The notes under the pieces: generated by a model
Databases searched by the model: none
The model's input: the letters and a program-made list of their open reading frames with translations, nothing else
What the model was told of the DNA's origin: nothing
Position numbers and translations under genes: made by a program
Shown here: positions 1 to 64,000 of the stretch, piece by piece
Layout: each line of letters opens with the position of its first letter
Numbering within the stretch: position 1 is the first letter of the stretch
From: Cognatundibacterium crateris
GTDB lineage: Bacteria > Pseudomonadota > Gammaproteobacteria > Burkholderiales > Burkholderiaceae_D
Assembly (NCBI RefSeq): GCF_010078235.1
Contig: NZ_JAABOS010000007.1
Location: 183,126-247,125, forward strand
DNA length: 64,000 nt
Reading direction: 5' to 3'

Positions 1-64
1 GTCGTTTTTTTTCGTCAATGCCGGTCGGATAGCAACTGCCAGAGAGTGCTGCACTTCCAGCCAT

Positions 65-895
65 CTATTCAGGAACCCGCGCGATGGTAACCTGCGCCAG
101 CTGTTTTTCTATGCGGTCCAGCAAGGCATCGCGCTCACGCAGCTCCAGTCGCAGCGCATGCACTTCGCGGCTCAATGAACGTATGTCCGCATGCAATTCC
201 TGCTCCAGCTGCTCCTCATCCTCTTCCACAAACAGCGCTGCGATATTAGCGGTCACGATAGAAAACATCGCATATCCGAGCAGCACAATAAACACAGCAA
301 AAATCTTTGATGCCGGCGTCGACGGCACAATATCGCCATAGCCCACGGTGGCGATTGTCGTGAAGGCCAGCCAGACGCCATTCGCATAGCTATGCACATT
401 CGGCTCCAGCCAGTAAAAACCGGCACCTGCCGTGGCCAGCAACAACAAGGCCAGCACGATGACCTGCACCAGATGACTGGGCTTCATATGACGCAGCACC
501 AGTGTGGCAATACGCATCATGATCGCAGCGCACAGCGCCAGCCGCAACAACCATTCGACCAGACTCCACTCTGTCGCAGAAGGCAGACTGCTCAAAATAC
601 AGCCGAAGACAATACTCACATCCAGGATCAGCTTGCCACTGCGCCTTTCCTGAAAACGGTTTTTGCGCCACTGCACCCAGGTATCCACCGCAATCAGCAC
701 AGCCACCATGGCATACAGACTATGGCCTATGGTACGGGTCAGTTCATTATCGCCCGCCAGCAATAAATAAAAGGCAGGGATGGACAACATCAATCCCGCC
801 AGCAGTAAAGGACGGCTAAGCCAGATCAGAAAGCGTTGCGTAACCGGGTAGGCGCGCTTGGCACCAGAGCTCTGTACGGTTTTGGGACGTCCCAC
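65..895 (-). CDS. Potassium channel family protein (ion_trans_2 pore)
   Basis: This 276-residue inner-membrane protein is very likely a potassium-selective channel. The filter motif TVGYGD is at residues 183-188, between two hydrophobic segments (about 142-162 and 197-222). Further hydrophobic stretches at about 25-46, 57-75, 88-104 and 112-134 give a six-segment layout, but no arginine-rich voltage-sensor helix is visible. The cytoplasmic tail (about 224-268) is acidic and then heptad-like, so a coiled coil is probable and could drive tetramer formation. The start is GTG at 895, just behind an AGGTGA ribosome site. The family is clear; gating and physiological role are unknown. Confidence 0.85.
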   Translation of the reverse strand: MGRPKTVQSSGAKRAYPVTQRFLIWLSRPLLLAGLMLSIPAFYLLLAGDNELTRTIGHSLYAMVAVLIAVDTWVQWRKNRFQERRSGKLILDVSIVFGCILSSLPSATEWSLVEWLLRLALCAAIMMRIATLVLRHMKPSHLVQVIVLALLLLATAGAGFYWLEPNVHSYANGVWLAFTTIATVGYGDIVPSTPASKIFAVFIVLLGYAMFSIVTANIAALFVEEDEEQLEQELHADIRSLSREVHALRLELRERDALLDRIEKQLAQVTIARVPE

Positions 896-990
896 GTATC
901 ACCTGAGTCCGAAGAAGGGTTGAAGTAAGATAGCGGCAGCATACGTATGTCTCAGCTGCACGCACACCCAATCATACCGGATAGAAAAGC

Positions 991-1020
991 AAAAAAGCAC
1001 ATGCCTGCATGTGCTTTTTT
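991..1020. terminator. Bidirectional intrinsic terminator
   Basis: A perfect 14-base inverted repeat (AAAAAAGCACATGC / GCATGTGCTTTTTT) with a 2-base centre lies downstream of the Cache-domain gene. A-tract and T-tract flank the GC stem, so it can act on both strands. Confidence 0.85.
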
Positions 1021-1057
1021 GCAAGAGTGCGGCCGTGCGGACAGCTTATTTTTCAGC

Positions 1058-1516
1058 TTATTTATACACGCCACAGCCAACAAAATAATTGTCGACCTTT
1101 TCTACATAGCTGGATTTCGCTTCCAATGCCTTACTGACCGGATTCGGCCATTGATAATCGACCCAGCCCTTACCCTTGGTATTTGTGAGCTCTATCATGT
1201 CCTTGATAATGAATTTGTCGCCAGCGCGCATTTCCAGCAGATTTTTACCCTGCATTTTGGGATTCACACCATGACTCAGATTGATGCCATTCTGATCGTA
1301 GACAAACAGATACAGGTCACGGTCATGAAAAGTTTTATTGGCCGGATTGGCAAATTCAGCAAATGCCTTCTCTTTACCCACTTCTTTAATATAGGCGATG
1401 CCTTTTTTGACCATCGCGATCGCCTCGTCGGAGCTACCACGCTCCTGCGCCTGCACGGAACCAATTGTTATCAGACTCAAACCCAGCATCAATACACTTC
1501 TGCGTAACATCTTCAT
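1058..1516 (-). CDS. Secreted single Cache-domain protein
   Basis: This 152-residue protein has a signal peptide (about 1-23, cleavage after VQA) and then one small Cache-type sensor domain. Recognisable Cache features are the helix around residues 29-55 and the strand set with the segments LYLFVYDQNG and NLSHGVNPKMQGK, typical of the sCache_2 fold found in chemoreceptors and sensor kinases. Here it stands alone as a periplasmic protein without a signalling module, so it may be a soluble ligand-binding partner of another sensor. The start is supported by a strong GAGGAG site seven bases before the ATG. It is a single-gene unit closed by the terminator at 991-1020. Ligand unknown. Confidence 0.8.
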   Translation of the reverse strand: MKMLRRSVLMLGLSLITIGSVQAQERGSSDEAIAMVKKGIAYIKEVGKEKAFAEFANPANKTFHDRDLYLFVYDQNGINLSHGVNPKMQGKNLLEMRAGDKFIIKDMIELTNTKGKGWVDYQWPNPVSKALEAKSSYVEKVDNYFVGCGVYK

Positions 1517-1749
1517 TTTGTCTCCTCTGGTTAATCCTGCTTTAGCCTCTTTGCAGCATTAGATTACCTTAAAGCAACTAAATCGCAAGCAGTATGCATG
1601 TGCATCTGCAGCAAGCTCGATCTGGATCAAACTTTGTCGTAACAGTGGATGACAAAAACGGGGAATGCCATACGCCCTGCTATGAAAGCACAGAAAAGGC
1701 AGATTTTTTTAGGGGGGAGCTAAAACGGGATAAGAGAGAGAAGCAAGGT

Positions 1750-1847
1750 TGGCGAGCCTGATCTGCGGCACTTGCGGGAAATGATTGTGGCTGCTTCGTT
1801 CCCGACCTGACCAGGTTGACCATGCCGCAATGCGCAGGGGCCCGCCA
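1750..1847 (-). ncRNA. ffs: Small signal recognition particle RNA (4.5S RNA)
   Basis: On the minus strand the segment contains the conserved SRP domain IV core: the run GGTCAGGTCGGGAACGAAGC and the AGCAGCC segment that form the Ffh-binding asymmetric and symmetric loops. The ends (GGCGGGCC at the 5' side, GGCTCGCC at the 3' side) pair to close a hairpin of roughly 98 nucleotides, the normal size of the bacterial small form. With Ffh it targets nascent inner-membrane proteins to FtsY. The exact ends are estimated from the closing stem and the promoter. Confidence 0.93.
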
Positions 1848-1853
1848 GCGCGC

Positions 1854-1859
1854 ATTATA
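1854..1859 (-). promoter_or_regulatory. -10 box of ffs
   Basis: A perfect TATAAT (minus strand) ends seven bases before the predicted 5' end of the SRP RNA. No good -35 hexamer stands at the standard distance. Confidence 0.7.
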
Positions 1860-2104
1860 GCGCAAAGCGCCAGCTTAAGGGGGAGTTTTCTGAACAACTC
1901 AGTCCGGATACTTTTTCAGCCTGCTTTTTCATCGATTCAACCTGCTGTATCCGGGTTTCATCCCAAAGTCACTTTCGCTATAGCGAAGCAGCTACATTCT
2001 GAGCATTCCGGAATCCGCCAGTCTGATCACAGCGCATTCAGGGAATCAGACGGCACAGCACTTCAGCTCGGCCCCTGCATTCATAACAATCAACAGGAAG
2101 ACAC

Positions 2105-3019
2105 ATGGAACTACGCATACAGCATCTGAGTAAAACTTATGATAACGGCGTCAAGGCACTCAATGATATTTCGCTCACCATACCGGCCGGCATGTTCGGT
2201 TTGCTCGGACCAAATGGCGCTGGCAAATCCACCTTAATGCGCACGCTGTCCACGCTGCAGGATGCCGACAGCGGCAGCGCCACGCTGGACGGTATCAATA
2301 TCAGCGATAACAAGGACAGTGTGCGTCGCGTACTGGGTTATTTACCGCAGGATTTTGGTCTTTACCCTAAGGTCAGTGCCTACGATTTATTGGATCACTT
2401 TGCCAGTCTGAAAGGTATCAGCCAGCGCAAACAAAGAAAAGAAGTGGTGGAAGCCCTGCTGCATCAAACCAATTTATACAATGTCAAAAACAAGCATGTA
2501 GGCGGTTTTTCCGGTGGTATGCGGCAGCGCTTCGGCATCGCGCAGGCGCTGATAGGCGATCCTAAGCTGATCATCGTGGATGAACCGACCGCCGGACTGG
2601 ATCCGGAAGAGCGCGTTCGCTTTCATAATCTGTTATCCGATATAGGCAGCGACAAAATCGTGATCCTGTCCACCCATATTGTGGAAGACGTGGCTGACCT
2701 GTGCAATCACATGGCGGTGATACGCCAGGGTCAGGTGGTCTTGCAAGGCCAGCCTTTGCCACTGATAGAACAAATCGCTGATCAGGTCTGGAAGCGCTTC
2801 ATCGATAAATCTGAGCTCGCGCGTTATCAGCAAGAATTCCGCGTTATTTCCAGCCGCCTGATTTCGGGCCGCACCTTGATACACGTGTACGCAGAAGACC
2901 AGCCAGCTGAAGGCTTTTCACCAGCGCATGCAAATCTGGAAGATGTCTACTTTGCCGCCATGGCTGGCTTACTCGGCACATCCGCTGCCACAACGACAGC
3001 AAGTGCTGCAAACGCCTGA
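2105..3019 (+). CDS. ABC transporter ATP-binding protein
   Basis: A 304-residue ABC ATPase. Walker A is GPNGAGKS at residues 35-42, the Q-loop follows in LGYLPQDFG, the signature is GGFSGGMRQR near residue 133, and Walker B with the D-loop is IIVDEPTAGLDP near 155-163, followed by the switch histidine in STHIVED. The C-terminal 80 residues resemble the extra domain of ABC-2-type export ATPases. Its stop is 9 bases before the start of the giant permease-peptidase gene, so the two are almost certainly one operon and one transporter. An AGGAAG site precedes the ATG. Substrate is not evident. Confidence 0.92.
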   Translation: MELRIQHLSKTYDNGVKALNDISLTIPAGMFGLLGPNGAGKSTLMRTLSTLQDADSGSATLDGINISDNKDSVRRVLGYLPQDFGLYPKVSAYDLLDHFASLKGISQRKQRKEVVEALLHQTNLYNVKNKHVGGFSGGMRQRFGIAQALIGDPKLIIVDEPTAGLDPEERVRFHNLLSDIGSDKIVILSTHIVEDVADLCNHMAVIRQGQVVLQGQPLPLIEQIADQVWKRFIDKSELARYQQEFRVISSRLISGRTLIHVYAEDQPAEGFSPAHANLEDVYFAAMAGLLGTSAATTTASAANA

Positions 3020-3028
3020 GGATAGCCC

Positions 3029-6000
3029 ATGTTCACGATCTTACAGTTTGAACTGCGGCAAAAATTCCGCAGCATATCGACCTATATTTACTTCCTGATG
3101 TTTTTTGCGCTGGCCATGCTATGGGTAGCCGCTGCCGGTGGTGCATTTTCCGGTGCCACCATCAGCTTTGGTGGCAAAACCTATATCAATGCGCCCAGCT
3201 CTGTTTCGCAAACTATCACCTTCCTCGGTTATCTGGGTACAGTGATCGTCGCTGCCATGATGGGGCGCGCGATACAGCAGGATACCGAACACAATATCTG
3301 GCACTTCTTTTATACCCTGCCCCTGCATCGTTTTTCTTACCTCGCAGGCCGCTATCTGGCAGCGCTGATTACGCTGCTGTTTGTATTTTCCAGCATCGCC
3401 TTAGGCGCCTGGCTGGGCTTGTATCTGCCAGGCATAGAGCCAGTCCGGGTCGGCCCGGGTTTTGCGCTGGCCTATATCCTGCCCTACTTTTTTTCTATCA
3501 TTCCGAATCTCATCACTTTCGGCGCGATTTTCTTTTTTCTGGGTGCGATATTCCGCCGCATGCTGCCGGTCTATGTTGCGAGTGTGGTATTACTGATCGG
3601 TTACCTGATCGCCGGTGCCTTACTGAGCGATATGGACAACCGCAATCTGGCCGCCATGATAGATCCCTTTGGTTCGCGCGCGATTTCACGTCTGACCGAA
3701 TACTGGAGCGTGGACGATAAAAATACCCGCCTGATTCCTTTGGCCGGGATTTATCTGGCCAATCGCCTGCTGTGGGGCAGCATAGGACTGATTACGCTGG
3801 CACTGTGCTTCTGGCGTTTTCAATTCAGCGCAGCCAGCGTAACGGGTAAGCAGAAAAAAGAAGCGCTAACAGCGGCGCCAGCCAGTCTGCGGGTTCCAAG
3901 CGTACAGCCGGATTTTGGCAAGGCGCATTTGTGGCATTTATTCCGTGCCCAGACCTGGCTGAATTTGCGCGAAACCGTAAAGAACGTCTACTTTATTACG
4001 ATAGCCTTGTGTGGCGTGCTGTTTATGTTTGCGACCTCCACGGCCATCACTAAGATGTATGGCACGGCGACCTATCCGGTGACCTATGCGGTGTTACAGG
4101 TGATGAGCGGCAGTTTTGCCTTATTCATGCTGATCATTACCACCTTCTACGCGGGTGAACTGGTGTGGCGCGAACGCGAAGCGCGTATCGCACAGCTGAT
4201 GGACGCCTTACCGGTACCGAATGCACTGCCCTTCTTATCCAAACTCAGCGCCCTGATCCTGCTGCAAGGCATATTGCTCGCAGTACTGATGGTGTGCGGC
4301 ATACTGGTGCAGCTGTTTCATGGCTACACCCAATTCGAACTGGGCCAGTATCTGTACCAGCTATTCCTGTTGCAATGGCCAGACTATATGCTGCTCGCGG
4401 TATTAGCCATGTCTTTGCAGGTCATCGTCAACAATAAGTATGTCGCTTATTTTTTGATGATACTGGTTTACATCGCAGGTATCGCCCTGCCAGCGCTCGG
4501 AGTTGAGCATCCTATGGTCATCTATGGCAATACGCCCGGCGTGACTTATTCGGCACTGAATGGCTATGGTCACTTTATTCCCGCAATCCGCTGGACCCAG
4601 GCTTATTGGGGCGGTGCCGCACTGATGCTGATTGCAGCCAGCCTGTGCTTCTGGGTACGCGGTACCGGCAGCGACTGGCGTGGCCGCCTGCATACAGCGC
4701 GCGCGCAGTTAAGCGGCAGCACGCTGGGGCTGGGCAGTATCGGTGCCTTGCTGTTCCTGTTGTGCGGTGGCGTGCTGTTTTATTTCTACAATATCGTCAA
4801 TAGCTATAAAACCAGCTATGACAATGAAGTGGCACAAGCCAACTACGAAAAGAAATACAAGGCACTGGAAGGCAAAGCACAGCCACGTATCAGCGATGTC
4901 AAACTGGCCGTCGATATTTTCCCTGATCGTCGCAGCACTGCCATAGAAGGCGAATATCAGCTGGTGAACCGCACGGCAGAAGCGATCAGCGAAATCTATA
5001 TCATGCAGAATGACGAGGCCGATATCCGGCAATTAAGCCTGGACTCACCGAACACTGTCGGCATCCGCGATACAGATAACGGCATGTACAGTTTCCGCCT
5101 GCAGCCAGCACTGGCACCCGGCGCCTCTGTCCGCCTGCGTTTCCGTCTGAACTATGATGCACACAGCTTCCTGGGGATGAGCAAGCGCGATACGGTGATT
5201 GCTAACGGCACTTTCTTTAACAGCTCGCTGATGCCACACATAGGCTATCAAAGCAATGTCGAGCTCAGCGAAGATAAACTCAGACGCAAACACGGCCTGA
5301 AAGAAAAAGAACGTATGCTGCAGCGGGATGACCCACGTGGTCTGGCTAATAGTTACATCAGCAGCGATGCGGACTGGATACGCTTTGATGCGACCGTATC
5401 CACCAGTAACGATCAAATGGCGATTGCGCCCGGCAAGCTGGATAAGAGCTGGGAAAAAGACGGACGCCGCTATTTCCATTACAGCGTGGATCAGCCCATC
5501 CTGAACTTCTACTCTTTCCAGTCTGGCCGCTATGCCGTCAAACAGGCACAGTGGAACGATGTCGCCATTGAAATCGATTACCAGCCGGGTCATGAGTACA
5601 ATCTGGAACGCATGGTTAAAGGCGTACAGCAATCGCTCGCGTATTACAGTAAGAACTTCAGCCCTTATCAGCACAAGCTGGTCAGGATTATTGAGTTCCC
5701 GCGCTATGCAGGCTTTGCACAAGCCTTCCCGAATACCATACCGTTTTCGGAATCGATAGGCTTCATCGCTAAAGTCGACGATAACAATCCTAAGGACATT
5801 GATTATCCGTTTTACGTGACCGCGCATGAGGTTGCCCATCAATGGTGGGCGCATCAGGTGATTTCAGCCAATACCCAGGGTGCCACCACGCTGGTGGAAA
5901 CGCTGGCGCAATATTCGGCGCTGATGGTGATGAAGCAGACCTATGGTGAAGCGAAAATGCGTAAGTTCCTGAAGTATGAACTGGATGCGTATTTGCGTGG

Positions 6001-6604
6001 ACGTGGTCAGGAAAGGAAAAAGGAGCAACCACTGGCATTCAATGAAAACCAGCAGTACATCCACTACAACAAAGGCAGTCTGATCATGTATCTGATGCAG
6101 GATCAGCTGGGTGAGGAGCAGGTCAACCGCGCTTTGCGTGAGGTAGTTGCGCAATATGCCAACCGTGGCGCACCGTATCCGACCAGCCGTGTGCTGGTGG
6201 ACGCCTTGCGCCGCGTGGCACCGGCCGACAAACAAGAGATGATCACCGATGCGTTTGAATCCATCATCCTGTATGAAAGCCGCGCACTGTCCGCCACCGC
6301 CAAAGCAATCGGCGCAGACCAGTATGAAATCACGCTCAAAGTCAGCAATAACAAACTGAAGGCGGATGAGTTCGGTGCAGAAAAAGAAGTTGCGCTGAAC
6401 GACAGCATGGACATAGGCGTCGACGATAAAGATGGCAAGCCCTTATTACGCGAACGCCATCTGATACGGCAAAAATCCGGCGAGTACAAGTTAATCGTCA
6501 GCGGCAAACCGGCCAAAGCCGGGATAGATCCTGACAATAAGTACATCGATCGCAAACCGGACGACAACCTGATACAGATAGAGTTTCAGAATGGCGCTAA
6601 ATAA
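3029..6604 (+). CDS. ABC-2 permease fused to M1-family aminopeptidase
   Basis: A 1191-residue fusion. The N-terminal half (about 1-600) holds two blocks of ABC-2-type membrane helices (roughly 15-265 and 310-560), so a single chain may supply the whole permease. A further membrane helix lies near 565-590. The rest is a soluble zinc-peptidase region with HEVAHQWW at residues 933-940 (HExxH metal site) and a glutamate about 20 residues later in LVETLAQY, as in M1 aminopeptidases. The topology suggests that the peptidase domain faces the periplasm. It pairs with the ATPase just upstream. Related fused proteins are known, but their transported substrate is not; one possibility is a peptide trimmed on export or a membrane-stress function. 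Confidence 0.88.
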   Translation: MFTILQFELRQKFRSISTYIYFLMFFALAMLWVAAAGGAFSGATISFGGKTYINAPSSVSQTITFLGYLGTVIVAAMMGRAIQQDTEHNIWHFFYTLPLHRFSYLAGRYLAALITLLFVFSSIALGAWLGLYLPGIEPVRVGPGFALAYILPYFFSIIPNLITFGAIFFFLGAIFRRMLPVYVASVVLLIGYLIAGALLSDMDNRNLAAMIDPFGSRAISRLTEYWSVDDKNTRLIPLAGIYLANRLLWGSIGLITLALCFWRFQFSAASVTGKQKKEALTAAPASLRVPSVQPDFGKAHLWHLFRAQTWLNLRETVKNVYFITIALCGVLFMFATSTAITKMYGTATYPVTYAVLQVMSGSFALFMLIITTFYAGELVWREREARIAQLMDALPVPNALPFLSKLSALILLQGILLAVLMVCGILVQLFHGYTQFELGQYLYQLFLLQWPDYMLLAVLAMSLQVIVNNKYVAYFLMILVYIAGIALPALGVEHPMVIYGNTPGVTYSALNGYGHFIPAIRWTQAYWGGAALMLIAASLCFWVRGTGSDWRGRLHTARAQLSGSTLGLGSIGALLFLLCGGVLFYFYNIVNSYKTSYDNEVAQANYEKKYKALEGKAQPRISDVKLAVDIFPDRRSTAIEGEYQLVNRTAEAISEIYIMQNDEADIRQLSLDSPNTVGIRDTDNGMYSFRLQPALAPGASVRLRFRLNYDAHSFLGMSKRDTVIANGTFFNSSLMPHIGYQSNVELSEDKLRRKHGLKEKERMLQRDDPRGLANSYISSDADWIRFDATVSTSNDQMAIAPGKLDKSWEKDGRRYFHYSVDQPILNFYSFQSGRYAVKQAQWNDVAIEIDYQPGHEYNLERMVKGVQQSLAYYSKNFSPYQHKLVRIIEFPRYAGFAQAFPNTIPFSESIGFIAKVDDNNPKDIDYPFYVTAHEVAHQWWAHQVISANTQGATTLVETLAQYSALMVMKQTYGEAKMRKFLKYELDAYLRGRGQERKKEQPLAFNENQQYIHYNKGSLIMYLMQDQLGEEQVNRALREVVAQYANRGAPYPTSRVLVDALRRVAPADKQEMITDAFESIILYESRALSATAKAIGADQYEITLKVSNNKLKADEFGAEKEVALNDSMDIGVDDKDGKPLLRERHLIRQKSGEYKLIVSGKPAKAGIDPDNKYIDRKPDDNLIQIEFQNGAK

Positions 6605-6633
6605 GCAGTACGCCGTTTAGTTTTTGGCAGCAT

Positions 6634-6683
6634 AAAGCCGCAAGCATCACACAGCAAGCTGTTGATGCTTGCGGCTTTTTTTT
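6634..6683. terminator. Intrinsic terminator after the permease-peptidase gene
   Basis: Stem AAAGCCGCAAGCATCA (6634-6649) pairs perfectly with TGATGCTTGCGGCTTT and is followed by a run of T. A-residues on the other side may let it also serve the minus strand, although ubiD ends about 200 bases away. Confidence 0.9.
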
Positions 6684-6879
6684 CGACTGGCAGCATGTCC
6701 GGTCTATGTCGTCTTCATGGGTGGCCTGCGCAGCTGACAACAGCACAGGATACACAGGGAAAATACCAAGACCTAAGCCTGATGCGCTTCTCCAGCCAAA
6801 ATGCGGCCAGCAGGCGCATGTTTACTCAGTCATCCATTTCACTCAATGACAAAAGCTTACTCATCGCCTGCGCCGGATT

Positions 6880-8367
6880 TCACAGTCCCAGTTGTTGCCA
6901 GATCTGATCGACCCGGGCTTTCACTTCGGGCGACATGGTGATGGTAGTACCCCATTCACGATCGGTTTCGCCTGGCCATTTATTGGTCGCATCTATCCCC
7001 ATTTTTCCGCCCAGACCACTGACTGGCGAGGCGAAATCCAGATAATCGATAGGCGTGTTATCGACCAGCGTGGTGTCCCGCACCGGATCAACGCGGGTGG
7101 TGATGGCCCAGATCACTTCTTTCCAGTCACGTACATTCACGTCTTCATCCACCACCACAATGAACTTGGTATACATGAACTGCCGCAGAAAACTCCAAAC
7201 GCCAAACATCACGCGTTTGGCGTGACCGGGGTAGGCTTTCTTCATCTGCACAACGGCCATGCGGTAGCTGCAGCCCTCAGGCGGCAGATAGAAATCGGTG
7301 ATTTCCGTGAACTGCTTTTGCAGCAAAGGAATGAACACTTCATTCAGCGCCACACCCAATACCGCCGGCTCATCCGGTGGTTTGCCGGTATAGGTGGAAT
7401 GGTAAATCGGATCGCGCCGCATGGTAATGCGATCGATGGTAAATACCGGGAACCAGTCCTGCTCATTGTAATAGCCGGTATGGTCGCCATACGGCCCTTC
7501 CAATGCATGCTCATAGCCGGAAGGATGGTTTTCATCCGGATAGATGTGGCCTTCCAGCACAATTTCTGCCGATGCCGGCACCCGTAATTCACTGCCGATA
7601 GCCTTGACCAGTTCAGTGCGGCTGCCGCGCAGCAAACCGGCAAACTGGTATTCCGACAGGCTGTCCGGCACCGGCGTGACTGCACCCAAAATCGTCGCCG
7701 GATCGGCACCCAGCGCCACTGCGATAGGATAAGGCTGGCCTTTGTTGATGATGGCATGCTCACGGAAATCCAGCGCACCGCCACGATGCGCAAGCCAGCG
7801 CATGATGACCTTATTCGGGCCCAGTACCTGCTGACGGTAAATGCCCAGATTCTGGCGCTTTTTATTGGGGCCCTTGGTAATCACCAGCCCCCAGGTAATC
7901 AGTGGCGCAATATCGCCCGGCCAGCAATGCTGTATCGGTAAGCGCGCCAAATCCACGTCTTGCCCTTCCCACACGATTTCCTGACATTTCGCGCCGCGTA
8001 CTTCTTTCGGTGCCATATCCCACACTGCTTTCACCAGCGAGCCCATGCCCAGCAAGTCTTTAAAACCTTTCGGAGGCTCTGGCTCTTTAAGTGCCGATAA
8101 CACATGACCAATCTGGCGTAATTCACTCAGGTCACTGGCTCCCATGCCCAGCGCCACGCGCTTAGGCGTCCCGAATAAATTACCTAATACCGGGATGCTG
8201 TGTCCGGTCGGATGGCGAAATAACAGCGCCGGACCTTCGGCGCGCAGGGTGCGGTCACAGATTTCTGTCATCTCCAGATGCGGGGAAACCTGGACATCCA
8301 CCACTTTTAGTTCATCCAATTGTTGCAACTGAGAAATAAAATCTCTCAAATCCGAATATTTCATCAT
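6880..8367 (-). CDS. ubiD: UbiD family decarboxylase (3-octaprenyl-4-hydroxybenzoate carboxy-lyase)
   Basis: A 495-residue protein colinear with UbiD, the prenylated-FMN-dependent enzyme that removes the carboxyl group from 3-polyprenyl-4-hydroxybenzoate in ubiquinone synthesis. Typical segments are present: the N-terminal [19 protein letters not shown], the central [16 protein letters not shown], and the strongly conserved [13 protein letters not shown] region that contributes to the cofactor and metal site. Length is normal for the family. Two adjacent ATGs (8367 and 8364) are possible starts and the ribosome site is weak. It is transcribed alone, convergent with the ABC-peptidase operon and divergent from the transglycosylase gene. 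The UbiX flavin prenyltransferase is not in this window. Confidence 0.93.
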
Positions 8368-8497
8368 TTTTCGCTTTTTTCTCTATCTGAATACGCTGGT
8401 CAAGCTAAATCCGCTAAGTGCTTGATTTTATTGTTTTTTGCTGCTTTGCAGCAGTTTTCTTTATACCTATAAGTTATAGAAATCAATTTTGATAGTA
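8368..8497. other. AT-rich divergent promoter region
   Basis: This non-coding stretch between ubiD and the leader transcript is AT-rich and must hold the ubiD promoter. No clear operator palindrome was seen. Confidence 0.5.
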
Positions 8498-8526
8498 TTG
8501 ACTCGATATAAAACCGCCCCTACAAT
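8498..8526 (+). promoter_or_regulatory. Sigma-70 promoter for the transglycosylase leader
   Basis: TTGACT (8498-8503) and TACAAT (8521-8526) are separated by exactly 17 bases, each one mismatch from consensus. The expected start is near 8533, which leaves an untranslated leader of about 310 nucleotides. Confidence 0.75.
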
Positions 8527-8532
8527 TCGCCC

Positions 8533-8844
8533 AACTTGATGAAGAGCTTCTGGCTTCCGGCACTTTCCATGCGAAGAAAGTTTCGCCACTAACGGTAACA
8601 TCATTCACGGGGATCGGGCCCCACATAACATTGTAAGGATTGTTTTCGAAAGGCGTCTGCCTTCACCCGAAAAAAGTTGTTGATCACCGGATGCTCCGGT
8701 AGCAGGTCAGACAGACCACATGGATCAACAACTCCGGCGTCATCCGCTCGCGCCTTGCGACGATGACGATGTTTCTGATACGCGGCTGTTTGAATTGCAG
8801 AGTATGAAGTCACTACCTGCGACGCGTAATTTCAGGAGGTAAAA
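8533..8844 (+). promoter_or_regulatory. Long structured 5' leader of unknown class
   Basis: Between the promoter and the AGGAGG ribosome site lies a leader with strong predicted pairing. An 11-base perfect stem (8675-8685 with 8723-8733) encloses two hairpins, ACCGGA/TCCGGT (8686-8700) and GGTC/GACC (8705-8717), giving a three-way-junction shape. A second hairpin, GTCATC/GATGAC (8739-8744 with 8762-8767), follows with an inner CGC/GCG pairing. I could not match it to a known riboswitch consensus. It may regulate the downstream cell-wall enzyme. Confidence 0.5.
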
Positions 8845-9786
8845 ATGCTTCAACGTATTAACTTAGCTGTTTCTGGTAGTTCAGCTGCGGATGACCAGCG
8901 CCCTGCGCAGTCGGTCCCAGCATTCGCATCTGCTCCGGCATTGATGCACGCAGTACGTCAAATCCTGACGATTTCCGGTGTCATCGCGATGCTCGCGCTG
9001 GCAACCATGTTTTTCAAACCGGAGTTAGCAGATAAATTTAAAGATCTGTCTCCATTCGCGACCGCCGAAGAAGAAGTGGCCGAAGCGGAAGTACCACCCC
9101 CAAGCCTGGCGATGCTGATGCAAGCCCCGGGTCAGGCAAAACCGGAAGTTGCTGCACACAATGCGGTTTTTTCCGAAGAAGATGCCAAAATGCTGGGTAA
9201 CCAACGCCAGCAACAATGGGTAACTAACTGGCTGTCCAAACGCTACCGCATCGCGACCGATGCAACCAATATGCTGGTCTCTGCGGCCTATCTGACTGCG
9301 AAAGAAATTAAAATCGACCCGCTGCTGATACTGTCAGTAATGGCGATAGAATCCGGCCTGAATCCTTTTGCTGAAAGCCCGGTCGGTGCTCAGGGCCTGA
9401 TGCAGGTCATGTCCAAAGTGCATCATGAAAAATTTCAGGAAATGGGTGGCGTCAAAGCTGCACTCAATCCGGTTGCCAACATCAAAGTCGGCGCACTGAT
9501 CCTGAAAGACTATGTATCACGCGGTGGCTCGGTCGAAGCTGGCTTGAAAATGTATGTGGGCGCTGGTGCCATGGATAGCGATTCCGGCTATGGCTCACGC
9601 GTGCTGACCGAATACAAGCGTCTGAAAGACGTGTCGGCCGGTAAAAATGTTCCTACCGTATTCAGCAACCCTGCTCCGGCAGCCGTTCCTGTGATTCGCA
9701 ACACAGAAACCGTACCTGTGATCCGTAATGATCAAAACGAAGCTAAGGCAAAAACCGAAGCCAAGGATCAGGTAGCCGCGCTGTAA
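8845..9786 (+). CDS. Membrane-anchored lytic transglycosylase (SLT domain)
   Basis: This 313-residue protein has one transmembrane helix (about 38-57), a linker, and an SLT-type domain (about 135-265). The catalytic glutamate is E169 in AIESGLNP, followed by the family motif GAQGLMQVM at 181-189. Lytic transglycosylases cleave the MurNAc-GlcNAc bond of peptidoglycan to leave 1,6-anhydro ends. The anchor places the enzyme at the periplasmic face of the inner membrane. The C-terminus (about 275-313) is low-complexity, rich in Ala, Pro and charged residues, with the short repeat VPVIRN twice. A very strong AGGAGG site and a long structured leader precede it, so expression is probably controlled after transcription starts. 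Confidence 0.87.
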   Translation: MLQRINLAVSGSSAADDQRPAQSVPAFASAPALMHAVRQILTISGVIAMLALATMFFKPELADKFKDLSPFATAEEEVAEAEVPPPSLAMLMQAPGQAKPEVAAHNAVFSEEDAKMLGNQRQQQWVTNWLSKRYRIATDATNMLVSAAYLTAKEIKIDPLLILSVMAIESGLNPFAESPVGAQGLMQVMSKVHHEKFQEMGGVKAALNPVANIKVGALILKDYVSRGGSVEAGLKMYVGAGAMDSDSGYGSRVLTEYKRLKDVSAGKNVPTVFSNPAPAAVPVIRNTETVPVIRNDQNEAKAKTEAKDQVAAL

Positions 9787-9814
9787 GCGCAACGCAACAA
9801 GACATCCTTACACG

Positions 9815-9856
9815 AATAAGCCGCCTGCTGCTCATCGCACAGGCGGCTTATTTTTT
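9815..9856. terminator. Bidirectional intrinsic terminator
   Basis: AATAAGCCGCCTG (9815-9827) pairs with CAGGCGGCTTATT (9840-9852), followed by T on the plus strand and preceded by A-rich bases. It lies between the convergent transglycosylase and aminotransferase genes. Confidence 0.88.
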
Positions 9857-9860
9857 AGGC

Positions 9861-11033
9861 TTAGCTTTTTTCAGGGTGTAGAAAAGCCTTGAGACGACGC
9901 ACCGCCTCTTGCAGGTTTTCCAGCGAATTGGCGTAAGACAAACGTACATAACGGTGCGCAGTCGCAGGACCAAAATCCTTACCCGGTACAATCACCACCC
10001 CGGCTTCACGCAGTACTTGTTTAGTGAAGGCATCGGCATCATCACTGAAGCGCGAACAATCAGCGTACACATAAAAGGCGCCATCCGGCGTCACCGGTAC
10101 ATCCAAGCCTAATTCGCGCAAGGCTGGCACCAGATAATCACGGCGACGCCGGAATTCTTCTTTACGCGCCGCATAGATTGCCAGGCTGTCCGGCGTAAAA
10201 CAGGCCAGCGCCGCATGTTGTGCCACGGCCGACGCACAGATAAACAGGTTTTGCGCTAGTTTTTCGACAGCGGGCACGATACTCTCCGGCACCACCAGCC
10301 AACCCAGGCGCCAGCCTGTCATATTGAAATACTTACTGAAGCTGTTGATCACCACCACATCCTTATCCAGCGACAAGGCAGAAAACGGCGCACCTTCGTA
10401 ACTCAGTCCCTGGTAAATCTCGTCGACGATGGTGTAGCCACCGCGTTGTTTAACGATGTCTATGATCTCGCGCAGCTCCGATTGCGGAATCGAGGTGCCG
10501 GTAGGATTCGATGGCGAAGCCAGCAATACCCCGGCAGTCTGCGCCCCCCAATGCGCACGCACCATTTGTGCCGACAATTGAAAACGCTCAGCCGGGCCGG
10601 ATGGGATCAGCCTGGCCTGTCCCTCGAAGGCCGCAACAAAATGGCGGTTACAAGGATAACTGGGGTCAGGCATCAGCACTTCTTTACCCGCCTCCACCAG
10701 CGCCGCACAGGCCAGCAGTAAGGCAGCAGATGCACCGGCTGTGACAATAATCCGCTGCGCCGGCACGTCCAGCCCAAATTCATCGCGGTAATGGCGCGAA
10801 ATAGCGCTGCGCAAGGCGGGCAAACCCAACGAAGAGGTATATTGCAATTTACCCTCAGCCATCGCAGCGGTGGCGGCAGCAATCACATCCGGTGGCGCGG
10901 TAAAGTCAGGCTCACCGATACCCATATGTATCAGGTGCCGCCCTTCCGCTTCCAGCTCAGCCGCCATTTTCATGAGTTCCATCACATGGAAAGACGAGAT
11001 ATGGTCGAGCCGGGATGCGAGATGATGTTGCAT
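9861..11033 (-). CDS. Class I/II pyridoxal-phosphate aminotransferase
   Basis: A 390-residue fold-type I aminotransferase. The PLP-binding lysine is in SFSKYFNMTGWRLGW, preceded by the aspartate of IVDEIYQGL that contacts the pyridine nitrogen; the asparagine of ASPSNPTG and the C-terminal arginine region (YVRLSYAN) are also present. The family includes aspartate, alanine and aromatic aminotransferases, and the substrate cannot be read from the sequence. It lies downstream of nusB on the same strand, but a terminator follows nusB, so transcription from that operon is at best partial. Confidence 0.85.
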   Translation of the reverse strand: MQHHLASRLDHISSFHVMELMKMAAELEAEGRHLIHMGIGEPDFTAPPDVIAAATAAMAEGKLQYTSSLGLPALRSAISRHYRDEFGLDVPAQRIIVTAGASAALLLACAALVEAGKEVLMPDPSYPCNRHFVAAFEGQARLIPSGPAERFQLSAQMVRAHWGAQTAGVLLASPSNPTGTSIPQSELREIIDIVKQRGGYTIVDEIYQGLSYEGAPFSALSLDKDVVVINSFSKYFNMTGWRLGWLVVPESIVPAVEKLAQNLFICASAVAQHAALACFTPDSLAIYAARKEEFRRRRDYLVPALRELGLDVPVTPDGAFYVYADCSRFSDDADAFTKQVLREAGVVIVPGKDFGPATAHRYVRLSYANSLENLQEAVRRLKAFLHPEKS

Positions 11034-11114
11034 AGTGTTTTATCCTGAAATTCTGCGTCAGAAAAAGATGGGGGGCAAAGGCGATGTAAGCTCAGGCTGC
11101 GCGTCCCGTCGCTA

Positions 11115-11153
11115 CAAAAAAAATCCGCCTGCTTCAGTCAGAAGTCAGGCGGA
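11115..11153 (-). terminator. Intrinsic terminator of the rib-nusB operon
   Basis: On the minus strand TCCGCCTG (11146-11153) pairs with CAGGCGGA (11124-11131), with an inner CTTC/GAAG stem, followed by eight T residues (A-run at 11116-11123 on the plus strand). Confidence 0.88.
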
Positions 11154-11191
11154 CAGATCATACTGTGACCGATATCAATTCGGCAGGCAAA

Positions 11192-11656
11192 TTATTTACC
11201 TGCAGCGATCTCGGCAGGACGCAGCTTGGCAGCCAGCTTGTCCAACACGCCATTGACGTATTTATGGCCATCGAGACCACCAAAGGATTTGGTCAGCTCT
11301 ACGGCTTCATTAATCACAACGCGATAGGGGATTTCGATATGATTTTTCAATTCATATGCGCCGATCAGCAGCACAGCGTGCTCAATCGGGGATAACTCAA
11401 CCAGCGGACGATCGATCAGATCGGCAAACGCTTCGCGCAACTGGATGGATTGATTGATCGCACCGTGCAGCAGGATATCGAAGTGCTCCCGATCCGCTTT
11501 ATCAAAGCCATGAGCCTGACGGATATGGGCGTCGATTACGCCGGAATCTTCATTGTTCAGCAGCCATTGGTACAGGCCTTGCAAAGCGAATTCACGCGCA
11601 CGGTGGCGCGGGGAGCGATTCTTACTTGGATTCGCGTGTATGGTTTTTGTGGTCAT
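11192..11656 (-). CDS. nusB: Transcription antitermination factor NusB
   Basis: A 154-residue all-helical RNA-binding protein. Family marks are the N-terminal [13 protein letters not shown]-like segment (here [14 protein letters not shown]) and the C-terminal [15 protein letters not shown] followed by [10 protein letters not shown]. NusB with NusE binds boxA RNA and allows antitermination in rRNA operons. The basic N-terminal tail of about 18 residues is a common extension in betaproteobacteria. It follows ribH on the same strand with a gap of about 140 bases, the classical ribH-nusB order, and ends in a strong terminator. Confidence 0.95.
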
Positions 11657-11797
11657 TATTTTCTCTTACTCTTACTTTTACGTTCATTACTGCCGGACAG
11701 TGCTGCATGCGCAAAGGCGGACAAAAAGCCTGCCCCTTACAATTCAACCGGCTGCGCTCTTTGTGCAATCGGCCTGCAGGCCGCCACAGCAGGACGA

Positions 11798-12298
11798 TTA
11801 TTCGTCGTCGTAGTCCAGATCTTCTGTGGCTTCAGCGAGTTCATCCAGAGCCAGGGTCAGATTCGCCATTTCAACAGCAACCCGCGCTGCGTCCGCACCT
11901 TTTTCTTGCATACGGACTTCGGCTTGCTCGTCATTTTCAGTGGTCAGAATTGCATTCGCAATCGGAATGCCCGCATCCAGACCGACGCGGGTAATGCCGG
12001 CACCGGATTCATTCGAAACCAGTTCAAAGTGATAGGTTTCGCCACGAATCACCGCGCCCAGCGCAATCAAGGCATCAAACTGATTGGTTTGCGCCATTTT
12101 CTTCAATGCCAGTGGCACTTCCAATGCACCCGGCACGGTCACGTGCAGGATGTCTTCGTCCATCACGCCCAGGTTTTTCAATTCAGCCAGACAGGCATTG
12201 AGCAAACCGGCACCCACATTGTCGTTAAAGCGGGCCTGAACGATACCAACGCGTACGCCTGCGCCATCCAGATTTGATTCGTAGTGTCCAACTGTCAT
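11798..12298 (-). CDS. ribH: 6,7-dimethyl-8-ribityllumazine synthase
   Basis: A 166-residue lumazine synthase, the penultimate enzyme of riboflavin synthesis, which condenses 5-amino-6-ribitylamino-uracil with 3,4-dihydroxy-2-butanone 4-phosphate. Family motifs are visible: VGIVQARFN near the start, the [10 protein letters not shown] segment, the [17 protein letters not shown] block with the catalytic histidine, and the TENDEQA phosphate-binding segment. The acidic tail (about 155-166) is variable in the family. It follows the ribB hybrid gene, which makes its butanone substrate, on the same strand and is upstream of nusB. Confidence 0.96.
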
Positions 12299-12375
12299 GA
12301 TCTTCCTTTTGCGCTGACGCGCTTAAAACTTATCGATTTGCACCCCGTAGTTACATGGGGTTCAGTACTGCGAAT

Positions 12376-12414
12376 GTATTGCTTATTCGTATTGCTTATT
12401 CGTATTGCTTATTT
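12376..12414. repeat. Three tandem copies of a 13-base repeat between ribB and ribH
   Basis: GTATTGCTTATTC occurs at 12376-12388 and 12389-12401, and again with one change (final T) at 12402-12414. The array is in the 158-base gap between ribB and ribH. Confidence 0.9.
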
Positions 12415-12456
12415 GCTGCCAGTGAAACTGGATTGCGGTGTGAAACACGGCATGAC

Positions 12457-13569
12457 TTAAACCGCAGGCTTATCCAGATAGCCAGTGACTTCCAGGTTAA
12501 AGCCTGTCATCGACGGCATTTTACGTGGATTTGCCAGTAACTTCATTTTACCAACGCCGACATCCTTCAGGATTTGCGCACCTATGCCATAGTTACGCAA
12601 ATCCATTCTGGCAGCGCGGCTGACCGGGCGGGTCTCTGGCGTATTGAGCGCGGTGAACTGATCAAACAACTGTTCCGCGCTTTCTTCGCAATTGAGCAAC
12701 ACGATCACGCCGGATTCAGAGGATTTGATGGCCTGCATCGCCGCCGCGATATTCCATGAATGCGTAGTCGCCTGACTTTCCAGCAAATCCAGTATTGATA
12801 CTGGCTGATGCACACGTACCAGGGCTTCTTTATCTGCTGCGAGTTCGCCGTGAATCAGCGCCAGATGGGCAGAGCCGCTGGGTTTATCACGATAAACGAT
12901 GGTTCTGAAGCTGCCATGCGCAGTATGCATAGCGCGCTCTGCAACCCGGTCAACAATACTTTCGGTCTGGCTGCGATAGTGAATCAGATCAGCGATAGTG
13001 CCGATTTTGAGCTGATGTTCCTGCGCGAACGCGATCAGATCAGGCAGACGCGCCATGGTGCCGTCGTCTTTCATGATTTCGCAAATCACCGAAGCCGGTG
13101 TCAGTCCGGCCAGCTCCGCCAGATCGCAACCTGCCTCAGTATGACCGGCACGCATCAGTACGCCACCCTTTTGAGCCTTGAGCGGGAAAACATGGCCAGG
13201 CTGCACGATGTCATGCGCCGTGGTTTTCTTATCCACCGCCACACGTACAGTACGCGCGCGGTCAGCAGCTGAAATACCGGTGGTCACGCCTTCCGCCGCC
13301 TCTATCGAGACGGTGAAATTAGTGCCGTAGGCAGTGCCGTTACGACTGGTCATCATCGCCAGATTCAGCTGTTCGCAACGTTCTTCCGTCAGCGTCAGGC
13401 AAATCAGGCCGCGGCCAAACTTGGCCATAAAATTAATGGCTTCCGGTGTCACGAATTCGGCGGCCATCACCAGGTCGCCTTCGTTTTCACGGTCTTCTTC
13501 GTCGACCAGGATCACCATGCGACCTGCACGTAATTCTGCAACGATTTCCTGGGTAGTAGAGATACTCAT
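12457..13569 (-). CDS. ribB: 3,4-dihydroxy-2-butanone-4-phosphate synthase with a degenerate GTP cyclohydrolase II domain
   Basis: A 370-residue bifunctional-looking protein. The N-terminal RibB domain (about 1-205) is intact: the acidic loop [12 protein letters not shown] at 23-34, the FGRGLICL segment and the [11 protein letters not shown] block with catalytic residues, so it should convert ribulose 5-phosphate to the four-carbon riboflavin precursor. The C-terminal part aligns with GTP cyclohydrolase II, but the zinc-binding cysteines and the surrounding CDCG-type segment are absent ([12 protein letters not shown] and TTHSWNIA stand in their place). Hybrids with a dead cyclohydrolase domain are known as RibBX-type. 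An in-frame ATG 69 bases upstream exists; the ATG at 13569 was chosen because homologous proteins begin [10 protein letters not shown]. Confidence 0.92.
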
Positions 13570-13721
13570 AGGGAGATAGTCCTGATGCGGCACGGCTGCT
13601 GATACTGTATGACCAGAATGACAGCGCAGCCTGCACAAGCTGCAATTGAAAAGAATCCCGCTATTTTAAAGGATTTCGCCTTACTCTTCCTGCGCTTTCT
13701 GCGCTTTAGACTGGATTTTCC

Positions 13722-14594
13722 TCAAATTTGAATGCGGCCACGGCCGATTTCTATGACTTTGCCACCGACCCGTATCTTTTCCTGCCCGGAAATATCCAGA
13801 TACAAGACGCTGGGGCGTCCCATCTGTACACCTTGCTCTACACAGTATTGTTGTTGCGACAGCATATTCTGATGCCTGAGCCAGGCACCCAGGTTGGCGC
13901 AGGCCGAGCCAGTCGCCGGATCTTCGCCGACGCCGCCATCAGCACGCTCGAAAAAATAGCGCGCCTGAATTACAGCCTGCCCTTGCACGCTATGGTCGCT
14001 GTTCTGTTCTATATAAAAAACAAAGACGGTGCGGCGTCCGAGACTACTGCGCGGCCAGCGTGCCAGCAACTCAGCGCGGAGTCCCGCCTGCTGCAAAGCA
14101 GCCGCACTGTTCACGGCTATCAGCAACTGATCCGAGCCAGTATTGACCCATAAGGGCTCAGCCACGATATCCTCGGCCCGCAAGCCCAATACCGGCGCCA
14201 GTTCTGCCGCACTGGCCGGGCAAGGCGTAATCTGCGCCACCTTAGGCGCTACAAAAGACCAGACTGCGTCATTGCGCTGCAAAGGAACTATCCCGGCGCG
14301 GCACGACAAACTGAGCTGACTACCGGTCTGCAGCAGTTCGCTGACAACGGCTGCAGAGCCGACACTGGGATGACCGGCAAACGCCATCTCCGTACCCGGC
14401 GTAAAAATACGCATATGCCTATCCGCCTGATCAGACGGCAGCAAAAACACGGTTTCAGACAAATTAAACTGCCGCGCTAACGCCTGCATCTCGGTATCAG
14501 TCAAGCCGCGCCCATCTTCGAACACACAAAGGGGATTGCCGCCAAAAGTCGCTTCGGCAAATACATTCAATAAACGGTAGGCATAGTCACGCAT
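13722..14594 (-). CDS. PhzF family isomerase/epimerase-like protein
   Basis: This 290-residue protein belongs to the PhzF fold, two repeated diaminopimelate-epimerase-like halves. It begins with the conserved VFAEATFGGNPLCVFEDG, carries the catalytic-type glutamate in QFNLSETVFL, and ends with the EDPATGSACANLG motif. PhzF isomerises a dihydroanthranilate in phenazine synthesis, but most bacterial members, like YddE of E. coli, have no known substrate and no phenazine genes are nearby. It is upstream of ribB on the same strand, about 150 bases away. Family assignment is firm and function is unknown. Confidence 0.87.
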   Translation of the reverse strand: MRDYAYRLLNVFAEATFGGNPLCVFEDGRGLTDTEMQALARQFNLSETVFLLPSDQADRHMRIFTPGTEMAFAGHPSVGSAAVVSELLQTGSQLSLSCRAGIVPLQRNDAVWSFVAPKVAQITPCPASAAELAPVLGLRAEDIVAEPLWVNTGSDQLLIAVNSAAALQQAGLRAELLARWPRSSLGRRTVFVFYIEQNSDHSVQGQAVIQARYFFERADGGVGEDPATGSACANLGAWLRHQNMLSQQQYCVEQGVQMGRPSVLYLDISGQEKIRVGGKVIEIGRGRIQI

Positions 14595-14708
14595 AGATTT
14601 GAACAGGTTGGAGTAAATGCCAGCAGTGTAATGGATGGTCTGCGGCCAGACAGAGAACTTTATGGCAAGTACAAGGGAATACAGCGCTAATCGCTACAGA
14701 CGCTGTAA

Positions 14709-15248
14709 TCAGGCATCCTGCGCCAGCCGTGAATACACCAGGAAATCGCCAGCCACACCGCGCACCTGCCGGAAAGAGCGCAATAAGCCCTCGCGCTCGA
14801 AACCCAGCTTTTCCAACACCCGTATCGAGGCTAAATTCGATGGCAAGACTGTGGCCTGTATGCGTACCCAGCCCATTTCACTGTAGGCCCACGTCAGCAA
14901 GGCGCGCGCCGCACTGGCTACGATACCCTGTCCCCAGTAAGCCGGGGCCAGATCGTAGGACAATTCGGCACTGCGATTTGGGACCGATATGGTATGAAAA
15001 CCTATCGTCCCCAGCAGTCTTCCATCGCGTTCATCGATGATTGCGAGGCGTATCTGTGATCCCGCCTCTGAGGATGCGAAGAGGTCGAACTGCGGCAACA
15101 AATCCTGCAGATCACGTAAATTCCAGCTGGTGTGCTCTATGGTTTGCGGTTGCTGTAAACAGGCGTACCAGGCAGCGGCATCACTGCGCTGCAAATCGCG
15201 CAAAAGGATGTGCGGCTGGCCGGTGCGCAATTGCAGATGGCTACGCAT
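14709..15248 (-). CDS. GNAT family N-acetyltransferase (RimJ/RimL-like)
   Basis: A 179-residue acetyltransferase of the RimJ/RimL-type GNAT group. The central strand and acetyl-CoA loop are in ELSYDLAPAYWGQGIVASAA, and the following helix ends in ASIRVLEKLGFEREG, the usual hallmark of the family. The start is six bases after the stop of the upstream small secreted-protein gene, so the two are likely co-transcribed. The acceptor (protein N-terminus or small molecule) cannot be told from the sequence. Confidence 0.85.
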   Translation of the reverse strand: MRSHLQLRTGQPHILLRDLQRSDAAAWYACLQQPQTIEHTSWNLRDLQDLLPQFDLFASSEAGSQIRLAIIDERDGRLLGTIGFHTISVPNRSAELSYDLAPAYWGQGIVASAARALLTWAYSEMGWVRIQATVLPSNLASIRVLEKLGFEREGLLRSFRQVRGVAGDFLVYSRLAQDA

Positions 15249-15254
15249 AATCGC

Positions 15255-15656
15255 CTAACGCGGTGAAGCGTGGATATACAACGCCAGCAACTGACAGCTT
15301 TGCGCTGAGGCGACCGAAGTCTGAATCTGCACTGCGCCCAGCTTCTGCGATACCGCATCTGCCCAACTGGCGCTATGCGCATACGAAGCAGGCAAGCCAT
15401 CTGCCTGCACAGACAGCCGGACACTGTTACCGGATCGCGGCCTGGTTGCCGCTGCGATACCCTCCAGCGCGCCCAACTCGGTCGCGAGCTTACTTAATGC
15501 CGCCGCACTGTTCGGGGATGCTGTGTTGAACCAGGTAGCCAGCTCTGTCGCTTTCCCCTGCGCCAGCAATTGCGCCGCGCGGACCGCACAGGAAGACTCA
15601 GCCGAGGCAGGCATGGCGCAGATAAATAACAGGCTTAAAATAAAAAGCTTACACAT
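15255..15656 (-). CDS. Secreted hypothetical protein
   Basis: A 133-residue protein that I do not recognise. A clear signal peptide covers about residues 1-19 (hydrophobic core LFILSLLFICAM, cleavage after ASA). The mature part is alanine-rich, mostly helical in look, with two cysteines (about residues 23 and 122) that could form a disulfide. It lies six bases upstream of the acetyltransferase gene, and the close spacing indicates one transcript. Confidence 0.65.
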   Translation of the reverse strand: MCKLFILSLLFICAMPASAESSCAVRAAQLLAQGKATELATWFNTASPNSAAALSKLATELGALEGIAAATRPRSGNSVRLSVQADGLPASYAHSASWADAVSQKLGAVQIQTSVASAQSCQLLALYIHASPR

Positions 15657-15962
15657 TAAGATAAGTTCAATTTAAGCAACGAAGTGATTTTTTCAATCAA
15701 AGAAATAAGAATGGCACATTAATGTCGATTTAACTGGAAAGAGAACCCTGTTCTTCCATTGAAAACCCGAAAACCTCGGATTGTTCATTTTAAGAAGTTT
15801 TATTTAGTTAAATATATGCAACCATAAACATAGAACTTACACAAAACTGCTTGGCATAGCATTATGCCTTCTCGGCCTAAGCCACATAGCAAGCTTCCAT
15901 AAGCTCTGCCAGACAGTTTTGCGAACGTCACTTAAGTTAAGTGCGTACAAATATGATACGAA
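15657..15962. other. AT-rich intergenic region
   Basis: No gene is seen in these 306 bases. They are richer in A and T than the surroundings and hold two short perfect inverted repeats: GGCATA/TATGCC around 15854-15869 and the 15-base palindrome CACTTAA-G-TTAAGTG at 15929-15943, just downstream of the lipoprotein gene. Neither has the T-run of a terminator. Confidence 0.5.
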
Positions 15963-16355
15963 TTAATTATTAAATAAACCTGTTTTTTGTGTCACATCTG
16001 ATTCACTCATTGAAAAACGTTTAACTACGTTTGCCTGATCAAATAAGACAACTAATTCTTTTTTCTTACCACTCGCAGATGCGCCAAACAAATTAACGAT
16101 TGGAACAAAACTAATTGCATCTGCCGAAACGTTACTGAATTCATAATTCCAAATTTCAAGGCCGCCGTCAGTAAAGGAAGTTTTCAACGGCGAACCAAAC
16201 ATACGACGCACTTCATCTTTCGTTGTTTTGCCCTCAACAATCTTTTGCCTTGCTGTGGATTCTGATTCTTTTCTCAAACTTTCATTACCGACACTCGCGC
16301 ACCCCATTAAACAAATTGAAGCCACCAAAGCTGTAACGCATGCATATTTTTTCAT
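15963..16355 (-). CDS. BamE/SmpA-like outer-membrane lipoprotein
   Basis: A 130-residue predicted lipoprotein. The signal peptide ends in the lipobox LMGC (cysteine at residue 19). The mature part contains the SmpA/OmlA-type pattern: a helix with IVEGKTTKDEVRRMFGSPLKTS followed by strands including LEIWNYEF, as in BamE and small SmpA/OmlA lipoproteins. It also has a hydrophobic loop (SADAISFVPIVNLFG) that is not usual in BamE itself. The true BamE is probably elsewhere, so this is a paralogue of unknown role. Its DNA is noticeably AT-richer than neighbouring genes, which hints at transfer. Confidence 0.75.
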   Translation of the reverse strand: MKKYACVTALVASICLMGCASVGNESLRKESESTARQKIVEGKTTKDEVRRMFGSPLKTSFTDGGLEIWNYEFSNVSADAISFVPIVNLFGASASGKKKELVVLFDQANVVKRFSMSESDVTQKTGLFNN

Positions 16356-16654
16356 CTAATTCCCCAAACTAAATAATTGTAATATTGAACTTTAAATGTA
16401 ACATTTATTTACAATTACTTCAATTACCCACACATGCAAAACTGAAACAATTTCTCTCGGCGAAATCGCCCCACATTTGTACTAACCATGTGAAAACGCA
16501 CTTCATCAATGCCAAAAACTTCCATGTCAACACAACACCATAACATGTAATCCCCCACCCAATTCGGGCACATAACCAGTCACATTCACCCTTACAGCAG
16601 CGGGCGAAATACTGATTTCGTACTGGCACAGCATTTGCAATCAGTACCAAGTGT
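16356..16654. other. Intergenic region without a supported gene
   Basis: The first part is AT-rich and probably holds the promoter of the minus-strand lipoprotein. A 76-codon minus-strand open frame (16420-16650) has no ribosome site and an unlikely cysteine- and tryptophan-rich composition, so it was not called. Confidence 0.5.
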
Positions 16655-16745
16655 CCGGCTGCCGCGCAGTTGGATGATGTGCGGTAGCCGGGAACCTTAA
16701 CAACACCCCGGGGCGATATTCCGAAAAGCCTGACGAGTAGGAAAT
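16655..16745 (+). promoter_or_regulatory. GC-rich hairpin leader of the DUF1842-like gene
   Basis: CCGGCTGCCGCGCA (16655-16668) pairs with TGTGCGGTAGCCGG (16678-16691) with two G-T wobbles, giving a 14-base stem and a 9-base loop. A second weak stem (TTCC/GGAA) follows at about 16720-16744. The element ends about 20 bases before the start codon. I could not assign it to a known riboswitch. Confidence 0.4.
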
Positions 16746-16765
16746 TCCATTACGATTATGAGGTT

Positions 16766-17155
16766 ATGATGACTACAGCAACATCCCCTATCATCGGCGC
16801 ATACCTGGTTAAAGGCACGATAGGCAACACCCAGTTAGTCGGCGCTCCGCTGGTCACCTATGCACTGGTCGTGGTACCGGGCCAGCATCATGTGTCGGGT
16901 CATGTCCATGTGACGCAGGCGACTGAAAACGGTAATTACAGCGGTAATGTCACAGGCAAAATTTTTGCAACAGGTTATGGCAATGTGACCCAGGTGGTCA
17001 GCCTGCATGGCCTGATCCATCCGGATGGCCCTATGCCCCTGGAAATTCCATTCGAAGCCCATCTGGCGATCAATGGTGAATGGGTAGGTACTGGCGGCTT
17101 CAGCTATGGCAATGTGCACGTGGAGCAAGTACCGGTCAAACATCTGGCTGGCTGA
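16766..17155 (+). CDS. DUF1842-like small beta-rich protein
   Basis: A 129-residue protein without signal peptide, composed almost wholly of short beta strands rich in Val, Gly, His and Thr. The patterns VSGHVHVTQATENG, the LHGLIHPDGPMPLEIPFEAH segment and the ending GEWVGTGGFSYGNVHVEQVPV match what I recall of the DUF1842 family, found mainly in Burkholderiales and of unknown function. It is a single-gene unit behind a GC-rich hairpin leader, with GAGG before the ATG. No function can be assigned. Confidence 0.65.
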   Translation: MMTTATSPIIGAYLVKGTIGNTQLVGAPLVTYALVVVPGQHHVSGHVHVTQATENGNYSGNVTGKIFATGYGNVTQVVSLHGLIHPDGPMPLEIPFEAHLAINGEWVGTGGFSYGNVHVEQVPVKHLAG

Positions 17156-17293
17156 TTTCCTGAATCAGATTGGCTGCGTTAGCTACATTCAGCCTTGCCC
17201 ATGCCTGTCGCGTGCGCAAGGCTGTATTTTTTTCACCTGTCATGCGCGCAGAATCGCTTACACTGACTGATCTTCCTGATAACAAGGCACCTC

Positions 17294-18211
17294 ATGTCAG
17301 CTACTGCACTGCGTCCCCAACATTTGCTGACCGCGCTGGTCGTGGTGGTCTTATGGGGCATGAATTTTGTTGTGATTAAAATCGGCCTGAAAGGCATACC
17401 GCCTTTTCTGATGGGCGCGCTGCGCTTCATGCTGGTGGCCTTCCCTGCGATACTGTTTCTGCCTCGCCCCAAGGTTCCGCTTCGCCTGTTACTGGCCTAT
17501 GCACTGACCATCAGCCTGGGACAATTTGCCTTTTTGTTTTCTGCTATGGCAGTCGGCATGCCGGCTGGACTGGCATCACTGGTATTGCAATCGCAGGCAT
17601 TTTTTACAGTGGCTTTATCGGCCCTGGTGTTTGGCGACAAACTGCATTTGAGTAATCTGTGTGGCATGCTGGTGGCGGCACTGGGTTTATTTATCCTGGG
17701 CAGCGCCAGCTTGCAGGGCAGCGCGCAGCAGGTGACACTGGCCGGTTTCGCCTTAACGATATGCGCAGCTTTTTCCTGGGCCAGCGGCAATGTGATTAAT
17801 AAAAAAATCGGCCCGACTGCGGTGCTGAGTCTGGTTTCCTGGAGCGCACTGATTCCCATCCTGCCCTTCTTTGCGCTGTCATTCATGTTCGAAGGCCGCG
17901 ATACCATCGTTCACAGCCTGACGCATATGTCGCTGTCTTCTGCGCTGACTATCGTTTATCTGGCGGTAGCGGCAACGCTGATTGGTTACACGCTGTGGGG
18001 ACGCTTGCTATCCAGCCTGCCTACCCATATGGTGGCACCGATGACGCTGATGGTACCGGTGATAGGCTTGAGTGCCGCCTGGCTGTTATTGGGTGAGGCA
18101 CTGAGTCAGCTGCAAATCATCGGCGCGCTGACGGTGATGGGTGGCTTGTTGATCAATGTGTTTGGCGCCCGCCTGCTCGCTGCCTGGAATGCGCGTTCGC
18201 CAGCCGCCTGA
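17294..18211 (+). CDS. eamA: EamA/DMT family transporter, amino-acid metabolite exporter-like
   Basis: A 305-residue inner-membrane protein of ten hydrophobic helices in two EamA repeats (about 10-140 and 150-290). The N-terminal signature LLTALVVVVLWGMNFVVIKIGL and the PPFLMGALRF segment resemble E. coli EamA (YdeD), which exports cysteine-pathway metabolites; the symbol rests on this resemblance and the substrate is not proven. It converges on thrC and shares its terminator. Confidence 0.8.
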   Translation: MSATALRPQHLLTALVVVVLWGMNFVVIKIGLKGIPPFLMGALRFMLVAFPAILFLPRPKVPLRLLLAYALTISLGQFAFLFSAMAVGMPAGLASLVLQSQAFFTVALSALVFGDKLHLSNLCGMLVAALGLFILGSASLQGSAQQVTLAGFALTICAAFSWASGNVINKKIGPTAVLSLVSWSALIPILPFFALSFMFEGRDTIVHSLTHMSLSSALTIVYLAVAATLIGYTLWGRLLSSLPTHMVAPMTLMVPVIGLSAAWLLLGEALSQLQIIGALTVMGGLLINVFGARLLAAWNARSPAA

Positions 18212-18228
18212 ACCTTGCTGACCACAAG

Positions 18229-18273
18229 AAAACGGCGCTGCCTCTGGATCAGAGACAGCGCCGTTTTCTTTTT
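18229..18273. terminator. Bidirectional intrinsic terminator
   Basis: AAAACGGCGCTG (18229-18240) pairs perfectly with CAGCGCCGTTTT (18255-18266) and is flanked by A and T runs. It separates the convergent eamA and thrC. Confidence 0.9.
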
Positions 18274-18285
18274 ATGCTTAGTCGC

Positions 18286-19749
18286 TTACAAGCCGGTATG
18301 TTCGGCGATATAGGCTTTCATTGCTTCGACTCGCGGCTGCATCACAATAAAGCGCTGCGGCAGTGCTTCGATCTGTTCAAATCCGGCAGGACGCTGTGCA
18401 TCTTCACCCAGTGCTTCGCGTATGGTTTCATTGAATTTGGCTGGCAAGGCAGTTTCCAGCACGATCATAGGCACGCCGGGCTGCCAGTGCTCGCGTGCGA
18501 CCTTAATGCCGTCGGCAGTATGGGTATCGACCGTCAGGCCGTATTGCTCCCTGACCTGGCGTATGGTCTGAATACGATCTGCATGTACCGATTTACCAGA
18601 GACAAAACCAAACTGTGTGACTTTACTAAACTCATCGCCATCACTGCCGGGCGCACCGGACAAATCAAAACCGCCTTTACTTTCGACCTGCGCAAACAAG
18701 TGTTTGACGCGCGCCGCATCGCCATCGAGCAAATCGTAAATGAAACGCTCAAAGTTAGAGGCCTTGGAAATATCCATAGACGGGCTGGTGGTATGCCAGG
18801 TCTCGGCGGAAGCACGCACGCGGTAAATGCCGGTACGGAAAAACTCATCCAGCACATCATTTTCATTGGTCGCCACCACCAGCTGAGCGATAGGCAAGCC
18901 CATCATTCTGGCGATATGACCAGCGCAGATATTTCCAAAATTACCGGATGGCACAGTGAAGGAAACCTGTTGTTCATTGCCGGTAGTCGCGCTCAGATAG
19001 CCACGGAAGTAGTACACCACCTGTGCCACTACCCTGGCCCAGTTAATCGAATTCACGGTACCGATGCGCTGCTGCTGTTTGAAGGCAAGATCATTCGACA
19101 CCGCCTTGACCAAGTCCTGACAATCATCGAATACGCCTTCTACCGCGATATTGAAAATATTCGGGTCCTGCAGACTGAACATCTGCGCGGTCTGGAAGGC
19201 GCTCATTTTTTGGTGTGGTGACAGCATGAATACGCGGATGCCACGTTTGCCCCGCATCGCATATTCAGCCGCACTGCCGGTATCGCCGGAGGTTGCACCG
19301 AAAATATTGAGTTCAGCCTGATTTTTTGCGAGTGCATATTCAAACAGATTGCCGAGCAATTGCATCGCCATATCTTTGAACGCCAGCGTAGGGCCATTCG
19401 ATAAGGCTTGTAAAATCAGCTTACGGCCCGAGCCATCTTCCTGCAACACGCGCAAAGGCGTAATCTGGGTCGCATCTTCACCCTCACGCGCATTGCGATA
19501 GACCTCAGCGGTATAGGTTTTGGCTGTCATGGCACGCAAATCTGCTTCCGGAATATCGGTAGCAAATTTACGCAAGACTTCAAATGCAAGCTCGGCATAT
19601 GACAGTTTGCGCCAGGCATTCAGCTCTGCTGCTGTGACTTGAGGATAGCTGGCAGGCAGATACAGGCCACCGTCCGGGGCCAGCCCACCTAACAGGATTT
19701 CGGAAAAACTTTGCGACGCGGCATGTCCGCGAGTTGAGGCGTAATGCAT
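18286..19749 (-). CDS. thrC: Threonine synthase
   Basis: A 487-residue PLP enzyme that converts O-phosphohomoserine to threonine. The PLP lysine is in TLAFKDMAMQLLG, and the N-terminal STRGHAASQSFSEILLGG, the FGATSGDTGSAA phosphate-binding loop and VPSGNFGNICAG are typical of the longer bacterial class. A GTG start 42 bases upstream is open, but a perfect TATAAT (19795-19800, minus strand) sits right at that GTG, so the transcript probably begins too late for it; the ATG at 19749 starts MHYASTRG as in homologues. The homoserine dehydrogenase gene that usually precedes thrC is not adjacent. Confidence 0.94.
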   Translation of the reverse strand: MHYASTRGHAASQSFSEILLGGLAPDGGLYLPASYPQVTAAELNAWRKLSYAELAFEVLRKFATDIPEADLRAMTAKTYTAEVYRNAREGEDATQITPLRVLQEDGSGRKLILQALSNGPTLAFKDMAMQLLGNLFEYALAKNQAELNIFGATSGDTGSAAEYAMRGKRGIRVFMLSPHQKMSAFQTAQMFSLQDPNIFNIAVEGVFDDCQDLVKAVSNDLAFKQQQRIGTVNSINWARVVAQVVYYFRGYLSATTGNEQQVSFTVPSGNFGNICAGHIARMMGLPIAQLVVATNENDVLDEFFRTGIYRVRASAETWHTTSPSMDISKASNFERFIYDLLDGDAARVKHLFAQVESKGGFDLSGAPGSDGDEFSKVTQFGFVSGKSVHADRIQTIRQVREQYGLTVDTHTADGIKVAREHWQPGVPMIVLETALPAKFNETIREALGEDAQRPAGFEQIEALPQRFIVMQPRVEAMKAYIAEHTGL

Positions 19750-19794
19750 ACTTTGAGCAAGGATAGTAGAGTCGATGAGGTAAATTTTCACCCC

Positions 19795-19800
19795 ATTATA
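19795..19800 (-). promoter_or_regulatory. Candidate -10 box of thrC
   Basis: A perfect TATAAT on the minus strand, about 46 bases upstream of the chosen thrC ATG. No good -35 box was found at the usual distance. Confidence 0.45.
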
Positions 19801-19933
19801 TCGCCCTTACTACCAAATAACCTGCACAAATTTGGCAAAAACTCAGATTTTCTTTCTTATATTCAGATGCATCTAAGGATATATCTTTATTGCATATATT
19901 CAGGTCTGGCGCTCATTGCCAGCGCCATCATGA

Positions 19934-20794
19934 TCAGGCATCAGGCAGCAGAACAGCGTCCGGATGGGTGTAGATCACCAGTCCGCTTTGCCGCGCAAAT
20001 CCTATCAGGCAGATACCGGCGTCCTGTGCCATTTGCAAGGCCAGCGCGGTCGGGGCTGACAGACAGACCATGAGGCGGATATTCGCGACTGCCGCTTTTT
20101 GCACCAGCTCATAACTGGCGCGGCTGCTTAATAGCAAAAAGCCATCTGGCCGCTGTGCATGCCGCCACTGCTGCGCCAATGCACCAGTCAGCTTATCGAG
20201 TGCATTGTGACGACCTACATCTTCCCGCAACACTGAAATTTGCCCATCCAGACTGGCATAGGCTGCCGCATGCAGCGCACCGGTGACTGCATTTTGTAGC
20301 TGCAGCGCCGGCATTTGCCGGAGCGCGGCCTGGATCGCGGCCAGCGGGATAGGTGATCCGGCGCTGACCTGCGCACAGGACTGCGGCAAGGCATCCAGGC
20401 TGGCGATGCCACACAGACCGCAACCGGTACGTCCGGCCAGCTGGCGTTTCTGTCGTTTGAGCTGATCAAAACATTCAGCGGCGATCTGCATCTCCAGCAC
20501 CAGACCTGCAGGCTGATGCTGCTGCAGTATGCGGATATCGTAAATCTGCTGCACCTGGCTGACCACGCCCTCGGACAAACTGAAGCCACGTGCGAAATCC
20601 TCGAGATCGGCCGGACTGGCCATCATCACGGCATGCGATATGCCGTTATAGACCAGCGCCACCGGCACTTCCTGCGCCACCTGGTCGGTAACCGCCTGCA
20701 TACCGGGTTCGCCATAACGTACACGCTGCACGGTCACCGCCAGACTCAGCGGCAGACTGTCCACGTCTTCTGTGACTGGCTGATCCTGGCTCAT
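19934..20794 (-). CDS. fdhD: Formate dehydrogenase accessory sulfurtransferase FdhD
   Basis: A 286-residue protein that passes sulfur from a cysteine desulfurase to the molybdenum cofactor of formate dehydrogenases. The sulfur-carrying CxxC is at residues 125 and 128 (GRTGCGLCG), and the segments EDFARGFSLSEGV, REDVGRHNALDKL and LLSSRASYELVQK are characteristic. It is the last gene of a three-gene minus-strand operon with the molybdoenzyme at 21098-23395, its likely client; the gap to the preceding gene is seven bases. Confidence 0.95.
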   Translation of the reverse strand: MSQDQPVTEDVDSLPLSLAVTVQRVRYGEPGMQAVTDQVAQEVPVALVYNGISHAVMMASPADLEDFARGFSLSEGVVSQVQQIYDIRILQQHQPAGLVLEMQIAAECFDQLKRQKRQLAGRTGCGLCGIASLDALPQSCAQVSAGSPIPLAAIQAALRQMPALQLQNAVTGALHAAAYASLDGQISVLREDVGRHNALDKLTGALAQQWRHAQRPDGFLLLSSRASYELVQKAAVANIRLMVCLSAPTALALQMAQDAGICLIGFARQSGLVIYTHPDAVLLPDA

Positions 20795-20801
20795 CGCGAC
20801 C

Positions 20802-21092
20802 TCACCATGATGCGCATGCCGCCAGACCGGTCGCCGTCAGGCTGAGCAGCAGACGCTCGCCCTGCTGCCCACTGTGTACCCAGCCTAATCCTGCTTGTCC
20901 CGCAATATCCTGCTCCCCCAGATAGGCGAGGCAGCGCAGCAAGGTACTCATACGGACATTTAAGCGTTTGCACAGCTTTTGCGCCGATACCGGCTGCGCC
21001 TCCTGCCGCAAGGCCAGCATCAGCGCTTCTATCTGCGCCAGCATAGTCAGATCGGCCTGCTCTGCTTCGGGAGCGGTTGTCTCCATCGTCAT
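20802..21092 (-). CDS. Small winged-helix-like protein between formate dehydrogenase genes
   Basis: A 96-residue protein with spacing of five bases after the molybdoenzyme gene and seven before fdhD, so it is translated as part of that operon. The sequence (helix LAQIEALMLALRQ, then QPVSAQKLCKRLNVRMSTLLRCLAYLGEQ, then a short strand pair GLGWVHSG and LLLSLTATGL) looks like a small winged-helix DNA-binding fold. I do not know a named family. It might regulate the operon or assist the enzyme. Confidence 0.6.
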   Translation of the reverse strand: MTMETTAPEAEQADLTMLAQIEALMLALRQEAQPVSAQKLCKRLNVRMSTLLRCLAYLGEQDIAGQAGLGWVHSGQQGERLLLSLTATGLAACASW

Positions 21093-21097
21093 ATGGA

Positions 21098-23395
21098 TCA
21101 GGCCTGATGCGCGGCCAGTGTGACCGGTATCGATTTGGAGGTCGGCGTACGCGCCCGGTCGGCCACACTGGACAAGGCGACCAGGCCATTAGTCTCAGGG
21201 AAGTAAGCCGCCAGACAGCCGCGTGGAATATTGTATTCAACCAGCATAAAGCGTTTGACGCTACGTTCGGCTTTATCTTCTGAAATACTGGTGATGTCTA
21301 CCCAATCCCCTGCACGGAAGCCCAGGGCACGGATATCTTCAGCGTGGATAAACAGCACGCGGCGCTCACCGAACACACCCCGATAGCGATCATTCATGCC
21401 ATAGATGGTGGTGTTGTACTGATCATGCGAACGTATGGTCGCCAGATTGAACACAGTTTGCTGTTGCGCGCTTCTGGCCTGATGGATAGGCAGATCGGTC
21501 GGTACCGCATGCGCAAAGAAGTTGGCCTTACCAGTTGCCGTGCGCCATTCCAGTTCGCGCGCGCTGTTACGCAAATGGAAACCGCCCGGTACCCTTACCC
21601 GGGTATTGAAACCGGCAAAGTCGTCAAACACTTCAGCGATTTTGTCGCGGATACGGTCGTAATCTGCAACCAGCGCCATCCAGTCTATGCGGGTTCTGTC
21701 CTGCAAGGTCGCCACTGCCATGCGTGCCACAATCGCCGGCTCAGACAATAAATCAGGCGAGGCCGGGACATTCATGCCGGAAGACAGATGCACCATGCTC
21801 ATCGAATCTTCCACCGTGACCGCCTGCGGGCCATTGGCCTGCATATCAATTTCAGTGCGGCCCAGACAAGGCAGGATCAGCGCATCACGGCCACAGACCA
21901 GATGGCTGCGGTTTAATTTGGTCGCCACATGCACCGTGAGTGCACAATTGCGTAAGGCACGATGCGTGAGTTCAGTATCCGGCGTCGCAGTCGCAAAATT
22001 ACCGCCCATTGCGAAAAATACTTTATCCGGTGACGCCAGCATGGCTTCTATCGCGCCCACCGTGTCATAGCCGTGCTCACGCGGCACCTCAAAACCAAAC
22101 ACTTGCTGCAATCGATCGAGGAAAGCAGCTGCCGGTTTTTCATTGATGCCCATGGTGCGGTCGCCCTGCACATTGCTGTGCCCACGCACCGGACAGGCAC
22201 CGGCACCGGGACGCCCCAGATGGCCACGCAATAACAACAGGTTCACGATCATCTGTATCGTTGCGACCGAATGTTTATGCTGGGTGATGCCCATGCCCCA
22301 GCAGGCAATCACGCTACGCGCATGCAAATAGGTTTGTGCCGTGCGCTCAATCTGGCTGCGTTCCAGGCCGGATTCACGCACGATGGTATCCCAGGACTCT
22401 TGCCCGACTTCGTCAGCAAATGCCTCAAAATTTGCCGTGTGCTGCGCAATGAAACCCACATCAATCAGCCGCGTCTGGCCTTGCTGCTGCGCCAGCGCAT
22501 CCGCTTCCAGCACATATTTGATAATGCCTTTGACCGCAGCCAGATCGCCGCCTATCTTCAATTGCAGGTAATCAGAGGAAATGGTGCTGCCATCACCGGA
22601 TAACATCTCCAGCGCATCCTGCGGGTCCTGGAATTTCTCCAGCCCTCGCTCACGCAAAGGATTGAAGGACACGATAGCCGCGCCACGCTTGGACGCGGCC
22701 CGCAATTCGCCCAGCATGCGCGGATGATTAGTGCCGGGATTTTGTCCGAAAATGAAAATCGCATCGGCCTGCTGAAAATCTGACAGCAGCACCGTGCCCT
22801 TGCCTATCCCTATGGCTTCGCGCATGGCAAGACCGGATGGCTCGTGGCACATATTCGAGCAATCCGGAAAATTATTGGTGCCGAATTCGCGTACAAACAA
22901 CTGATACAGAAACGCTGCCTCATTGCTGGTGCGGCCTGAGGTATAGAAAATCGCATCATCAGGCCGTGCTAAGGCGCGCAAATGCTGAGCGATCAAGGCA
23001 AAGGCTTCATCCCAGGATACCGCAACATAGCGATCAGTCACTGCATCGTAACGTACAGGCTGGGTCAGCCTGCCCTGATCTTCCAGCCAGTGATCGCTGT
23101 GACGGCTCAAATCCGCCAGCGTATGCGAGGCGAATAAAGCTGGGGTAGCGCGTCTGGCAGTCGATTCAGCCGCAACCGCCTTGGCACCGTTCTCACAGAA
23201 TTCAAAAGTCGAGGTATGGTCAGAATCCGGCCAGGCACAACCCGGGCAATCGAAGCCGTCCGGCTGATTCGCCGACAGCAAAGTCCGGGCGCCCTTACCC
23301 GGTATGCCCTGATTCAACAATTGCTGCGCAACGCTTTTCAATGCACCCCAGCCACCGGCAGGCCGGTTGTAGACCTGAATCACTTTTTTACTCAT
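21098..23395 (-). CDS. FdhF/YdeP-type molybdopterin oxidoreductase
   Basis: A 765-residue molybdopterin-dependent enzyme of the YdeP/FdhF-like group. The N-terminal signature GFDCPGCAWPD (about residues 47-57) is characteristic of this branch and carries only part of the usual four-cysteine iron-sulfur ligand set. Cofactor-binding blocks follow (FYTSGRTSNEAAFLYQLF, FIFGQNPGTNHPRML, GHSNVQGDRTMG), with a C-terminal molybdopterin-dinucleotide domain (about 640-765). It lacks the extra subunits of respiratory formate dehydrogenases. Its reaction is not established; the E. coli relative YdeP is linked to acid resistance. Co-transcription with fdhD supports a role needing sulfurated cofactor. AGGGGAA precedes the ATG. 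Confidence 0.88.
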   Translation of the reverse strand: MSKKVIQVYNRPAGGWGALKSVAQQLLNQGIPGKGARTLLSANQPDGFDCPGCAWPDSDHTSTFEFCENGAKAVAAESTARRATPALFASHTLADLSRHSDHWLEDQGRLTQPVRYDAVTDRYVAVSWDEAFALIAQHLRALARPDDAIFYTSGRTSNEAAFLYQLFVREFGTNNFPDCSNMCHEPSGLAMREAIGIGKGTVLLSDFQQADAIFIFGQNPGTNHPRMLGELRAASKRGAAIVSFNPLRERGLEKFQDPQDALEMLSGDGSTISSDYLQLKIGGDLAAVKGIIKYVLEADALAQQQGQTRLIDVGFIAQHTANFEAFADEVGQESWDTIVRESGLERSQIERTAQTYLHARSVIACWGMGITQHKHSVATIQMIVNLLLLRGHLGRPGAGACPVRGHSNVQGDRTMGINEKPAAAFLDRLQQVFGFEVPREHGYDTVGAIEAMLASPDKVFFAMGGNFATATPDTELTHRALRNCALTVHVATKLNRSHLVCGRDALILPCLGRTEIDMQANGPQAVTVEDSMSMVHLSSGMNVPASPDLLSEPAIVARMAVATLQDRTRIDWMALVADYDRIRDKIAEVFDDFAGFNTRVRVPGGFHLRNSARELEWRTATGKANFFAHAVPTDLPIHQARSAQQQTVFNLATIRSHDQYNTTIYGMNDRYRGVFGERRVLFIHAEDIRALGFRAGDWVDITSISEDKAERSVKRFMLVEYNIPRGCLAAYFPETNGLVALSSVADRARTPTSKSIPVTLAAHQA

Positions 23396-23470
23396 GCTTT
23401 CCCCTGCAAATTCTGTATTTCCTGTGCCGACAGCATCACCAAGGCCTGCTACCGCAGCTGACTGCGCTGA

Positions 23471-24043
23471 TCAGCGATGTATGACCACCAGCAAAGCTTT
23501 GGCTTCGGTCTTACCGGTATTCCGGATTGCGTGATTTTTATCCGCATCGTAGCGCGCAGTGGCACCAATTTTGACTTTCTTTTTATGACCTTCGACTTCG
23601 ACTTCAATCTGACCGCTCAAGACCGTCAGATGCTCGGATGCGCCTGGGTCATGTGAATTTGACACCAAGGCACCACCCGCTGCGAGTGTGAGTTCATACC
23701 ATTCGTATTTGCCAGCCAGCTCCATCGGTCCCAGGATGCGTAACACATATCCCGCATGCTCACCCGGCAAAGTTGGCGTTTCATGGGCTTCCAGCAAACG
23801 TATGCTCTCTGCAGCAGGCAATTCAGAAGAGAGCAATTCTGCCATCGTCACCCCCAGCGCATTGGCGAGGCGCCATGCAACTGCGATGGTTGGATTGGCT
23901 TTTTCGCGCTCTATCTGCGACAGCATAGACTTAGAAACTCCGGCAGTTCTGGATAAATCTTCTAAAGTAAGACCACGCTCCAGACGCATTTTCTGCAAAG
24001 TCGCACCGACTTCCGGCGGCGTATTCGACAAAACTTTTTTCAT
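23471..24043 (-). CDS. XRE family transcriptional regulator with C-terminal cupin
   Basis: A 190-residue regulator: helix-turn-helix of the XRE/Cro type at about residues 10-65 (LQKMRLERGLTLEDLSRTAG, VSKSMLSQIEREKANP) followed by a cupin_2 beta-barrel (about 110-190) that probably binds a small effector. It is divergent from kbl, with the inverted repeat GAAC-TTTA-GTTC in the shared region, so it likely controls the threonine/serine degradation genes and itself. The effector (threonine, serine or glycine would fit) is not known. Confidence 0.85.
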   Translation of the reverse strand: MKKVLSNTPPEVGATLQKMRLERGLTLEDLSRTAGVSKSMLSQIEREKANPTIAVAWRLANALGVTMAELLSSELPAAESIRLLEAHETPTLPGEHAGYVLRILGPMELAGKYEWYELTLAAGGALVSNSHDPGASEHLTVLSGQIEVEVEGHKKKVKIGATARYDADKNHAIRNTGKTEAKALLVVIHR

Positions 24044-24090
24044 AAAGCCTATTGCACCACTAAAAAAGTATGATTAATATTCGATATATT

Positions 24091-24102
24091 GAACTTTAGT
24101 TC
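24091..24102. promoter_or_regulatory. Candidate operator between the XRE-cupin gene and kbl
   Basis: The perfect inverted repeat GAAC-TTTA-GTTC lies inside a longer AT-rich, partly symmetric stretch (AATATT to the left and TAAATATT to the right), about 50 bases upstream of the regulator gene. Confidence 0.5.
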
Positions 24103-24157
24103 TAAATATTGGATTTTTTAAGATTTATTTAACGCGGCGTGCCTGACTGTATTTGTT

Positions 24158-24245
24158 AGCATATTTGCGAGTTTGTTCAGTTTCCTGGTTTAGCAGTGTA
24201 ACAGCTGCCTACCGGGAAACACTAAAAGAGCGTGACAAATATGCT
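24158..24245. promoter_or_regulatory. Nested long-range hairpin in the kbl leader
   Basis: Three concentric complementary pairs share one axis: AGCATATTTG (24158-24167) with CAAATATGCT (24236-24245), GTTTCCTGG (24180-24188) with CCGGGAAAC (24212-24220, one G-T wobble), and GCAG (24193-24196) with CTGC (24205-24208). The folded element would be an 88-base arm with two internal loops. It ends 89 bases before the kbl ATG. I found no match to a glycine riboswitch or other known class. Confidence 0.5.
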
Positions 24246-24334
24246 GAAAACCAGCGACTGCTGCAAGACTTTATCAGGCACATCCAACTACGATTACCCC
24301 ACTCTGGCCAGCACCAGATCAGACGGAGACTAGC

Positions 24335-25540
24335 ATGACCCAGAATACTTCCAGACTCGCCTTTATCGATAAACTGGCAGGCAACCTGAATGGCTTACGT
24401 GAACAAGGCCTGTTTAAACCAGAGCGCGTGATTGCTTCGCGTCAGGGCGCGGTCGTGACCTGCGACGATGGTCGCCAACTGATCAATCTGTGCGCGAACA
24501 ACTATCTGGGTCTGTCCGGCGATGAATCCATGGTGCAGGCATCGATCGCCGCGACCGAGCAATTCGGCTATGGTCTGTCATCGGTACGCTTTATCTGCGG
24601 CACACAAACCGTCCACAAACAACTGGAAAAAGCGATTGCCGAATTTCTGGGCACGGAAGACTGCATCCTGTATGCAGCCGCCTTCGACGCTAATGGCGGT
24701 GTGTTTGAACCTTTGTTCGATGAAAACGATGCCATCATTTCCGATGCACTGAACCACGCATCCATCATCGACGGCATCCGCTTATGTAAAGCCGCACGCT
24801 ATCGTTATGCACACAATGACATGGCCGATCTGGAAAAACAATTGCAAGCCGCTGCCGATAAACGTCACCGTATCATCGTAACGGATGGTGTTTTCTCTAT
24901 GGACGGCACCATCGCCCAGCTCGATAAAATCTGCGAACTGGCAGACAAATACGATGCACTGGTGATGATTGATGAATGCCACGCTTCCGGCTTCATGGGC
25001 AAGACTGGCCGCGGCACGCACGAGCATCACAATGTGCTCGGACGCATCGACATTATTACTGGCACCCTGGGCAAGGCACTGGGTGGCGCGATGGGCGGCT
25101 TCACCGCTGGACGTAAAGAAGTGATCGATACCCTGCGTCAGAAATCCCGTCCTTACCTGTTCTCCAACACACTGGCACCGTCAATCGCCGGTGCTTCTTT
25201 ATCGGTGCTGCAAAGATTGTCTGTCTCCACCGAACTGCGTGATCGCCTGCATGCCAATACTGAACACTTCCGTCGCGAAATCGTCAAACTCGGCTTCACG
25301 ATTAAGCCAGGTACGCATCCGGTGGTTCCGGTCATGTTGTTCGATGCGCCGGTAGCGCAGAAATTCGCCGCCCGTCTGTATGAATTAGGCGTATTCGTGA
25401 CCGGCTTCTTCTACCCTGTGGTGCCAATGGGACAAGCCCGGGTCAGGGTGCAACTGTCTGCTGCACACAGCATAGAACAACTCGACACCGCACTCGCCGC
25501 TTTCGCTCAGGCGGGTCGCGAACTCGGACTGATACCGTAA
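24335..25540 (+). CDS. kbl: Glycine C-acetyltransferase (2-amino-3-ketobutyrate CoA ligase)
   Basis: A 401-residue PLP enzyme that splits 2-amino-3-ketobutyrate with CoA into glycine and acetyl-CoA, the second step of threonine degradation. The Schiff-base lysine is K247 (TGTLGKALGGAMGG). The N-terminal CANNYLGLS segment, the VMIDECHASGFMG cofactor block and C-terminal HPVVPVMLFDAP match Kbl closely, and the length is that of the E. coli enzyme. GGAGA precedes the ATG. It is followed by the threonine dehydrogenase gene, which makes its substrate. Confidence 0.96.
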   Translation: MTQNTSRLAFIDKLAGNLNGLREQGLFKPERVIASRQGAVVTCDDGRQLINLCANNYLGLSGDESMVQASIAATEQFGYGLSSVRFICGTQTVHKQLEKAIAEFLGTEDCILYAAAFDANGGVFEPLFDENDAIISDALNHASIIDGIRLCKAARYRYAHNDMADLEKQLQAAADKRHRIIVTDGVFSMDGTIAQLDKICELADKYDALVMIDECHASGFMGKTGRGTHEHHNVLGRIDIITGTLGKALGGAMGGFTAGRKEVIDTLRQKSRPYLFSNTLAPSIAGASLSVLQRLSVSTELRDRLHANTEHFRREIVKLGFTIKPGTHPVVPVMLFDAPVAQKFAARLYELGVFVTGFFYPVVPMGQARVRVQLSAAHSIEQLDTALAAFAQAGRELGLIP

Positions 25541-25644
25541 TTCAGCACTGACGAAAACTGAGGCCAGCATGTAAATTTGCAGCACACTGGCTGCGCCTTA
25601 GTTTTACGTCGATTTAGCTATCTATTCTTAATCTGGAAACAAAC

Positions 25645-26610
25645 ATGGAAAAAATTCTTGTAATTGGTGCTAACGGTCAGATCGGCAGCGAACTGGTGGA
25701 AGCTCTGGCAGCACAGCATGGTGCAAACAATGTGATTGCAGCGGATATCAGCCCAGCCAGCCTGTATGGCGCGGCCATCTATGAAATCATTGATGTACTG
25801 AATGCGGCACGCATTACCGAAGTCATCGAGCAATATCAGGTCACGCAGGTGTATCAGCTGGCAGCGCTGCTGTCCGCAACTGGCGAAAAAGCGCCGCTGA
25901 AGGCCTGGGAACTGAATATGGATGGCTTGCTCAACATCCTGGAAATCGCGCGTATTCGCGGCGAAGCTGGCAAACCGTTGAAAGTGTTCTGGCCTTCTTC
26001 TATCGCCGCGTTCGGCCCGAATACGCCACCAGTCAATACGCCGCAATATACGGTGATGGACCCAAGCACGATTTACGGTATCAGCAAACTGGCCGGTGAA
26101 CGCCTGTGCGAATACTATTTCGAAAAATATGGCGTCGATGTACGCAGCATACGCTACCCTGGCATCATCAGCTTCAAGTCGCCACCAGGCGGCGGCACCA
26201 CCGACTATGCAATCGCGATTTTCCATTCCGCTTTGCGCGGTGAAGCCTACAGCTGCTTCCTGGAAGCGGAAACCACCTTACCGATGATCTACATGCCGGA
26301 CGCAATCCGCGCCACGATTTCGCTGATGGATGCAGATGCCGCCAAACTTTCTGTGCGTTCCTCGTATAATGTCGCCGGTTTAAGTTTTAATCCGCGCGAA
26401 TTGGCAGCTGCAATCAAACAAAATTTGCCGGCATTTGACATACACTACGCTCCCGACAGCCGCCAGGCGATCGCAGCTTCCTGGCCGCAAAGCCTGGACG
26501 ATGCACAAGCCCGCACAGACTGGGGCTGGCAGGCGCAGGTAGGCTTGCAGGATCTGGTCACCGACATGCTGAAAAATATTCGTGTCGATGGCAAGGAGTT
26601 AGCTGCATAA
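25645..26610 (+). CDS. SDR-type L-threonine 3-dehydrogenase
   Basis: A 321-residue extended short-chain dehydrogenase. The NAD-binding motif is GANGQIGSE near the N-terminus and the catalytic Tyr-Lys pair lies in STIYGISKLAGE. The protein resembles UDP-galactose-4-epimerase-like enzymes, but the segment SIRYPGIISFKSPPGGGTTDYA and the adjacent kbl identify the short-chain type of threonine dehydrogenase described from Flavobacterium and animals, distinct from the zinc-dependent Tdh of E. coli. It oxidises threonine to 2-amino-3-ketobutyrate. It begins 104 bases after kbl. Confidence 0.88.
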   Translation: MEKILVIGANGQIGSELVEALAAQHGANNVIAADISPASLYGAAIYEIIDVLNAARITEVIEQYQVTQVYQLAALLSATGEKAPLKAWELNMDGLLNILEIARIRGEAGKPLKVFWPSSIAAFGPNTPPVNTPQYTVMDPSTIYGISKLAGERLCEYYFEKYGVDVRSIRYPGIISFKSPPGGGTTDYAIAIFHSALRGEAYSCFLEAETTLPMIYMPDAIRATISLMDADAAKLSVRSSYNVAGLSFNPRELAAAIKQNLPAFDIHYAPDSRQAIAASWPQSLDDAQARTDWGWQAQVGLQDLVTDMLKNIRVDGKELAA

Positions 26611-26741
26611 TTTAATTTCAAAATTAGCGCAAAAAGATTCAGGCACCAACATCGCAATGAGCGCATCATGCCTCTTTGCGACCAGACTACTTAGCCTGAG
26701 TCATTTTGCGCACACCAAATAAGAGACAAAGAGGTCATACG

Positions 26742-28124
26742 ATGGACATGCGTGTATTCGATTTATTTAAAATAGGCGTGGGTCCATCCAGTTCCCATAC
26801 CGTCGGCCCCATGCTGGCAGCCAGACGCTTTTTGCTGGAAGCTGGCAATCTGCAACAAGTCAGCAAAGTACAGGCAGCCCTGTATGGTTCGCTGGCCCTG
26901 ACCGGCAGCGGCCATGCGACTGATACCGCTGTGTTACTGGGCCTGATGGGTGAAACACCACAAGATTTGGCACCGGAAAGCGTGGCCGACAAGCTGGCAC
27001 AATTGCGCAGCAGCCAGCAAATGCATTTGCTTGGCGAATACCCGGTTGCATTTGATGCCGACAAAGATATCCTGTGGTTTAAACAGGAAGTCTTGCCCGG
27101 CCATCCAAATGGCATGAAATTCATCCTGACCCGCCAGGATGGCAGCACAGAAGAAAAAACTTTTTACTCTACCGGTGGCGGCTTTATCTATTCAGCTGAA
27201 GAACTGTCACAACCCGCTTCAGCTGAAACCGCTACCGATAAAGCAGTCCCCTATCCTTTTGCCACCATGGCTGAACTGCTGGCACATGGCAAACGTACCG
27301 GTCTGAGCGTGACTGCCATGTTGCGCGCCAACGAACTGGTGCACTGCTCCGAACAGGAACTGGATGATGGTCTCGACAAAATCTGGTCGGTGATGAAAGC
27401 CTGTATCGCGCGCGGCCTGCAACTGAGCGGCGAACTGCCGGGCGGCTTACAAGTGCAGCGCCGTGCCGCCAAATTGTGGCGTACCGCGAATGAAACGACC
27501 GATGTATTGCCGCATGACGGCATGCACCGTGTGAGTTTATATGCGATGGCTGTGAATGAAGAAAATGCCGCTGGTGGCCGCGTCGTAACAGCACCAACCA
27601 ATGGCGCAGCCGGCATTATTCCGGCTGTATTGCGCTACTACGCCGAAGACTGCAAACCGAGTAACCCGCAACAAGGCGTACGCAGCTTCCTGCTGGCTGC
27701 CTCCGCAATTGGCATGCTGTGCAAAAAGAATGCTTCGATTTCCGGCGCTGAGATCGGTTGCCAGGGTGAAGTCGGGGTAGCCTGCGCTATGGCTGCAGCT
27801 GGTCTGACAGCAGCACTGGGCGGTACCAATGAACAGATAGAAGCTGCGGCAGAAATCGGCATTGAACACCATCTGGGCATGACTTGCGATCCTATCGGTG
27901 GCCTGGTCCAGATACCCTGCATAGAACGCAATGGTATGGGCGCAGTGAAGGCCATCACCGCTGCGTCCCTGTCCCTGCGCAGCGATGGTACGCATAAAGT
28001 CACACTGGATGATGCAATCGAAACCATGCGCCAGACTGGCGCCGACATGCAGGCCAAGTACAAAGAAACTTCACTCGGCGGCCTGGCTATCCACGTCGTC
28101 AGCGTGAACTACGCTGCCTGCTGA
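26742..28124 (+). CDS. sdaA: L-serine ammonia-lyase (iron-sulfur type)
   Basis: A 460-residue single-chain L-serine deaminase that converts serine to pyruvate and ammonia using a [4Fe-4S] cluster. The N-terminal block FKIGVGPSSSHTVGPM and the C-terminal domain with GMLCKKNASISGAEIGCQGE and HHLGMTCDPIGGLVQIPC, whose cysteines bind the cluster, are intact. An earlier in-frame start at 26706 is possible, but AGAGG lies correctly before the ATG at 26742 and homologues begin MDMRVFDLFKIG. Together with kbl and the threonine dehydrogenase it completes a route from threonine by way of glycine and serine to pyruvate, given GlyA and glycine cleavage elsewhere. Confidence 0.94.
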   Translation: MDMRVFDLFKIGVGPSSSHTVGPMLAARRFLLEAGNLQQVSKVQAALYGSLALTGSGHATDTAVLLGLMGETPQDLAPESVADKLAQLRSSQQMHLLGEYPVAFDADKDILWFKQEVLPGHPNGMKFILTRQDGSTEEKTFYSTGGGFIYSAEELSQPASAETATDKAVPYPFATMAELLAHGKRTGLSVTAMLRANELVHCSEQELDDGLDKIWSVMKACIARGLQLSGELPGGLQVQRRAAKLWRTANETTDVLPHDGMHRVSLYAMAVNEENAAGGRVVTAPTNGAAGIIPAVLRYYAEDCKPSNPQQGVRSFLLAASAIGMLCKKNASISGAEIGCQGEVGVACAMAAAGLTAALGGTNEQIEAAAEIGIEHHLGMTCDPIGGLVQIPCIERNGMGAVKAITAASLSLRSDGTHKVTLDDAIETMRQTGADMQAKYKETSLGGLAIHVVSVNYAAC

Positions 28125-28151
28125 TACGTTTATACCTGGCTCAGGCAGATA

Positions 28152-30221
28152 CTAACGGGGCGCCAGCGCAAAACGCGGCAGCCCCGCCTTCCACAGAAAA
28201 AATGCCCAGGCATTGGCCTTCCATTCGGCATCATCTATGGTTTTGTCAGCCGATAAGCTAATCAATACCGGTGCCTGCGGGCTACCTGACAATAGCTGCA
28301 AAGCTGCAGCCAGCTTGGCTGTCATCACAAAGCCCTGCTCTGACTTTGCCTTATCCGCTAACAGCAATACCGGCGGATGCGGCAGCCCTTGCTGCAGACG
28401 CGATTGAAATGGCAAACGATCGAGATCGCTGGCGACAGCCGTTTCTGCCTGCTTGCTCTTAGCTTTCACTGTTGCTACCGCATCCATCCGCAGATTGCGT
28501 AAGGCCACGCCACCAAACAAAGCTGGCCTTTGCAGGGCGGCCTGCATCAGCGCTGCATCACCCCTTCCGGTATCGAATAGGAAAATTTTACCTTCAGCAG
28601 AAATCGATGCGCCGACCAGATACTCCGCTGCCGCGATCAGGCTGTCGGCGGCGCGCTCTTTACCCGAGGCTGGCAATACCAACGTGGCGACTATCGCATC
28701 CTGCTCCAGCCAGGCTTGAAATCCGCCAGTAAAACTTTCTGGACGCGCCAATTCCGGCGCCAGCATCAGTAATACCGGGCGTTTACCATCGACTTCGGCA
28801 CCACGCGGATACAACAATGTGATCGCACCCGCCTGTCCTGGCAAAGTATGGATAGCAGCACGCTGCTGTAGCGCCGCCGCGCCGTCTGAGCGTTCTCTTA
28901 ACAATGGAGAAAACTCCGTCCCGTCTGATGCCAGATACCAGGCATGCTGGCGATCCGCAGCCTCTATATCGAGCAAAATCCCCTTACCCTCGCTTGCCAG
29001 GCTCAAGTGACGCACGCGTCCGGCAAATGGTAACGGCACTTGCTCTGCTTTGGTTTTACTTACAATCTGCAGCAATTGATGCGCACCATCGCGATAGGCC
29101 AGCACAAACACGGTACCATTACGCACAGCCAGTCGCTGCAAGTCCAGCTTATCATCCTGAAATTCCAGCTTTGCGTTGCTGAATTGCGGCGCATTCAGAG
29201 GCAGTCTGTATATTGCATTCTGCTTAAACCCTTCCGACTGCTTTGCGACTTTTGTCACTGACTTGCTATCCGCAATCAGCAGCAAGTCCTTACCCTGCAG
29301 CGCCAGATCTTTCCATTGTTCAGGCAGGCCAGCTAACACTTGCCAGCGGGCTGAGTTTTTATCGAATTCAGACCGTCGCGCAACAGCAAGCTGCGTGATC
29401 TGTTGCTGCACATTCCGGCTGACCAGCAGCACCGCATCAGTCTGTTCAGCAATCAAGAGCTGCAGGCGTTCATGCGCGCGCAGTTGCACGCCTTTAGCAT
29501 TGCGCAGCACAGCCTTATCAAGCTGCACTGGCTGCCCAAGCTGATGCTGCCATAACTCTGTCATCGGCCCCAATGCCGGTTGATAGTAAAGTACCCGGCT
29601 GTCAGCACGCCAACTCAGCCCACTGCCAGGCGCGATACGGAGTTCCGGCTCTGGCTTCAAATCTTCGAGCTGGATCACCACGGCAAGCTCCTGCTCAGAC
29701 TGACTGACCTGAAGCGCAATCGCGCTGCGGTCTGGTGCCAGTATTAACTGTCTGATACCTGCCTCCGGCGCTGAGACATAGAGCACCCGCTCGGCACCGG
29801 TCTCCGGATTTTTCTGCAGCACCCGCGCACGTCGGTCCGCCCCGCGCTCAGTCCAGATCAGGCCTGCCGCGCTGCTGAGCGCTGCGGATTCTGGCTCTGG
29901 CGCAGGTCCAGTTTTTTGTACCGTTTTCTGCCATTCTGCCAATCGGCTGTAGCGTTGCAGGAATTGCTGGTTTAAGGCGTTTTGACGACGCATCCAGAGC
30001 TGTACCTGAGGGTCATTACCTTGCTCTAATATGGCCAGCGGATCTGCAACGGGGCCGTCATTCAGCACTGGTAATTTTGGATAGCTACCCCAGGCAGCCA
30101 GCTGCGCCCAAGCCGGCCCCGCCATCACAGCCATCGGCATAACGACGAGCATCAGCAATTGCAAACACCGGTTTTGAATGGCCGACCTGTGCAGCATAGA
30201 GAGAAAAACCGTTTGATTCAT
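28152..30221 (-). CDS. Secreted S9-family-like protein lacking the catalytic serine
   Basis: A 689-residue exported protein (signal peptide about 1-40, cleavage after AWA) with the layout of prolyl oligopeptidases: an N-terminal segment (DPLAILEQGNDPQVQLWM then RRQNALNQQFL) resembling the S9A start, a beta-propeller-like middle (about 110-430), and an alpha/beta-hydrolase-like end (about 450-689). The nucleophile elbow GxSxGG is replaced near residue 550 by TGRGDAA, and the end of the protein lacks the expected His (LISLSADKTIDDAEW). It is therefore probably a catalytically dead S9 relative, perhaps a binding protein. Function unknown. Confidence 0.75.
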   Translation of the reverse strand: MNQTVFLSMLHRSAIQNRCLQLLMLVVMPMAVMAGPAWAQLAAWGSYPKLPVLNDGPVADPLAILEQGNDPQVQLWMRRQNALNQQFLQRYSRLAEWQKTVQKTGPAPEPESAALSSAAGLIWTERGADRRARVLQKNPETGAERVLYVSAPEAGIRQLILAPDRSAIALQVSQSEQELAVVIQLEDLKPEPELRIAPGSGLSWRADSRVLYYQPALGPMTELWQHQLGQPVQLDKAVLRNAKGVQLRAHERLQLLIAEQTDAVLLVSRNVQQQITQLAVARRSEFDKNSARWQVLAGLPEQWKDLALQGKDLLLIADSKSVTKVAKQSEGFKQNAIYRLPLNAPQFSNAKLEFQDDKLDLQRLAVRNGTVFVLAYRDGAHQLLQIVSKTKAEQVPLPFAGRVRHLSLASEGKGILLDIEAADRQHAWYLASDGTEFSPLLRERSDGAAALQQRAAIHTLPGQAGAITLLYPRGAEVDGKRPVLLMLAPELARPESFTGGFQAWLEQDAIVATLVLPASGKERAADSLIAAAEYLVGASISAEGKIFLFDTGRGDAALMQAALQRPALFGGVALRNLRMDAVATVKAKSKQAETAVASDLDRLPFQSRLQQGLPHPPVLLLADKAKSEQGFVMTAKLAAALQLLSGSPQAPVLISLSADKTIDDAEWKANAWAFFLWKAGLPRFALAPR

Positions 30222-30373
30222 GGTATCCGCATTATTTGGGCAAAGTATTTGCCATTCATTTCAAGTTTTCTGAAGTTCATGCCTGACTTTCTGCAATTCA
30301 TCGCATTTCAATCGTGCAATCTGTGCATTTTATCTACAGTGCTGACATCGCCCCAACAACAGGAAAACCTATC

Positions 30374-30697
30374 ATGTCTAACCAGAAGCTATCCAAGTTG
30401 CAATCCTTTAGTCTGCTGACGCTGGCCAGTCTGAGCGCTGCCACAATGGTAACGCTGGCGTTTCTTTCCCCCAAACCACATGTAGCTGCAGTGCCCAGTG
30501 TCATCATTTCAGCACAAAAAATGACAGTTGAACAAAAAATTGCTTACGACATGGAACAATTCCATCCCCAGATGCAAACCGTCGTGATTTCTGCCAAGGC
30601 GATGACACTGGCAGAGAAAGCAGCAAGCGATATCCAAACTCAGCCCAAAGCACAGAACACAGTAAAACTCAGAAAAAAACCCGCAATTCTTGCCTGA
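30374..30697 (+). CDS. Small membrane-anchored or secreted protein with internal duplication
   Basis: An unrecognised 107-residue protein with a hydrophobic N-terminal segment (about 11-31) serving as signal or anchor. The rest contains two copies of an 18-residue unit: VIISAQKMTVEQKIAYDM at 43-60 and VVISAKAMTLAEKAASDI at 70-87. The tail is basic. The ATG at 30374 was preferred over an in-frame start 60 bases upstream because AGGAAAA stands before it and it begins directly with a signal-like sequence. Confidence 0.6.
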   Translation: MSNQKLSKLQSFSLLTLASLSAATMVTLAFLSPKPHVAAVPSVIISAQKMTVEQKIAYDMEQFHPQMQTVVISAKAMTLAEKAASDIQTQPKAQNTVKLRKKPAILA

Positions 30698-30829
30698 TTT
30701 AGTTTTATTTGGCTTGACCGCGATCGCCTTAGTGTCAGACAATTACCTTTTGCATCGCTAAAAAGATTCAGCAGCGGTTCCGGAATTGAATGAGCAGTTT
30801 GTCTCACCTTACTCTATCAGCAGGCAATC

Positions 30830-31186
30830 ATGTTAAAAAAACCTCTACTCTTTTGTTTGCTTTCAGCAACATTTGTGTCTGGTGCAGCAATCGGATCTAA
30901 TGCGTCAGCGATGACCTCCTCTATCGCGATACAACAGAATCAGCAAGAAAAAAACCTGAACGAAAGCGCGCAAGAATCAAGTTCTGCCAGCGCCAGTGCC
31001 AGTGTGCAGGCTCAGACCCCACTGGATCGCAGTGGCCTGGATCGCGCATCTGTGCATTTGCAAATTCTGCAACAGTCCAGCACCCACTTTTCTGAGTCCA
31101 GTGCAGCAACTGCCGCCAAGAAGACCAACGGCTTTGACAAAAAAGCCCAGCTCAACAGCAAACCAGGCTCCAGCACAGGTATCTGA
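30830..31186 (+). CDS. Secreted Ser/Ala/Gln-rich hypothetical protein
   Basis: A 118-residue protein not recognised as any family. A signal peptide is likely at about 1-28 (cleavage after ASA), and the mature part is low-complexity, rich in Ser, Ala and Gln, with no cysteine. It lies about 130 bases downstream of another small exported protein on the same strand. Confidence that it is a real gene rests on the signal peptide and clean start; no function is offered. Confidence 0.55.
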   Translation: MLKKPLLFCLLSATFVSGAAIGSNASAMTSSIAIQQNQQEKNLNESAQESSSASASASVQAQTPLDRSGLDRASVHLQILQQSSTHFSESSAATAAKKTNGFDKKAQLNSKPGSSTGI

Positions 31187-31259
31187 GCACCGCTTTCAAG
31201 CCAGATCCGGCGCGCAGCAACCTGCTGACGCGCTGATTAACTCAGTCAAACTTCCCGCC

Positions 31260-31706
31260 TCAGATCGCTCCACGGTCTATGCGCTTACTCAAAATAATTG
31301 AGGTCGCAGTCTGACGCACCCCATCCATCGCTCCGATCTGATCCAGTAAGCGATCCAGGGTATCCGTAGAATCGCAACGCAGCGTCAGCATATAGTCTAT
31401 CGTTCCGCTGACCGCACACAAAGTCTCAGCCTCAGGCAACTGCTGCAGGTATTTAATCAAAGCACTGGCAAACTTCGCATCCACCGACAAACCCACGTAG
31501 GCGCGTACAGCAGGCTGCACCAGCTTATGACTGAGACGCACCCCATAACCGGCAATAATGCCGCGCTTTTCGAGTGCCGCTATTCGGGCGATCACCGTTG
31601 TACGCGCAATCCCTACCTGCTTCGCGATACTGGTGACCGGCAACCTGGCGTTATCCATTAACAAAGCCAGTACTTTATTGTCTACTTCATCGAGTTCGGG
31701 TCTCAT
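31260..31706 (-). CDS. Lrp/AsnC family transcriptional regulator
   Basis: A 148-residue regulator with the N-terminal helix-turn-helix (LDEVDNKVLALLMDNARLP, then TSIAKQVGIARTTVIARIAALEKRG) and a C-terminal RAM (ACT-like) effector domain (about 68-140, containing AVSGTIDYMLTLRC). It is divergently transcribed from the lysine-catabolic genes, and the intervening 138 bases hold two inverted repeats, so it probably controls them in response to an amino acid, with lysine the obvious candidate. Confidence 0.9.
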   Translation of the reverse strand: MRPELDEVDNKVLALLMDNARLPVTSIAKQVGIARTTVIARIAALEKRGIIAGYGVRLSHKLVQPAVRAYVGLSVDAKFASALIKYLQQLPEAETLCAVSGTIDYMLTLRCDSTDTLDRLLDQIGAMDGVRQTATSIILSKRIDRGAI

Positions 31707-31711
31707 ATCGT

Positions 31712-31739
31712 CATTTTGTTATAAATTTTAGTCAAAATG
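31712..31739. promoter_or_regulatory. Candidate Lrp-type operator, inverted repeat 1
   Basis: CATTTTG (31712-31718) and CAAAATG (31733-31739) form a perfect inverted repeat with an AT-rich 14-base centre, immediately upstream of the regulator gene. Confidence 0.5.
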
Positions 31740-31741
31740 TA

Positions 31742-31760
31742 TCAGACTCATGCAGTCTGA
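31742..31760. promoter_or_regulatory. Candidate Lrp-type operator, inverted repeat 2
   Basis: TCAGACT (31742-31748) and AGTCTGA (31754-31760) are perfect complements with a 5-base centre, two bases after repeat 1. Confidence 0.5.
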
Positions 31761-31844
31761 CGATAAATTTCCCTCTATTATCTGACAAAACTCAGGCTTA
31801 GACTCTCTGCGTAAACCTATAAACAACAAACCGGAGACAAAATC

Positions 31845-32936
31845 ATGACAACCAAACTCATCCTGCTGGGCGCTGGCAAAATCGGTGACGCGATCTTAAA
31901 TCTGCTGTCCCATACCGGCGACTATGAAATCACCGTGGCAGACCGCGATGCTGAGCGCCTCAAATACGTAGAACAGGCAGGCTTTCCTAACACCCGCATC
32001 GTGCAAGCCGATCTGAGCGACAAAGCGGCCGTCACAGAATTAATCCGCGGCCACAAAGTCACCATGTCCGCCTGCCCGTACTTCCTGACACCTATCATCG
32101 CCGGTGCGGCCAAAGCGGCAAACTCGCATTACTTTGATCTGACCGAAGACGTGGAAAGCACACGCATCGTCAAGCAACTGGCAGACAATGCCGATTGCGC
32201 CTTCGTGCCGCAATGTGGACTGGCGCCGGGCTTTATCTCTATCGTTGCCAATGATGTAGCAAAACGCTTTGAGACCCTGCGCGATGTCAGCATGCGGGTC
32301 GGTGCTTTACCGACCTTCCCGAATAATGCGCTGAAATACAATCTGACCTGGAGTACTGATGGTCTGATCAATGAATACTGCAATCCTTGCGAGGCGATTG
32401 TGGATGGCGAATTGCGCGAAACTGCGGCACTGGAAGAAATTGAACACTTCTCGCTGGACGGTATCGACTACGAAGCATTCAATACCTCAGGTGGTCTCGG
32501 CACACTGTGCGAAAGCCTGCAAGGCAAGGTACAAAATCTGAACTACAAAACCGTACGTTACCCTGGTCACCGCGACATCGTCAAAATGCTGATCCGTGAT
32601 CTGCAACTGGGTAAACTGGAACGCCGTCCTATCCTGAAAGAAGTCATGGAAACTGCAATTCCTATGACCAAGCAAGACGTGGTGCTGGTCTTCGTCAGCG
32701 TGGTTGGCATGCGCGACGGTCGTCTGGAACAGGAATCCTATGCCAAGAAAATCTATGCTCAGGAAGTGAATGGCCAGTTACTGTCCGCTATCCAGCTGAC
32801 AACTGCATCCGGCATTTGCGCCATGGTGGATCTGGTGGTAACAGGAAAGCTGCCACAACACGGACTGGTGCGTCAGGAACAAACTCTGTTGTCTGACTTC
32901 CTGGCGAACCGCTTCGGCCGCTACTATGCAATCTAA
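31845..32936 (+). CDS. Saccharopine dehydrogenase family protein, probable lysine catabolic dehydrogenase
   Basis: A 363-residue NAD(P)-dependent oxidoreductase. The N-terminal Rossmann motif is LLGAGKIGDAIL (GxGxxG), with an acidic residue at the end of the second strand (VADRD) that suggests NAD preference. The following PQCGLAPGFISI motif is typical of the saccharopine dehydrogenase/L-lysine 6-dehydrogenase group. The aldehyde dehydrogenase gene downstream supports a path from lysine through 2-aminoadipate semialdehyde. It is not certain whether lysine or saccharopine is the substrate. Confidence 0.85.
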   Translation: MTTKLILLGAGKIGDAILNLLSHTGDYEITVADRDAERLKYVEQAGFPNTRIVQADLSDKAAVTELIRGHKVTMSACPYFLTPIIAGAAKAANSHYFDLTEDVESTRIVKQLADNADCAFVPQCGLAPGFISIVANDVAKRFETLRDVSMRVGALPTFPNNALKYNLTWSTDGLINEYCNPCEAIVDGELRETAALEEIEHFSLDGIDYEAFNTSGGLGTLCESLQGKVQNLNYKTVRYPGHRDIVKMLIRDLQLGKLERRPILKEVMETAIPMTKQDVVLVFVSVVGMRDGRLEQESYAKKIYAQEVNGQLLSAIQLTTASGICAMVDLVVTGKLPQHGLVRQEQTLLSDFLANRFGRYYAI

Positions 32937-33088
32937 GCGTAATCTGAACACAATTTAAGTGCGACCTGATCCTGCGTCAGGCTGACACAGGCATCTCGCT
33001 TGTGTCACACTGACGCCGTTTCTATCTGCTGGGCAGGATGAGGACAGCATCACATTCATCCTGCCGATTAACCTATCAAGAGCACATT

Positions 33089-34600
33089 ATGACAAGTCCA
33101 ACTATTCAAGCACTGCTCAGTGAACTCGGCGTTCAACTTGCCGACTATCAAGGCGAGGCCATCCACAGTATTTCGCCGATTGATGGCAAAGCTCTGGCCA
33201 GCCTGCGTGCAGATTCCGCCAGCGAAGTGCAGGCACGTATCGCTAAAGCGCATGCGGCCTACTTGCAATGGCGCAGCATCCCGGCACCACGCCGTGGCGA
33301 ACTGGTACGCCTGTTTGGCGAGGAACTGCGCACCCACAAAGCCGCACTCGGTCAGTTAGTCACCATGGAAGCGGGCAAAATCCTGCAAGAAGGCTTAGGC
33401 GAAGTACAGGAAATGATCGACATCTGCGATTTCGCAGTCGGTCTGTCACGCCAGTTATACGGCCTGACGATTGCGTCTGAACGTCCTGGTCACCGCATGA
33501 TGGAACAATGGCATCCGGTCGGCGTGGTTGGCGTCATTTCCGCGTTCAACTTCCCGGTCGCAGTATGGGCCTGGAATGCAGCGCTGGCCTTTGTCTGCGG
33601 CGACAGCGTAGTCTGGAAACCGTCTGAAAAAACCCCGTTGACCGCGATTGCGACCCACGCCTTATTCATGAAAGCAGTAGCGCGCTTTGGCAGCGATGCA
33701 CCGGACGGTCTGGCTGAACTCATCATAGGCGGCCGCGACAGCGGTGCGCAAATGGTCGAGGATAAACGCATTGCACTGGTCAGCGCCACTGGCAGCACCC
33801 GCATGGGCAAACAAGTAGCGGAAGTTTGCGCACGCCGCCTGACCCGTACCATCCTTGAGCTGGGCGGCAATAACGCGATGATCGTGGCACCGAGTGCAGA
33901 CCTGGAAATGGCCGTACGCGCCATCACCTTCTCTGCAGTTGGCACAGCCGGTCAGCGCTGCACCACCCTGCGCCGCCTGTTCGTACACGACAGCGTTTAT
34001 GACACGCTGGTACCACGTCTGAAAAAAATCTACGCCGGTCTGCCAGTCGGCAATCCGCTGGAAAAATCCACCCTGGTCGGCCCGCTGGTCGATGCCAGCT
34101 CTTACGATGCGATGCAAAGCAGCCTGGCAGTCGCCAAATCGGAACAAGGTCAGGTATTCGGTGGCGACCGTGTGACTGTTGCAGGCTGTGAAGCGGCCTA
34201 TTATGTGCGTCCGGCACTGGTTGAAATGCCGACCCAGACCACAACCATGCATCATGAAACCTTCGCGCCCATCATGTATATCGTGCGCTACAGCGACCTC
34301 GATCAGGCGATAGACTGGAATAACGAAGTACCGCAAGGCTTATCTTCATCTATCTTCACTACCGATATGCGTGAAGCGGAACGCTTTGTGTCAGCCACAG
34401 GCAGCGATTGCGGCATTGCCAACGTCAACATCGGCCCTTCCGGTGCTGAAATTGGTGGCGCATTCGGCGGTGAAAAAGATACTGGCGGTGGCCGTGAATC
34501 CGGTTCCGACGCCTGGAAAGCCTATATGCGCCGCACGACAAATACCTTCAATTACAGCCATGCGCTGCCACTGGCTCAGGGCATCAGCTTCGATATTTGA
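33089..34600 (+). CDS. amaB: L-piperidine-6-carboxylate / 2-aminoadipate semialdehyde dehydrogenase (ALDH7)
   Basis: A 503-residue aldehyde dehydrogenase. The catalytic cysteine is in GTAGQRCTTLRRLF and the general-base glutamate in TILELGGNNAMIV; the substrate-site FNFPVAVWAWN segment and the sequence around SDCGIANVNIGPSGAEIGG are characteristic of the ALDH7 (antiquitin-like) group, which oxidises 2-aminoadipate semialdehyde to 2-aminoadipate in lysine degradation. The ATG at 33089 is chosen because ALDH7 proteins start at about this point; an upstream in-frame ATG would add 17 residues. It lies downstream of the lysine/saccharopine dehydrogenase gene. Confidence 0.88.
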   Translation: MTSPTIQALLSELGVQLADYQGEAIHSISPIDGKALASLRADSASEVQARIAKAHAAYLQWRSIPAPRRGELVRLFGEELRTHKAALGQLVTMEAGKILQEGLGEVQEMIDICDFAVGLSRQLYGLTIASERPGHRMMEQWHPVGVVGVISAFNFPVAVWAWNAALAFVCGDSVVWKPSEKTPLTAIATHALFMKAVARFGSDAPDGLAELIIGGRDSGAQMVEDKRIALVSATGSTRMGKQVAEVCARRLTRTILELGGNNAMIVAPSADLEMAVRAITFSAVGTAGQRCTTLRRLFVHDSVYDTLVPRLKKIYAGLPVGNPLEKSTLVGPLVDASSYDAMQSSLAVAKSEQGQVFGGDRVTVAGCEAAYYVRPALVEMPTQTTTMHHETFAPIMYIVRYSDLDQAIDWNNEVPQGLSSSIFTTDMREAERFVSATGSDCGIANVNIGPSGAEIGGAFGGEKDTGGGRESGSDAWKAYMRRTTNTFNYSHALPLAQGISFDI

Positions 34601-34637
34601 GCAACAAAATACTAATAAAAACATACTACACAAGTTC

Positions 34638-34672
34638 AGCCCCCTAGCCCCCCAGGGGGCTTTTTCTTTTTT
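34638..34672 (+). terminator. Intrinsic terminator after amaB
   Basis: AGCCCCCT (34638-34645) pairs with AGGGGGCT (34654-34661) and is followed by TTTTTCTTTTTT. Confidence 0.85.
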
Positions 34673-34765
34673 GGGCCAAGAGATTGTGCATAGGCCGCAC
34701 AAAGCCTCATTGCACGCACACCTTCCCAGCGGTATCATGCGACTCCGAAAAAATCAGGGAAATTT

Positions 34766-34975
34766 ATGCCCAATAACAGCCTCGATGGCATCACACTTGA
34801 ACAGTTGCTGATCCGGCTACAGGCGCGCTATGGCTGGCCCGGTCTGGCTCAACATGTGCCCATACGCTGCTTCCAATCTGAGCCCAGCGTCAGCTCCAGT
34901 CTGAAATTTTTGCGTAAAACGCCCTGGGCCAGAACCAAAGTCGAACAGTTATTTCTGGATACGGACTGGACATAA
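34766..34975 (+). CDS. VF530 / DUF2132 family protein
   Basis: A 69-residue protein recognised by the conserved sequence: [18 protein letters not shown] at the start, IRCF in the middle and [17 protein letters not shown] with KVEQLFL at the end. The family (VF530, DUF2132) is a small helical fold described as possibly nucleic-acid binding. It sits alone just upstream of the isc operon with its own short spacing; no functional link is evident. Confidence 0.88.
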
Positions 34976-35047
34976 AGCGCAGACCAAGACCTCTTGCAGA
35001 GGTCACTCCACATCCGCGCCGGGGCACTTCGGGTTTTGAGGGCATTC

Positions 35048-35076
35048 CTGACAGAATCACTCAAGTTTGTTATACT
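35048..35076 (+). promoter_or_regulatory. Promoter of the isc operon
   Basis: CTGACA (35048-35053) and TATACT (35071-35076) are spaced by exactly 17 bases. The -10 box overlaps the candidate IscR site. Confidence 0.7.
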
Positions 35077-35096
35077 TGATCAAATTGCTCAACAAC
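35072..35096 (+). promoter_or_regulatory. Candidate IscR type 1-like binding site
   Basis: ATACTTGA begins at 35072, matching the left half of the IscR type 1 consensus; the right half (TGCTCAAC) is degenerate. The site overlaps the -10 box of the promoter, as expected for [2Fe-2S]-IscR autorepression. Confidence 0.4.
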
Positions 35097-35143
35097 TCAG
35101 GTTATTAGCACGACATGCCTTAGGGCACACCCGGAGCCACATT

Positions 35144-35626
35144 ATGCGCCTCACCACCAAAGGACGATTTGCCGTCACCGCCATGATAGATCTGGCCCTG
35201 CGCCAGGACAAAGGACCGGTGACGCTTGCTGCCATCAGTCAGCGGCAAGACATCTCCTTATCCTATCTCGAGCAATTGTTTGGCAAGTTACGCCGCCATG
35301 AAATTGTCGAGTCTGTGCGCGGCCCCGGTGGCGGCTATAATCTTGCCCGGAAAGCCCAGCATGTGACCGTCGCCGATATCATCATCGCCGTTGATGAGCC
35401 GCTGGATGCCACCCAGTGTGGCGGCAAAGGCAACTGCCACGGCAGCGATCATGCCAATGGCCTGCATTGTATGACCCATGATTTATGGGCAACGCTGAAT
35501 GCAAAAATGGTTGATTACCTCGATTCGGTCTCCTTGCAGGATCTGGTGAATCAGCAAAAACAAAAAACCTCGGAAAACCAAGTCGTTGTCATGCACAGCC
35601 AGCATGTCAGCCATACTGCACCCTGA
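35144..35626 (+). CDS. iscR: Fe-S cluster assembly transcriptional regulator IscR
   Basis: A 160-residue Rrf2-family regulator. The N-terminal winged helix is typical (MRLTTKGRFAVTAMIDLAL, then SLSYLEQLFGKLRRHEIVES). Cluster-ligand cysteines are visible at residues 92, 98 and 109. In E. coli the third is at 104, so the spacing here is longer by five residues. The regulator represses the isc operon when the cell has enough Fe-S clusters. The ATG at 35144 gives MRLTTKGRF, the family start; a longer in-frame frame upstream overlaps the promoter and is not used. GGAG precedes the ATG, and iscS begins 15 bases after the stop. Confidence 0.96.
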   Translation: MRLTTKGRFAVTAMIDLALRQDKGPVTLAAISQRQDISLSYLEQLFGKLRRHEIVESVRGPGGGYNLARKAQHVTVADIIIAVDEPLDATQCGGKGNCHGSDHANGLHCMTHDLWATLNAKMVDYLDSVSLQDLVNQQKQKTSENQVVVMHSQHVSHTAP

Positions 35627-35641
35627 TATTTGGAGTCTTGA

Positions 35642-36895
35642 ATGAACGCCCCTCTGGAACAAAGTCTGCTGGACACGCTGAAGTCACCGCACTTCCCTAT
35701 TTACATGGACTACTCGGCGACCACGCCGGTTGATCCGCGCGTCGCCGATAAGATGATTCCTTTCCTGCGTGCGCAGTTTGGTAATCCGGCTTCACGCAGC
35801 CATATGTATGGCTGGGATGCGGAAGCGGCAGTGGAAGAAGCACGTGGCAATGTTGCTGCGCTGGTTAATGCTGACCCGCGTGAAATCATCTGGACGTCGG
35901 GTGCAACCGAAAGTAATAACCTGGCGATCAAGGGTGCAGCGCACTTCTACAAAGCCAAGGGCAAGCACATCATTACCGTTAAAACCGAACACAAAGCAGT
36001 ACTCGATACGGTACGAGAACTGGAACGTCAGGGTTTTGAAGCGACTTATCTGCAACCGCAGGATAACGGCCTGATCACGATAGAACAGTTGAAAGCCGCA
36101 ATCCGTCCTGACACCATCCTGATCTCGGTCATGTGGGTCAACAATGAAATCGGCGTGATTCAGCCTATCGCAGAAATCGGTGAACTCTGCCGCGAAAAAG
36201 GCATCGTATTCCATTCTGACGCAGCGCAGGCAACCGGCAAAGTCGAAATCGACCTGGAAAAAGTCAAAGTCGACCTGGTGTCCTTCTCCGCCCACAAATC
36301 ATATGGCCCAAAAGGCATAGGCGCTTTGTATATCCGCCGCAAACCACGCGTGCGCCTGGAAGCGCAAATGCATGGTGGTGGCCATGAACGCGGCTTCCGT
36401 TCCGGCACATTAGCGCCGCATCAATGCGTAGGCATGGGCGAAGCTTTCCGCATCGCTAAAGAAGAAATGCAAAGTGAGCTGGCTCACATCCGCACTATGC
36501 GTGACCGCCTCGCAAAAGGCTTGCAACAGATTGAAGAGACTTATGTGAATGGTGATATGGATCACCGCGTACCGCACAATCTGAACGTCAGCTTCAATTA
36601 CGTTGAAGGCGAATCGCTGATCATGGCGATCAAGGATATCGCGGTATCGTCCGGTTCTGCATGTACTTCGGCCAGTCTGGAACCGTCTTATGTACTGCGC
36701 GCACTGGGCCGCAGCGATGAACTGGCGCACAGCTCTATCCGTTTCACGATAGGCCGTTTCACTACTGAAGAAGACATCGACTTCGCGATTAATCTGCTGA
36801 AAACCAAAGTAGAAAAATTGCGTGAATTGTCGCCTTTGTGGGATATGTACAAAGATGGCATCGACATCTCAACCATACAATGGGCCGCGCATTAA
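35642..36895 (+). CDS. iscS: Cysteine desulfurase IscS
   Basis: A 417-residue PLP enzyme that takes sulfur from cysteine and delivers it as a persulfide to IscU and other acceptors. PLP lysine is K219 ([12 protein letters not shown]) and the mobile-loop catalytic cysteine is C341 ([15 protein letters not shown]). An N-terminal extension of about 13 residues precedes the usual start of the fold ([16 protein letters not shown]). It lies second in the isc operon, after iscR, with a spacing of 15 bases. Confidence 0.97.
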
Positions 36896-36960
36896 TGCTC
36901 AACCCAGCTACTGACGGGTACGCCCGTCAGGTCTAACGTCAGGAATAAAGGAATAGCATC

Positions 36961-37347
36961 ATGGCTTACTCAGATAAAGTTTTAGATCACTACGAAAATC
37001 CACGTAACGTCGGCGCTTTTGAAAAAGGTGACGACAGTGTAGGCACCGGCATGGTTGGTGCGCCTGCCTGTGGCGACGTGATGAAATTGCAGATCAAGGT
37101 TGGCGCTAACGGCGTGATCGAAGATGCCAAGTTCAAAACCTATGGCTGCGGCTCTGCGATTGCCTCTTCTTCTCTGGTAACAGAGTGGGTCAAGGGTAAA
37201 ACGCTGGATCAGGCACTGGAAATTAAAAATACAGCGATCGCTGAAGAACTGGCCTTACCACCAGTGAAAATCCATTGCTCCATCCTGGCTGAAGACGCAA
37301 TCAAAGCTGCGGTCCTGGATTACAAGAACAAGCACAGCGCCGAATAA
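36961..37347 (+). CDS. iscU: Fe-S cluster scaffold protein IscU
   Basis: A 128-residue scaffold on which [2Fe-2S] clusters are built. Cysteines C37, C63 and C106 occupy exactly the E. coli positions, with the aspartate of the ACGDV motif at residue 39. The HscA-recognition segment LPPVKIHC (99-106) is intact. It follows iscS after a 65-base gap and precedes iscA. Confidence 0.98.
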   Translation: MAYSDKVLDHYENPRNVGAFEKGDDSVGTGMVGAPACGDVMKLQIKVGANGVIEDAKFKTYGCGSAIASSSLVTEWVKGKTLDQALEIKNTAIAEELALPPVKIHCSILAEDAIKAAVLDYKNKHSAE

Positions 37348-37435
37348 GTTAGGCGGGCAAACCTGGGTTCAGGTTTGCCACCGCCGCGGCATCAGTTACA
37401 CCTCAGGATAAGAAGCAGTAAAGACGGAAATCACC

Positions 37436-37759
37436 ATGGCTATCACACTCACTGAAAAAGCAGCAAAGCATGTCATTCGTTATATGGAACGCCGTGGCAA
37501 AGGCTTAGGCCTGCGCTTTGGCGTACGCACGACCGGCTGTTCCGGCATGGCCTATAAGCTTGAATACGTGGATGAAATGAGTGGTGAAGATCAGGTCTTT
37601 GAGTCCCATGGCGTGAAGGTCTTTGTCGACGCAAAAAGTCTGCCTTATATTGACGGTACCGAACTCGACTTTGCGCGCGAAGGCCTGAACGAAGGCTTTA
37701 AATTCTACAATCCTAACGTGAAAGATGAATGCGGTTGCGGCGAAAGCTTCCGTATCTGA
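37436..37759 (+). CDS. iscA: A-type Fe-S carrier IscA
   Basis: A 107-residue A-type carrier that passes clusters from the IscU scaffold to apoproteins. The three cysteines at 35, 99 and 101 (TGCSGMAY and ECGCGESF) match E. coli IscA. It is in the usual place between iscU and hscB. Confidence 0.97.
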
Positions 37760-37779
37760 GCCCGGCCAGACTGAGTCCT

Positions 37780-38283
37780 ATGCAAAATCATTTTGAGCTG
37801 TTTCAGTTGGCACCGCGTTTTTCGCTGGATATGGCACAGCTCGATGCGGCCTATCGCGAAGTCCAGAGCAAGGTTCATCCGGATAAATTCGTGCAGGCCA
37901 GCGAAGCAGAAAAACGGGTTGCCATGCAATGGGCGACCCGTGCCAATGAAGCCTACCAGACCCTGAAAAAGCCCTTGAAGCGCGCCAGCTATCTGTGCGA
38001 ATTGCACGGCGTCGATCTGGAAACCGAATCGAATACCAGCATGCCAGCTGCCTTCCTGATGCAACAGATGGAATGGCGCGAAGCATTTGATGATGCGCGC
38101 CACGAGCAGAATAGCGCCGCGCTGCTGCAACTGGAAGCTGAGTTGCGCAATACGCTCAGACAGCAACTGACTCAGGCAGGTCTGGCGCTGGATAACGGGC
38201 AGTACCGCGAGGCGGCCGGACTGATACGCACCTGCATGTTCCTGGAAAAATTTCTGGCTGATATCGCCGCGCTGGATGACTGA
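37780..38283 (+). CDS. hscB: Co-chaperone HscB
   Basis: A 167-residue J-type co-chaperone that delivers IscU to HscA and stimulates its ATPase. The J-domain begins NHFELFQLAPRFSLD and holds the HPD motif at 33-35 (KVHPDKF). The C-terminal three-helix domain (about 85-167) binds IscU. The start at 37780 gives a standard-length protein; the longer in-frame open frame overlaps iscA and was not used. It lies 20 bases after iscA. Confidence 0.95.
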   Translation: MQNHFELFQLAPRFSLDMAQLDAAYREVQSKVHPDKFVQASEAEKRVAMQWATRANEAYQTLKKPLKRASYLCELHGVDLETESNTSMPAAFLMQQMEWREAFDDARHEQNSAALLQLEAELRNTLRQQLTQAGLALDNGQYREAAGLIRTCMFLEKFLADIAALDD

Positions 38284-38352
38284 CGCAGCCGGCTACCGAA
38301 TAACCGGCGCCACAGCGCGCCACTTTGTTGATGGCCTCCATCCTTAGACACC

Positions 38353-40218
38353 ATGGCATTACTGCAAATTTCTGAACCGGGCATGTCCACCGCACCTCAC
38401 CAGCACCGGCTGGCGGTAGGCATCGATCTGGGCACGACTAACTCTCTGGTTGCCACCGTACGCAACAGTATTCCTGAAGTGCTCAACGATGAAGAAGGCC
38501 GGCCTTTGCTGCCATCTGTGGTGCGCTATCTGCCGAACGGCCATGCCCACATCGGCTTCAAGGCACAGGCCGAACAGAGTAATGATCCGAAAAATACCAT
38601 CGCCTCGGTAAAACGCTTCATGGGTCGCGGCCTGAAAGATATCGCCTACGCCGAAAATCTGCCTTATGACTTCCACGATGAACCTGGCATGGTGCAGTTA
38701 AAAACCATCGCTGGCATCAAAAGTCCGGTTGAAGTCTCAGCCCAGATACTGGCCACGCTGCGCCAGCAGGCGGAAGATGCGCTCGGCGATGATCTGGTCG
38801 GCGCAGTGATTACCGTTCCTGCGTATTTCGATGATGCGCAACGCCAGGCGACTAAAGACGCCGCCAAACTGGCAGGCCTGAACGTATTGCGCCTGCTGAA
38901 CGAACCGACTGCAGCTGCTATCGCCTACGGACTGGATAATGCATCGGAAGGCACTTACGCCGTGTACGATCTGGGTGGCGGTACCTTTGATATTTCCATA
39001 CTCAAAATGAGCAAGGGCGTATTTGAAGTATTGTCTACCGGCGGCGATTCTGCACTCGGTGGCGACGACTTTGACCACCGTTTGTTTTGCTGGATCTTAC
39101 AGGAAGCCAAATTAGCACCACTGTCGGACGAAGACACCAGCATGCTAATGATGAAGGCGCGTGAAGCCAAGGAAATTTTATCCAGCAAACCCAGTACATT
39201 TATCGACGCAAAACTCAATTCCGGCGAATCCGTGCATCTGCAACTGAGCGCCAGCCAGTTTGCTGAAATGACGCAGAACCTGGTGCTCAAAACCATCACG
39301 CCTTGCCGCAAAGCCTTACGTGATGCGGACTTATCCGCGGATGATATCGACGGCGTGGTATTGGTGGGCGGCGCGACCCGCATGCCACATGTACGCAAAG
39401 CCGTCGGTGAATTTTTCCAGACCACGCCACTCGCAAATATCGACCCTGACAAAGTGGTCGCGCTGGGCGCCGCGATTCAGGCCAATCTGCTGGCGGGCAA
39501 CCGCGCTCCCGGTGATGACTGGCTGTTATTGGACGTAATTCCATTGTCATTGGGCGTAGAAACCATGGGTGGGCTGGCTGAAAAAGTCATACCGCGCAAT
39601 TCCACCATCCCTTGCGCACGCGCCCAGGAATTCACCACCTTCAAAGATGGTCAGACCGCGATGGCTATCCATGTGGTACAGGGTGAACGCGAACTGGTCA
39701 GCGATTGCCGCTCACTGGCGCGCTTTGAATTACGTGGCATTCCGGCGATGGCGGCGGGTGCTGCCAGAATACGGATTACTTATCAGGTCGATGCTGATGG
39801 TTTGCTATCCGTCTCTGCACGCGAATTGCGCTCAGGCGTTGAAGCCAGTATCACGGTCAAACCTTCTTACGGTTTAGCCGACGATGACATCACACGCATG
39901 TTGCAGGATTCGTTTAGCACGGCAGAAGCAGATATGCAGCAACGTGCTTTGCGCGAGGAGCAGGTTGAAGCCGAGCGTATACTGCTGGCGACACAATCTG
40001 CTTTTGACGCCGACAGTCAGTTGTTGTCTGCGGCAGAATCAGAAGCTATTCAACAATTAATGCAGCAAGTCAGATTGATGATGGCTGGCAGCGACCATCA
40101 GGGCTTACACGCAGCCATCAGCGCGCTGGCAGAAGGCACTGAAGAATTCGCAGCCCGTCGTATGGATCAGAGTGTACGCTCAGCTCTGGCCGGAAAAAAA
40201 CTGGACGACATCGCTTAA
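38353..40218 (+). CDS. hscA: Fe-S protein chaperone HscA
   Basis: A 621-residue Hsp70-type chaperone specialised for releasing the cluster from IscU. The ATPase domain (about 20-385) begins [15 protein letters not shown], with [13 protein letters not shown] and [16 protein letters not shown] as nucleotide-binding motifs. The substrate-binding domain follows (about 390-510) with a C-terminal helical lid. Family start [10 protein letters not shown] is present. It is the sixth gene of the isc operon. Confidence 0.97.
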
Positions 40219-40239
40219 ACTCACCTAATCGGAAATACC

Positions 40240-40578
40240 ATGCCACAAATTATCGTTCTGCCCCACCCTGAACTCTGCCCGGAAGGGACCGTGATTGACG
40301 CACCGGAAGGCAAGTCACTGTGCGAAGCACTGGTAGAAAGCGATGTAGAAATCGAACACGCCTGTGAAATGTCCTGTGCCTGCACCACTTGCCATGTGGT
40401 GATACGTGAAGGATTTCAGTCATTGAATGCCTCGACTGATGATGAAGAAGACTTGCTCGATGCCGCCTGGGGTCTGGAATCGACTTCACGCCTGTCTTGT
40501 CAGGTCAAACTCGGCAAGCAAGACATTACGATAGAAATCCCCAAATACACGATCAATCATGCGCGCGAACACCATTGA
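40240..40578 (+). CDS. fdx: Isc-type [2Fe-2S] ferredoxin
   Basis: A 112-residue adrenodoxin-type ferredoxin that supplies electrons for cluster assembly. Ligand cysteines are C42, C48, C51 and C87, with the extra C46 also found in E. coli Fdx, all in the pattern CEMSCACTTC and SRLSCQVKL. It ends the operon, and a terminator follows at once. No iscX is present here. Confidence 0.96.
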   Translation: MPQIIVLPHPELCPEGTVIDAPEGKSLCEALVESDVEIEHACEMSCACTTCHVVIREGFQSLNASTDDEEDLLDAAWGLESTSRLSCQVKLGKQDITIEIPKYTINHAREHH

Positions 40579-40602
40579 TTGACGGTATCACCCAGAAATT
40601 CA

Positions 40603-40650
40603 ATAAAAACAGCTCAGCATACGAATATCGTTGCTGAGCTGTTTTACATT
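40603..40650 (+). terminator. Intrinsic terminator of the isc operon
   Basis: AAACAGCTCAGC (40605-40616) pairs with GCTGAGCTGTTT (40631-40642). The T-run after it is interrupted (TTTTACATTTT), but the stem is strong and lies 27 bases after the fdx stop. Confidence 0.75.
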
Positions 40651-40705
40651 TTCGCGACAAATCCGGGAGCGGCGCATTGTTTTTAGTTGCTGGCAATAAC
40701 TAAAC

Positions 40706-40734
40706 TTGCCCTAATGAAAAAAAGCTTTTAGTAT
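40706..40734 (+). promoter_or_regulatory. Candidate promoter of the sensor kinase gene
   Basis: TTGCCC (40706-40711) and TAGTAT (40729-40734) are spaced 17 bases apart, about 120 bases before the kinase start. Confidence 0.45.
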
Positions 40735-40854
40735 GATCGGGCTGCCAATGTAAGGTTAGGGAACTGAAATTGCTTTGATTACAGGCATTGCTGATTGGCG
40801 CGAGTTGCAACAATAGCAACAAATTCGAATAAAGTAATGCTCACAGGAAGAACA

Positions 40855-42468
40855 ATGAGGTTTCAACAATTGCTTGCCGCCCTACGCAGTCGCATTTCCC
40901 TCAGACTGGCCATCATCCTTGCGGTGATATTCGGACTGACTGTACCTGCTGCAGTTCTGGTTCCGTATCAACTCAATACGATAGAGGAAGCTGTACGCAG
41001 TAAAAACAAAGACGACCATGAACGCCTGGTCGGCATCCTGTCCGTTATTCTGTCCGAACCATTGTGGCAAATCACTCCGGAAATTGCCAATATTTCCAGT
41101 GAGGTGGTGTACTCCGATCCACGGGTTGCCAGCATAGAAGTCATTACGCTGCCTGACCGCAAAGAATTCATCAAGAACGATACCCGCCGTCACACTCAAA
41201 AAGGCCCCTTCACCAGCAAAACACGCGAAATCACGCATGGTGGTCAGGTGATCGGCGAAGTCCGGCTGACGCTGGCGGAGGATCTGCTACAGGAAAGCCT
41301 GCGTTCAGATTTTCGCCGCTATATGACGACGGCTGCACTGTCACTGATATTGGCGATTATCTTTATTTTGATGGTATTGCAATGGCGTCTGGTCAAACCA
41401 GTCAAAATCCTGATGGAAAAATCAGACCGCCTGGCAAATGGCGAGTTGAATGAACCGATTGCACTGAACCGAGAAGATGAGCTGGGCCATCTGGCCAACA
41501 GTCTGGAGGCAACACGTCAGGCCTTACAACACTCGTTTGGTGAACTGGAAATCAAAAATCAGCAGTTGCTGGAATACTCAGGCACCCTGGAATCCAAGGT
41601 GCGGCAACGCACCCAGGAACTGGAAAGCGTGAACCAGAATTTGGAAGCTGCCCTTCATAACGTGAACAATGCACAGGCTGAGCTGGCAAGGGTAGAACGG
41701 ATGGCCGCACTGGGCTCTATGGTGGCTGGTGTGGCGCATGAACTCAACACGCCTTTAGGTAACTGCCTGCTGGTTGCCAGCACCCTGGAAGAAGAAACCC
41801 GCCGCCTGCTGAAAATGGTGGAGGAAGGCCAGATACGCCGCTCAGACTTAACGCGTTACGCTGAAACAGCACTGGATTCAACCAAGTTACTGCTGCGTGG
41901 ATTACAACAGTCTGCGCATCTGGTGGGCGATTTCAAACAGGTTGCGGTCGATCAGTCCAGCGCGCAAAGGCGCCGCTTCGGACTGCTGGTGATGCTGCAG
42001 GAACTCAGTGCACTGCTGCACTCCAGCCTGCGCAAGACACCATTCACACTGGAGCTGGACATACCTGCCGATATAGAAATGGACAGCTATCCTGGTCCTT
42101 TGGGTCAGGTATTTACCAACCTGGTCAACAATTCTGTGATTCATGGGCTGGAGGGCAAAAGCTCAGGACAAATGCGCTGCAGTGCAGAAAGAATGGGCGA
42201 TTATGTGATGCTGATTTTCAGCGACAACGGAAAAGGTATCCCACCTGACATCGTTAACCGTATTTTCGAACCCTTCTTCACGACCAAGTTCGGACAGGGT
42301 GGCAGCGGTCTGGGCCTGAGTATCACCTTCAATATGATTACCAACGTATTGGGTGGTAATATCAATGTGTCCAGCATTCCGGACCAAGGTACACAATTTG
42401 AAATCCGCCTGCCACTGATAGCACCTGGCGACAAAGAAAGTAAAGATCCGCTGCTTAACCCAGATTGA
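40855..42468 (+). CDS. Membrane sensor histidine kinase (orphan)
   Basis: A 537-residue sensor. A membrane helix at about 18-37, a periplasmic domain (about 38-153), and a second helix (about 158-178) are followed by HAMP (about 180-235), a coiled coil and the kinase core. The phosphorylated histidine is H295 (GVAHELNTPLGN), the N box is FTNLVNNSVIHG, and the G boxes are DNGKGIPPDI and GSGLGLSI. The LNTPLGN variation is common in this group. The nearest neighbours are unrelated (isc and thyA) and no response regulator is beside it, so its partner is elsewhere. AGGAAG precedes the ATG at 40855; an in-frame start 60 bases upstream was not used. Confidence 0.88.
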   Translation: MRFQQLLAALRSRISLRLAIILAVIFGLTVPAAVLVPYQLNTIEEAVRSKNKDDHERLVGILSVILSEPLWQITPEIANISSEVVYSDPRVASIEVITLPDRKEFIKNDTRRHTQKGPFTSKTREITHGGQVIGEVRLTLAEDLLQESLRSDFRRYMTTAALSLILAIIFILMVLQWRLVKPVKILMEKSDRLANGELNEPIALNREDELGHLANSLEATRQALQHSFGELEIKNQQLLEYSGTLESKVRQRTQELESVNQNLEAALHNVNNAQAELARVERMAALGSMVAGVAHELNTPLGNCLLVASTLEEETRRLLKMVEEGQIRRSDLTRYAETALDSTKLLLRGLQQSAHLVGDFKQVAVDQSSAQRRRFGLLVMLQELSALLHSSLRKTPFTLELDIPADIEMDSYPGPLGQVFTNLVNNSVIHGLEGKSSGQMRCSAERMGDYVMLIFSDNGKGIPPDIVNRIFEPFFTTKFGQGGSGLGLSITFNMITNVLGGNINVSSIPDQGTQFEIRLPLIAPGDKESKDPLLNPD

Positions 42469-42544
42469 GCAAGGACAGCCAGAAATGCGGGGCGATTTCG
42501 GGTGTATACTAGCGCCTCGATTTTTTCTCACATTTTGACTGACT

Positions 42545-43339
42545 ATGCGCCAATACCTCGACTTCATGCGTCATGTGCGTGACCATGGAACCACAAAGAC
42601 AGACCGGACCGGTACCGGTACTGTTTCGGTGTTTGGCTATCAGATGCGGTTCGACCTGAATCAGGGTTTTCCGCTCGTTACCACCAAAAAGCTACACCTG
42701 AAATCCATCGTGCATGAACTGATCTGGTTCCTGCAAGGCTCTACCAATATTCGCTATCTCAAAGAAAATGGCGTATCGATCTGGGATGAATGGGCCGACG
42801 AAAATGGCGATCTGGGTCCGGTATACGGCTCGCAATGGCGCAGCTGGCCGACACCGGATGGTCAGCATATCGACCAGATACAGCAACTGCTGGATCAGAT
42901 TAAAAATAATCCTGATTCACGCCGCCTGATCGTCTCGGCCTGGAATGTGGCCGATATCCCGCAAATGAAGCTGCCGCCATGCCATGCACTGTTCCAGTTT
43001 TATGTCGCCGATGGCAAATTGTCGTGCCAGTTGTATCAGCGCAGTGCCGACATCTTCCTGGGCGTACCGTTCAATATCGCGTCCTATGCATTACTGACCC
43101 ATATGGTGGCGCAGCAATGTGGCCTGGGCGTGGGTGACTTTATCTGGACCGGTGGCGATTGCCACTTATATTCCAACCACATGGAGCAGGTTGAGCTGCA
43201 GTTATCCCGTGATACCCTGCCCTTGCCGCAGCTCGTCATACAACGACAAGCTGAATCACTGTTTGATTATCAGTTTGATGACTTCGAATTCAGGGATTAT
43301 CAATTCCATCCGGCGATCAAAGCGCCTGTCGCTGTTTAA
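42545..43339 (+). CDS. thyA: Thymidylate synthase
   Basis: A 264-residue folate-dependent enzyme that methylates dUMP to dTMP. The catalytic cysteine is in [12 protein letters not shown], and the [12 protein letters not shown] phosphate-binding loop, the [11 protein letters not shown] segment and [20 protein letters not shown] are all conserved. It has the length of the E. coli enzyme. TATACT at about 42512 could be its -10 box. folA begins 21 bases after the stop, the usual pair, because dihydrofolate is produced here and must be reduced. Confidence 0.98.
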
Positions 43340-43360
43340 AGCTTCTAAGGATTCATTCTC

Positions 43361-43855
43361 ATGTCATCTTTGACTGTTATCGTCGCAACCGATCAGCAAT
43401 CGGGTATAGGTATCAATAACACCCTGCCCTGGCATTTGCCTGAAGATCTGGCGCATTTCAAAAAAACCACCAGTGGTCACCCGATTATCATGGGCCGTAA
43501 AACCTTTGAATCGATAGGCCGACCGCTGCCCAACCGGCGTAATATGGTCATCTCCGGCAATCCGGAATGGCAGCATGCCGGGGTGGAAGTGTTTACATCG
43601 CTGCAGAATGCAAGAGATGCCATAGGTGCGGCGCAGGCTTTCGTGATAGGCGGCTCGCAGATTTATCAGCAAGTGCTGGAGCTCGGGCTGGCTGACAAAC
43701 TGATCGTTACAGAAATACAATCCAGTTTTCAGTGCGACGCTTTCTTTCCCGCCATAGACAAACAAACATGGAAAGAAACTGCGCGTGAAAACCATTACTC
43801 AGAAACCCAGCAATTGCGTTATGCTTTTGTTACTTACGAAAAAAATCAGGCTTGA
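43361..43855 (+). CDS. folA: Dihydrofolate reductase
   Basis: A 164-residue enzyme that regenerates tetrahydrofolate. Family residues are visible: the substrate-binding aspartate/glutamate loop LPWHLPEDLAHFKKTT, the GRKTFESIGRPLPNR NADPH-binding segment and the FVIGGSQIYQQVL motif. It follows thyA after 21 bases. Confidence 0.97.
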   Translation: MSSLTVIVATDQQSGIGINNTLPWHLPEDLAHFKKTTSGHPIIMGRKTFESIGRPLPNRRNMVISGNPEWQHAGVEVFTSLQNARDAIGAAQAFVIGGSQIYQQVLELGLADKLIVTEIQSSFQCDAFFPAIDKQTWKETARENHYSETQQLRYAFVTYEKNQA

Positions 43856-43969
43856 TGCATGATGAGACCGGCAATATGATCAGTCGCAGCTACCCCTGAC
43901 GAAGGCGCCACTGATCAGATGCAGCCTGGTATCAAAGATGTACAAGTCCATATAAAAAAAGGAAGCAAT

Positions 43970-44542
43970 ATGTCCGGACACGGTTTTCATGTACATGGTC
44001 CACATGACCACGAAATTGAACACGTCGCCCAGCATGGCAGCGACGATTTTGCCAGCCGTATCGCAGTGATGACTGCCATTATGGCAACGGTAGGCGCCCT
44101 GTTTGGCTATGAAGGCGGCGCCACTCAGAATGATGCAGCTATGTTTAAAAACAACGCTGCTATCAAAAAGACTGAGGCCTCCAATCAATGGAATTTTTAT
44201 CAGTCAAAAAGCAACAAACAAAACCTCGCCGAGCTTGCACTTGTGATCCCTGGCACCGATACTGAGAAGTACAAAGCAGATGTAGCCCGCTACAAAGCGG
44301 AAAAAGAAGAGATTAAAAAGAAAGCCGAGGAATTGGAAGCGGAATCCCATAAGTGGGAAGAAGCGTCTGAAAATGCGCTGCACCAGCACCACCGCTGGGC
44401 ACAGGCGATGACGGCGGTACAGATCGCAATCTCACTGGCAGCGATTACTTTGCTGACCAGGAAAAAGTGGCTGCAATTCACTTCTTATGGCGCGGCCGGC
44501 ATTGGTGTGGTATTGGCGGCCTTAGCCTGGATGCATATTTAA
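43970..44542 (+). CDS. DUF4337-like membrane protein with coiled coil
   Basis: A 190-residue protein with a His-rich N-terminus (residues 4-14), a membrane helix near 30-50, a charged coiled-coil stretch (about 100-145, repeating KAEKEEIKKKAEELEAE), and two C-terminal membrane helices (about 150-190). The layout and the sequence TAIMATVGALFGYEGG and WNFYQSKSNKQN fit DUF4337 proteins, whose function is unknown. GGAAG precedes the ATG at 43970. It is 10 bases upstream of the MipA/OmpV gene. Confidence 0.75.
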   Translation: MSGHGFHVHGPHDHEIEHVAQHGSDDFASRIAVMTAIMATVGALFGYEGGATQNDAAMFKNNAAIKKTEASNQWNFYQSKSNKQNLAELALVIPGTDTEKYKADVARYKAEKEEIKKKAEELEAESHKWEEASENALHQHHRWAQAMTAVQIAISLAAITLLTRKKWLQFTSYGAAGIGVVLAALAWMHI

Positions 44543-44552
44543 AGAGAATATA

Positions 44553-45344
44553 ATGAAAAAATTACTATGCGCATTGCTACTGGCGGCTGTACTCCCCGCA
44601 GCACAAGCGCAAACATCTGAGTTTGTGCAAACCATCCCCGAGTTCTATCTGCCTAAAGATATCAACTACTCGCTGGGGGCAGTCGCTCTGTCAGTACCTA
44701 AATACCATGGTTCGGATGAGCGTCGTTATGCGCTTTATCCTATGTTTGATGTGCAGTGGAAAAGTGGCGCTTTTTTCAGCTCTGTGAATGGTCTGGGCTA
44801 TAACTTTTCCAAGAATGCAGCAATGCAGTATGGCTTGCGCATGTCGCTGGAAGCGGCGCGTGATGAGTCGCGCTCATCCAAGCTGCGCGGTCTCGGCGAC
44901 GTGAATACCGCCATTGAGCCTGGTGCGTTTTTTAATTTCTCACTGAGCCAGCAATACACCCTGCTATCTTCTGTGCGTTATGGCTCAGGCGTGGACCACA
45001 ATGGCGTACAAGTCAGCGTAGGCGGCCGCATTTCGACTGCGATCAACCCTCAGCACAGACTCAGTGCCTCATTGCGCGCCAACTGGGCCAATAACAGCTA
45101 TATGCAGTCCTACTATGGCGTGACGCCACAACAGTCGCAGGCCAGCGGTTACGCAACTTTCACACCGAATGCCGGCGTATCCGATATCAAACTTGGTGCC
45201 AGCTGGCACTGGACTATCGATACTAACTGGTCACTGACTACCGGCACCTCCTACAGCCGTTTGTCTGGCGATGCGGCTAAGAGCCCATTTGTCATCGACA
45301 AGAATGCGGTCTCGGTATTTTCTGCGGCGAGCTATCGTTTCTGA
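44553..45344 (+). CDS. MipA/OmpV family outer-membrane protein
   Basis: A 263-residue outer-membrane protein with a signal peptide (1-19, cleavage after AQA) and a sequence of alternating strands ending in phenylalanine (SAASYRF), the usual beta-barrel C-terminus. The sequence SLGAVALSVPKYHGSDERRYALYPMFDVQW is characteristic of MipA/OmpV proteins; the name comes from the MltA-interacting protein. Its role in wall synthesis or osmotic adaptation is not certain. It follows the DUF4337-like gene by 10 bases and ends at a terminator. Confidence 0.87.
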   Translation: MKKLLCALLLAAVLPAAQAQTSEFVQTIPEFYLPKDINYSLGAVALSVPKYHGSDERRYALYPMFDVQWKSGAFFSSVNGLGYNFSKNAAMQYGLRMSLEAARDESRSSKLRGLGDVNTAIEPGAFFNFSLSQQYTLLSSVRYGSGVDHNGVQVSVGGRISTAINPQHRLSASLRANWANNSYMQSYYGVTPQQSQASGYATFTPNAGVSDIKLGASWHWTIDTNWSLTTGTSYSRLSGDAAKSPFVIDKNAVSVFSAASYRF

Positions 45345-45370
45345 TCGTCACTCAGGCTACAGGCAAGTTC

Positions 45371-45400
45371 AAAAATGGGTATCTGAGCATACCCATTTTT
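45371..45400. terminator. Bidirectional intrinsic terminator
   Basis: AAAAATGGGTAT (45371-45382) pairs perfectly with ATACCCATTTTT (45389-45400), 27 bases after the MipA/OmpV stop. Confidence 0.85.
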
Positions 45401-45450
45401 CATTACCGCCACCAAAATTAAGCTACCCAGTGCACAGAGCATCTCTGGAT

Positions 45451-45471
45451 TTCATGACAGACTCATGAAAT
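45451..45471. promoter_or_regulatory. Candidate operator upstream of the decarboxylase gene
   Basis: TTTCATGA (45451-45458) and TCATGAAA (45464-45471) form a perfect 8-base inverted repeat with a 5-base centre, about 147 bases before the start codon. The remaining bases of the region hold no gene. Confidence 0.45.
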
Positions 45472-45617
45472 TGGTACAGAGCGCAGAAAATGCAACTATT
45501 TTTTACATGAGCGGCCTCATATCTGAGAGAATTCGCTTCTTTGAATTTTTCGGCGCGCAAGCGGTTACCAAACTTGCCCAGGCGTCTCCCTTGTAACAAG
45601 CTTTTTTGGAGACCTCC

Positions 45618-47888
45618 ATGAAATTCCGCTTCCCCATCGTCATCATCGACGAAGATTTCCGTTCTGAAAACACCTCCGGTCTCGGCATCCGCGCTTTAGC
45701 AGATGCGATCGAGTCTGAAGGCATGGAAGTCCTGGGCGTTACCAGCTATGGTGACTTATCTCAATTCGCACAACAGCAATCGCGTGCCTCGGCGTTCATC
45801 CTCTCGATTGATGATGAAGAATTCGGCGATGGCACAGATGAAGAAACCGATCACGCGCTGAAGTCTCTGCGTGCCTTCGTCGAAGAGATACGCTACAAAA
45901 ACGCGGACATCCCGATTTACCTGTACGGTGAAACCCGTACCTCACGTCATATCCCTAACGATATTCTGCGCGAACTGCATGGCTTCATTCACATGTTTGA
46001 AGATACGCCGGAATTCGTGGCGCGCCATATCATCCGTGAAGCCAAGTCTTATCTGGACAGCCTGGCGCCGCCGTTTTTCCGCGCGCTGGTGCATTATGCC
46101 AATGACGGCTCTTACTCCTGGCACTGCCCTGGTCACTCCGGTGGCGTAGCTTTCCTGAAGTCGCCTATCGGTCAGATGTTCCACCAGTTTTTTGGTGAGA
46201 ACATGCTGCGCGCTGACGTTTGTAACGCGGTGGAAGAACTCGGTCAGCTGCTCGATCATACCGGCCCGGTTGCGGCATCTGAACGCAATGCGGCACGTAT
46301 TTTCAATGCAGATCACTGCTACTTCGTCACCAACGGCACCTCTACCTCGAATAAGATGGTATGGCACTCTACCGTTGCGCCTGGCGATATCGTCGTGGTT
46401 GACCGTAACTGCCACAAATCGATTCTGCACTCCATCATCATGTGTGGTGCGATCCCGGTTTTCCTGATGCCTACCCGTAATCACCTGGGTATCATCGGTC
46501 CTATCCCGCTGGAAGAATTCAGCATGGAGAGCATACAAAAGAAAATCGAGGCCAATCCGTTTGCACGTGAAGCCAAGAACAAAAAACCACGCATCCTGAC
46601 CATTACCCAATCGACCTACGACGGCGTCCTGTACAACGTTGAAGTGTTGAAGGACTTGCTGGATGGCGAAATTGACACGCTGCATTTCGATGAAGCCTGG
46701 CTCCCGCACGCGACTTTCCATGACTTTTACAAAGACATGCACGCGATAGGCAAAGATCGTCCGCGCGCTAAAGAGTCGATGATTTTCTCTACCCAATCCA
46801 CCCATAAACTGTTGGCCGGTATTTCTCAGGCTTCGCAGATTTTGGTGCGTGAATCGGAATCGCGCAAACTGGATAAAGACAGCTTCAATGAAGCTTACCT
46901 GATGCATACCTCGACCTCTCCGCAGTATTCGATTATCGCCTCCTGCGATATCGCGGCTGCGATGATGGAAGCACCAGGCGGTACCGCACTGGTCGAGGAA
47001 TCCATCCTGGAAGCACTGGACTTCCGCCGCGCAATGCGCAAGGTTGACCAGGAATGGGGTAAAGACTGGTGGTTCCAAGTCTGGGGACCGGAAGAATTTG
47101 CCGACGACGGCATAGGCTCACGCGAAGACTGGATTATCCGCGCTGAAGACAACTGGCATGGTTTCGGCAAGCTGGCGAGTGGCTTCAATATGCTCGACCC
47201 GATCAAGGCCACTATCGTTACGCCTGGCCTGTCTCTGGAAGGTAAATTCGGTGAAACCGGTATCCCGGCGTCCATCGTGACTAAATACCTGGCTGAACAC
47301 GGCGTTATCGTTGAAAAATGCGGTCTGTATTCCTTCTTCATCATGTTCACCATCGGCATTACCAAAGGCCGTTGGAATACCTTGCTGACCGCCTTACAGC
47401 AATTCAAGGACGATTACGACAAGAACCAGCCTATGTGGCGCATACTGCCGGAATTTGCAGCAGCAAATCCACGCTATGAAGGCATAGGCCTGAAGGATCT
47501 GTGCCAGGGCATACATGAAGCTTACAAAGCCCATGACGTGGCACGCCTGACCACAGAAATGTACCTGTCCGACATGCAGCCAGCGATGAAGCCATCGGAC
47601 GCATTTGCCATGATGGCCCACCGTGAAATTGAGCGCGTGTCGATCGATGAGCTGGAAGGCCGTGTTACAGCCATCCTGCTCACGCCTTACCCACCGGGTA
47701 TTCCGCTGCTGATTCCTGGCGAACGCTTCAACCGTACGATTGTTGACTATCTGCGCTTTGTACGTGATTTCAATGAAAAATTCCCTGGCTTCGAAACCGA
47801 TTGCCACGGTTTGGTGAAAGCTGAAGTCGATGGTAAACGTGGCTATTACGTCGATTGCGTGAAATCGGACGCAGCGATCAGTAAATAA
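45618..47888 (+). CDS. Arginine/lysine/ornithine decarboxylase
   Basis: A 756-residue PLP-dependent decarboxylase of the large bacterial group (AdiA/LdcC/SpeC type). It has an N-terminal wing domain (about 1-150), the PLP core with GTSTSNKMVWHS and the Schiff-base lysine in STQSTHKLLAG, and a C-terminal domain. The CPGHSGGVAFLKSP motif at about residues 173-186 is a family marker. It decarboxylates one of the basic amino acids to a polyamine precursor; which one cannot be read. The start at 45618 has GGAG six bases before, preferred over an ATG four codons upstream. Confidence 0.92.
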   Translation: MKFRFPIVIIDEDFRSENTSGLGIRALADAIESEGMEVLGVTSYGDLSQFAQQQSRASAFILSIDDEEFGDGTDEETDHALKSLRAFVEEIRYKNADIPIYLYGETRTSRHIPNDILRELHGFIHMFEDTPEFVARHIIREAKSYLDSLAPPFFRALVHYANDGSYSWHCPGHSGGVAFLKSPIGQMFHQFFGENMLRADVCNAVEELGQLLDHTGPVAASERNAARIFNADHCYFVTNGTSTSNKMVWHSTVAPGDIVVVDRNCHKSILHSIIMCGAIPVFLMPTRNHLGIIGPIPLEEFSMESIQKKIEANPFAREAKNKKPRILTITQSTYDGVLYNVEVLKDLLDGEIDTLHFDEAWLPHATFHDFYKDMHAIGKDRPRAKESMIFSTQSTHKLLAGISQASQILVRESESRKLDKDSFNEAYLMHTSTSPQYSIIASCDIAAAMMEAPGGTALVEESILEALDFRRAMRKVDQEWGKDWWFQVWGPEEFADDGIGSREDWIIRAEDNWHGFGKLASGFNMLDPIKATIVTPGLSLEGKFGETGIPASIVTKYLAEHGVIVEKCGLYSFFIMFTIGITKGRWNTLLTALQQFKDDYDKNQPMWRILPEFAAANPRYEGIGLKDLCQGIHEAYKAHDVARLTTEMYLSDMQPAMKPSDAFAMMAHREIERVSIDELEGRVTAILLTPYPPGIPLLIPGERFNRTIVDYLRFVRDFNEKFPGFETDCHGLVKAEVDGKRGYYVDCVKSDAAISK

Positions 47889-47914
47889 ACACGGCTGCAG
47901 TTAGGGCCTGTTGC

Positions 47915-47955
47915 AAAAGCACCTGTAGTCTGGCGAGGACTACAGGTGCTTTTTG
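47915..47955. terminator. Intrinsic terminator after the decarboxylase
   Basis: AAAAGCACCTGTAGTC (47915-47930) pairs perfectly with GACTACAGGTGCTTTT (47938-47953), and more T follows. Confidence 0.92.
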
Positions 47956-48078
47956 CATTTTCGATGTGTTTTCAGTGCACCTTCAAGTTAAATAAATTAT
48001 CATTGCACAATTATCTGCGAGTCTACTGCGTCGTTTTCTTTGAAAGTTTTTGCTTAACTAATCGAGTGGAACCATTAC

Positions 48079-49056
48079 ATGGGTGATGTACAAGGCCTGA
48101 TGTCGCTGAAACATGCGGAAATTACTGTGGGTCAGACCCTGGCCTGGCCTGTTTACAATCAGGATGGTGACATGTTGTCTGAAGCAGGCTTACACATAGA
48201 CAGCCAGCAGCAGCTTGATCACTTACTTGAAGTAGGCTACTGCAGCGCAGACTTTCTGTGGGATAGCATTCCAGCCAAATTGAGCGATCCGCTTACACCC
48301 GCTACGGCCGCCGTGAGCGCGGCAGCAAGCACTTTGCCTGCCACTGCTGCTGAGCCAGCACTTGCAACTCCTGCCGCAAGTCAGCCTAAACAAGAAGAGC
48401 TGAACAAAGAAAGCGTGATAGAACTCGACAGTGTGCGTTGGCATGTAGGCGAGGTTTTTTTCCTGCAAACTCAGGACAATGTCGGCACGCGCTACACGGT
48501 CAGGCTAATAGGCTATGCCAAAAACAAATCACTGATGCTGACCGCACCCATGCTGGATGGCAGAGCAGCCCTGATACGCGAAGGTCAGGGCTTTATCGTA
48601 CGTGCTTTTCCGGGCAAAAAGGCCTATGCCTTCACCAGTTCGCTGATCAAATATGTGTACTCGCCCTTCCCTTATCTGCATCTGGCATATCCAAGAGAAG
48701 TTCGCTCCACCACGATACGGCAAGCAGCACGTGCCATTGTTAAAATTATTGCCTCGGTAACGATAGGCAATCCTGAGCAAACTGCTGCGGCGACCCTGGG
48801 CGATCTGAGTATGGGCGGCACATCCGGCATTATCAAACGCCAGTTGGGACGTAAAGGCGATACCGGCACAGTGAAGTTTCGTGTCAATGCTGCAGGTAGT
48901 GATGAATATCTGTCACTCAATGTCATCCTGCGCTCAGTAGCGCCGACCGAGAATGGTGTAGAGTTCCGCCACGGCTTCGAATTTGTAGATCTGAATCCGC
49001 AAGCGCGGCTGATACTGTCTGCTTTTGTCCATCAGACGCTGGCTGAAATGGATTGA
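48079..49056 (+). CDS. PilZ-domain c-di-GMP-binding protein (YcgR-like)
   Basis: A 325-residue protein with an N-terminal domain (about 5-65), an Ala/Pro/Thr-rich linker (about 66-105), a YcgR-N-like barrel (about 112-205), and a PilZ domain (about 208-320). The c-di-GMP-binding motifs are R214-x3-R218 (RQAAR) and D242-x-S244-x-x-G247 (DLSMGG). Proteins of this type act on flagellar or surface processes when c-di-GMP rises. No flagellar gene is near. It is a single-gene unit between the terminators at 47915 and 49084. Confidence 0.83.
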   Translation: MGDVQGLMSLKHAEITVGQTLAWPVYNQDGDMLSEAGLHIDSQQQLDHLLEVGYCSADFLWDSIPAKLSDPLTPATAAVSAAASTLPATAAEPALATPAASQPKQEELNKESVIELDSVRWHVGEVFFLQTQDNVGTRYTVRLIGYAKNKSLMLTAPMLDGRAALIREGQGFIVRAFPGKKAYAFTSSLIKYVYSPFPYLHLAYPREVRSTTIRQAARAIVKIIASVTIGNPEQTAAATLGDLSMGGTSGIIKRQLGRKGDTGTVKFRVNAAGSDEYLSLNVILRSVAPTENGVEFRHGFEFVDLNPQARLILSAFVHQTLAEMD

Positions 49057-49083
49057 CCCTGAAACGACACAAACATTGGCAGT

Positions 49084-49121
49084 AAAAAAAATCCCGGCCT
49101 GTACAAGCCGGGATTTTTTTT
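49084..49121. terminator. Bidirectional intrinsic terminator
   Basis: AAAAAAAATCCCGGC (49084-49098) pairs with GCCGGGATTTTTTTT (49107-49121), between the convergent PilZ gene and dcd. Confidence 0.92.
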
Positions 49122-49137
49122 GAACGCTGAATGAAAC

Positions 49138-49704
49138 TCAGGTCTTAGGCAAAGTCACGCCATGCTGGCCCTGATATTTGCCGCCGCGATCTTTATAGGA
49201 GGTTTCGCACACTTCATCGCTTTCAAAGAACAAGACCTGAGCACAGCCTTCGCCAGCATAGATCTTCGCTGGTAAAGGTGTGGTATTGGAAAACTCCAGC
49301 GTCACATAACCTTCCCATTCCGGCTCAAACGGCGTGACATTGACGATAATGCCGCAACGTGCATAAGTTGATTTACCCAGGCATATCGTCAATACACTGC
49401 GTGGAATACGGAAGTACTCCATAGTACGGGCCAGCGCAAACGAATTCGGCGGGATGATACAGACATCACCTTTGAAATCGACAAAAGATTTTTCATCGAA
49501 GTTTTTAGGGTCAACGATAGTGCTGTTGATGTTGGTGAAAATTTTAAATTCATCAGCACAACGGATATCGTAACCATAGGAGGATGTGCCATAGCTGACG
49601 ATACGCTGCCCATCACGCTCACGCACCTGACCCGGCTCAAACGGCTCTATCATGCCGTGTTCCTCAGCCATACGACGTATCCACTTATCTGATTTAATAC
49701 TCAT
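49138..49704 (-). CDS. dcd: dCTP deaminase
   Basis: A 188-residue trimeric nucleotide deaminase that makes dUTP from dCTP for dTMP synthesis. Conserved blocks are the [12 protein letters not shown] nucleotide-binding segment, [18 protein letters not shown] with the catalytic-site arginine, and [13 protein letters not shown] with the catalytic glutamate. The length equals the usual bacterial form when starting at 49704, where GGGGAAG precedes the ATG. A longer in-frame start 72 bases upstream was rejected. Confidence 0.95.
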
Positions 49705-49803
49705 GTGCTTCCCCTGCTCAATTAATAGTCTAGCTGCGATTTTACGCGAAAATACGTCTACATTTCTGTTTCGCATCTGGTGTAAACGCCGAATAGTCTT
49801 ATT

Positions 49804-50832
49804 TCATGCGGTTTTCAACGCACATGCGGCTCCCGACATGCTGATTTGTGCGTTTTCCTTGGCAAGCGCAACGCTACTCTGCTCCGGCAGCTCCACGCCG
49901 TTCTTTACCGCGGTCATCTGCGCCAGAATGGAAATCGCAATTTCAGGTGGCGTTTTACTGCCTATGTAGAGTCCGACTGGCCCATGCAAACGCGCCAGTT
50001 GCTGCTCACTCAAATCAAATTCTTTCAAACGTTCACGTCGACGCTGGTTGTTGATGCGTGAACCGATAGCACCCACATAAAACGCCGGCGACTTCAGGGC
50101 CTCCATCAGCGCCAGATCATCGAGTTTAGGGTCATGACTCAAGGCCAGCACTGCGCTGCGTGCATCCAGCTGCATCTCCATAACCAGATCGTCAGGCATG
50201 GCATGCAGCACCGGGACTTCGGGTAAATTCCAGTCGCTGCGGTATTCTTCACGCGGATCGCAGACAGTGACCTGGTAATCCAGCCCGGTCGCAATACTGG
50301 CCAGGAAACGCGACAAAGGCCCGGCACCGATGATCAGTAAGCGCCAGCGTGGACCATGAATAGTGTCCAGCATGTCGTCATACAAAGTCAGTTGCGCAGT
50401 CGGTTCCGCTGCACTCAAATGCACGGCACCCGTTTGCAGATTGAGGCTGCGCCTGGTCAGTTGACCAGCAGCCAGTGCACTCAGTAATTCAGCGATTTGA
50501 CTATGCGGCGCTATTGGTTCCAGCGCCAGTTGTATGGTGCCGCCACAGGGTAAACCAAAGCGGTGTGCCTCTTCAGCACTGACACCATAAGTGACCAATT
50601 CAGGAACAAGCTGTGTAATGCCCTGCTGCTGTACCCGCGCAATCAAATCGTCTTCTATGCAGCCGCCGGATACCGAACCCGCTACCTGGCCATGCGCATT
50701 CAGAACCAGCATGGAACCGACCGGGCGTGGACTGGAACCCCAGGTCGTGACCACGGTCACCAGCAGGCAGGACAGCCCCTGCTGCTGCCAGCGTGCACAG
50801 GTTTTTAATACATCCAAATCCATGCTATCCAT
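49804..50832 (-). CDS. XdhC family protein
   Basis: A 342-residue protein with the two XdhC domains: an N-terminal XdhC/CoxI domain (about 1-115; TWGSSPRPVGSMLV and the cysteine in GSVSGGCIEDDL), and a Rossmann-like C-terminal XdhC_C domain (about 170-310; LIIGAGPLSRFLA and GAIGSRINNQRR). XdhC proteins bind molybdenum cofactor and insert the sulfurated form into xanthine dehydrogenase-type enzymes. No xanthine dehydrogenase subunits are next to it. It ends a minus-strand group with the DUF1653 and exonuclease genes (gap 41 bases). Confidence 0.9.
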   Translation of the reverse strand: MDSMDLDVLKTCARWQQQGLSCLLVTVVTTWGSSPRPVGSMLVLNAHGQVAGSVSGGCIEDDLIARVQQQGITQLVPELVTYGVSAEEAHRFGLPCGGTIQLALEPIAPHSQIAELLSALAAGQLTRRSLNLQTGAVHLSAAEPTAQLTLYDDMLDTIHGPRWRLLIIGAGPLSRFLASIATGLDYQVTVCDPREEYRSDWNLPEVPVLHAMPDDLVMEMQLDARSAVLALSHDPKLDDLALMEALKSPAFYVGAIGSRINNQRRRERLKEFDLSEQQLARLHGPVGLYIGSKTPPEIAISILAQMTAVKNGVELPEQSSVALAKENAQISMSGAACALKTA

Positions 50833-50873
50833 TCTTTTTCCCTTTACCCGAATTACTTTGCGGACCAGCTATA

Positions 50874-51086
50874 TCAGGCGGCATCCGATGTGATCGGCGT
50901 AAAACGCTGTACCAGCTTGCCGTCAACCTCGACCATCTCGAAAAATACTGATTTCGGCCGTGTCCAGATACTGCCATTGGCGGAGCGGTAGACAATGACC
51001 GGCACCAGATCTGCTTCCTGTGTCGCTTCACAGAGGATTTCATAGATACCGCCTTTAAAATGGCGATAGCGTTGTGGCTCAGACAT
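50874..51086 (-). CDS. DUF1653 family protein
   Basis: A 70-residue protein that matches DUF1653: YRHFKGGIYEILCEATQ near the start, PVIVYRSANGSIWTRP and FFEMVEVDGKLVQRF after it. Function unknown. The ATG at 51086 is set by AAAGGA six bases before. It overlaps the end of the exonuclease gene by eight bases, so the pair is probably translationally coupled. Confidence 0.85.
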   Translation of the reverse strand: MSEPQRYRHFKGGIYEILCEATQEADLVPVIVYRSANGSIWTRPKSVFFEMVEVDGKLVQRFTPITSDAA

Positions 51087-51717
51087 GGGCATTCCTTTGT
51101 GTTTCAAAATATTGTTTTAAAAATCCGGGCACTTTGGCGGCAGTCAGCTGATTGAGCCGGATACAAAGTTGCGGGTCTATCGCGTCGACCTGGTGGCGTT
51201 CACATAATTCACTGGCGATTCTCAGCATCAGTTGTGCAGAAACTTCGGCATCCGCCTCCGCCCTGTGCGCAGCACCTTGAAACCGGATATCAAGGGACTT
51301 CGCCAGCTTACCCAGTGAATAGCTGGGCAAACCAGGAAACACGCGGCGCGCCAGTTTGACCGAGCAAATCAGACCATCATGTGCCGGACGCATACCCAGC
51401 CGGTCACTTTCCACTTTCAGAAACTGCTCATCGAAACTGGCGTTATGCGCTGCCAGACTATCATTGCCGATGAAATCGAGCAAAGCTGGCATGACCTCTG
51501 ATACAGGTGGCGCACGGTCGACCATGCGCTGCGTAATCCCGGTCAGCTCGGTAATAAAGCCGGGTATGCGCACACCACAATTGATCAGGGAGACATAGCG
51601 ATCTGTAATCGCCCCGCCCTCAATACGTAAGGCGGCCACCTCGGTGACACGCCCGCCCTGTAGCGGGCTCATCCCTGAGGTTTCGAAGTCAATCATGACA
51701 ATAGCTTGTGCGAACAT
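51079..51717 (-). CDS. DnaQ-like 3'-5' exonuclease (DEDDh)
   Basis: A 212-residue exonuclease of the DEDDh group. The metal-binding acids are visible in order: ExoI motif MIDFETSG, ExoII HNASFDEQFL, ExoIII HRAEADAEVSAQL with the general-base histidine in front. It resembles the epsilon-like and PolC-type exonuclease domains but stands alone, without polymerase or GIY-YIG partner. It begins at 51717 or at an in-frame start 54 bases upstream; the former gives MFAQAIVMIDF, the usual start. It is first in the group with DUF1653 and xdhC. Confidence 0.87.
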   Translation of the reverse strand: MFAQAIVMIDFETSGMSPLQGGRVTEVAALRIEGGAITDRYVSLINCGVRIPGFITELTGITQRMVDRAPPVSEVMPALLDFIGNDSLAAHNASFDEQFLKVESDRLGMRPAHDGLICSVKLARRVFPGLPSYSLGKLAKSLDIRFQGAAHRAEADAEVSAQLMLRIASELCERHQVDAIDPQLCIRLNQLTAAKVPGFLKQYFETQRNAHV

Positions 51718-52171
51718 AAATTTACTTTTTTCCGGTCTGTGGAACTTCTGGCGAATTTGCGACTCATACATCGCTGAACGTATTTGATCAGCGACTCGCC
51801 TCCCGCAAAATACGCTCCGGCATGATGTGAATTTGCAGCATGACGACAGCTAAGTCATGTTACAGGTGGTGTAAGCTGCAAAGTTAAGTTTACTCCCATC
51901 CGCCAGTCAGCCAGTATTGTAAACGCGGATTATCTTTACCGCCGTGTTAACGCTGATTACAGCGCGCATCTGCTCCATCTGCACCGATCACGCGGTACAG
52001 AATTTTTACCACTATATTCGCCTTAACACCGGGCTTTACTCTTCGCCATCTTCTGTACATCTACACTGAAGATGGCAGTGACCGCTACACTCTCACAGCC
52101 GCTGTTTCACACAGTGCGATGCTTGAATCAGTAGCGCAAAAGTCCCAACTGAATGATGTGATCTGCGGATC
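51718..52171. other. Divergent intergenic region with a perfect hairpin
   Basis: These bases lie between the exonuclease and the MFS gene. They hold a perfect 9-base inverted repeat: GCCATCTTC (52045-52053) with GAAGATGGC (52068-52076). No T-run follows, so it is not a terminator; it could be part of the MFS leader. No gene is seen. Confidence 0.5.
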
Positions 52172-53503
52172 ATGTCACTGCAAATCATGATGAATTATTT
52201 TTTTAAACTATGTGGCCTGCCCAATAACGACCTGCTACGCGACAGGATTTATCGTCGCCTCTGGACCTCTATCCTGATCAGCTCATTTGGCGCACAAATT
52301 ACGATCCTGGCCTTACCGCTGACCGCAGCCGTGATGCTCAACGCCACTGCAAGCCAAATGGGTATCCTGACATTTATGGAGACCCTGCCCTTTGTACTGC
52401 TGTCGCTGCCAGCCGGCGTCTGGCTGGACCGCGTCCGGAAATTACCGGTGTATATCGCTGGTGAAACCATGATCGCACTGGCGGTGATCAGTGTCCCCGT
52501 TGCCTGGTATTTTGATGTGATCAATATGACCTGGTTGTATGTGGTGGGTTTTATGATAGGTGCCATTAACACCACCGCAGGCACGGCTGCGCAAATCGTA
52601 CTGACCCAAATTGTGCCGCGCGAGCGCCTGGTCGAAGCCCACGCAAAAAATGCGCTGGCCACGTCTGGCGCGGAAGTTTCTGGTCCTGCTGCAGCCGGGG
52701 TATTGATTAAGTTATTGAGTGCCCCACTGGCACTGATGGCTGACGCCATCCTGTTATTGACCTCAGCCCTGATACTGCGCGGCATACACATAGAAGAACA
52801 TCGTCCTGAAAAAAACGACAGCCATTTCTGGCGTGATTTAAAAGAGGGTGTGCGGTTCGTGATGAACAAGCCCTTGCTGGTCGGGTTGGCCTGCACGGTC
52901 GGCATGTGGCAACTCTGCTATAACGCTGCCTTGGTCGTACAGATTCTGTTTGCTACCCGCCTGCTCGGCTTATCCGAACAGGCGGTGGGACTCAGTTATA
53001 TGACGATAGGCGTTGGCAGCATCGCCGCGAGTATCTACGGGCACCGGATCAGCCGCAAACTGGGGCCGGGTCCTTGCATGGTGCTAGGTGTTGCCGTGTG
53101 CGGACTAGGCTGGGGTGGACTGGCCCTGGCCCCGGCCGGATGGATAGGTATCCTCGCTTTCGGACTGATGCTGATGGCATTTGCGGTTGGCGGCGTGCTG
53201 ATCTTTATTAACTTCCTGGCCCTGCGTCAGGCAGTAACACCAGAACCCATGCTGGGCCGCATGACCAGCACCATGCGCTGGCTGATACTGATACCGGCCG
53301 GACCTGGCGCCCTGATCGGTGGCTGGCTGGGCGAGCATCTGGGATTGCGCGTGGCACTGGGATTCGCAGGCTTTGTAGCTCTCGGGGTAGCATTGATTGC
53401 ATGGCGCCATCCACTGATACGCGGCATCACGCATTTGCCAACACTGACGCCACACGCTGGCAGTTCGGATACGGCTACAGGTACAGAGAGAAAAAGCAAT
53501 TAA
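52172..53503 (+). CDS. MFS transporter (EntS-like group)
   Basis: A 443-residue inner-membrane transporter with about twelve hydrophobic helices. It resembles the MFS branch including EntS and related exporters: SSFGAQITILALPLTAA in the first helix pair, DRVRKLPVYIAGE at the loop between helices 2 and 3, and the FINFLALRQAVTPEPMLGRM region. The substrate is unknown. No siderophore genes are close. Start codon 52172 is an ATG with a weak ribosome site, and nearby ATGs at 52187 and 52190 are alternatives. Confidence 0.85.
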   Translation: MSLQIMMNYFFKLCGLPNNDLLRDRIYRRLWTSILISSFGAQITILALPLTAAVMLNATASQMGILTFMETLPFVLLSLPAGVWLDRVRKLPVYIAGETMIALAVISVPVAWYFDVINMTWLYVVGFMIGAINTTAGTAAQIVLTQIVPRERLVEAHAKNALATSGAEVSGPAAAGVLIKLLSAPLALMADAILLLTSALILRGIHIEEHRPEKNDSHFWRDLKEGVRFVMNKPLLVGLACTVGMWQLCYNAALVVQILFATRLLGLSEQAVGLSYMTIGVGSIAASIYGHRISRKLGPGPCMVLGVAVCGLGWGGLALAPAGWIGILAFGLMLMAFAVGGVLIFINFLALRQAVTPEPMLGRMTSTMRWLILIPAGPGALIGGWLGEHLGLRVALGFAGFVALGVALIAWRHPLIRGITHLPTLTPHAGSSDTATGTERKSN

Positions 53504-53655
53504 GGCAGTAAAACCTGCAGATGTGGGATATCACAACGATGACTTCAAACAAAATTGTTTTGATAGTAAATCTTCATTGCTGAGGCGGTAAAAAAACGGT
53601 GATAATGCGCACATCATTTTTTGTCATCACCAGAGACAGGATGCAGAAAATCAGG

Positions 53656-53684
53656 CGGGCCTGTGGCATCAAGATCAAGGCCCG
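53656..53684 (+). promoter_or_regulatory. Hairpin in the OPT transporter leader
   Basis: CGGGCC (53656-53661) pairs with GGCCCG (53679-53684), followed by GTTTTCC, 28 bases before the OPT gene start. It may be a weak attenuator. Confidence 0.35.
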
Positions 53685-53711
53685 GTTTTCCACATAATAA
53701 AAGGTAATAAC

Positions 53712-55970
53712 ATGCCAAAAGAAACCTCAGCTTCTGCGTTCAGGCCCTATATTCCGGCCAGTGCGAATTTGCCTGAAATGACACCCCGCGCCCTGATCAT
53801 GGGCGTCATCCTGGGTATGATTTTCGGTGCATCTTCTTTATATCTGGTGCTGAAAGTGGGTCTGACCGTCAGTGCCTCCATACCGGTCGCAGTCATCGCC
53901 ATCACACTGTTCCGTCTGACGAATAAACTCGGCGGAAAAGATTCAACCATACTGGAAAACAGTATCACGCAGACCGCAGGCTCGGCTGGTGAATCACTGG
54001 CATTCGGACTCGGTGTCACCATGCCCGCGATTCTGATCCTGGGCTTTGATCTGGAAATCTCGCGTGTGATGCTGGTGGGCTGCCTGGGCGGCCTGCTCGG
54101 CATTCTGCTGATGATCCCAATGCGCCGCACCATGATCGTGGAAAAACACGGCGAACTGAAATACCCGGAAGGCACAGCCTGTGCCGAAGTATTGAAAGCG
54201 GCAGCCACAGATACTTCACGTGAAGCCGCTGGCGAAGGCAGTAATCCAAATGCGCAGGCAGATGCTAATCGCCGTGCTGCGATCATCTTTGGTGGTTTTG
54301 GTTTAGGTCTGTTCTACAAGATTGCCAACGTCGCGTTCAAAGGCTGGAAGGACACGCCGGAAACGGTTTTCGGCGCACCACTCAAAGGCGGCTCTGTCGG
54401 TGCTGAAGTCTCACCGGAATTGCTGGGTGTAGGTTACATCATCGGCCCACGTATCGCTTCAGTCATGGCAGCGGGCGGCGTGATGTCTTATCTGTTGCTG
54501 ATACCGATGATTAAATTCTTTGGCGATGCGCTCAGCGTGCCGCTGACACCGGGCACCAAGCTGATCAGTGAAATGAGTGCGCATGATGTACGCAGCGCCT
54601 ACATTCTGTACATAGGCGCCGGCGCTGTGGCTGCGGGTGGTCTGGTCAGTCTGGCACGTGCGATGCCAACCATCTGGCGCAGTTTGTCTGCTGGCCTGGC
54701 TGGCATGCGCAGTGGCTCTGCAAATGCTGCCAGTGTCTTGCGTACCGATCAGGATATACCTTTAAAATGGGTCATCATCGGGGCCTTAGCGATTATCGCA
54801 ATCATCACTTTCGCCACGCCTTTGCACATGAATTTCCTGGGCGCGATACTGATACTGGTGTTTGGCTTTTTGTTTGCGACGGTTTCATCACGCCTCACCG
54901 GTGAAATCGGTTCTTCATCGAACCCGATTTCCGGTATGACGGTCGCTACCCTGTTATTTACCTGCCTGATCTTTCTGGTCATGGGCTGGACCGGTGGTCA
55001 GTATTATGTGACCGCGTTATCGGTTGGCGCTATCGTCTGTATCGCATCCAGCAATGCAGGCACCACCTCTCAGGATTTAAAGACCGGCTACCTGGTCGGC
55101 TCCACACCTAAGCTGCAGCAATACGCCATTCTGGCCGGTGCCTTTTCATCCGCGCTGATACTGGGACCGATTTTACTCAAGCTCAATGACGCGGGTACGG
55201 TGTACGTGCCGGCAGCCCAGGTAGCACCTGCATTGAAAACCGATGCAGGCAAACTCACCGAAACCGCACAGTTGCAAGGTCCACAGGCGGAGCAGGATAA
55301 GGCGACTTACAAGGTCTGGCACAAAAATGATGCCGTGGGCGGTCCAGCTGGCAAATATCTGGTCAACAACGAAGGCCAGGTCATGTATCTGGTTGATCCG
55401 GGTATCAACGGCACCTACAACAAACGCCCTGACGGTTCGGAAGTGAAGAAATACGATGCACCGAAAGCCGTGCTGATGTCCTACATCATTAAAGGCATAC
55501 TGGATCAGCAATTGCCATGGACGTTAGTACTGTTCGGCGTCATGATCGCCCTGGTGTTGGAAATGGCTGGCATTCCATCGCTCGCATTTGCAGTTGGTGT
55601 GTATTTACCGCTGTCGTCTTCTGCGCCCTTATTCATAGGCGGCATGATACGCTGGCTGGTGGACAGACGTAACAGCAAACTGGATCAGTATAAAGATCTG
55701 AATGAAGAAGAAATGCAGGCTGCTGGTGACCGCAGTTCCGGCGTCTTGCTGTCATCCGGCTATATTGCAGGTGGGGCTTTGGCAGGTATCGTGATCGCCT
55801 TTACCGCCGGCATTCTGACTGACTTCGATAAAACCATCGGTGACTGGGCGACTGCCCATAACCCTTTCTTCAATGGCCCGAATGCCGATGCCTTATCCCT
55901 GCTGCCTTATCTGGTCATTGCCGGGATACTGTATTGGGTTGCCAGAGAAAAGAATAGCGCCCGCAGCTAA
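53712..55970 (+). CDS. OPT family oligopeptide transporter
   Basis: A 752-residue polytopic membrane protein with about fifteen hydrophobic helices, belonging to the OPT superfamily, bacterial YpjI/peptide-type branch. Family segments are PEMTPRALIMGVILGMIFGASSLY at the start, ENSITQTAGSAGESLAFGLG and GEIGSSSNPISGMTVATL. A soluble loop of about 110 residues (about 495-600), rich in Lys and Asp, lies between helices. The substrate (oligopeptide or a metal chelate) is not known. It is a single-gene unit with a terminator downstream. Confidence 0.9.
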   Translation: MPKETSASAFRPYIPASANLPEMTPRALIMGVILGMIFGASSLYLVLKVGLTVSASIPVAVIAITLFRLTNKLGGKDSTILENSITQTAGSAGESLAFGLGVTMPAILILGFDLEISRVMLVGCLGGLLGILLMIPMRRTMIVEKHGELKYPEGTACAEVLKAAATDTSREAAGEGSNPNAQADANRRAAIIFGGFGLGLFYKIANVAFKGWKDTPETVFGAPLKGGSVGAEVSPELLGVGYIIGPRIASVMAAGGVMSYLLLIPMIKFFGDALSVPLTPGTKLISEMSAHDVRSAYILYIGAGAVAAGGLVSLARAMPTIWRSLSAGLAGMRSGSANAASVLRTDQDIPLKWVIIGALAIIAIITFATPLHMNFLGAILILVFGFLFATVSSRLTGEIGSSSNPISGMTVATLLFTCLIFLVMGWTGGQYYVTALSVGAIVCIASSNAGTTSQDLKTGYLVGSTPKLQQYAILAGAFSSALILGPILLKLNDAGTVYVPAAQVAPALKTDAGKLTETAQLQGPQAEQDKATYKVWHKNDAVGGPAGKYLVNNEGQVMYLVDPGINGTYNKRPDGSEVKKYDAPKAVLMSYIIKGILDQQLPWTLVLFGVMIALVLEMAGIPSLAFAVGVYLPLSSSAPLFIGGMIRWLVDRRNSKLDQYKDLNEEEMQAAGDRSSGVLLSSGYIAGGALAGIVIAFTAGILTDFDKTIGDWATAHNPFFNGPNADALSLLPYLVIAGILYWVAREKNSARS

Positions 55971-56004
55971 ACCGCTGGCTAAGACTAATCCGGTCCTATG
56001 AACG

Positions 56005-56042
56005 TGGCTGGCGAATCCCTTGATTCGTCAGCCATTTTCTTT
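56005..56042 (+). terminator. Intrinsic terminator after the OPT gene
   Basis: GGCTGGCGAATC (56006-56017) pairs with GATTCGTCAGCC (56022-56033, one G-T wobble), then ATTTTCTTTT. Confidence 0.85.
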
Positions 56043-56111
56043 TCATTAGCTTATGTCGCCACTTGACGCAGCCTTTACAATAGCGGCAGTTTACAAAAAC
56101 AGGAATATAAA

Positions 56112-56378
56112 ATGACACAACACAGTGTGGTGGATTGCCGTAATCAGGCGGTAGGCTTGGGTGACATCGTGAAAGTGATACAACTCAGCCCGGACTTCAT
56201 CGCGAGTTTCCCGGAAGAGGAACAGATTTTGATTTCTTCCATGATAGGAAATTTTTTCAAAGTCGTTGCTTTGGATGAAGATGGCTATCCCTGCGTGATG
56301 CGGGAATGGCACGATGAGCGCGGTAACCCGCAATCCCATGTGATTGCACTCGACTCTGAAGACATGGAAAAAGTCTGA
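56112..56378 (+). CDS. Small conserved-looking hypothetical protein
   Basis: An 88-residue soluble acidic protein that I do not recognise. It has no signal peptide. The segments GLGDIVKVIQLSPDFIAS and FKVVALDEDGYPCVMREW, with strand-rich layout, look like a small SH3-like or KOW-like barrel. It is alone, with AGGAA 10 bases before the ATG. It is preceded by the OPT terminator and faces the SCO1-like gene across 178 bases. Confidence 0.65.
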   Translation: MTQHSVVDCRNQAVGLGDIVKVIQLSPDFIASFPEEEQILISSMIGNFFKVVALDEDGYPCVMREWHDERGNPQSHVIALDSEDMEKV

Positions 56379-56555
56379 TCACCGAGAACGCGGCTATCAC
56401 GGCGATGACGCTGGCTAGAACTGAGTACAGGACAGCATACCCAGTTTTAGCCTGAAGCAAGATCTTGCGTCTGCACCTGAAAAGCCTGGCCGGTACTGCA
56501 TGAGAAATACCTGCGTGTATGCACTGCAGTCAGGTGTGATTTCCCAGGTTGCATT

Positions 56556-57302
56556 TCATTTGCCCAAGTTCTTCTGCAACAAGGGCCGAGCCAAATCATC
56601 CAGCGCCATCATCTCCTGCAATATACGGCCAGTCCTTATATTCGCTGCATGGTAACGTTGAAATACCCGCCCATAGACGTCCATCAACACCAACTGATCA
56701 ACGTGATCTGCGGGTTTAGGGGACTTCAGGCTGGGATCAAAAGCACGAAAACGTGTCAACACCTTATTGACCACATCTTCCCCACCTGTAAGCCAGACCC
56801 ATCCAGGTTTATCTGCCTGCATCGCCTTAGCATAGGCTTGCATTTGAGGTACCTGATCAAATTCTGGGTTCACGGTAATGGACACTATCCGCAATTTTTT
56901 TCGATAAGCCGAAGGAATTTCCTTTTGCATCTGAAGCAGGTCTATCGTATCAGCAGGACATACTGAAGAACACGCTGTGTACATAAAATGTAGCAAGACC
57001 GTCTCGCCACGCAGGCTTTCCGGCTTAAACTCCTTACCTTCCCGGTCAGTCAATACAAAAGGTTCCATTGCGTGCAGAGTGGGATCATCGACTGCCGGAG
57101 GCTGCAAAGCCATGTCGATGCTGGCAGCGGCCGATGCACGCACTTCCCTGTCAACTCCGAATAACATGCTGCCTATCCCAGACGAGAGTGTGACCAATTT
57201 AAATATCACGCCAAGTATCACCACTGCCAATACCGTCAAGCCTATCCTTACCGGGCGTGACCAAGCAGGCGTATTTGCCCGGTCATTTAAAAAACTAAAC
57301 AT
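56556..57302 (-). CDS. SCO1/SenC family copper chaperone
   Basis: A 248-residue protein with one N-terminal membrane anchor (about 20-38) and a thioredoxin-like domain outside the membrane. The copper-binding triad is complete: C111 and C115 (YTACSSVCPAD, CxxxC) and H200 (ADHVDQLVLMD). SCO1-type proteins carry copper to cytochrome oxidase CuA or other periplasmic copper enzymes. Here the gene directly follows the copper radical oxidase fusion and no cytochrome oxidase genes are near, so the fusion is the likely client. GGAG lies 11 bases before the ATG. A strong terminator separates the two genes. Confidence 0.88.
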   Translation of the reverse strand: MFSFLNDRANTPAWSRPVRIGLTVLAVVILGVIFKLVTLSSGIGSMLFGVDREVRASAAASIDMALQPPAVDDPTLHAMEPFVLTDREGKEFKPESLRGETVLLHFMYTACSSVCPADTIDLLQMQKEIPSAYRKKLRIVSITVNPEFDQVPQMQAYAKAMQADKPGWVWLTGGEDVVNKVLTRFRAFDPSLKSPKPADHVDQLVLMDVYGRVFQRYHAANIRTGRILQEMMALDDLARPLLQKNLGK

Positions 57303-57317
57303 AGCATCAGACTCCAG

Positions 57318-57351
57318 AAAAAAGGCAGATGCTGAATGCTCAGTATCTGCC
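57318..57351 (-). terminator. Intrinsic terminator between the giant lipoprotein gene and the SCO1 gene
   Basis: On the minus strand GGCAGAT-A-CTGA-GCAT-TCAG-C-ATCTGCC folds into an 11-pair hairpin (57324-57351) with one mismatch, followed by six T. It ends about 16 bases before the SCO1 ATG, leaving little space for a separate promoter. Confidence 0.85.
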
Positions 57352-57370
57352 CGAATTCCTCACATTTAAA

Positions 57371-60300
57371 TTACTGAACAACGAAAATTTGTTGTACCGG
57401 GCGGTTATAACTATCCGCCGTGAATAAGCCGACCGCATAACTACCGGGCGCTAAACCAGTTGTATTGATTGTGAGCTGCCCCGTACCATTCGTAACATAT
57501 TGCCAGTTAGCAGTGCCTGTGACAGGGTAGTTCGCATTAGCGGAAAAGACACCCATCCAGTTCGTCATATTGACCTGATTGTTTGGAATGGTGTAATTCA
57601 CCTTCAACGGCGTCCCTGCTTTCACCGTAGTGACTGGCAGACTGAGACTCCAGACCGCTGTTGGCAAAGAGTTCTGCGATGCAGCTGGAACAGTCACACC
57701 TATCACACCCGTGTTCAGCGCTCCGGGAACGGTGGTGTTCAGGTTCGCGTCCGCAAACAGATTGTTTGTTGGCAGCATCACCCATGGCGTCGCCGTTCCC
57801 GGCTTTTGCAATTGCCACAACAAACTGACCCGTCCATAACCCGCTGCGTTGTAATACTCCAGTTTAATGTCATACACCGTACCTGCAGTAAAACTGATAG
57901 GTGTCGCCGTCTGGTTGAAGGTGGTGCCGTGATACGTCCAGTTATTGATAACCTGATTTCCATTCACCCACAAACGGACGCCGTCATCAGAATAAGTACC
58001 CAGCAGGTAGTTCCCAGATACTTCAGGGCGGAATTTGCCGCTGTAACGCACCGAGAAAGTATATGCAGGCATACCACCCACACCACCATTTGGAAACTCA
58101 CGGTCTACATTCTCAATACGCGTCACACTAGGGTTTCCAGTCAGCGTCATATTCGGAAAATAGTCAGCACGTAAGCCAGCGCCAGACAGATTGCTGACAC
58201 CCGGTGTGTAGTTTTCCGGATAAAGCTGGCTCAGCGGAACCGTGGTGAAGGCTGAATTTTCAGGTGTCTGCCATTTCAGGATCATGGCACTCGCATTACC
58301 CGCGTTGTACGACTCCACCATGACAGGATAGAGCTCTCCTTTCGTCAGATAGACACCGGCGGAAGTATCGGTCGTCAAAGCGCGGTTACTCCAATTCTCC
58401 AGTATGACCTGATTGGCCAAAGTGACACGTGTGCCATCGGCTGCTACGGTAGAGAAACGATAGCGCCCTGTCGTGCTTGCCTGCAGATAGCCATTCCAGC
58501 GTACCGAGTAGTTGTTCACACCAACACTCAGGCTAGGATACAGCGTACCCCAACTGAAGTTCAGCGCATCATTACGAACCATCATCGGCGTACCGGCGAA
58601 TGCCTGAGTATTCGCAAAGTAGGATCCGGTCAATCCTATGCCCGTGCCAATTACAGGATTAGTTGTATCTGTCAATGGTGCAGGCAGCACTCCCAGACCT
58701 GCCGGATCACTCCAGAGTTGAGTAACAGGAACAGGAACAAAGCTGGTGTCTTCTGGCGTTTTCCAAAACAGCTTCGCCATAGAACCAAGCTGCCCATTGA
58801 AATACTCTATCGTGATCGGATAACTTTGTCCCGCCACCATGGTAATGCTGACATCGTTATTCTGCGGCCAGTGATATCCCCAATTGTTAATGATCAAAGC
58901 CTTAGTATTACCAAAGTACACGCGAATTCCATCATCTGACCATGTGCGTAAAGTAAAGGTACCGGAGACAGGCGCGATAATGCTACCGGTCCAACGCACA
59001 CTAAAGTAGTCATGCGGCACACCGGGAGCAGGAGCAACAGCAGTAGATGGGTTCAGGTCGGTACGTCCCCAATCAAAATTAACCGCTTCGATACGACTGA
59101 AACGTACAGGGCCAGTCAAATAGTTGGCGTCGCCCGTTGAGTAGTAATTTCCGAGCAAACCATTGGTGGCTTCTGTGCCGCCAATCTGACGAACATAGGC
59201 TGCCAGCAAAGGGACATCCGAAGGATTAAATTTTACATTTTTAGTGTGTGCGAGAATCGCGGCCTCAATCGTCGGCGCAGAACCATCGTGCAGATAAGGC
59301 GCATTTTGCCAGGCATCGCGCAAGACAGGCGTATCAATGCCAGTCAAAGGTCCATTCAGACGCTTTCCTGCCGCAGCGTTAAGTGTGCCAACATCATGCA
59401 GCACCCCGGAAGCACTGTCTGTGAAATTACCACCAGAGTGACAAGACGCACACGATTGACGGAACAGATTACGGCCAGCCACACCATCGGCGGTGAGCTT
59501 GCCGTCCGCACCACGCCATGGGCTAGGAGCAAATTTCCCCAGAGACTGTAAATAGGCCGCCAGCGCATCCAGGTCAGGACTGAGACCAGCTTTGGAGTCT
59601 CCCAAAGGCTGACTGCGGGTACCCGTATTGAATTGCGCATCGCTCAACAAACCTTTGCCGCCAGCGAAACTGCGTATCTGCCCCTCGAAGTCTTGCACCT
59701 CATCAAAATTACCCGACCAGTGCATACGACCATTACCGTTACCAGCTCTGCCGTTCAGGGCTATGGTTTTCCGCAGACCTTCACCCAGTGAGCTGAAGTC
59801 CCAGGTACGTCCATCGCTTCCACCCTCGCTATGGCAGGTTGCACAACTCATGTAAGCCCCTTTTGCCAGACGCTGGTCTTTCGCGTCATGGAAAAGCTGC
59901 TTGCCCAACAATACCTGTGCAGACAAGGCTTCAGTAAGGATAGTTTTCACAGTTGCAGTAACAGTGATGCCGAAAACACCGTTCTTCGTTAATGGTGTGA
60001 GATCAATCACGCTGATCGTCCGGTCCATATAGTTTTGTACGAACAGTTTATTGCCATCGGGTGAAAGTGCCAACGACTGCGGCGCCAATCCTACGACGAT
60101 GCGCTGCAATTCCAGCCCGGTATAGGCATTGACCACAACAACTTCACGACTACTTTCTAATGCGGCAAACAGATAGGCGCCACTTGGATGATAAACATCA
60201 GCTGTCGCAAGACCGCTGAATGCGTGATCAACCCGCGCTGCAAGGTTTTCCTGTAACAGCCCCAGATCAATTTTTGATGATGTGGCTCTGACCGTAGATG

Positions 60301-63133
60301 CAAAATCCAGTGCTTTACCATCACGCAAACCGCCGCGCTCAAGATTATCTTTCTTTGAAGGTAACCAGGCTGTTTTGCCATCAGGACTAATTGCTGCTGC
60401 GCCCAGATAATTCGGTACGCCACGTCCATCTCCATCTGCATTGGACGTATCGCTGCGCAACAGCTCTATTGTTTTCATCACAGACATGGCAGAAGTATCA
60501 AGAACAACTACCTCACCACCTGTTTTAGTGACATCAACCTGAAGAGTTCCTTCACCTGGCAATGCTGGTGTGACGAAACGCGAAACTAATAACTGTTTAC
60601 TGTCTCCTGTTATGGCGATATGGCGTGGACTGTTACCGATGAATTGATTCGCGACTACAGCCTGGCTTGTAGCATTGTATTTAAGAACTTGTCCGGTTGC
60701 CTCCAGTGCCACATAGAACGCAGCCCCATCCGGCGAGAACACAATTCCATGCGGTTGCGAAGCAAACGGCAACGACAAGCTGCTGCTGACGACCAAGGTC
60801 GCAGGATTGATCACACTGATCGTAGCTGCGTCTTTGTTTGTCACATAGATGCGGCCATCGGCACTTCGGGCCAAAGCCCTTGGATTTGCGCCTACCGGAA
60901 TTTCTTTAATCAGTTTATTAGTGATCGGGTCTATTACAGTGACAGAGTTGTTATCCGGATTGACTGTCCAGACCCGGTAAGCCTTGTTCGCCTGAGGCTC
61001 AATTATCGTTGCCATACTCGACACAGGTGCACTGGCGGTAGCGACGGAGGATACGGTCTGAATAAATGTGGTTCTGACTTCAATACCAGCCACGCCCTTC
61101 ATCGTCAGCGTCACCAGATACACTCCCGGTGCCGCATAAACATGCGTGACAGGGGTGTTGGGACCCATCAAGCTAGGCGCGCTACCATCCCCAAAATCCC
61201 AGCTCACCTGAGCACTGGCATCGTTAATGGTTGCCGTGTAGCTGACAGATCCGCCAGCCTGAATAATCGGTGCAGAAATAGTCGCCGTCAGCTTTGGCAA
61301 ATAGGGTGTAACCGGTGTAGGCGGCGCCTTGACGTTAGCGCCAATACTGACAATAACTGCTTTGGAAGGCACACCATTCGCATCAACTGTATAAAGCTGA
61401 TAATAGCCTGGAGGCGCATTATTCGCATCAGGAACAGTCGCAGTTAATATGCTACCGTCTTGAGTAAAAGTGAGAGGTACATAACGTTGGCCTTGATGGA
61501 AACCATGTGTTGCCACGCCCATTCCAAGCAAAGCCATTTGCTTAATCGGAGCCGCAGCAGCCATACTGACCTGCACTTGCGCACCGTTCGCATAGGAAAG
61601 ACCAGTAATCCCGCTCATGACTGGACGTGCAGCCCACTGTACTACGCCGTTGACCTTGGTGAACAGATAAGTTGGATAAAAAATTTCTGAATTATTATTA
61701 AACACCGGGCCAGGTGTGCCGCTGCCTGCCGTCATCACAGTACCATTCGTCAATAAGGCAGCGGTATTGTGATAAAGCCTCGCTCTGACTGAGGGAGCCA
61801 TTACCTTCCAGGACTTATCATCGGGATTCCAAATTTCCGGATTGTAGACTGCGGTACCCAGATTAATTCCTTGCCCTGTTCCACCATGCACAAAAACCTT
61901 CCCATCCGGTAAAACCGTCGCATTCAGCATGCGGCGCGCATAACGCATAGGAGGTAACTCAGTTAACACTGGAGCGCCATTGCTGATATCAATGATCGTT
62001 GCCTTATTGCTGGCGTTATATCCGTCCAACACAAAATAGCCATTTCCGCCGACCTTTAAAATTTTTCCCGGCGCATACATCACCGCGGTACCTGGCGTAC
62101 CGACATTCGGCGTCGTCGTGTTATCAGCAGCGGTTTTGAATGGGCCTGCAGAAGTAATTCCACCCTGCCCTTTATTCGCATTGGGATCGAGGTACCACAT
62201 TTGTTCAGAGGACACGCCAAATACCAAACCGTTAGGTGCTACCCATGCCCGTGGATAAGCGCTACGCAAAAAATCCGGTCCAAACGCAAGGCGACTGTTT
62301 GCCCCCAGCAGACTACGCCAGGTGCCCGTACCAGGAACGGCAGGATTGGGCTCATAAATTTCCGGCGTCATGGATGACAAGCCAGCATTGATCGCACCCG
62401 CCGGATCGCCATATTGTCCTTCTGTATTCGGCACCATACCACCGACAGACAATTGCCGGCCGTCAGGCAAGGCGAGCATGGTCGAATACCAACGCTGGAA
62501 CGCATAGGACGAAGTTTGCTTGACGCGCTTATTACTCGCAGGGTCAAAAATGATGGTCGCTTTAGCGGTTGCACCAAACGCACCTTCACCTTGTAACAAG
62601 CGACCATCTGGCATTAAGGAGCCTGTGCCGCAAAAACTGTCCGGGTTAACTGTGTCATCCCACACTGTATGTGCGTTCAAATCTGTTCCAACTGAGGGGT
62701 CCCATAAATCGAAAGTCTGGGCGGACAAAGAATCACCACGCGCTCCCCACCCAAGATATTTGCCGTTTGGTAGCTGAGCCAGATGAATTGCATTAATCGC
62801 CATCGGTAAGACAGGAGAAAACATGCCTTGCGTGTCAGCGTTTGCGGCTGGTGTTACGCCTGTCAAGGGATCAGGCTGTTGTGGAATCGTGACCCAATTG
62901 CTGGTCGCTGCGGCATTTACAACTTGATACGTGCCAACTGCAGCAAAACGTTCGGTCATTTTATCTACCGGCGCATCGGTACTTTTGCTACCGCCACTAC
63001 AAGCAGCGATGAAAAATATAACGCCTGCAGTACTGACCGTAATCCGGAATCGCGTCTTCATGATTGCGTATACTGGGTCAGACAGAACAGGAGTTTTCCT
63101 GAGAGTAGTTTTTTTTCTGAAAGAGGCGATCAT
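57371..63133 (-). CDS. Giant lipoprotein: copper radical oxidase, PKD, YVTN propeller, di-haem cytochrome c, three PA14 domains
   Basis: A 1920-residue exported protein. Lipobox FIAAC has its cysteine at 45. Residues about 60-500 form a galactose-oxidase-type propeller with all copper radical oxidase residues: C168 (SFCG) and Y216 (RWYS) for the Cys-Tyr cross-link, Y454-H455 (RLYHN) and, in the early-set domain (about 505-600), H543 (ATHG). Then come a PKD domain (about 615-695), YVTN propeller (715-1065), and a di-haem peroxidase-like domain (1075-1320) with C1097-x2-C1100-H1101 and C1228-x2-C1231-H1232. PA14 domains are near 1324-1475, 1497-1640 and 1650-1793; the first and third keep the SDDG loop, the second has AADG. 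An Ig-like end follows. The start at 63133 has GGAG seven bases before; an internal ATG at 63061 would also keep the lipobox. Confidence 0.9.
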   Translation of the reverse strand: MIASFRKKTTLRKTPVLSDPVYAIMKTRFRITVSTAGVIFFIAACSGGSKSTDAPVDKMTERFAAVGTYQVVNAAATSNWVTIPQQPDPLTGVTPAANADTQGMFSPVLPMAINAIHLAQLPNGKYLGWGARGDSLSAQTFDLWDPSVGTDLNAHTVWDDTVNPDSFCGTGSLMPDGRLLQGEGAFGATAKATIIFDPASNKRVKQTSSYAFQRWYSTMLALPDGRQLSVGGMVPNTEGQYGDPAGAINAGLSSMTPEIYEPNPAVPGTGTWRSLLGANSRLAFGPDFLRSAYPRAWVAPNGLVFGVSSEQMWYLDPNANKGQGGITSAGPFKTAADNTTTPNVGTPGTAVMYAPGKILKVGGNGYFVLDGYNASNKATIIDISNGAPVLTELPPMRYARRMLNATVLPDGKVFVHGGTGQGINLGTAVYNPEIWNPDDKSWKVMAPSVRARLYHNTAALLTNGTVMTAGSGTPGPVFNNNSEIFYPTYLFTKVNGVVQWAARPVMSGITGLSYANGAQVQVSMAAAAPIKQMALLGMGVATHGFHQGQRYVPLTFTQDGSILTATVPDANNAPPGYYQLYTVDANGVPSKAVIVSIGANVKAPPTPVTPYLPKLTATISAPIIQAGGSVSYTATINDASAQVSWDFGDGSAPSLMGPNTPVTHVYAAPGVYLVTLTMKGVAGIEVRTTFIQTVSSVATASAPVSSMATIIEPQANKAYRVWTVNPDNNSVTVIDPITNKLIKEIPVGANPRALARSADGRIYVTNKDAATISVINPATLVVSSSLSLPFASQPHGIVFSPDGAAFYVALEATGQVLKYNATSQAVVANQFIGNSPRHIAITGDSKQLLVSRFVTPALPGEGTLQVDVTKTGGEVVVLDTSAMSVMKTIELLRSDTSNADGDGRGVPNYLGAAAISPDGKTAWLPSKKDNLERGGLRDGKALDFASTVRATSSKIDLGLLQENLAARVDHAFSGLATADVYHPSGAYLFAALESSREVVVVNAYTGLELQRIVVGLAPQSLALSPDGNKLFVQNYMDRTISVIDLTPLTKNGVFGITVTATVKTILTEALSAQVLLGKQLFHDAKDQRLAKGAYMSCATCHSEGGSDGRTWDFSSLGEGLRKTIALNGRAGNGNGRMHWSGNFDEVQDFEGQIRSFAGGKGLLSDAQFNTGTRSQPLGDSKAGLSPDLDALAAYLQSLGKFAPSPWRGADGKLTADGVAGRNLFRQSCASCHSGGNFTDSASGVLHDVGTLNAAAGKRLNGPLTGIDTPVLRDAWQNAPYLHDGSAPTIEAAILAHTKNVKFNPSDVPLLAAYVRQIGGTEATNGLLGNYYSTGDANYLTGPVRFSRIEAVNFDWGRTDLNPSTAVAPAPGVPHDYFSVRWTGSIIAPVSGTFTLRTWSDDGIRVYFGNTKALIINNWGYHWPQNNDVSITMVAGQSYPITIEYFNGQLGSMAKLFWKTPEDTSFVPVPVTQLWSDPAGLGVLPAPLTDTTNPVIGTGIGLTGSYFANTQAFAGTPMMVRNDALNFSWGTLYPSLSVGVNNYSVRWNGYLQASTTGRYRFSTVAADGTRVTLANQVILENWSNRALTTDTSAGVYLTKGELYPVMVESYNAGNASAMILKWQTPENSAFTTVPLSQLYPENYTPGVSNLSGAGLRADYFPNMTLTGNPSVTRIENVDREFPNGGVGGMPAYTFSVRYSGKFRPEVSGNYLLGTYSDDGVRLWVNGNQVINNWTYHGTTFNQTATPISFTAGTVYDIKLEYYNAAGYGRVSLLWQLQKPGTATPWVMLPTNNLFADANLNTTVPGALNTGVIGVTVPAASQNSLPTAVWSLSLPVTTVKAGTPLKVNYTIPNNQVNMTNWMGVFSANANYPVTGTANWQYVTNGTGQLTINTTGLAPGSYAVGLFTADSYNRPVQQIFVVQ

Positions 63134-63837
63134 CGGGTATCTCCGGAATTAGATAGCACGGCAAGGAGGCATTCATAACGACAAAGCCATACGAAAATGT
63201 ACGTGCGTCGGAATGGAAAGATGATCTGATAAAAGTTCCAGACTATGTGTTAATGATTGTCATTTTACAATTACATTTAAGAAATATTTGCCCACAAAAT
63301 TCGTCGACTATTCCCTGAAACGACCTGAATTCACCATTGATTTTGGCTAACGAATATAGAGATGACATCGCATTACACGAAGTCAGCAATCGGGTATTCC
63401 AACCCAGCTGGCGAAACATGATCCTTGTAAGAGCATGATGTTGCGTGATCTCCATATGAATGAAGCGCTTATTGAGGGCGACGAAAAAAAATTCAGTCTG
63501 CGCCAAAGCAGACGAAGATCGTCGCAGCAAATCTGCTTGTTTTCTGATCCACTCAGGATCAGATTACAGTCGTGCTCACAACCAAAATGGAACTTCATCC
63601 CTAACAACATGCATCGAAAAAAATATCTGCTGCTTTAGCCCTTACGTATGCAGCTTGAACTTCGATCCGTTCGTTCCCGTATGGAAAATGCTTAAATAAA
63701 CTCGACAATCATTTAATTATTTTCTACATTTTTTAAAACTCTTTCTGCCAGAATCGGCGTGCCGTACCCGAAAAACGGATTGCCACAAGTGATCCGGAAT
63801 GTTTTTTCTGCTCGTTGAGTTGATAAGGAGTCTTACA
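63134..63837. other. AT-rich divergent intergenic region
   Basis: These 704 bases separate two divergent lipoprotein genes. They must hold promoters for both. A perfect inverted repeat, TCTGATCC (63543-63550) with GGATCAGA (63556-63563), lies in the middle. Several short open frames exist but none has a ribosome site or recognisable product, so none was called. Confidence 0.5.
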
Positions 63838-64000
63838 ATGAAATTCCGAAAAATGTACTGCTTAAGTTTGTTGTCTGTGTTTGCATTGAGCGGATGTGGC
63901 TGGATTAGCTCACCCAATGCGATGTCAGCCCCATCTGCAGTGTCAGCGGAATCTGGCGTTACGAGCAATACCACCGCAACTACTGCAGCCTTTCCCATGC
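63838..64000 (+). CDS. Putative lipoprotein, cut by the window end
   Basis: An open frame of 54 complete codons runs to the window edge. It has a strong AAGGAG site before the ATG and a lipoprotein signal peptide: basic start MKFRKMYC, hydrophobic core, and lipobox LSGC with cysteine at residue 20. The visible mature part is a Ser/Ala/Thr-rich linker, as commonly found before an extracytoplasmic domain. It is divergent from the giant lipoprotein gene. Function cannot be seen from what is present. Confidence 0.7.
   Translation, partial: MKFRKMYCLSLLSVFALSGCGWISSPNAMSAPSAVSAESGVTSNTTATTAAFPM

Follow-up and report, generated by a model that had tools for sequence, protein, structure and literature searches.

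Why would a copper radical oxidase carry a di-haem c-type module on its own polypeptide chain? This question is raised by one gene in a 64,000-nucleotide stretch of DNA from Cognatundibacterium crateris, here called the window. The gene is one intact frame with an ATG start and no internal stop, encoding a protein 1920 aa long, and the coordinates, strand and frame given for it in a first-pass annotation are exact. That annotation had recognized oxidase, PKD, di-haem and PA14 domains, all of which exceed their Pfam cut-offs, given here in brackets: Glyoxal_oxid_N 43.7 bits (37.5) and GO-like_E_set 66 (25) in the oxidase domain, CCP_MauG 39.4 (25.6) and Cytochrom_C 25.9 (21.3) in the haem domain, PKD 42 (23.5), and PA14 208.8 in three stretches (24). 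It had overlooked a propeller between the PKD and haem domains, the SCO gene next door and a second fused protein encoded elsewhere in the genome. The five active-site residues that it named (C168, Y216, Y454, H455, H543) and its two CxxCH sites, at 1097 and 1228, are all where it had placed them. Its domain identities hold, and so does the pairing it described, of a predicted peroxide-making domain with a haem module on one chain.

The protein may start at Met1 or Met25; judging from the sequence, the signal peptide proper begins at Met25. There are six cysteines in the whole chain: C45, C168 and the four of the CxxCH sites. We assign FIAAC, with C45, as a lipobox by the lipobox rule, and on this ground the first-pass description of a surface lipoprotein is upheld as to its lipoprotein nature. 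The gene just downstream encodes a protein that matches the SCO1/SenC family at 87.3 bits (cut-off 22.8) and has the CxxxC motif and the His of that family. The two genes may form an operon. The features of the locus are collected in Table 1.

Table 1. Features of the oxidase-haem gene and its neighbor in the window (positions are those of the window)
Feature	Position	Strand	Basis
CDS, multidomain lipoprotein: copper radical oxidase - PKD - propeller - di-haem - three PA14, 1920 aa	57371..63133	-	open frame, Pfam
Predicted signal peptide and lipobox, residues 25-45 (FIAAC, then S)	62999..63061	-	sequence reading
Copper radical oxidase domain, residues 101-600 (Kelch propeller and early-set domain)	61334..62833	-	Pfam, sequence and structure matches
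C168, predicted Cys of the Cys-Tyr cross-link	62630..62632	-	residue check, conservation, alignment
Y216, predicted cross-linked radical tyrosine (RWY motif)	62486..62488	-	residue check, conservation, alignment
Y454-H455, predicted copper ligands	61769..61774	-	residue check, conservation, alignment
H543, predicted copper ligand	61505..61507	-	residue check, conservation, alignment
PKD domain, residues 616-691	61061..61288	-	Pfam
YVTN/YncE-type beta-propeller, residues ~693-1060, seven-bladed by its matches	59954..61057	-	profile and model matches
Di-haem CCP/MauG-type domain, residues 1062-1318	59180..59950	-	Pfam, sequence alignment
First haem site CATCH (1097-1101)	59831..59845	-	residue check
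Second haem site CASCH (1228-1232)	59438..59452	-	residue check
H1296, predicted distal ligand of the second haem	59246..59248	-	alignment, conservation
Three PA14 domains, residues ~1325-1795	57749..59161	-	Pfam; RsgI3 (6qe7) match over 1496-1795
C-terminal domain, residues 1800-1920	57374..57736	-	similar stretches in other large family proteins (G177, G067, G228, G234)
SCO1/SenC copper chaperone gene, starting 68 nt downstream of the oxidase-haem gene on the same strand	56556..57302	-	Pfam; CSSVC at 111, His200

The oxidase domain has the fold of the AA5 family, a seven-bladed Kelch-type propeller followed by a C-terminal early-set domain, with PF07250 and PF09118 both over cut-off and a matching structure model. 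Bacterial galactose oxidase 9g8h aligns with residues 102-597 (E 5.1e-36). When an AlphaFold2 model of residues 60-600 (pLDDT 89.6, pTM 0.91) was compared with known structures, galactose oxidases ranked first, with Z 49.7 and an rmsd of 1.9 over 452 residues for 9g43 and Z 48.2 for 1gof; GlxA (4unm) gave Z 40.8. Y454, H455 and H543 align with a Tyr-His pair and a His in 9g8h as well as in 2eid, while C168 and Y216 fall on a Cys and a Tyr of 9g8h; these are the positions of the known ligands. The AA5 set of a Cys-Tyr pair, a second Tyr and two His is complete in the window protein. The galactose oxidases of Pseudoarthrobacter siccitolerans (9g43, 9g8h) and Fusarium (1gof) have the same fold and the same five active-site residues, but their chains are 617-639 residues long and contain no haem domain. 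The window copy also differs from them in having RWY and no Trp at the column of the galactose-oxidase-type Trp (Trp290, GGSW loop).

A second model, of residues 616-1330 (pLDDT 88.6, pTM 0.91), found its best structural match for the propeller in hydrazine synthase beta (Z 37.6, rmsd 2.0 over 305 residues). By sequence the haem domain is nearest to hydrazine synthase gamma, the best match, and to bacterial di-haem peroxidases, and on this sequence evidence it appears related to them. Hydrazine synthase beta and gamma (5c2v) resemble the window protein in combining a beta-propeller with a di-haem domain, but they are separate chains in 5c2v, and the window protein scores 68.8 bits against the NCBIfam model of a beta-gamma fusion, for which the cut-off is 1250.

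With two haem sites and PF03150 over cut-off, the haem domain belongs to the di-haem CCP/MauG superfamily. H1296 aligns with the Met of 1iqc, 3o5c, 1eb7 and 9qdt, the distal ligand of the second haem in classical CCPs. Because H1296 takes the place of this methionine, bis-His ligation of the second haem is probable, and this haem may be unable to accept electrons from cytochrome c in the manner of a classical CCP. By profile coordinates (204-237 to 264-297), H1296 falls on position 294 of MauG, where the distal ligand is Tyr294. The window protein shares membership of the CCP_MauG family and two CxxCH sites with MauG and MbnH, but differs from them in having this His and in that its haem module is fused to a protein on which it might act. 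At the first haem, alignment to 1eb7 places no His at the position equivalent to His71 of CCPs; the invariant H1138 could coordinate it. The first-pass reading of a peroxidase-like domain is thereby borne out as to family and weakened by the His in place of Met, and since the predicted distal ligand of the second haem is His, "peroxidase" is to be taken as a lead only.

The genome contains ResB, a system II cytochrome c biogenesis protein, and c-type haem attachment in this host is therefore plausible. Maturation of the CcmF_C type was considered and rejected: no CcmF_C family match was found in the genome, and ResB was found instead. The same genome encodes a second fused protein of 1937 aa (L003:4209-10022:-) with the same propeller-haem core, F5/8C domains and a galactose-oxidase-type site. 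The two are approximately 28% identical in the oxidase part and approximately 48% in the propeller-haem part. The host is an Undibacterium near U. curvum, with which identity over the core is 88%.

The fusion is present in at least five genomes and seven proteins among 245 genomes of the window's family. The first-pass annotation had proposed a genome search for the same architecture, and we scanned a species collection with a profile of the core, keeping the best 80 of 241 relatives. These, the window protein and the second copy gave a set of 83 cores, leaving out L004 (the window itself) and L035-L039 (duplicates of L043, L061, L089, L099 and L071). The architecture recurs in this set: among cores drawn from the best 80 of 241 relatives, 76 of 83, the window's included, carry the oxidase (72 in full, four cut or split), in a set that leans towards fusions because the profile was built from fused proteins. 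Six of the other seven cores lie at contig ends and one is apparently alone (L082, from Lautropia). The set spans Betaproteobacteria, Gammaproteobacteria, Verrucomicrobiota and Myxococcota. Together with the match to 9g8h, the recurrence in 76 proteins indicates that the architecture is not due to chance. All 21 fused proteins that were Pfam-scanned, out of the 72, contain PKD, PF07250, PF09118 and PF03150.

Both halves of the fusion are also found separately. A sample of 399 Burkholderiales genomes yielded at least 16 core proteins in 12 genomes, a lower bound with up to three candidates scored per genome; five have the oxidase, one is cut and ten lack it, so that 5 of the 15 uncut cores carry the oxidase. 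Four of the ten oxidase-free proteins are short (733-854 aa) and six are longer, with LVIVD repeats in front of the core in two of these six (the two that were Pfam-scanned). The idea that the core is exclusive to the oxidase is ruled out by these ten proteins. An Anoxybacillus core protein also lacks the oxidase. Because such oxidase-free cores exist (in Burkholderiales, Lautropia L082 and Anoxybacillus), the basic chemistry of the core does not require a copper oxidase. In 398 Pseudomonadota genomes, PF09118 was found in 11 genes of 10 genomes, of which three genes in two genomes are fused. Thus, the propeller-haem core and the oxidase each occur alone too, and the fused proteins make up a single large branch in either family.

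Some unfused oxidases have a di-haem gene next to them. A separate gene with two CxxCH sites adjoins the oxidase in 3 of 15 unfused loci (L040, L042 and L146, the last with its oxidase split over two frames), and all three genomes belong to the window's family (G031, G024, G023). The CCP_MauG cut-off is passed by two of these three di-haem genes, the two that were scanned. No two-CxxCH gene was found near the oxidase at the other 12 loci; one of them (L145) has a small cytochrome and SCO.

Among cores from the best 80 of 241 relatives, the Cys, Cys and His of both haem sites, H1138 and W1139 are present in 83 of 83, and H1296 is His in 80 of 83. In the same best-80-of-241 set the five oxidase residues, counted over the 72 of 76 proteins with a full oxidase domain, are complete in 71, the window's included; the exception (L120) has Ala in place of the active-site Cys. 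A plain motif search finds one CxxCH in the cores of L058 and L075, where the aligned positions are still Cys, Cys and His. The oxidase tree divides into four groups, with the window protein in group I and the second copy in group IV. Groups I-III have Trp before the radical Tyr (Tyr in one member of II) and no Trp at the Trp290 column (47 of 47, of which 36 have a gap there). All 25 members of group IV have Gly or Ala before the radical Tyr and Trp at the Trp290 column.

Comparison of trees points to co-inheritance of oxidase and core. Group II is recovered in the core tree, and monophyly of groups I, III and IV is not rejected (p-AU 0.70, 0.83 and 0.74, respectively). Tree distances of the two parts are correlated (Mantel r 0.54, with 0 of 999 permutations as high), and within groups r is 0.70-0.90. 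Swapping of domains between oxidases and cores was entertained when a quick core tree mixed groups I and IV; it was set aside when constrained trees gave higher likelihood and no rejection. When unfused oxidases were added to the tree, a few of them fell within groups I and IV (support 80-89), so loss or gain of the haem part may have taken place in these groups.

Copper-handling genes are frequent neighbors. Counting SCO genes on the same strand within 1.2 kb, a rule that omits one opposite-strand SCO gene (L057) and one with an overlapping called start (L063), we found SCO next to 32 of the 76 oxidase-haem genes in the best-80-of-241 set. By this rule 44 of the 76 lack SCO, 18 of them with short flanks. 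Outside Verrucomicrobia, SCO is present at 25 of the 37 loci with 1.5 kb on both sides, and in Verrucomicrobia at 0 of 20. An MbnP-MbnH gene lies just upstream at 8 of the 20 Verrucomicrobial loci, in all eight by sequence search and with two Pfam-scanned. Later work is said to have found copper binding by MbnP. In 2013, according to PMC3621798, no data yet tied close MbnP homologues to copper. No SCO match was found at the ten oxidase-free core loci (L123, L124, L134-L141), and among the loci searched SCO and MbnP were confined to loci that bear the oxidase and to cores truncated ahead of its expected place. The circular plasmid CP099607 has a three-gene order annotated as "discoidin domain-containing protein", "hypothetical protein" and "SCO family protein".

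A precedent for this combination exists in Streptomyces lividans. There, as described in PMC4736821, the absence of either DtpA or Sco perturbs the maturation of GlxA, and compound I of DtpA forms once GlxA is given substrate. The authors suggest that DtpA oxidises Sco-bound Cu(I) and removes H2O2. As in the window, a copper radical oxidase, a haem partner and a Sco chaperone occur together, but in S. lividans these are separate proteins, and the peroxidase, DtpA, has a single haem and is of the DyP type rather than a c-type di-haem protein (PMC4736821). A fungal tandem in Colletotrichum and Magnaporthe likewise pairs a copper radical oxidase with an activating haem peroxidase, but from two genes and with a class II peroxidase; in Colletotrichum, according to PMC9770985, the co-secreted peroxidase comes into close contact with the alcohol oxidase and activates it through a one-electron oxidation.

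Because the oxidase, the haem module and SCO match the published three-part template, with the first two fused here, we lean, with modest confidence, towards the window protein being a one-chain counterpart of GlxA, DtpA and Sco in which the haem module would handle the H2O2 of the oxidase, poise its radical site, or both. An outer-membrane or surface lipoprotein would oxidise an alcohol or aldehyde at a Cu(II)-tyrosyl radical site, producing H2O2. Copper loading by the adjacent SCO protein is likely. The tethered di-haem module might react with the H2O2 made next door and so clear it, might bring or hold the oxidase in its radical-active form by one-electron oxidation, or might do both. The PA14 domains, or in relatives F5/8C or lectin domains, would anchor the protein on a polysaccharide or surface. 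The linker between oxidase and propeller varies from 119 to 1074 residues, so no fixed contact between oxidase and haem domain is conserved, while the gap between propeller and haem domain is 1-14 residues. To us this suggests that the haem unit is rigid but loosely tethered, an arrangement more in keeping with flexible docking or an intermediate that diffuses than with a fixed wire. The main points against this peroxide-coupled reading are the His ligand at H1296 and the occurrence of cores and oxidases without each other.

A bolder form, rather improbable in our estimate, is a self-maturing, self-poising oxidase in which a MauG-like c-type di-haem module, fused in cis, would take H2O2 from the oxidase itself as the oxidant with which the Cys-Tyr radical of the copper domain is formed or renewed. 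If true, this would to our knowledge be the first MauG-family enzyme acting on a copper-radical cofactor.

It is unlikely that the oxidase instead works as a dehydrogenase, with the di-haem domain taking electrons from the copper site or its H2O2 and passing them through a small cytochrome c to the respiratory chain. A small one-haem cytochrome gene is beside 23 of the 76 oxidase-haem genes, always with SCO as well, and in several loci the two reading frames overlap where the oxidase-haem gene ends; the second fused gene of this genome is followed by such a gene and SCO. A bis-His second haem would fit an electron relay, and among solved structures hydrazine synthase is the nearest relative, its beta subunit for the propeller and its gamma subunit for the di-haem domain. 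However, a sequence search of the locus found no small cytochrome beside the window gene, the variable linker argues against a fixed electron path from copper, and copper radical oxidases are known to use O2.

The di-haem domain may chiefly be a maturase in cis, building or resetting the Cys-Tyr cofactor by MauG-like oxidation or oxidising the copper delivered by SCO, a role that we regard as quite doubtful. It is suggested by the shared CCP_MauG family, by the MbnP-MbnH neighbors at eight loci, by the need for DtpA in GlxA maturation and its suggested action on Sco-bound Cu(I) (PMC4736821), and by the suggestion of a MauG-like partner for the kynurenine in MopE, a copper protein (PMC3621798). 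Against it stand the His rather than Tyr at MauG position 294, the oxidase-free cores, and the observation that extra copper alone restores GlxA maturation in a dtpA mutant (PMC4736821). That the modules are merely co-tethered, adhesion and enzyme domains having been shuffled together while the propeller and di-haem domain act on a substrate of their own, is very improbable: standalone and LVIVD-type cores and the varying accessory domains (PA14 in 12 and F5/8C in 6 of the 21 scanned fused proteins) would suit it, but co-inheritance across four divergent oxidase groups, separate neighboring oxidase and di-haem genes in three genomes, and the restriction of SCO and MbnP described above argue against it.

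The single parts are known, as is the partnership of a copper radical oxidase with a haem peroxidase, and with Sco, as separate proteins (PMC4736821 and PMC9770985). The first-pass annotation knew of no characterised enzyme with this combination; in the literature searched, some of it in excerpt, no single chain uniting a copper radical oxidase and a c-type di-haem domain was found, and the statement stands for the fusion, not for the partnership of separate proteins already in print. Within the scope of those searches, the c-type version on a single chain appears undescribed, as do its distribution and its association with SCO or MbnP-MbnH. PMC4736821 does remark that Gox and sco genes co-occur in certain Burkholderia, an exception as regards SCO.

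How copper radical oxidases mature and how their active radical state is kept up are only partly known in living systems, and the answers available to date, from Streptomyces and plant-pathogenic fungi, involve haem peroxidases that are separate proteins. Annotation can mask the fused family, as with the complete member named "discoidin domain-containing protein". A fused haem module, often with a copper-handling gene adjoining, makes the question testable on one chain, and the fused family could yield a self-contained oxidase for biocatalysis. If the self-maturing form of the reading is true, the module would be a built-in on-switch for copper radical oxidases.

Genes for the SCO copper chaperone and a small one-haem cytochrome together adjoin the oxidase-haem gene in 23 of the 76 fused loci. 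Members of this cytochrome family carry the sequence signature RGGPxSRYD ... MPRY, and the two that were scanned had no Pfam match. In Verrucomicrobia, a single gene encoding both MbnP and its MauG-like partner, MbnH, is located directly upstream of the oxidase-haem gene; a sequence search found this gene at a total of eight Verrucomicrobial loci.

Short proteins of 676-854 aa consist of the propeller and di-haem core without the copper oxidase (loci L135, L134, L138, L140 and L082). At two loci, LVIVD repeats and an Ig-like domain replace the oxidase ahead of the PKD-propeller-di-haem core. A plasmid of Anoxybacillus amylolyticus (Bacillota) encodes a distant propeller/di-haem protein, preceded by a 686-aa protein with no Pfam match. 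Downstream of two divergent unfused oxidases, the next gene overlaps the end of the oxidase gene and encodes a protein of 322 or 345 aa.

Positions of the features described, by locus
Feature	Locus	Position	Strand
Short propeller/di-haem core	L135	7205-9769	-
Short propeller/di-haem core	L082	1518-3548	
Small one-haem cytochrome	L003	3733-4266	-
MbnP-MbnH gene (Verrucomicrobia)	L103	3262-5097	
MbnP-MbnH gene (Verrucomicrobia)	L086	2387-4165	
LVIVD/Ig-like + PKD-propeller-di-haem protein	L123	5809-10644	-
LVIVD/Ig-like + PKD-propeller-di-haem protein	L137	8303-12610	-
Divergent unfused oxidase + overlapping next gene	L129	4751-8088	
Divergent unfused oxidase + overlapping next gene	L151	4710-8239	
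Distant propeller/di-haem protein (plasmid)	L143	2717-6815	
C-terminal 120 residues of window protein	window	57374-57736	-

The last 120 residues of the window protein resemble parts of other large proteins within the family to which the organism belongs. Because of these matches, this C-terminal stretch looks, from its sequence, like a separate mobile domain.
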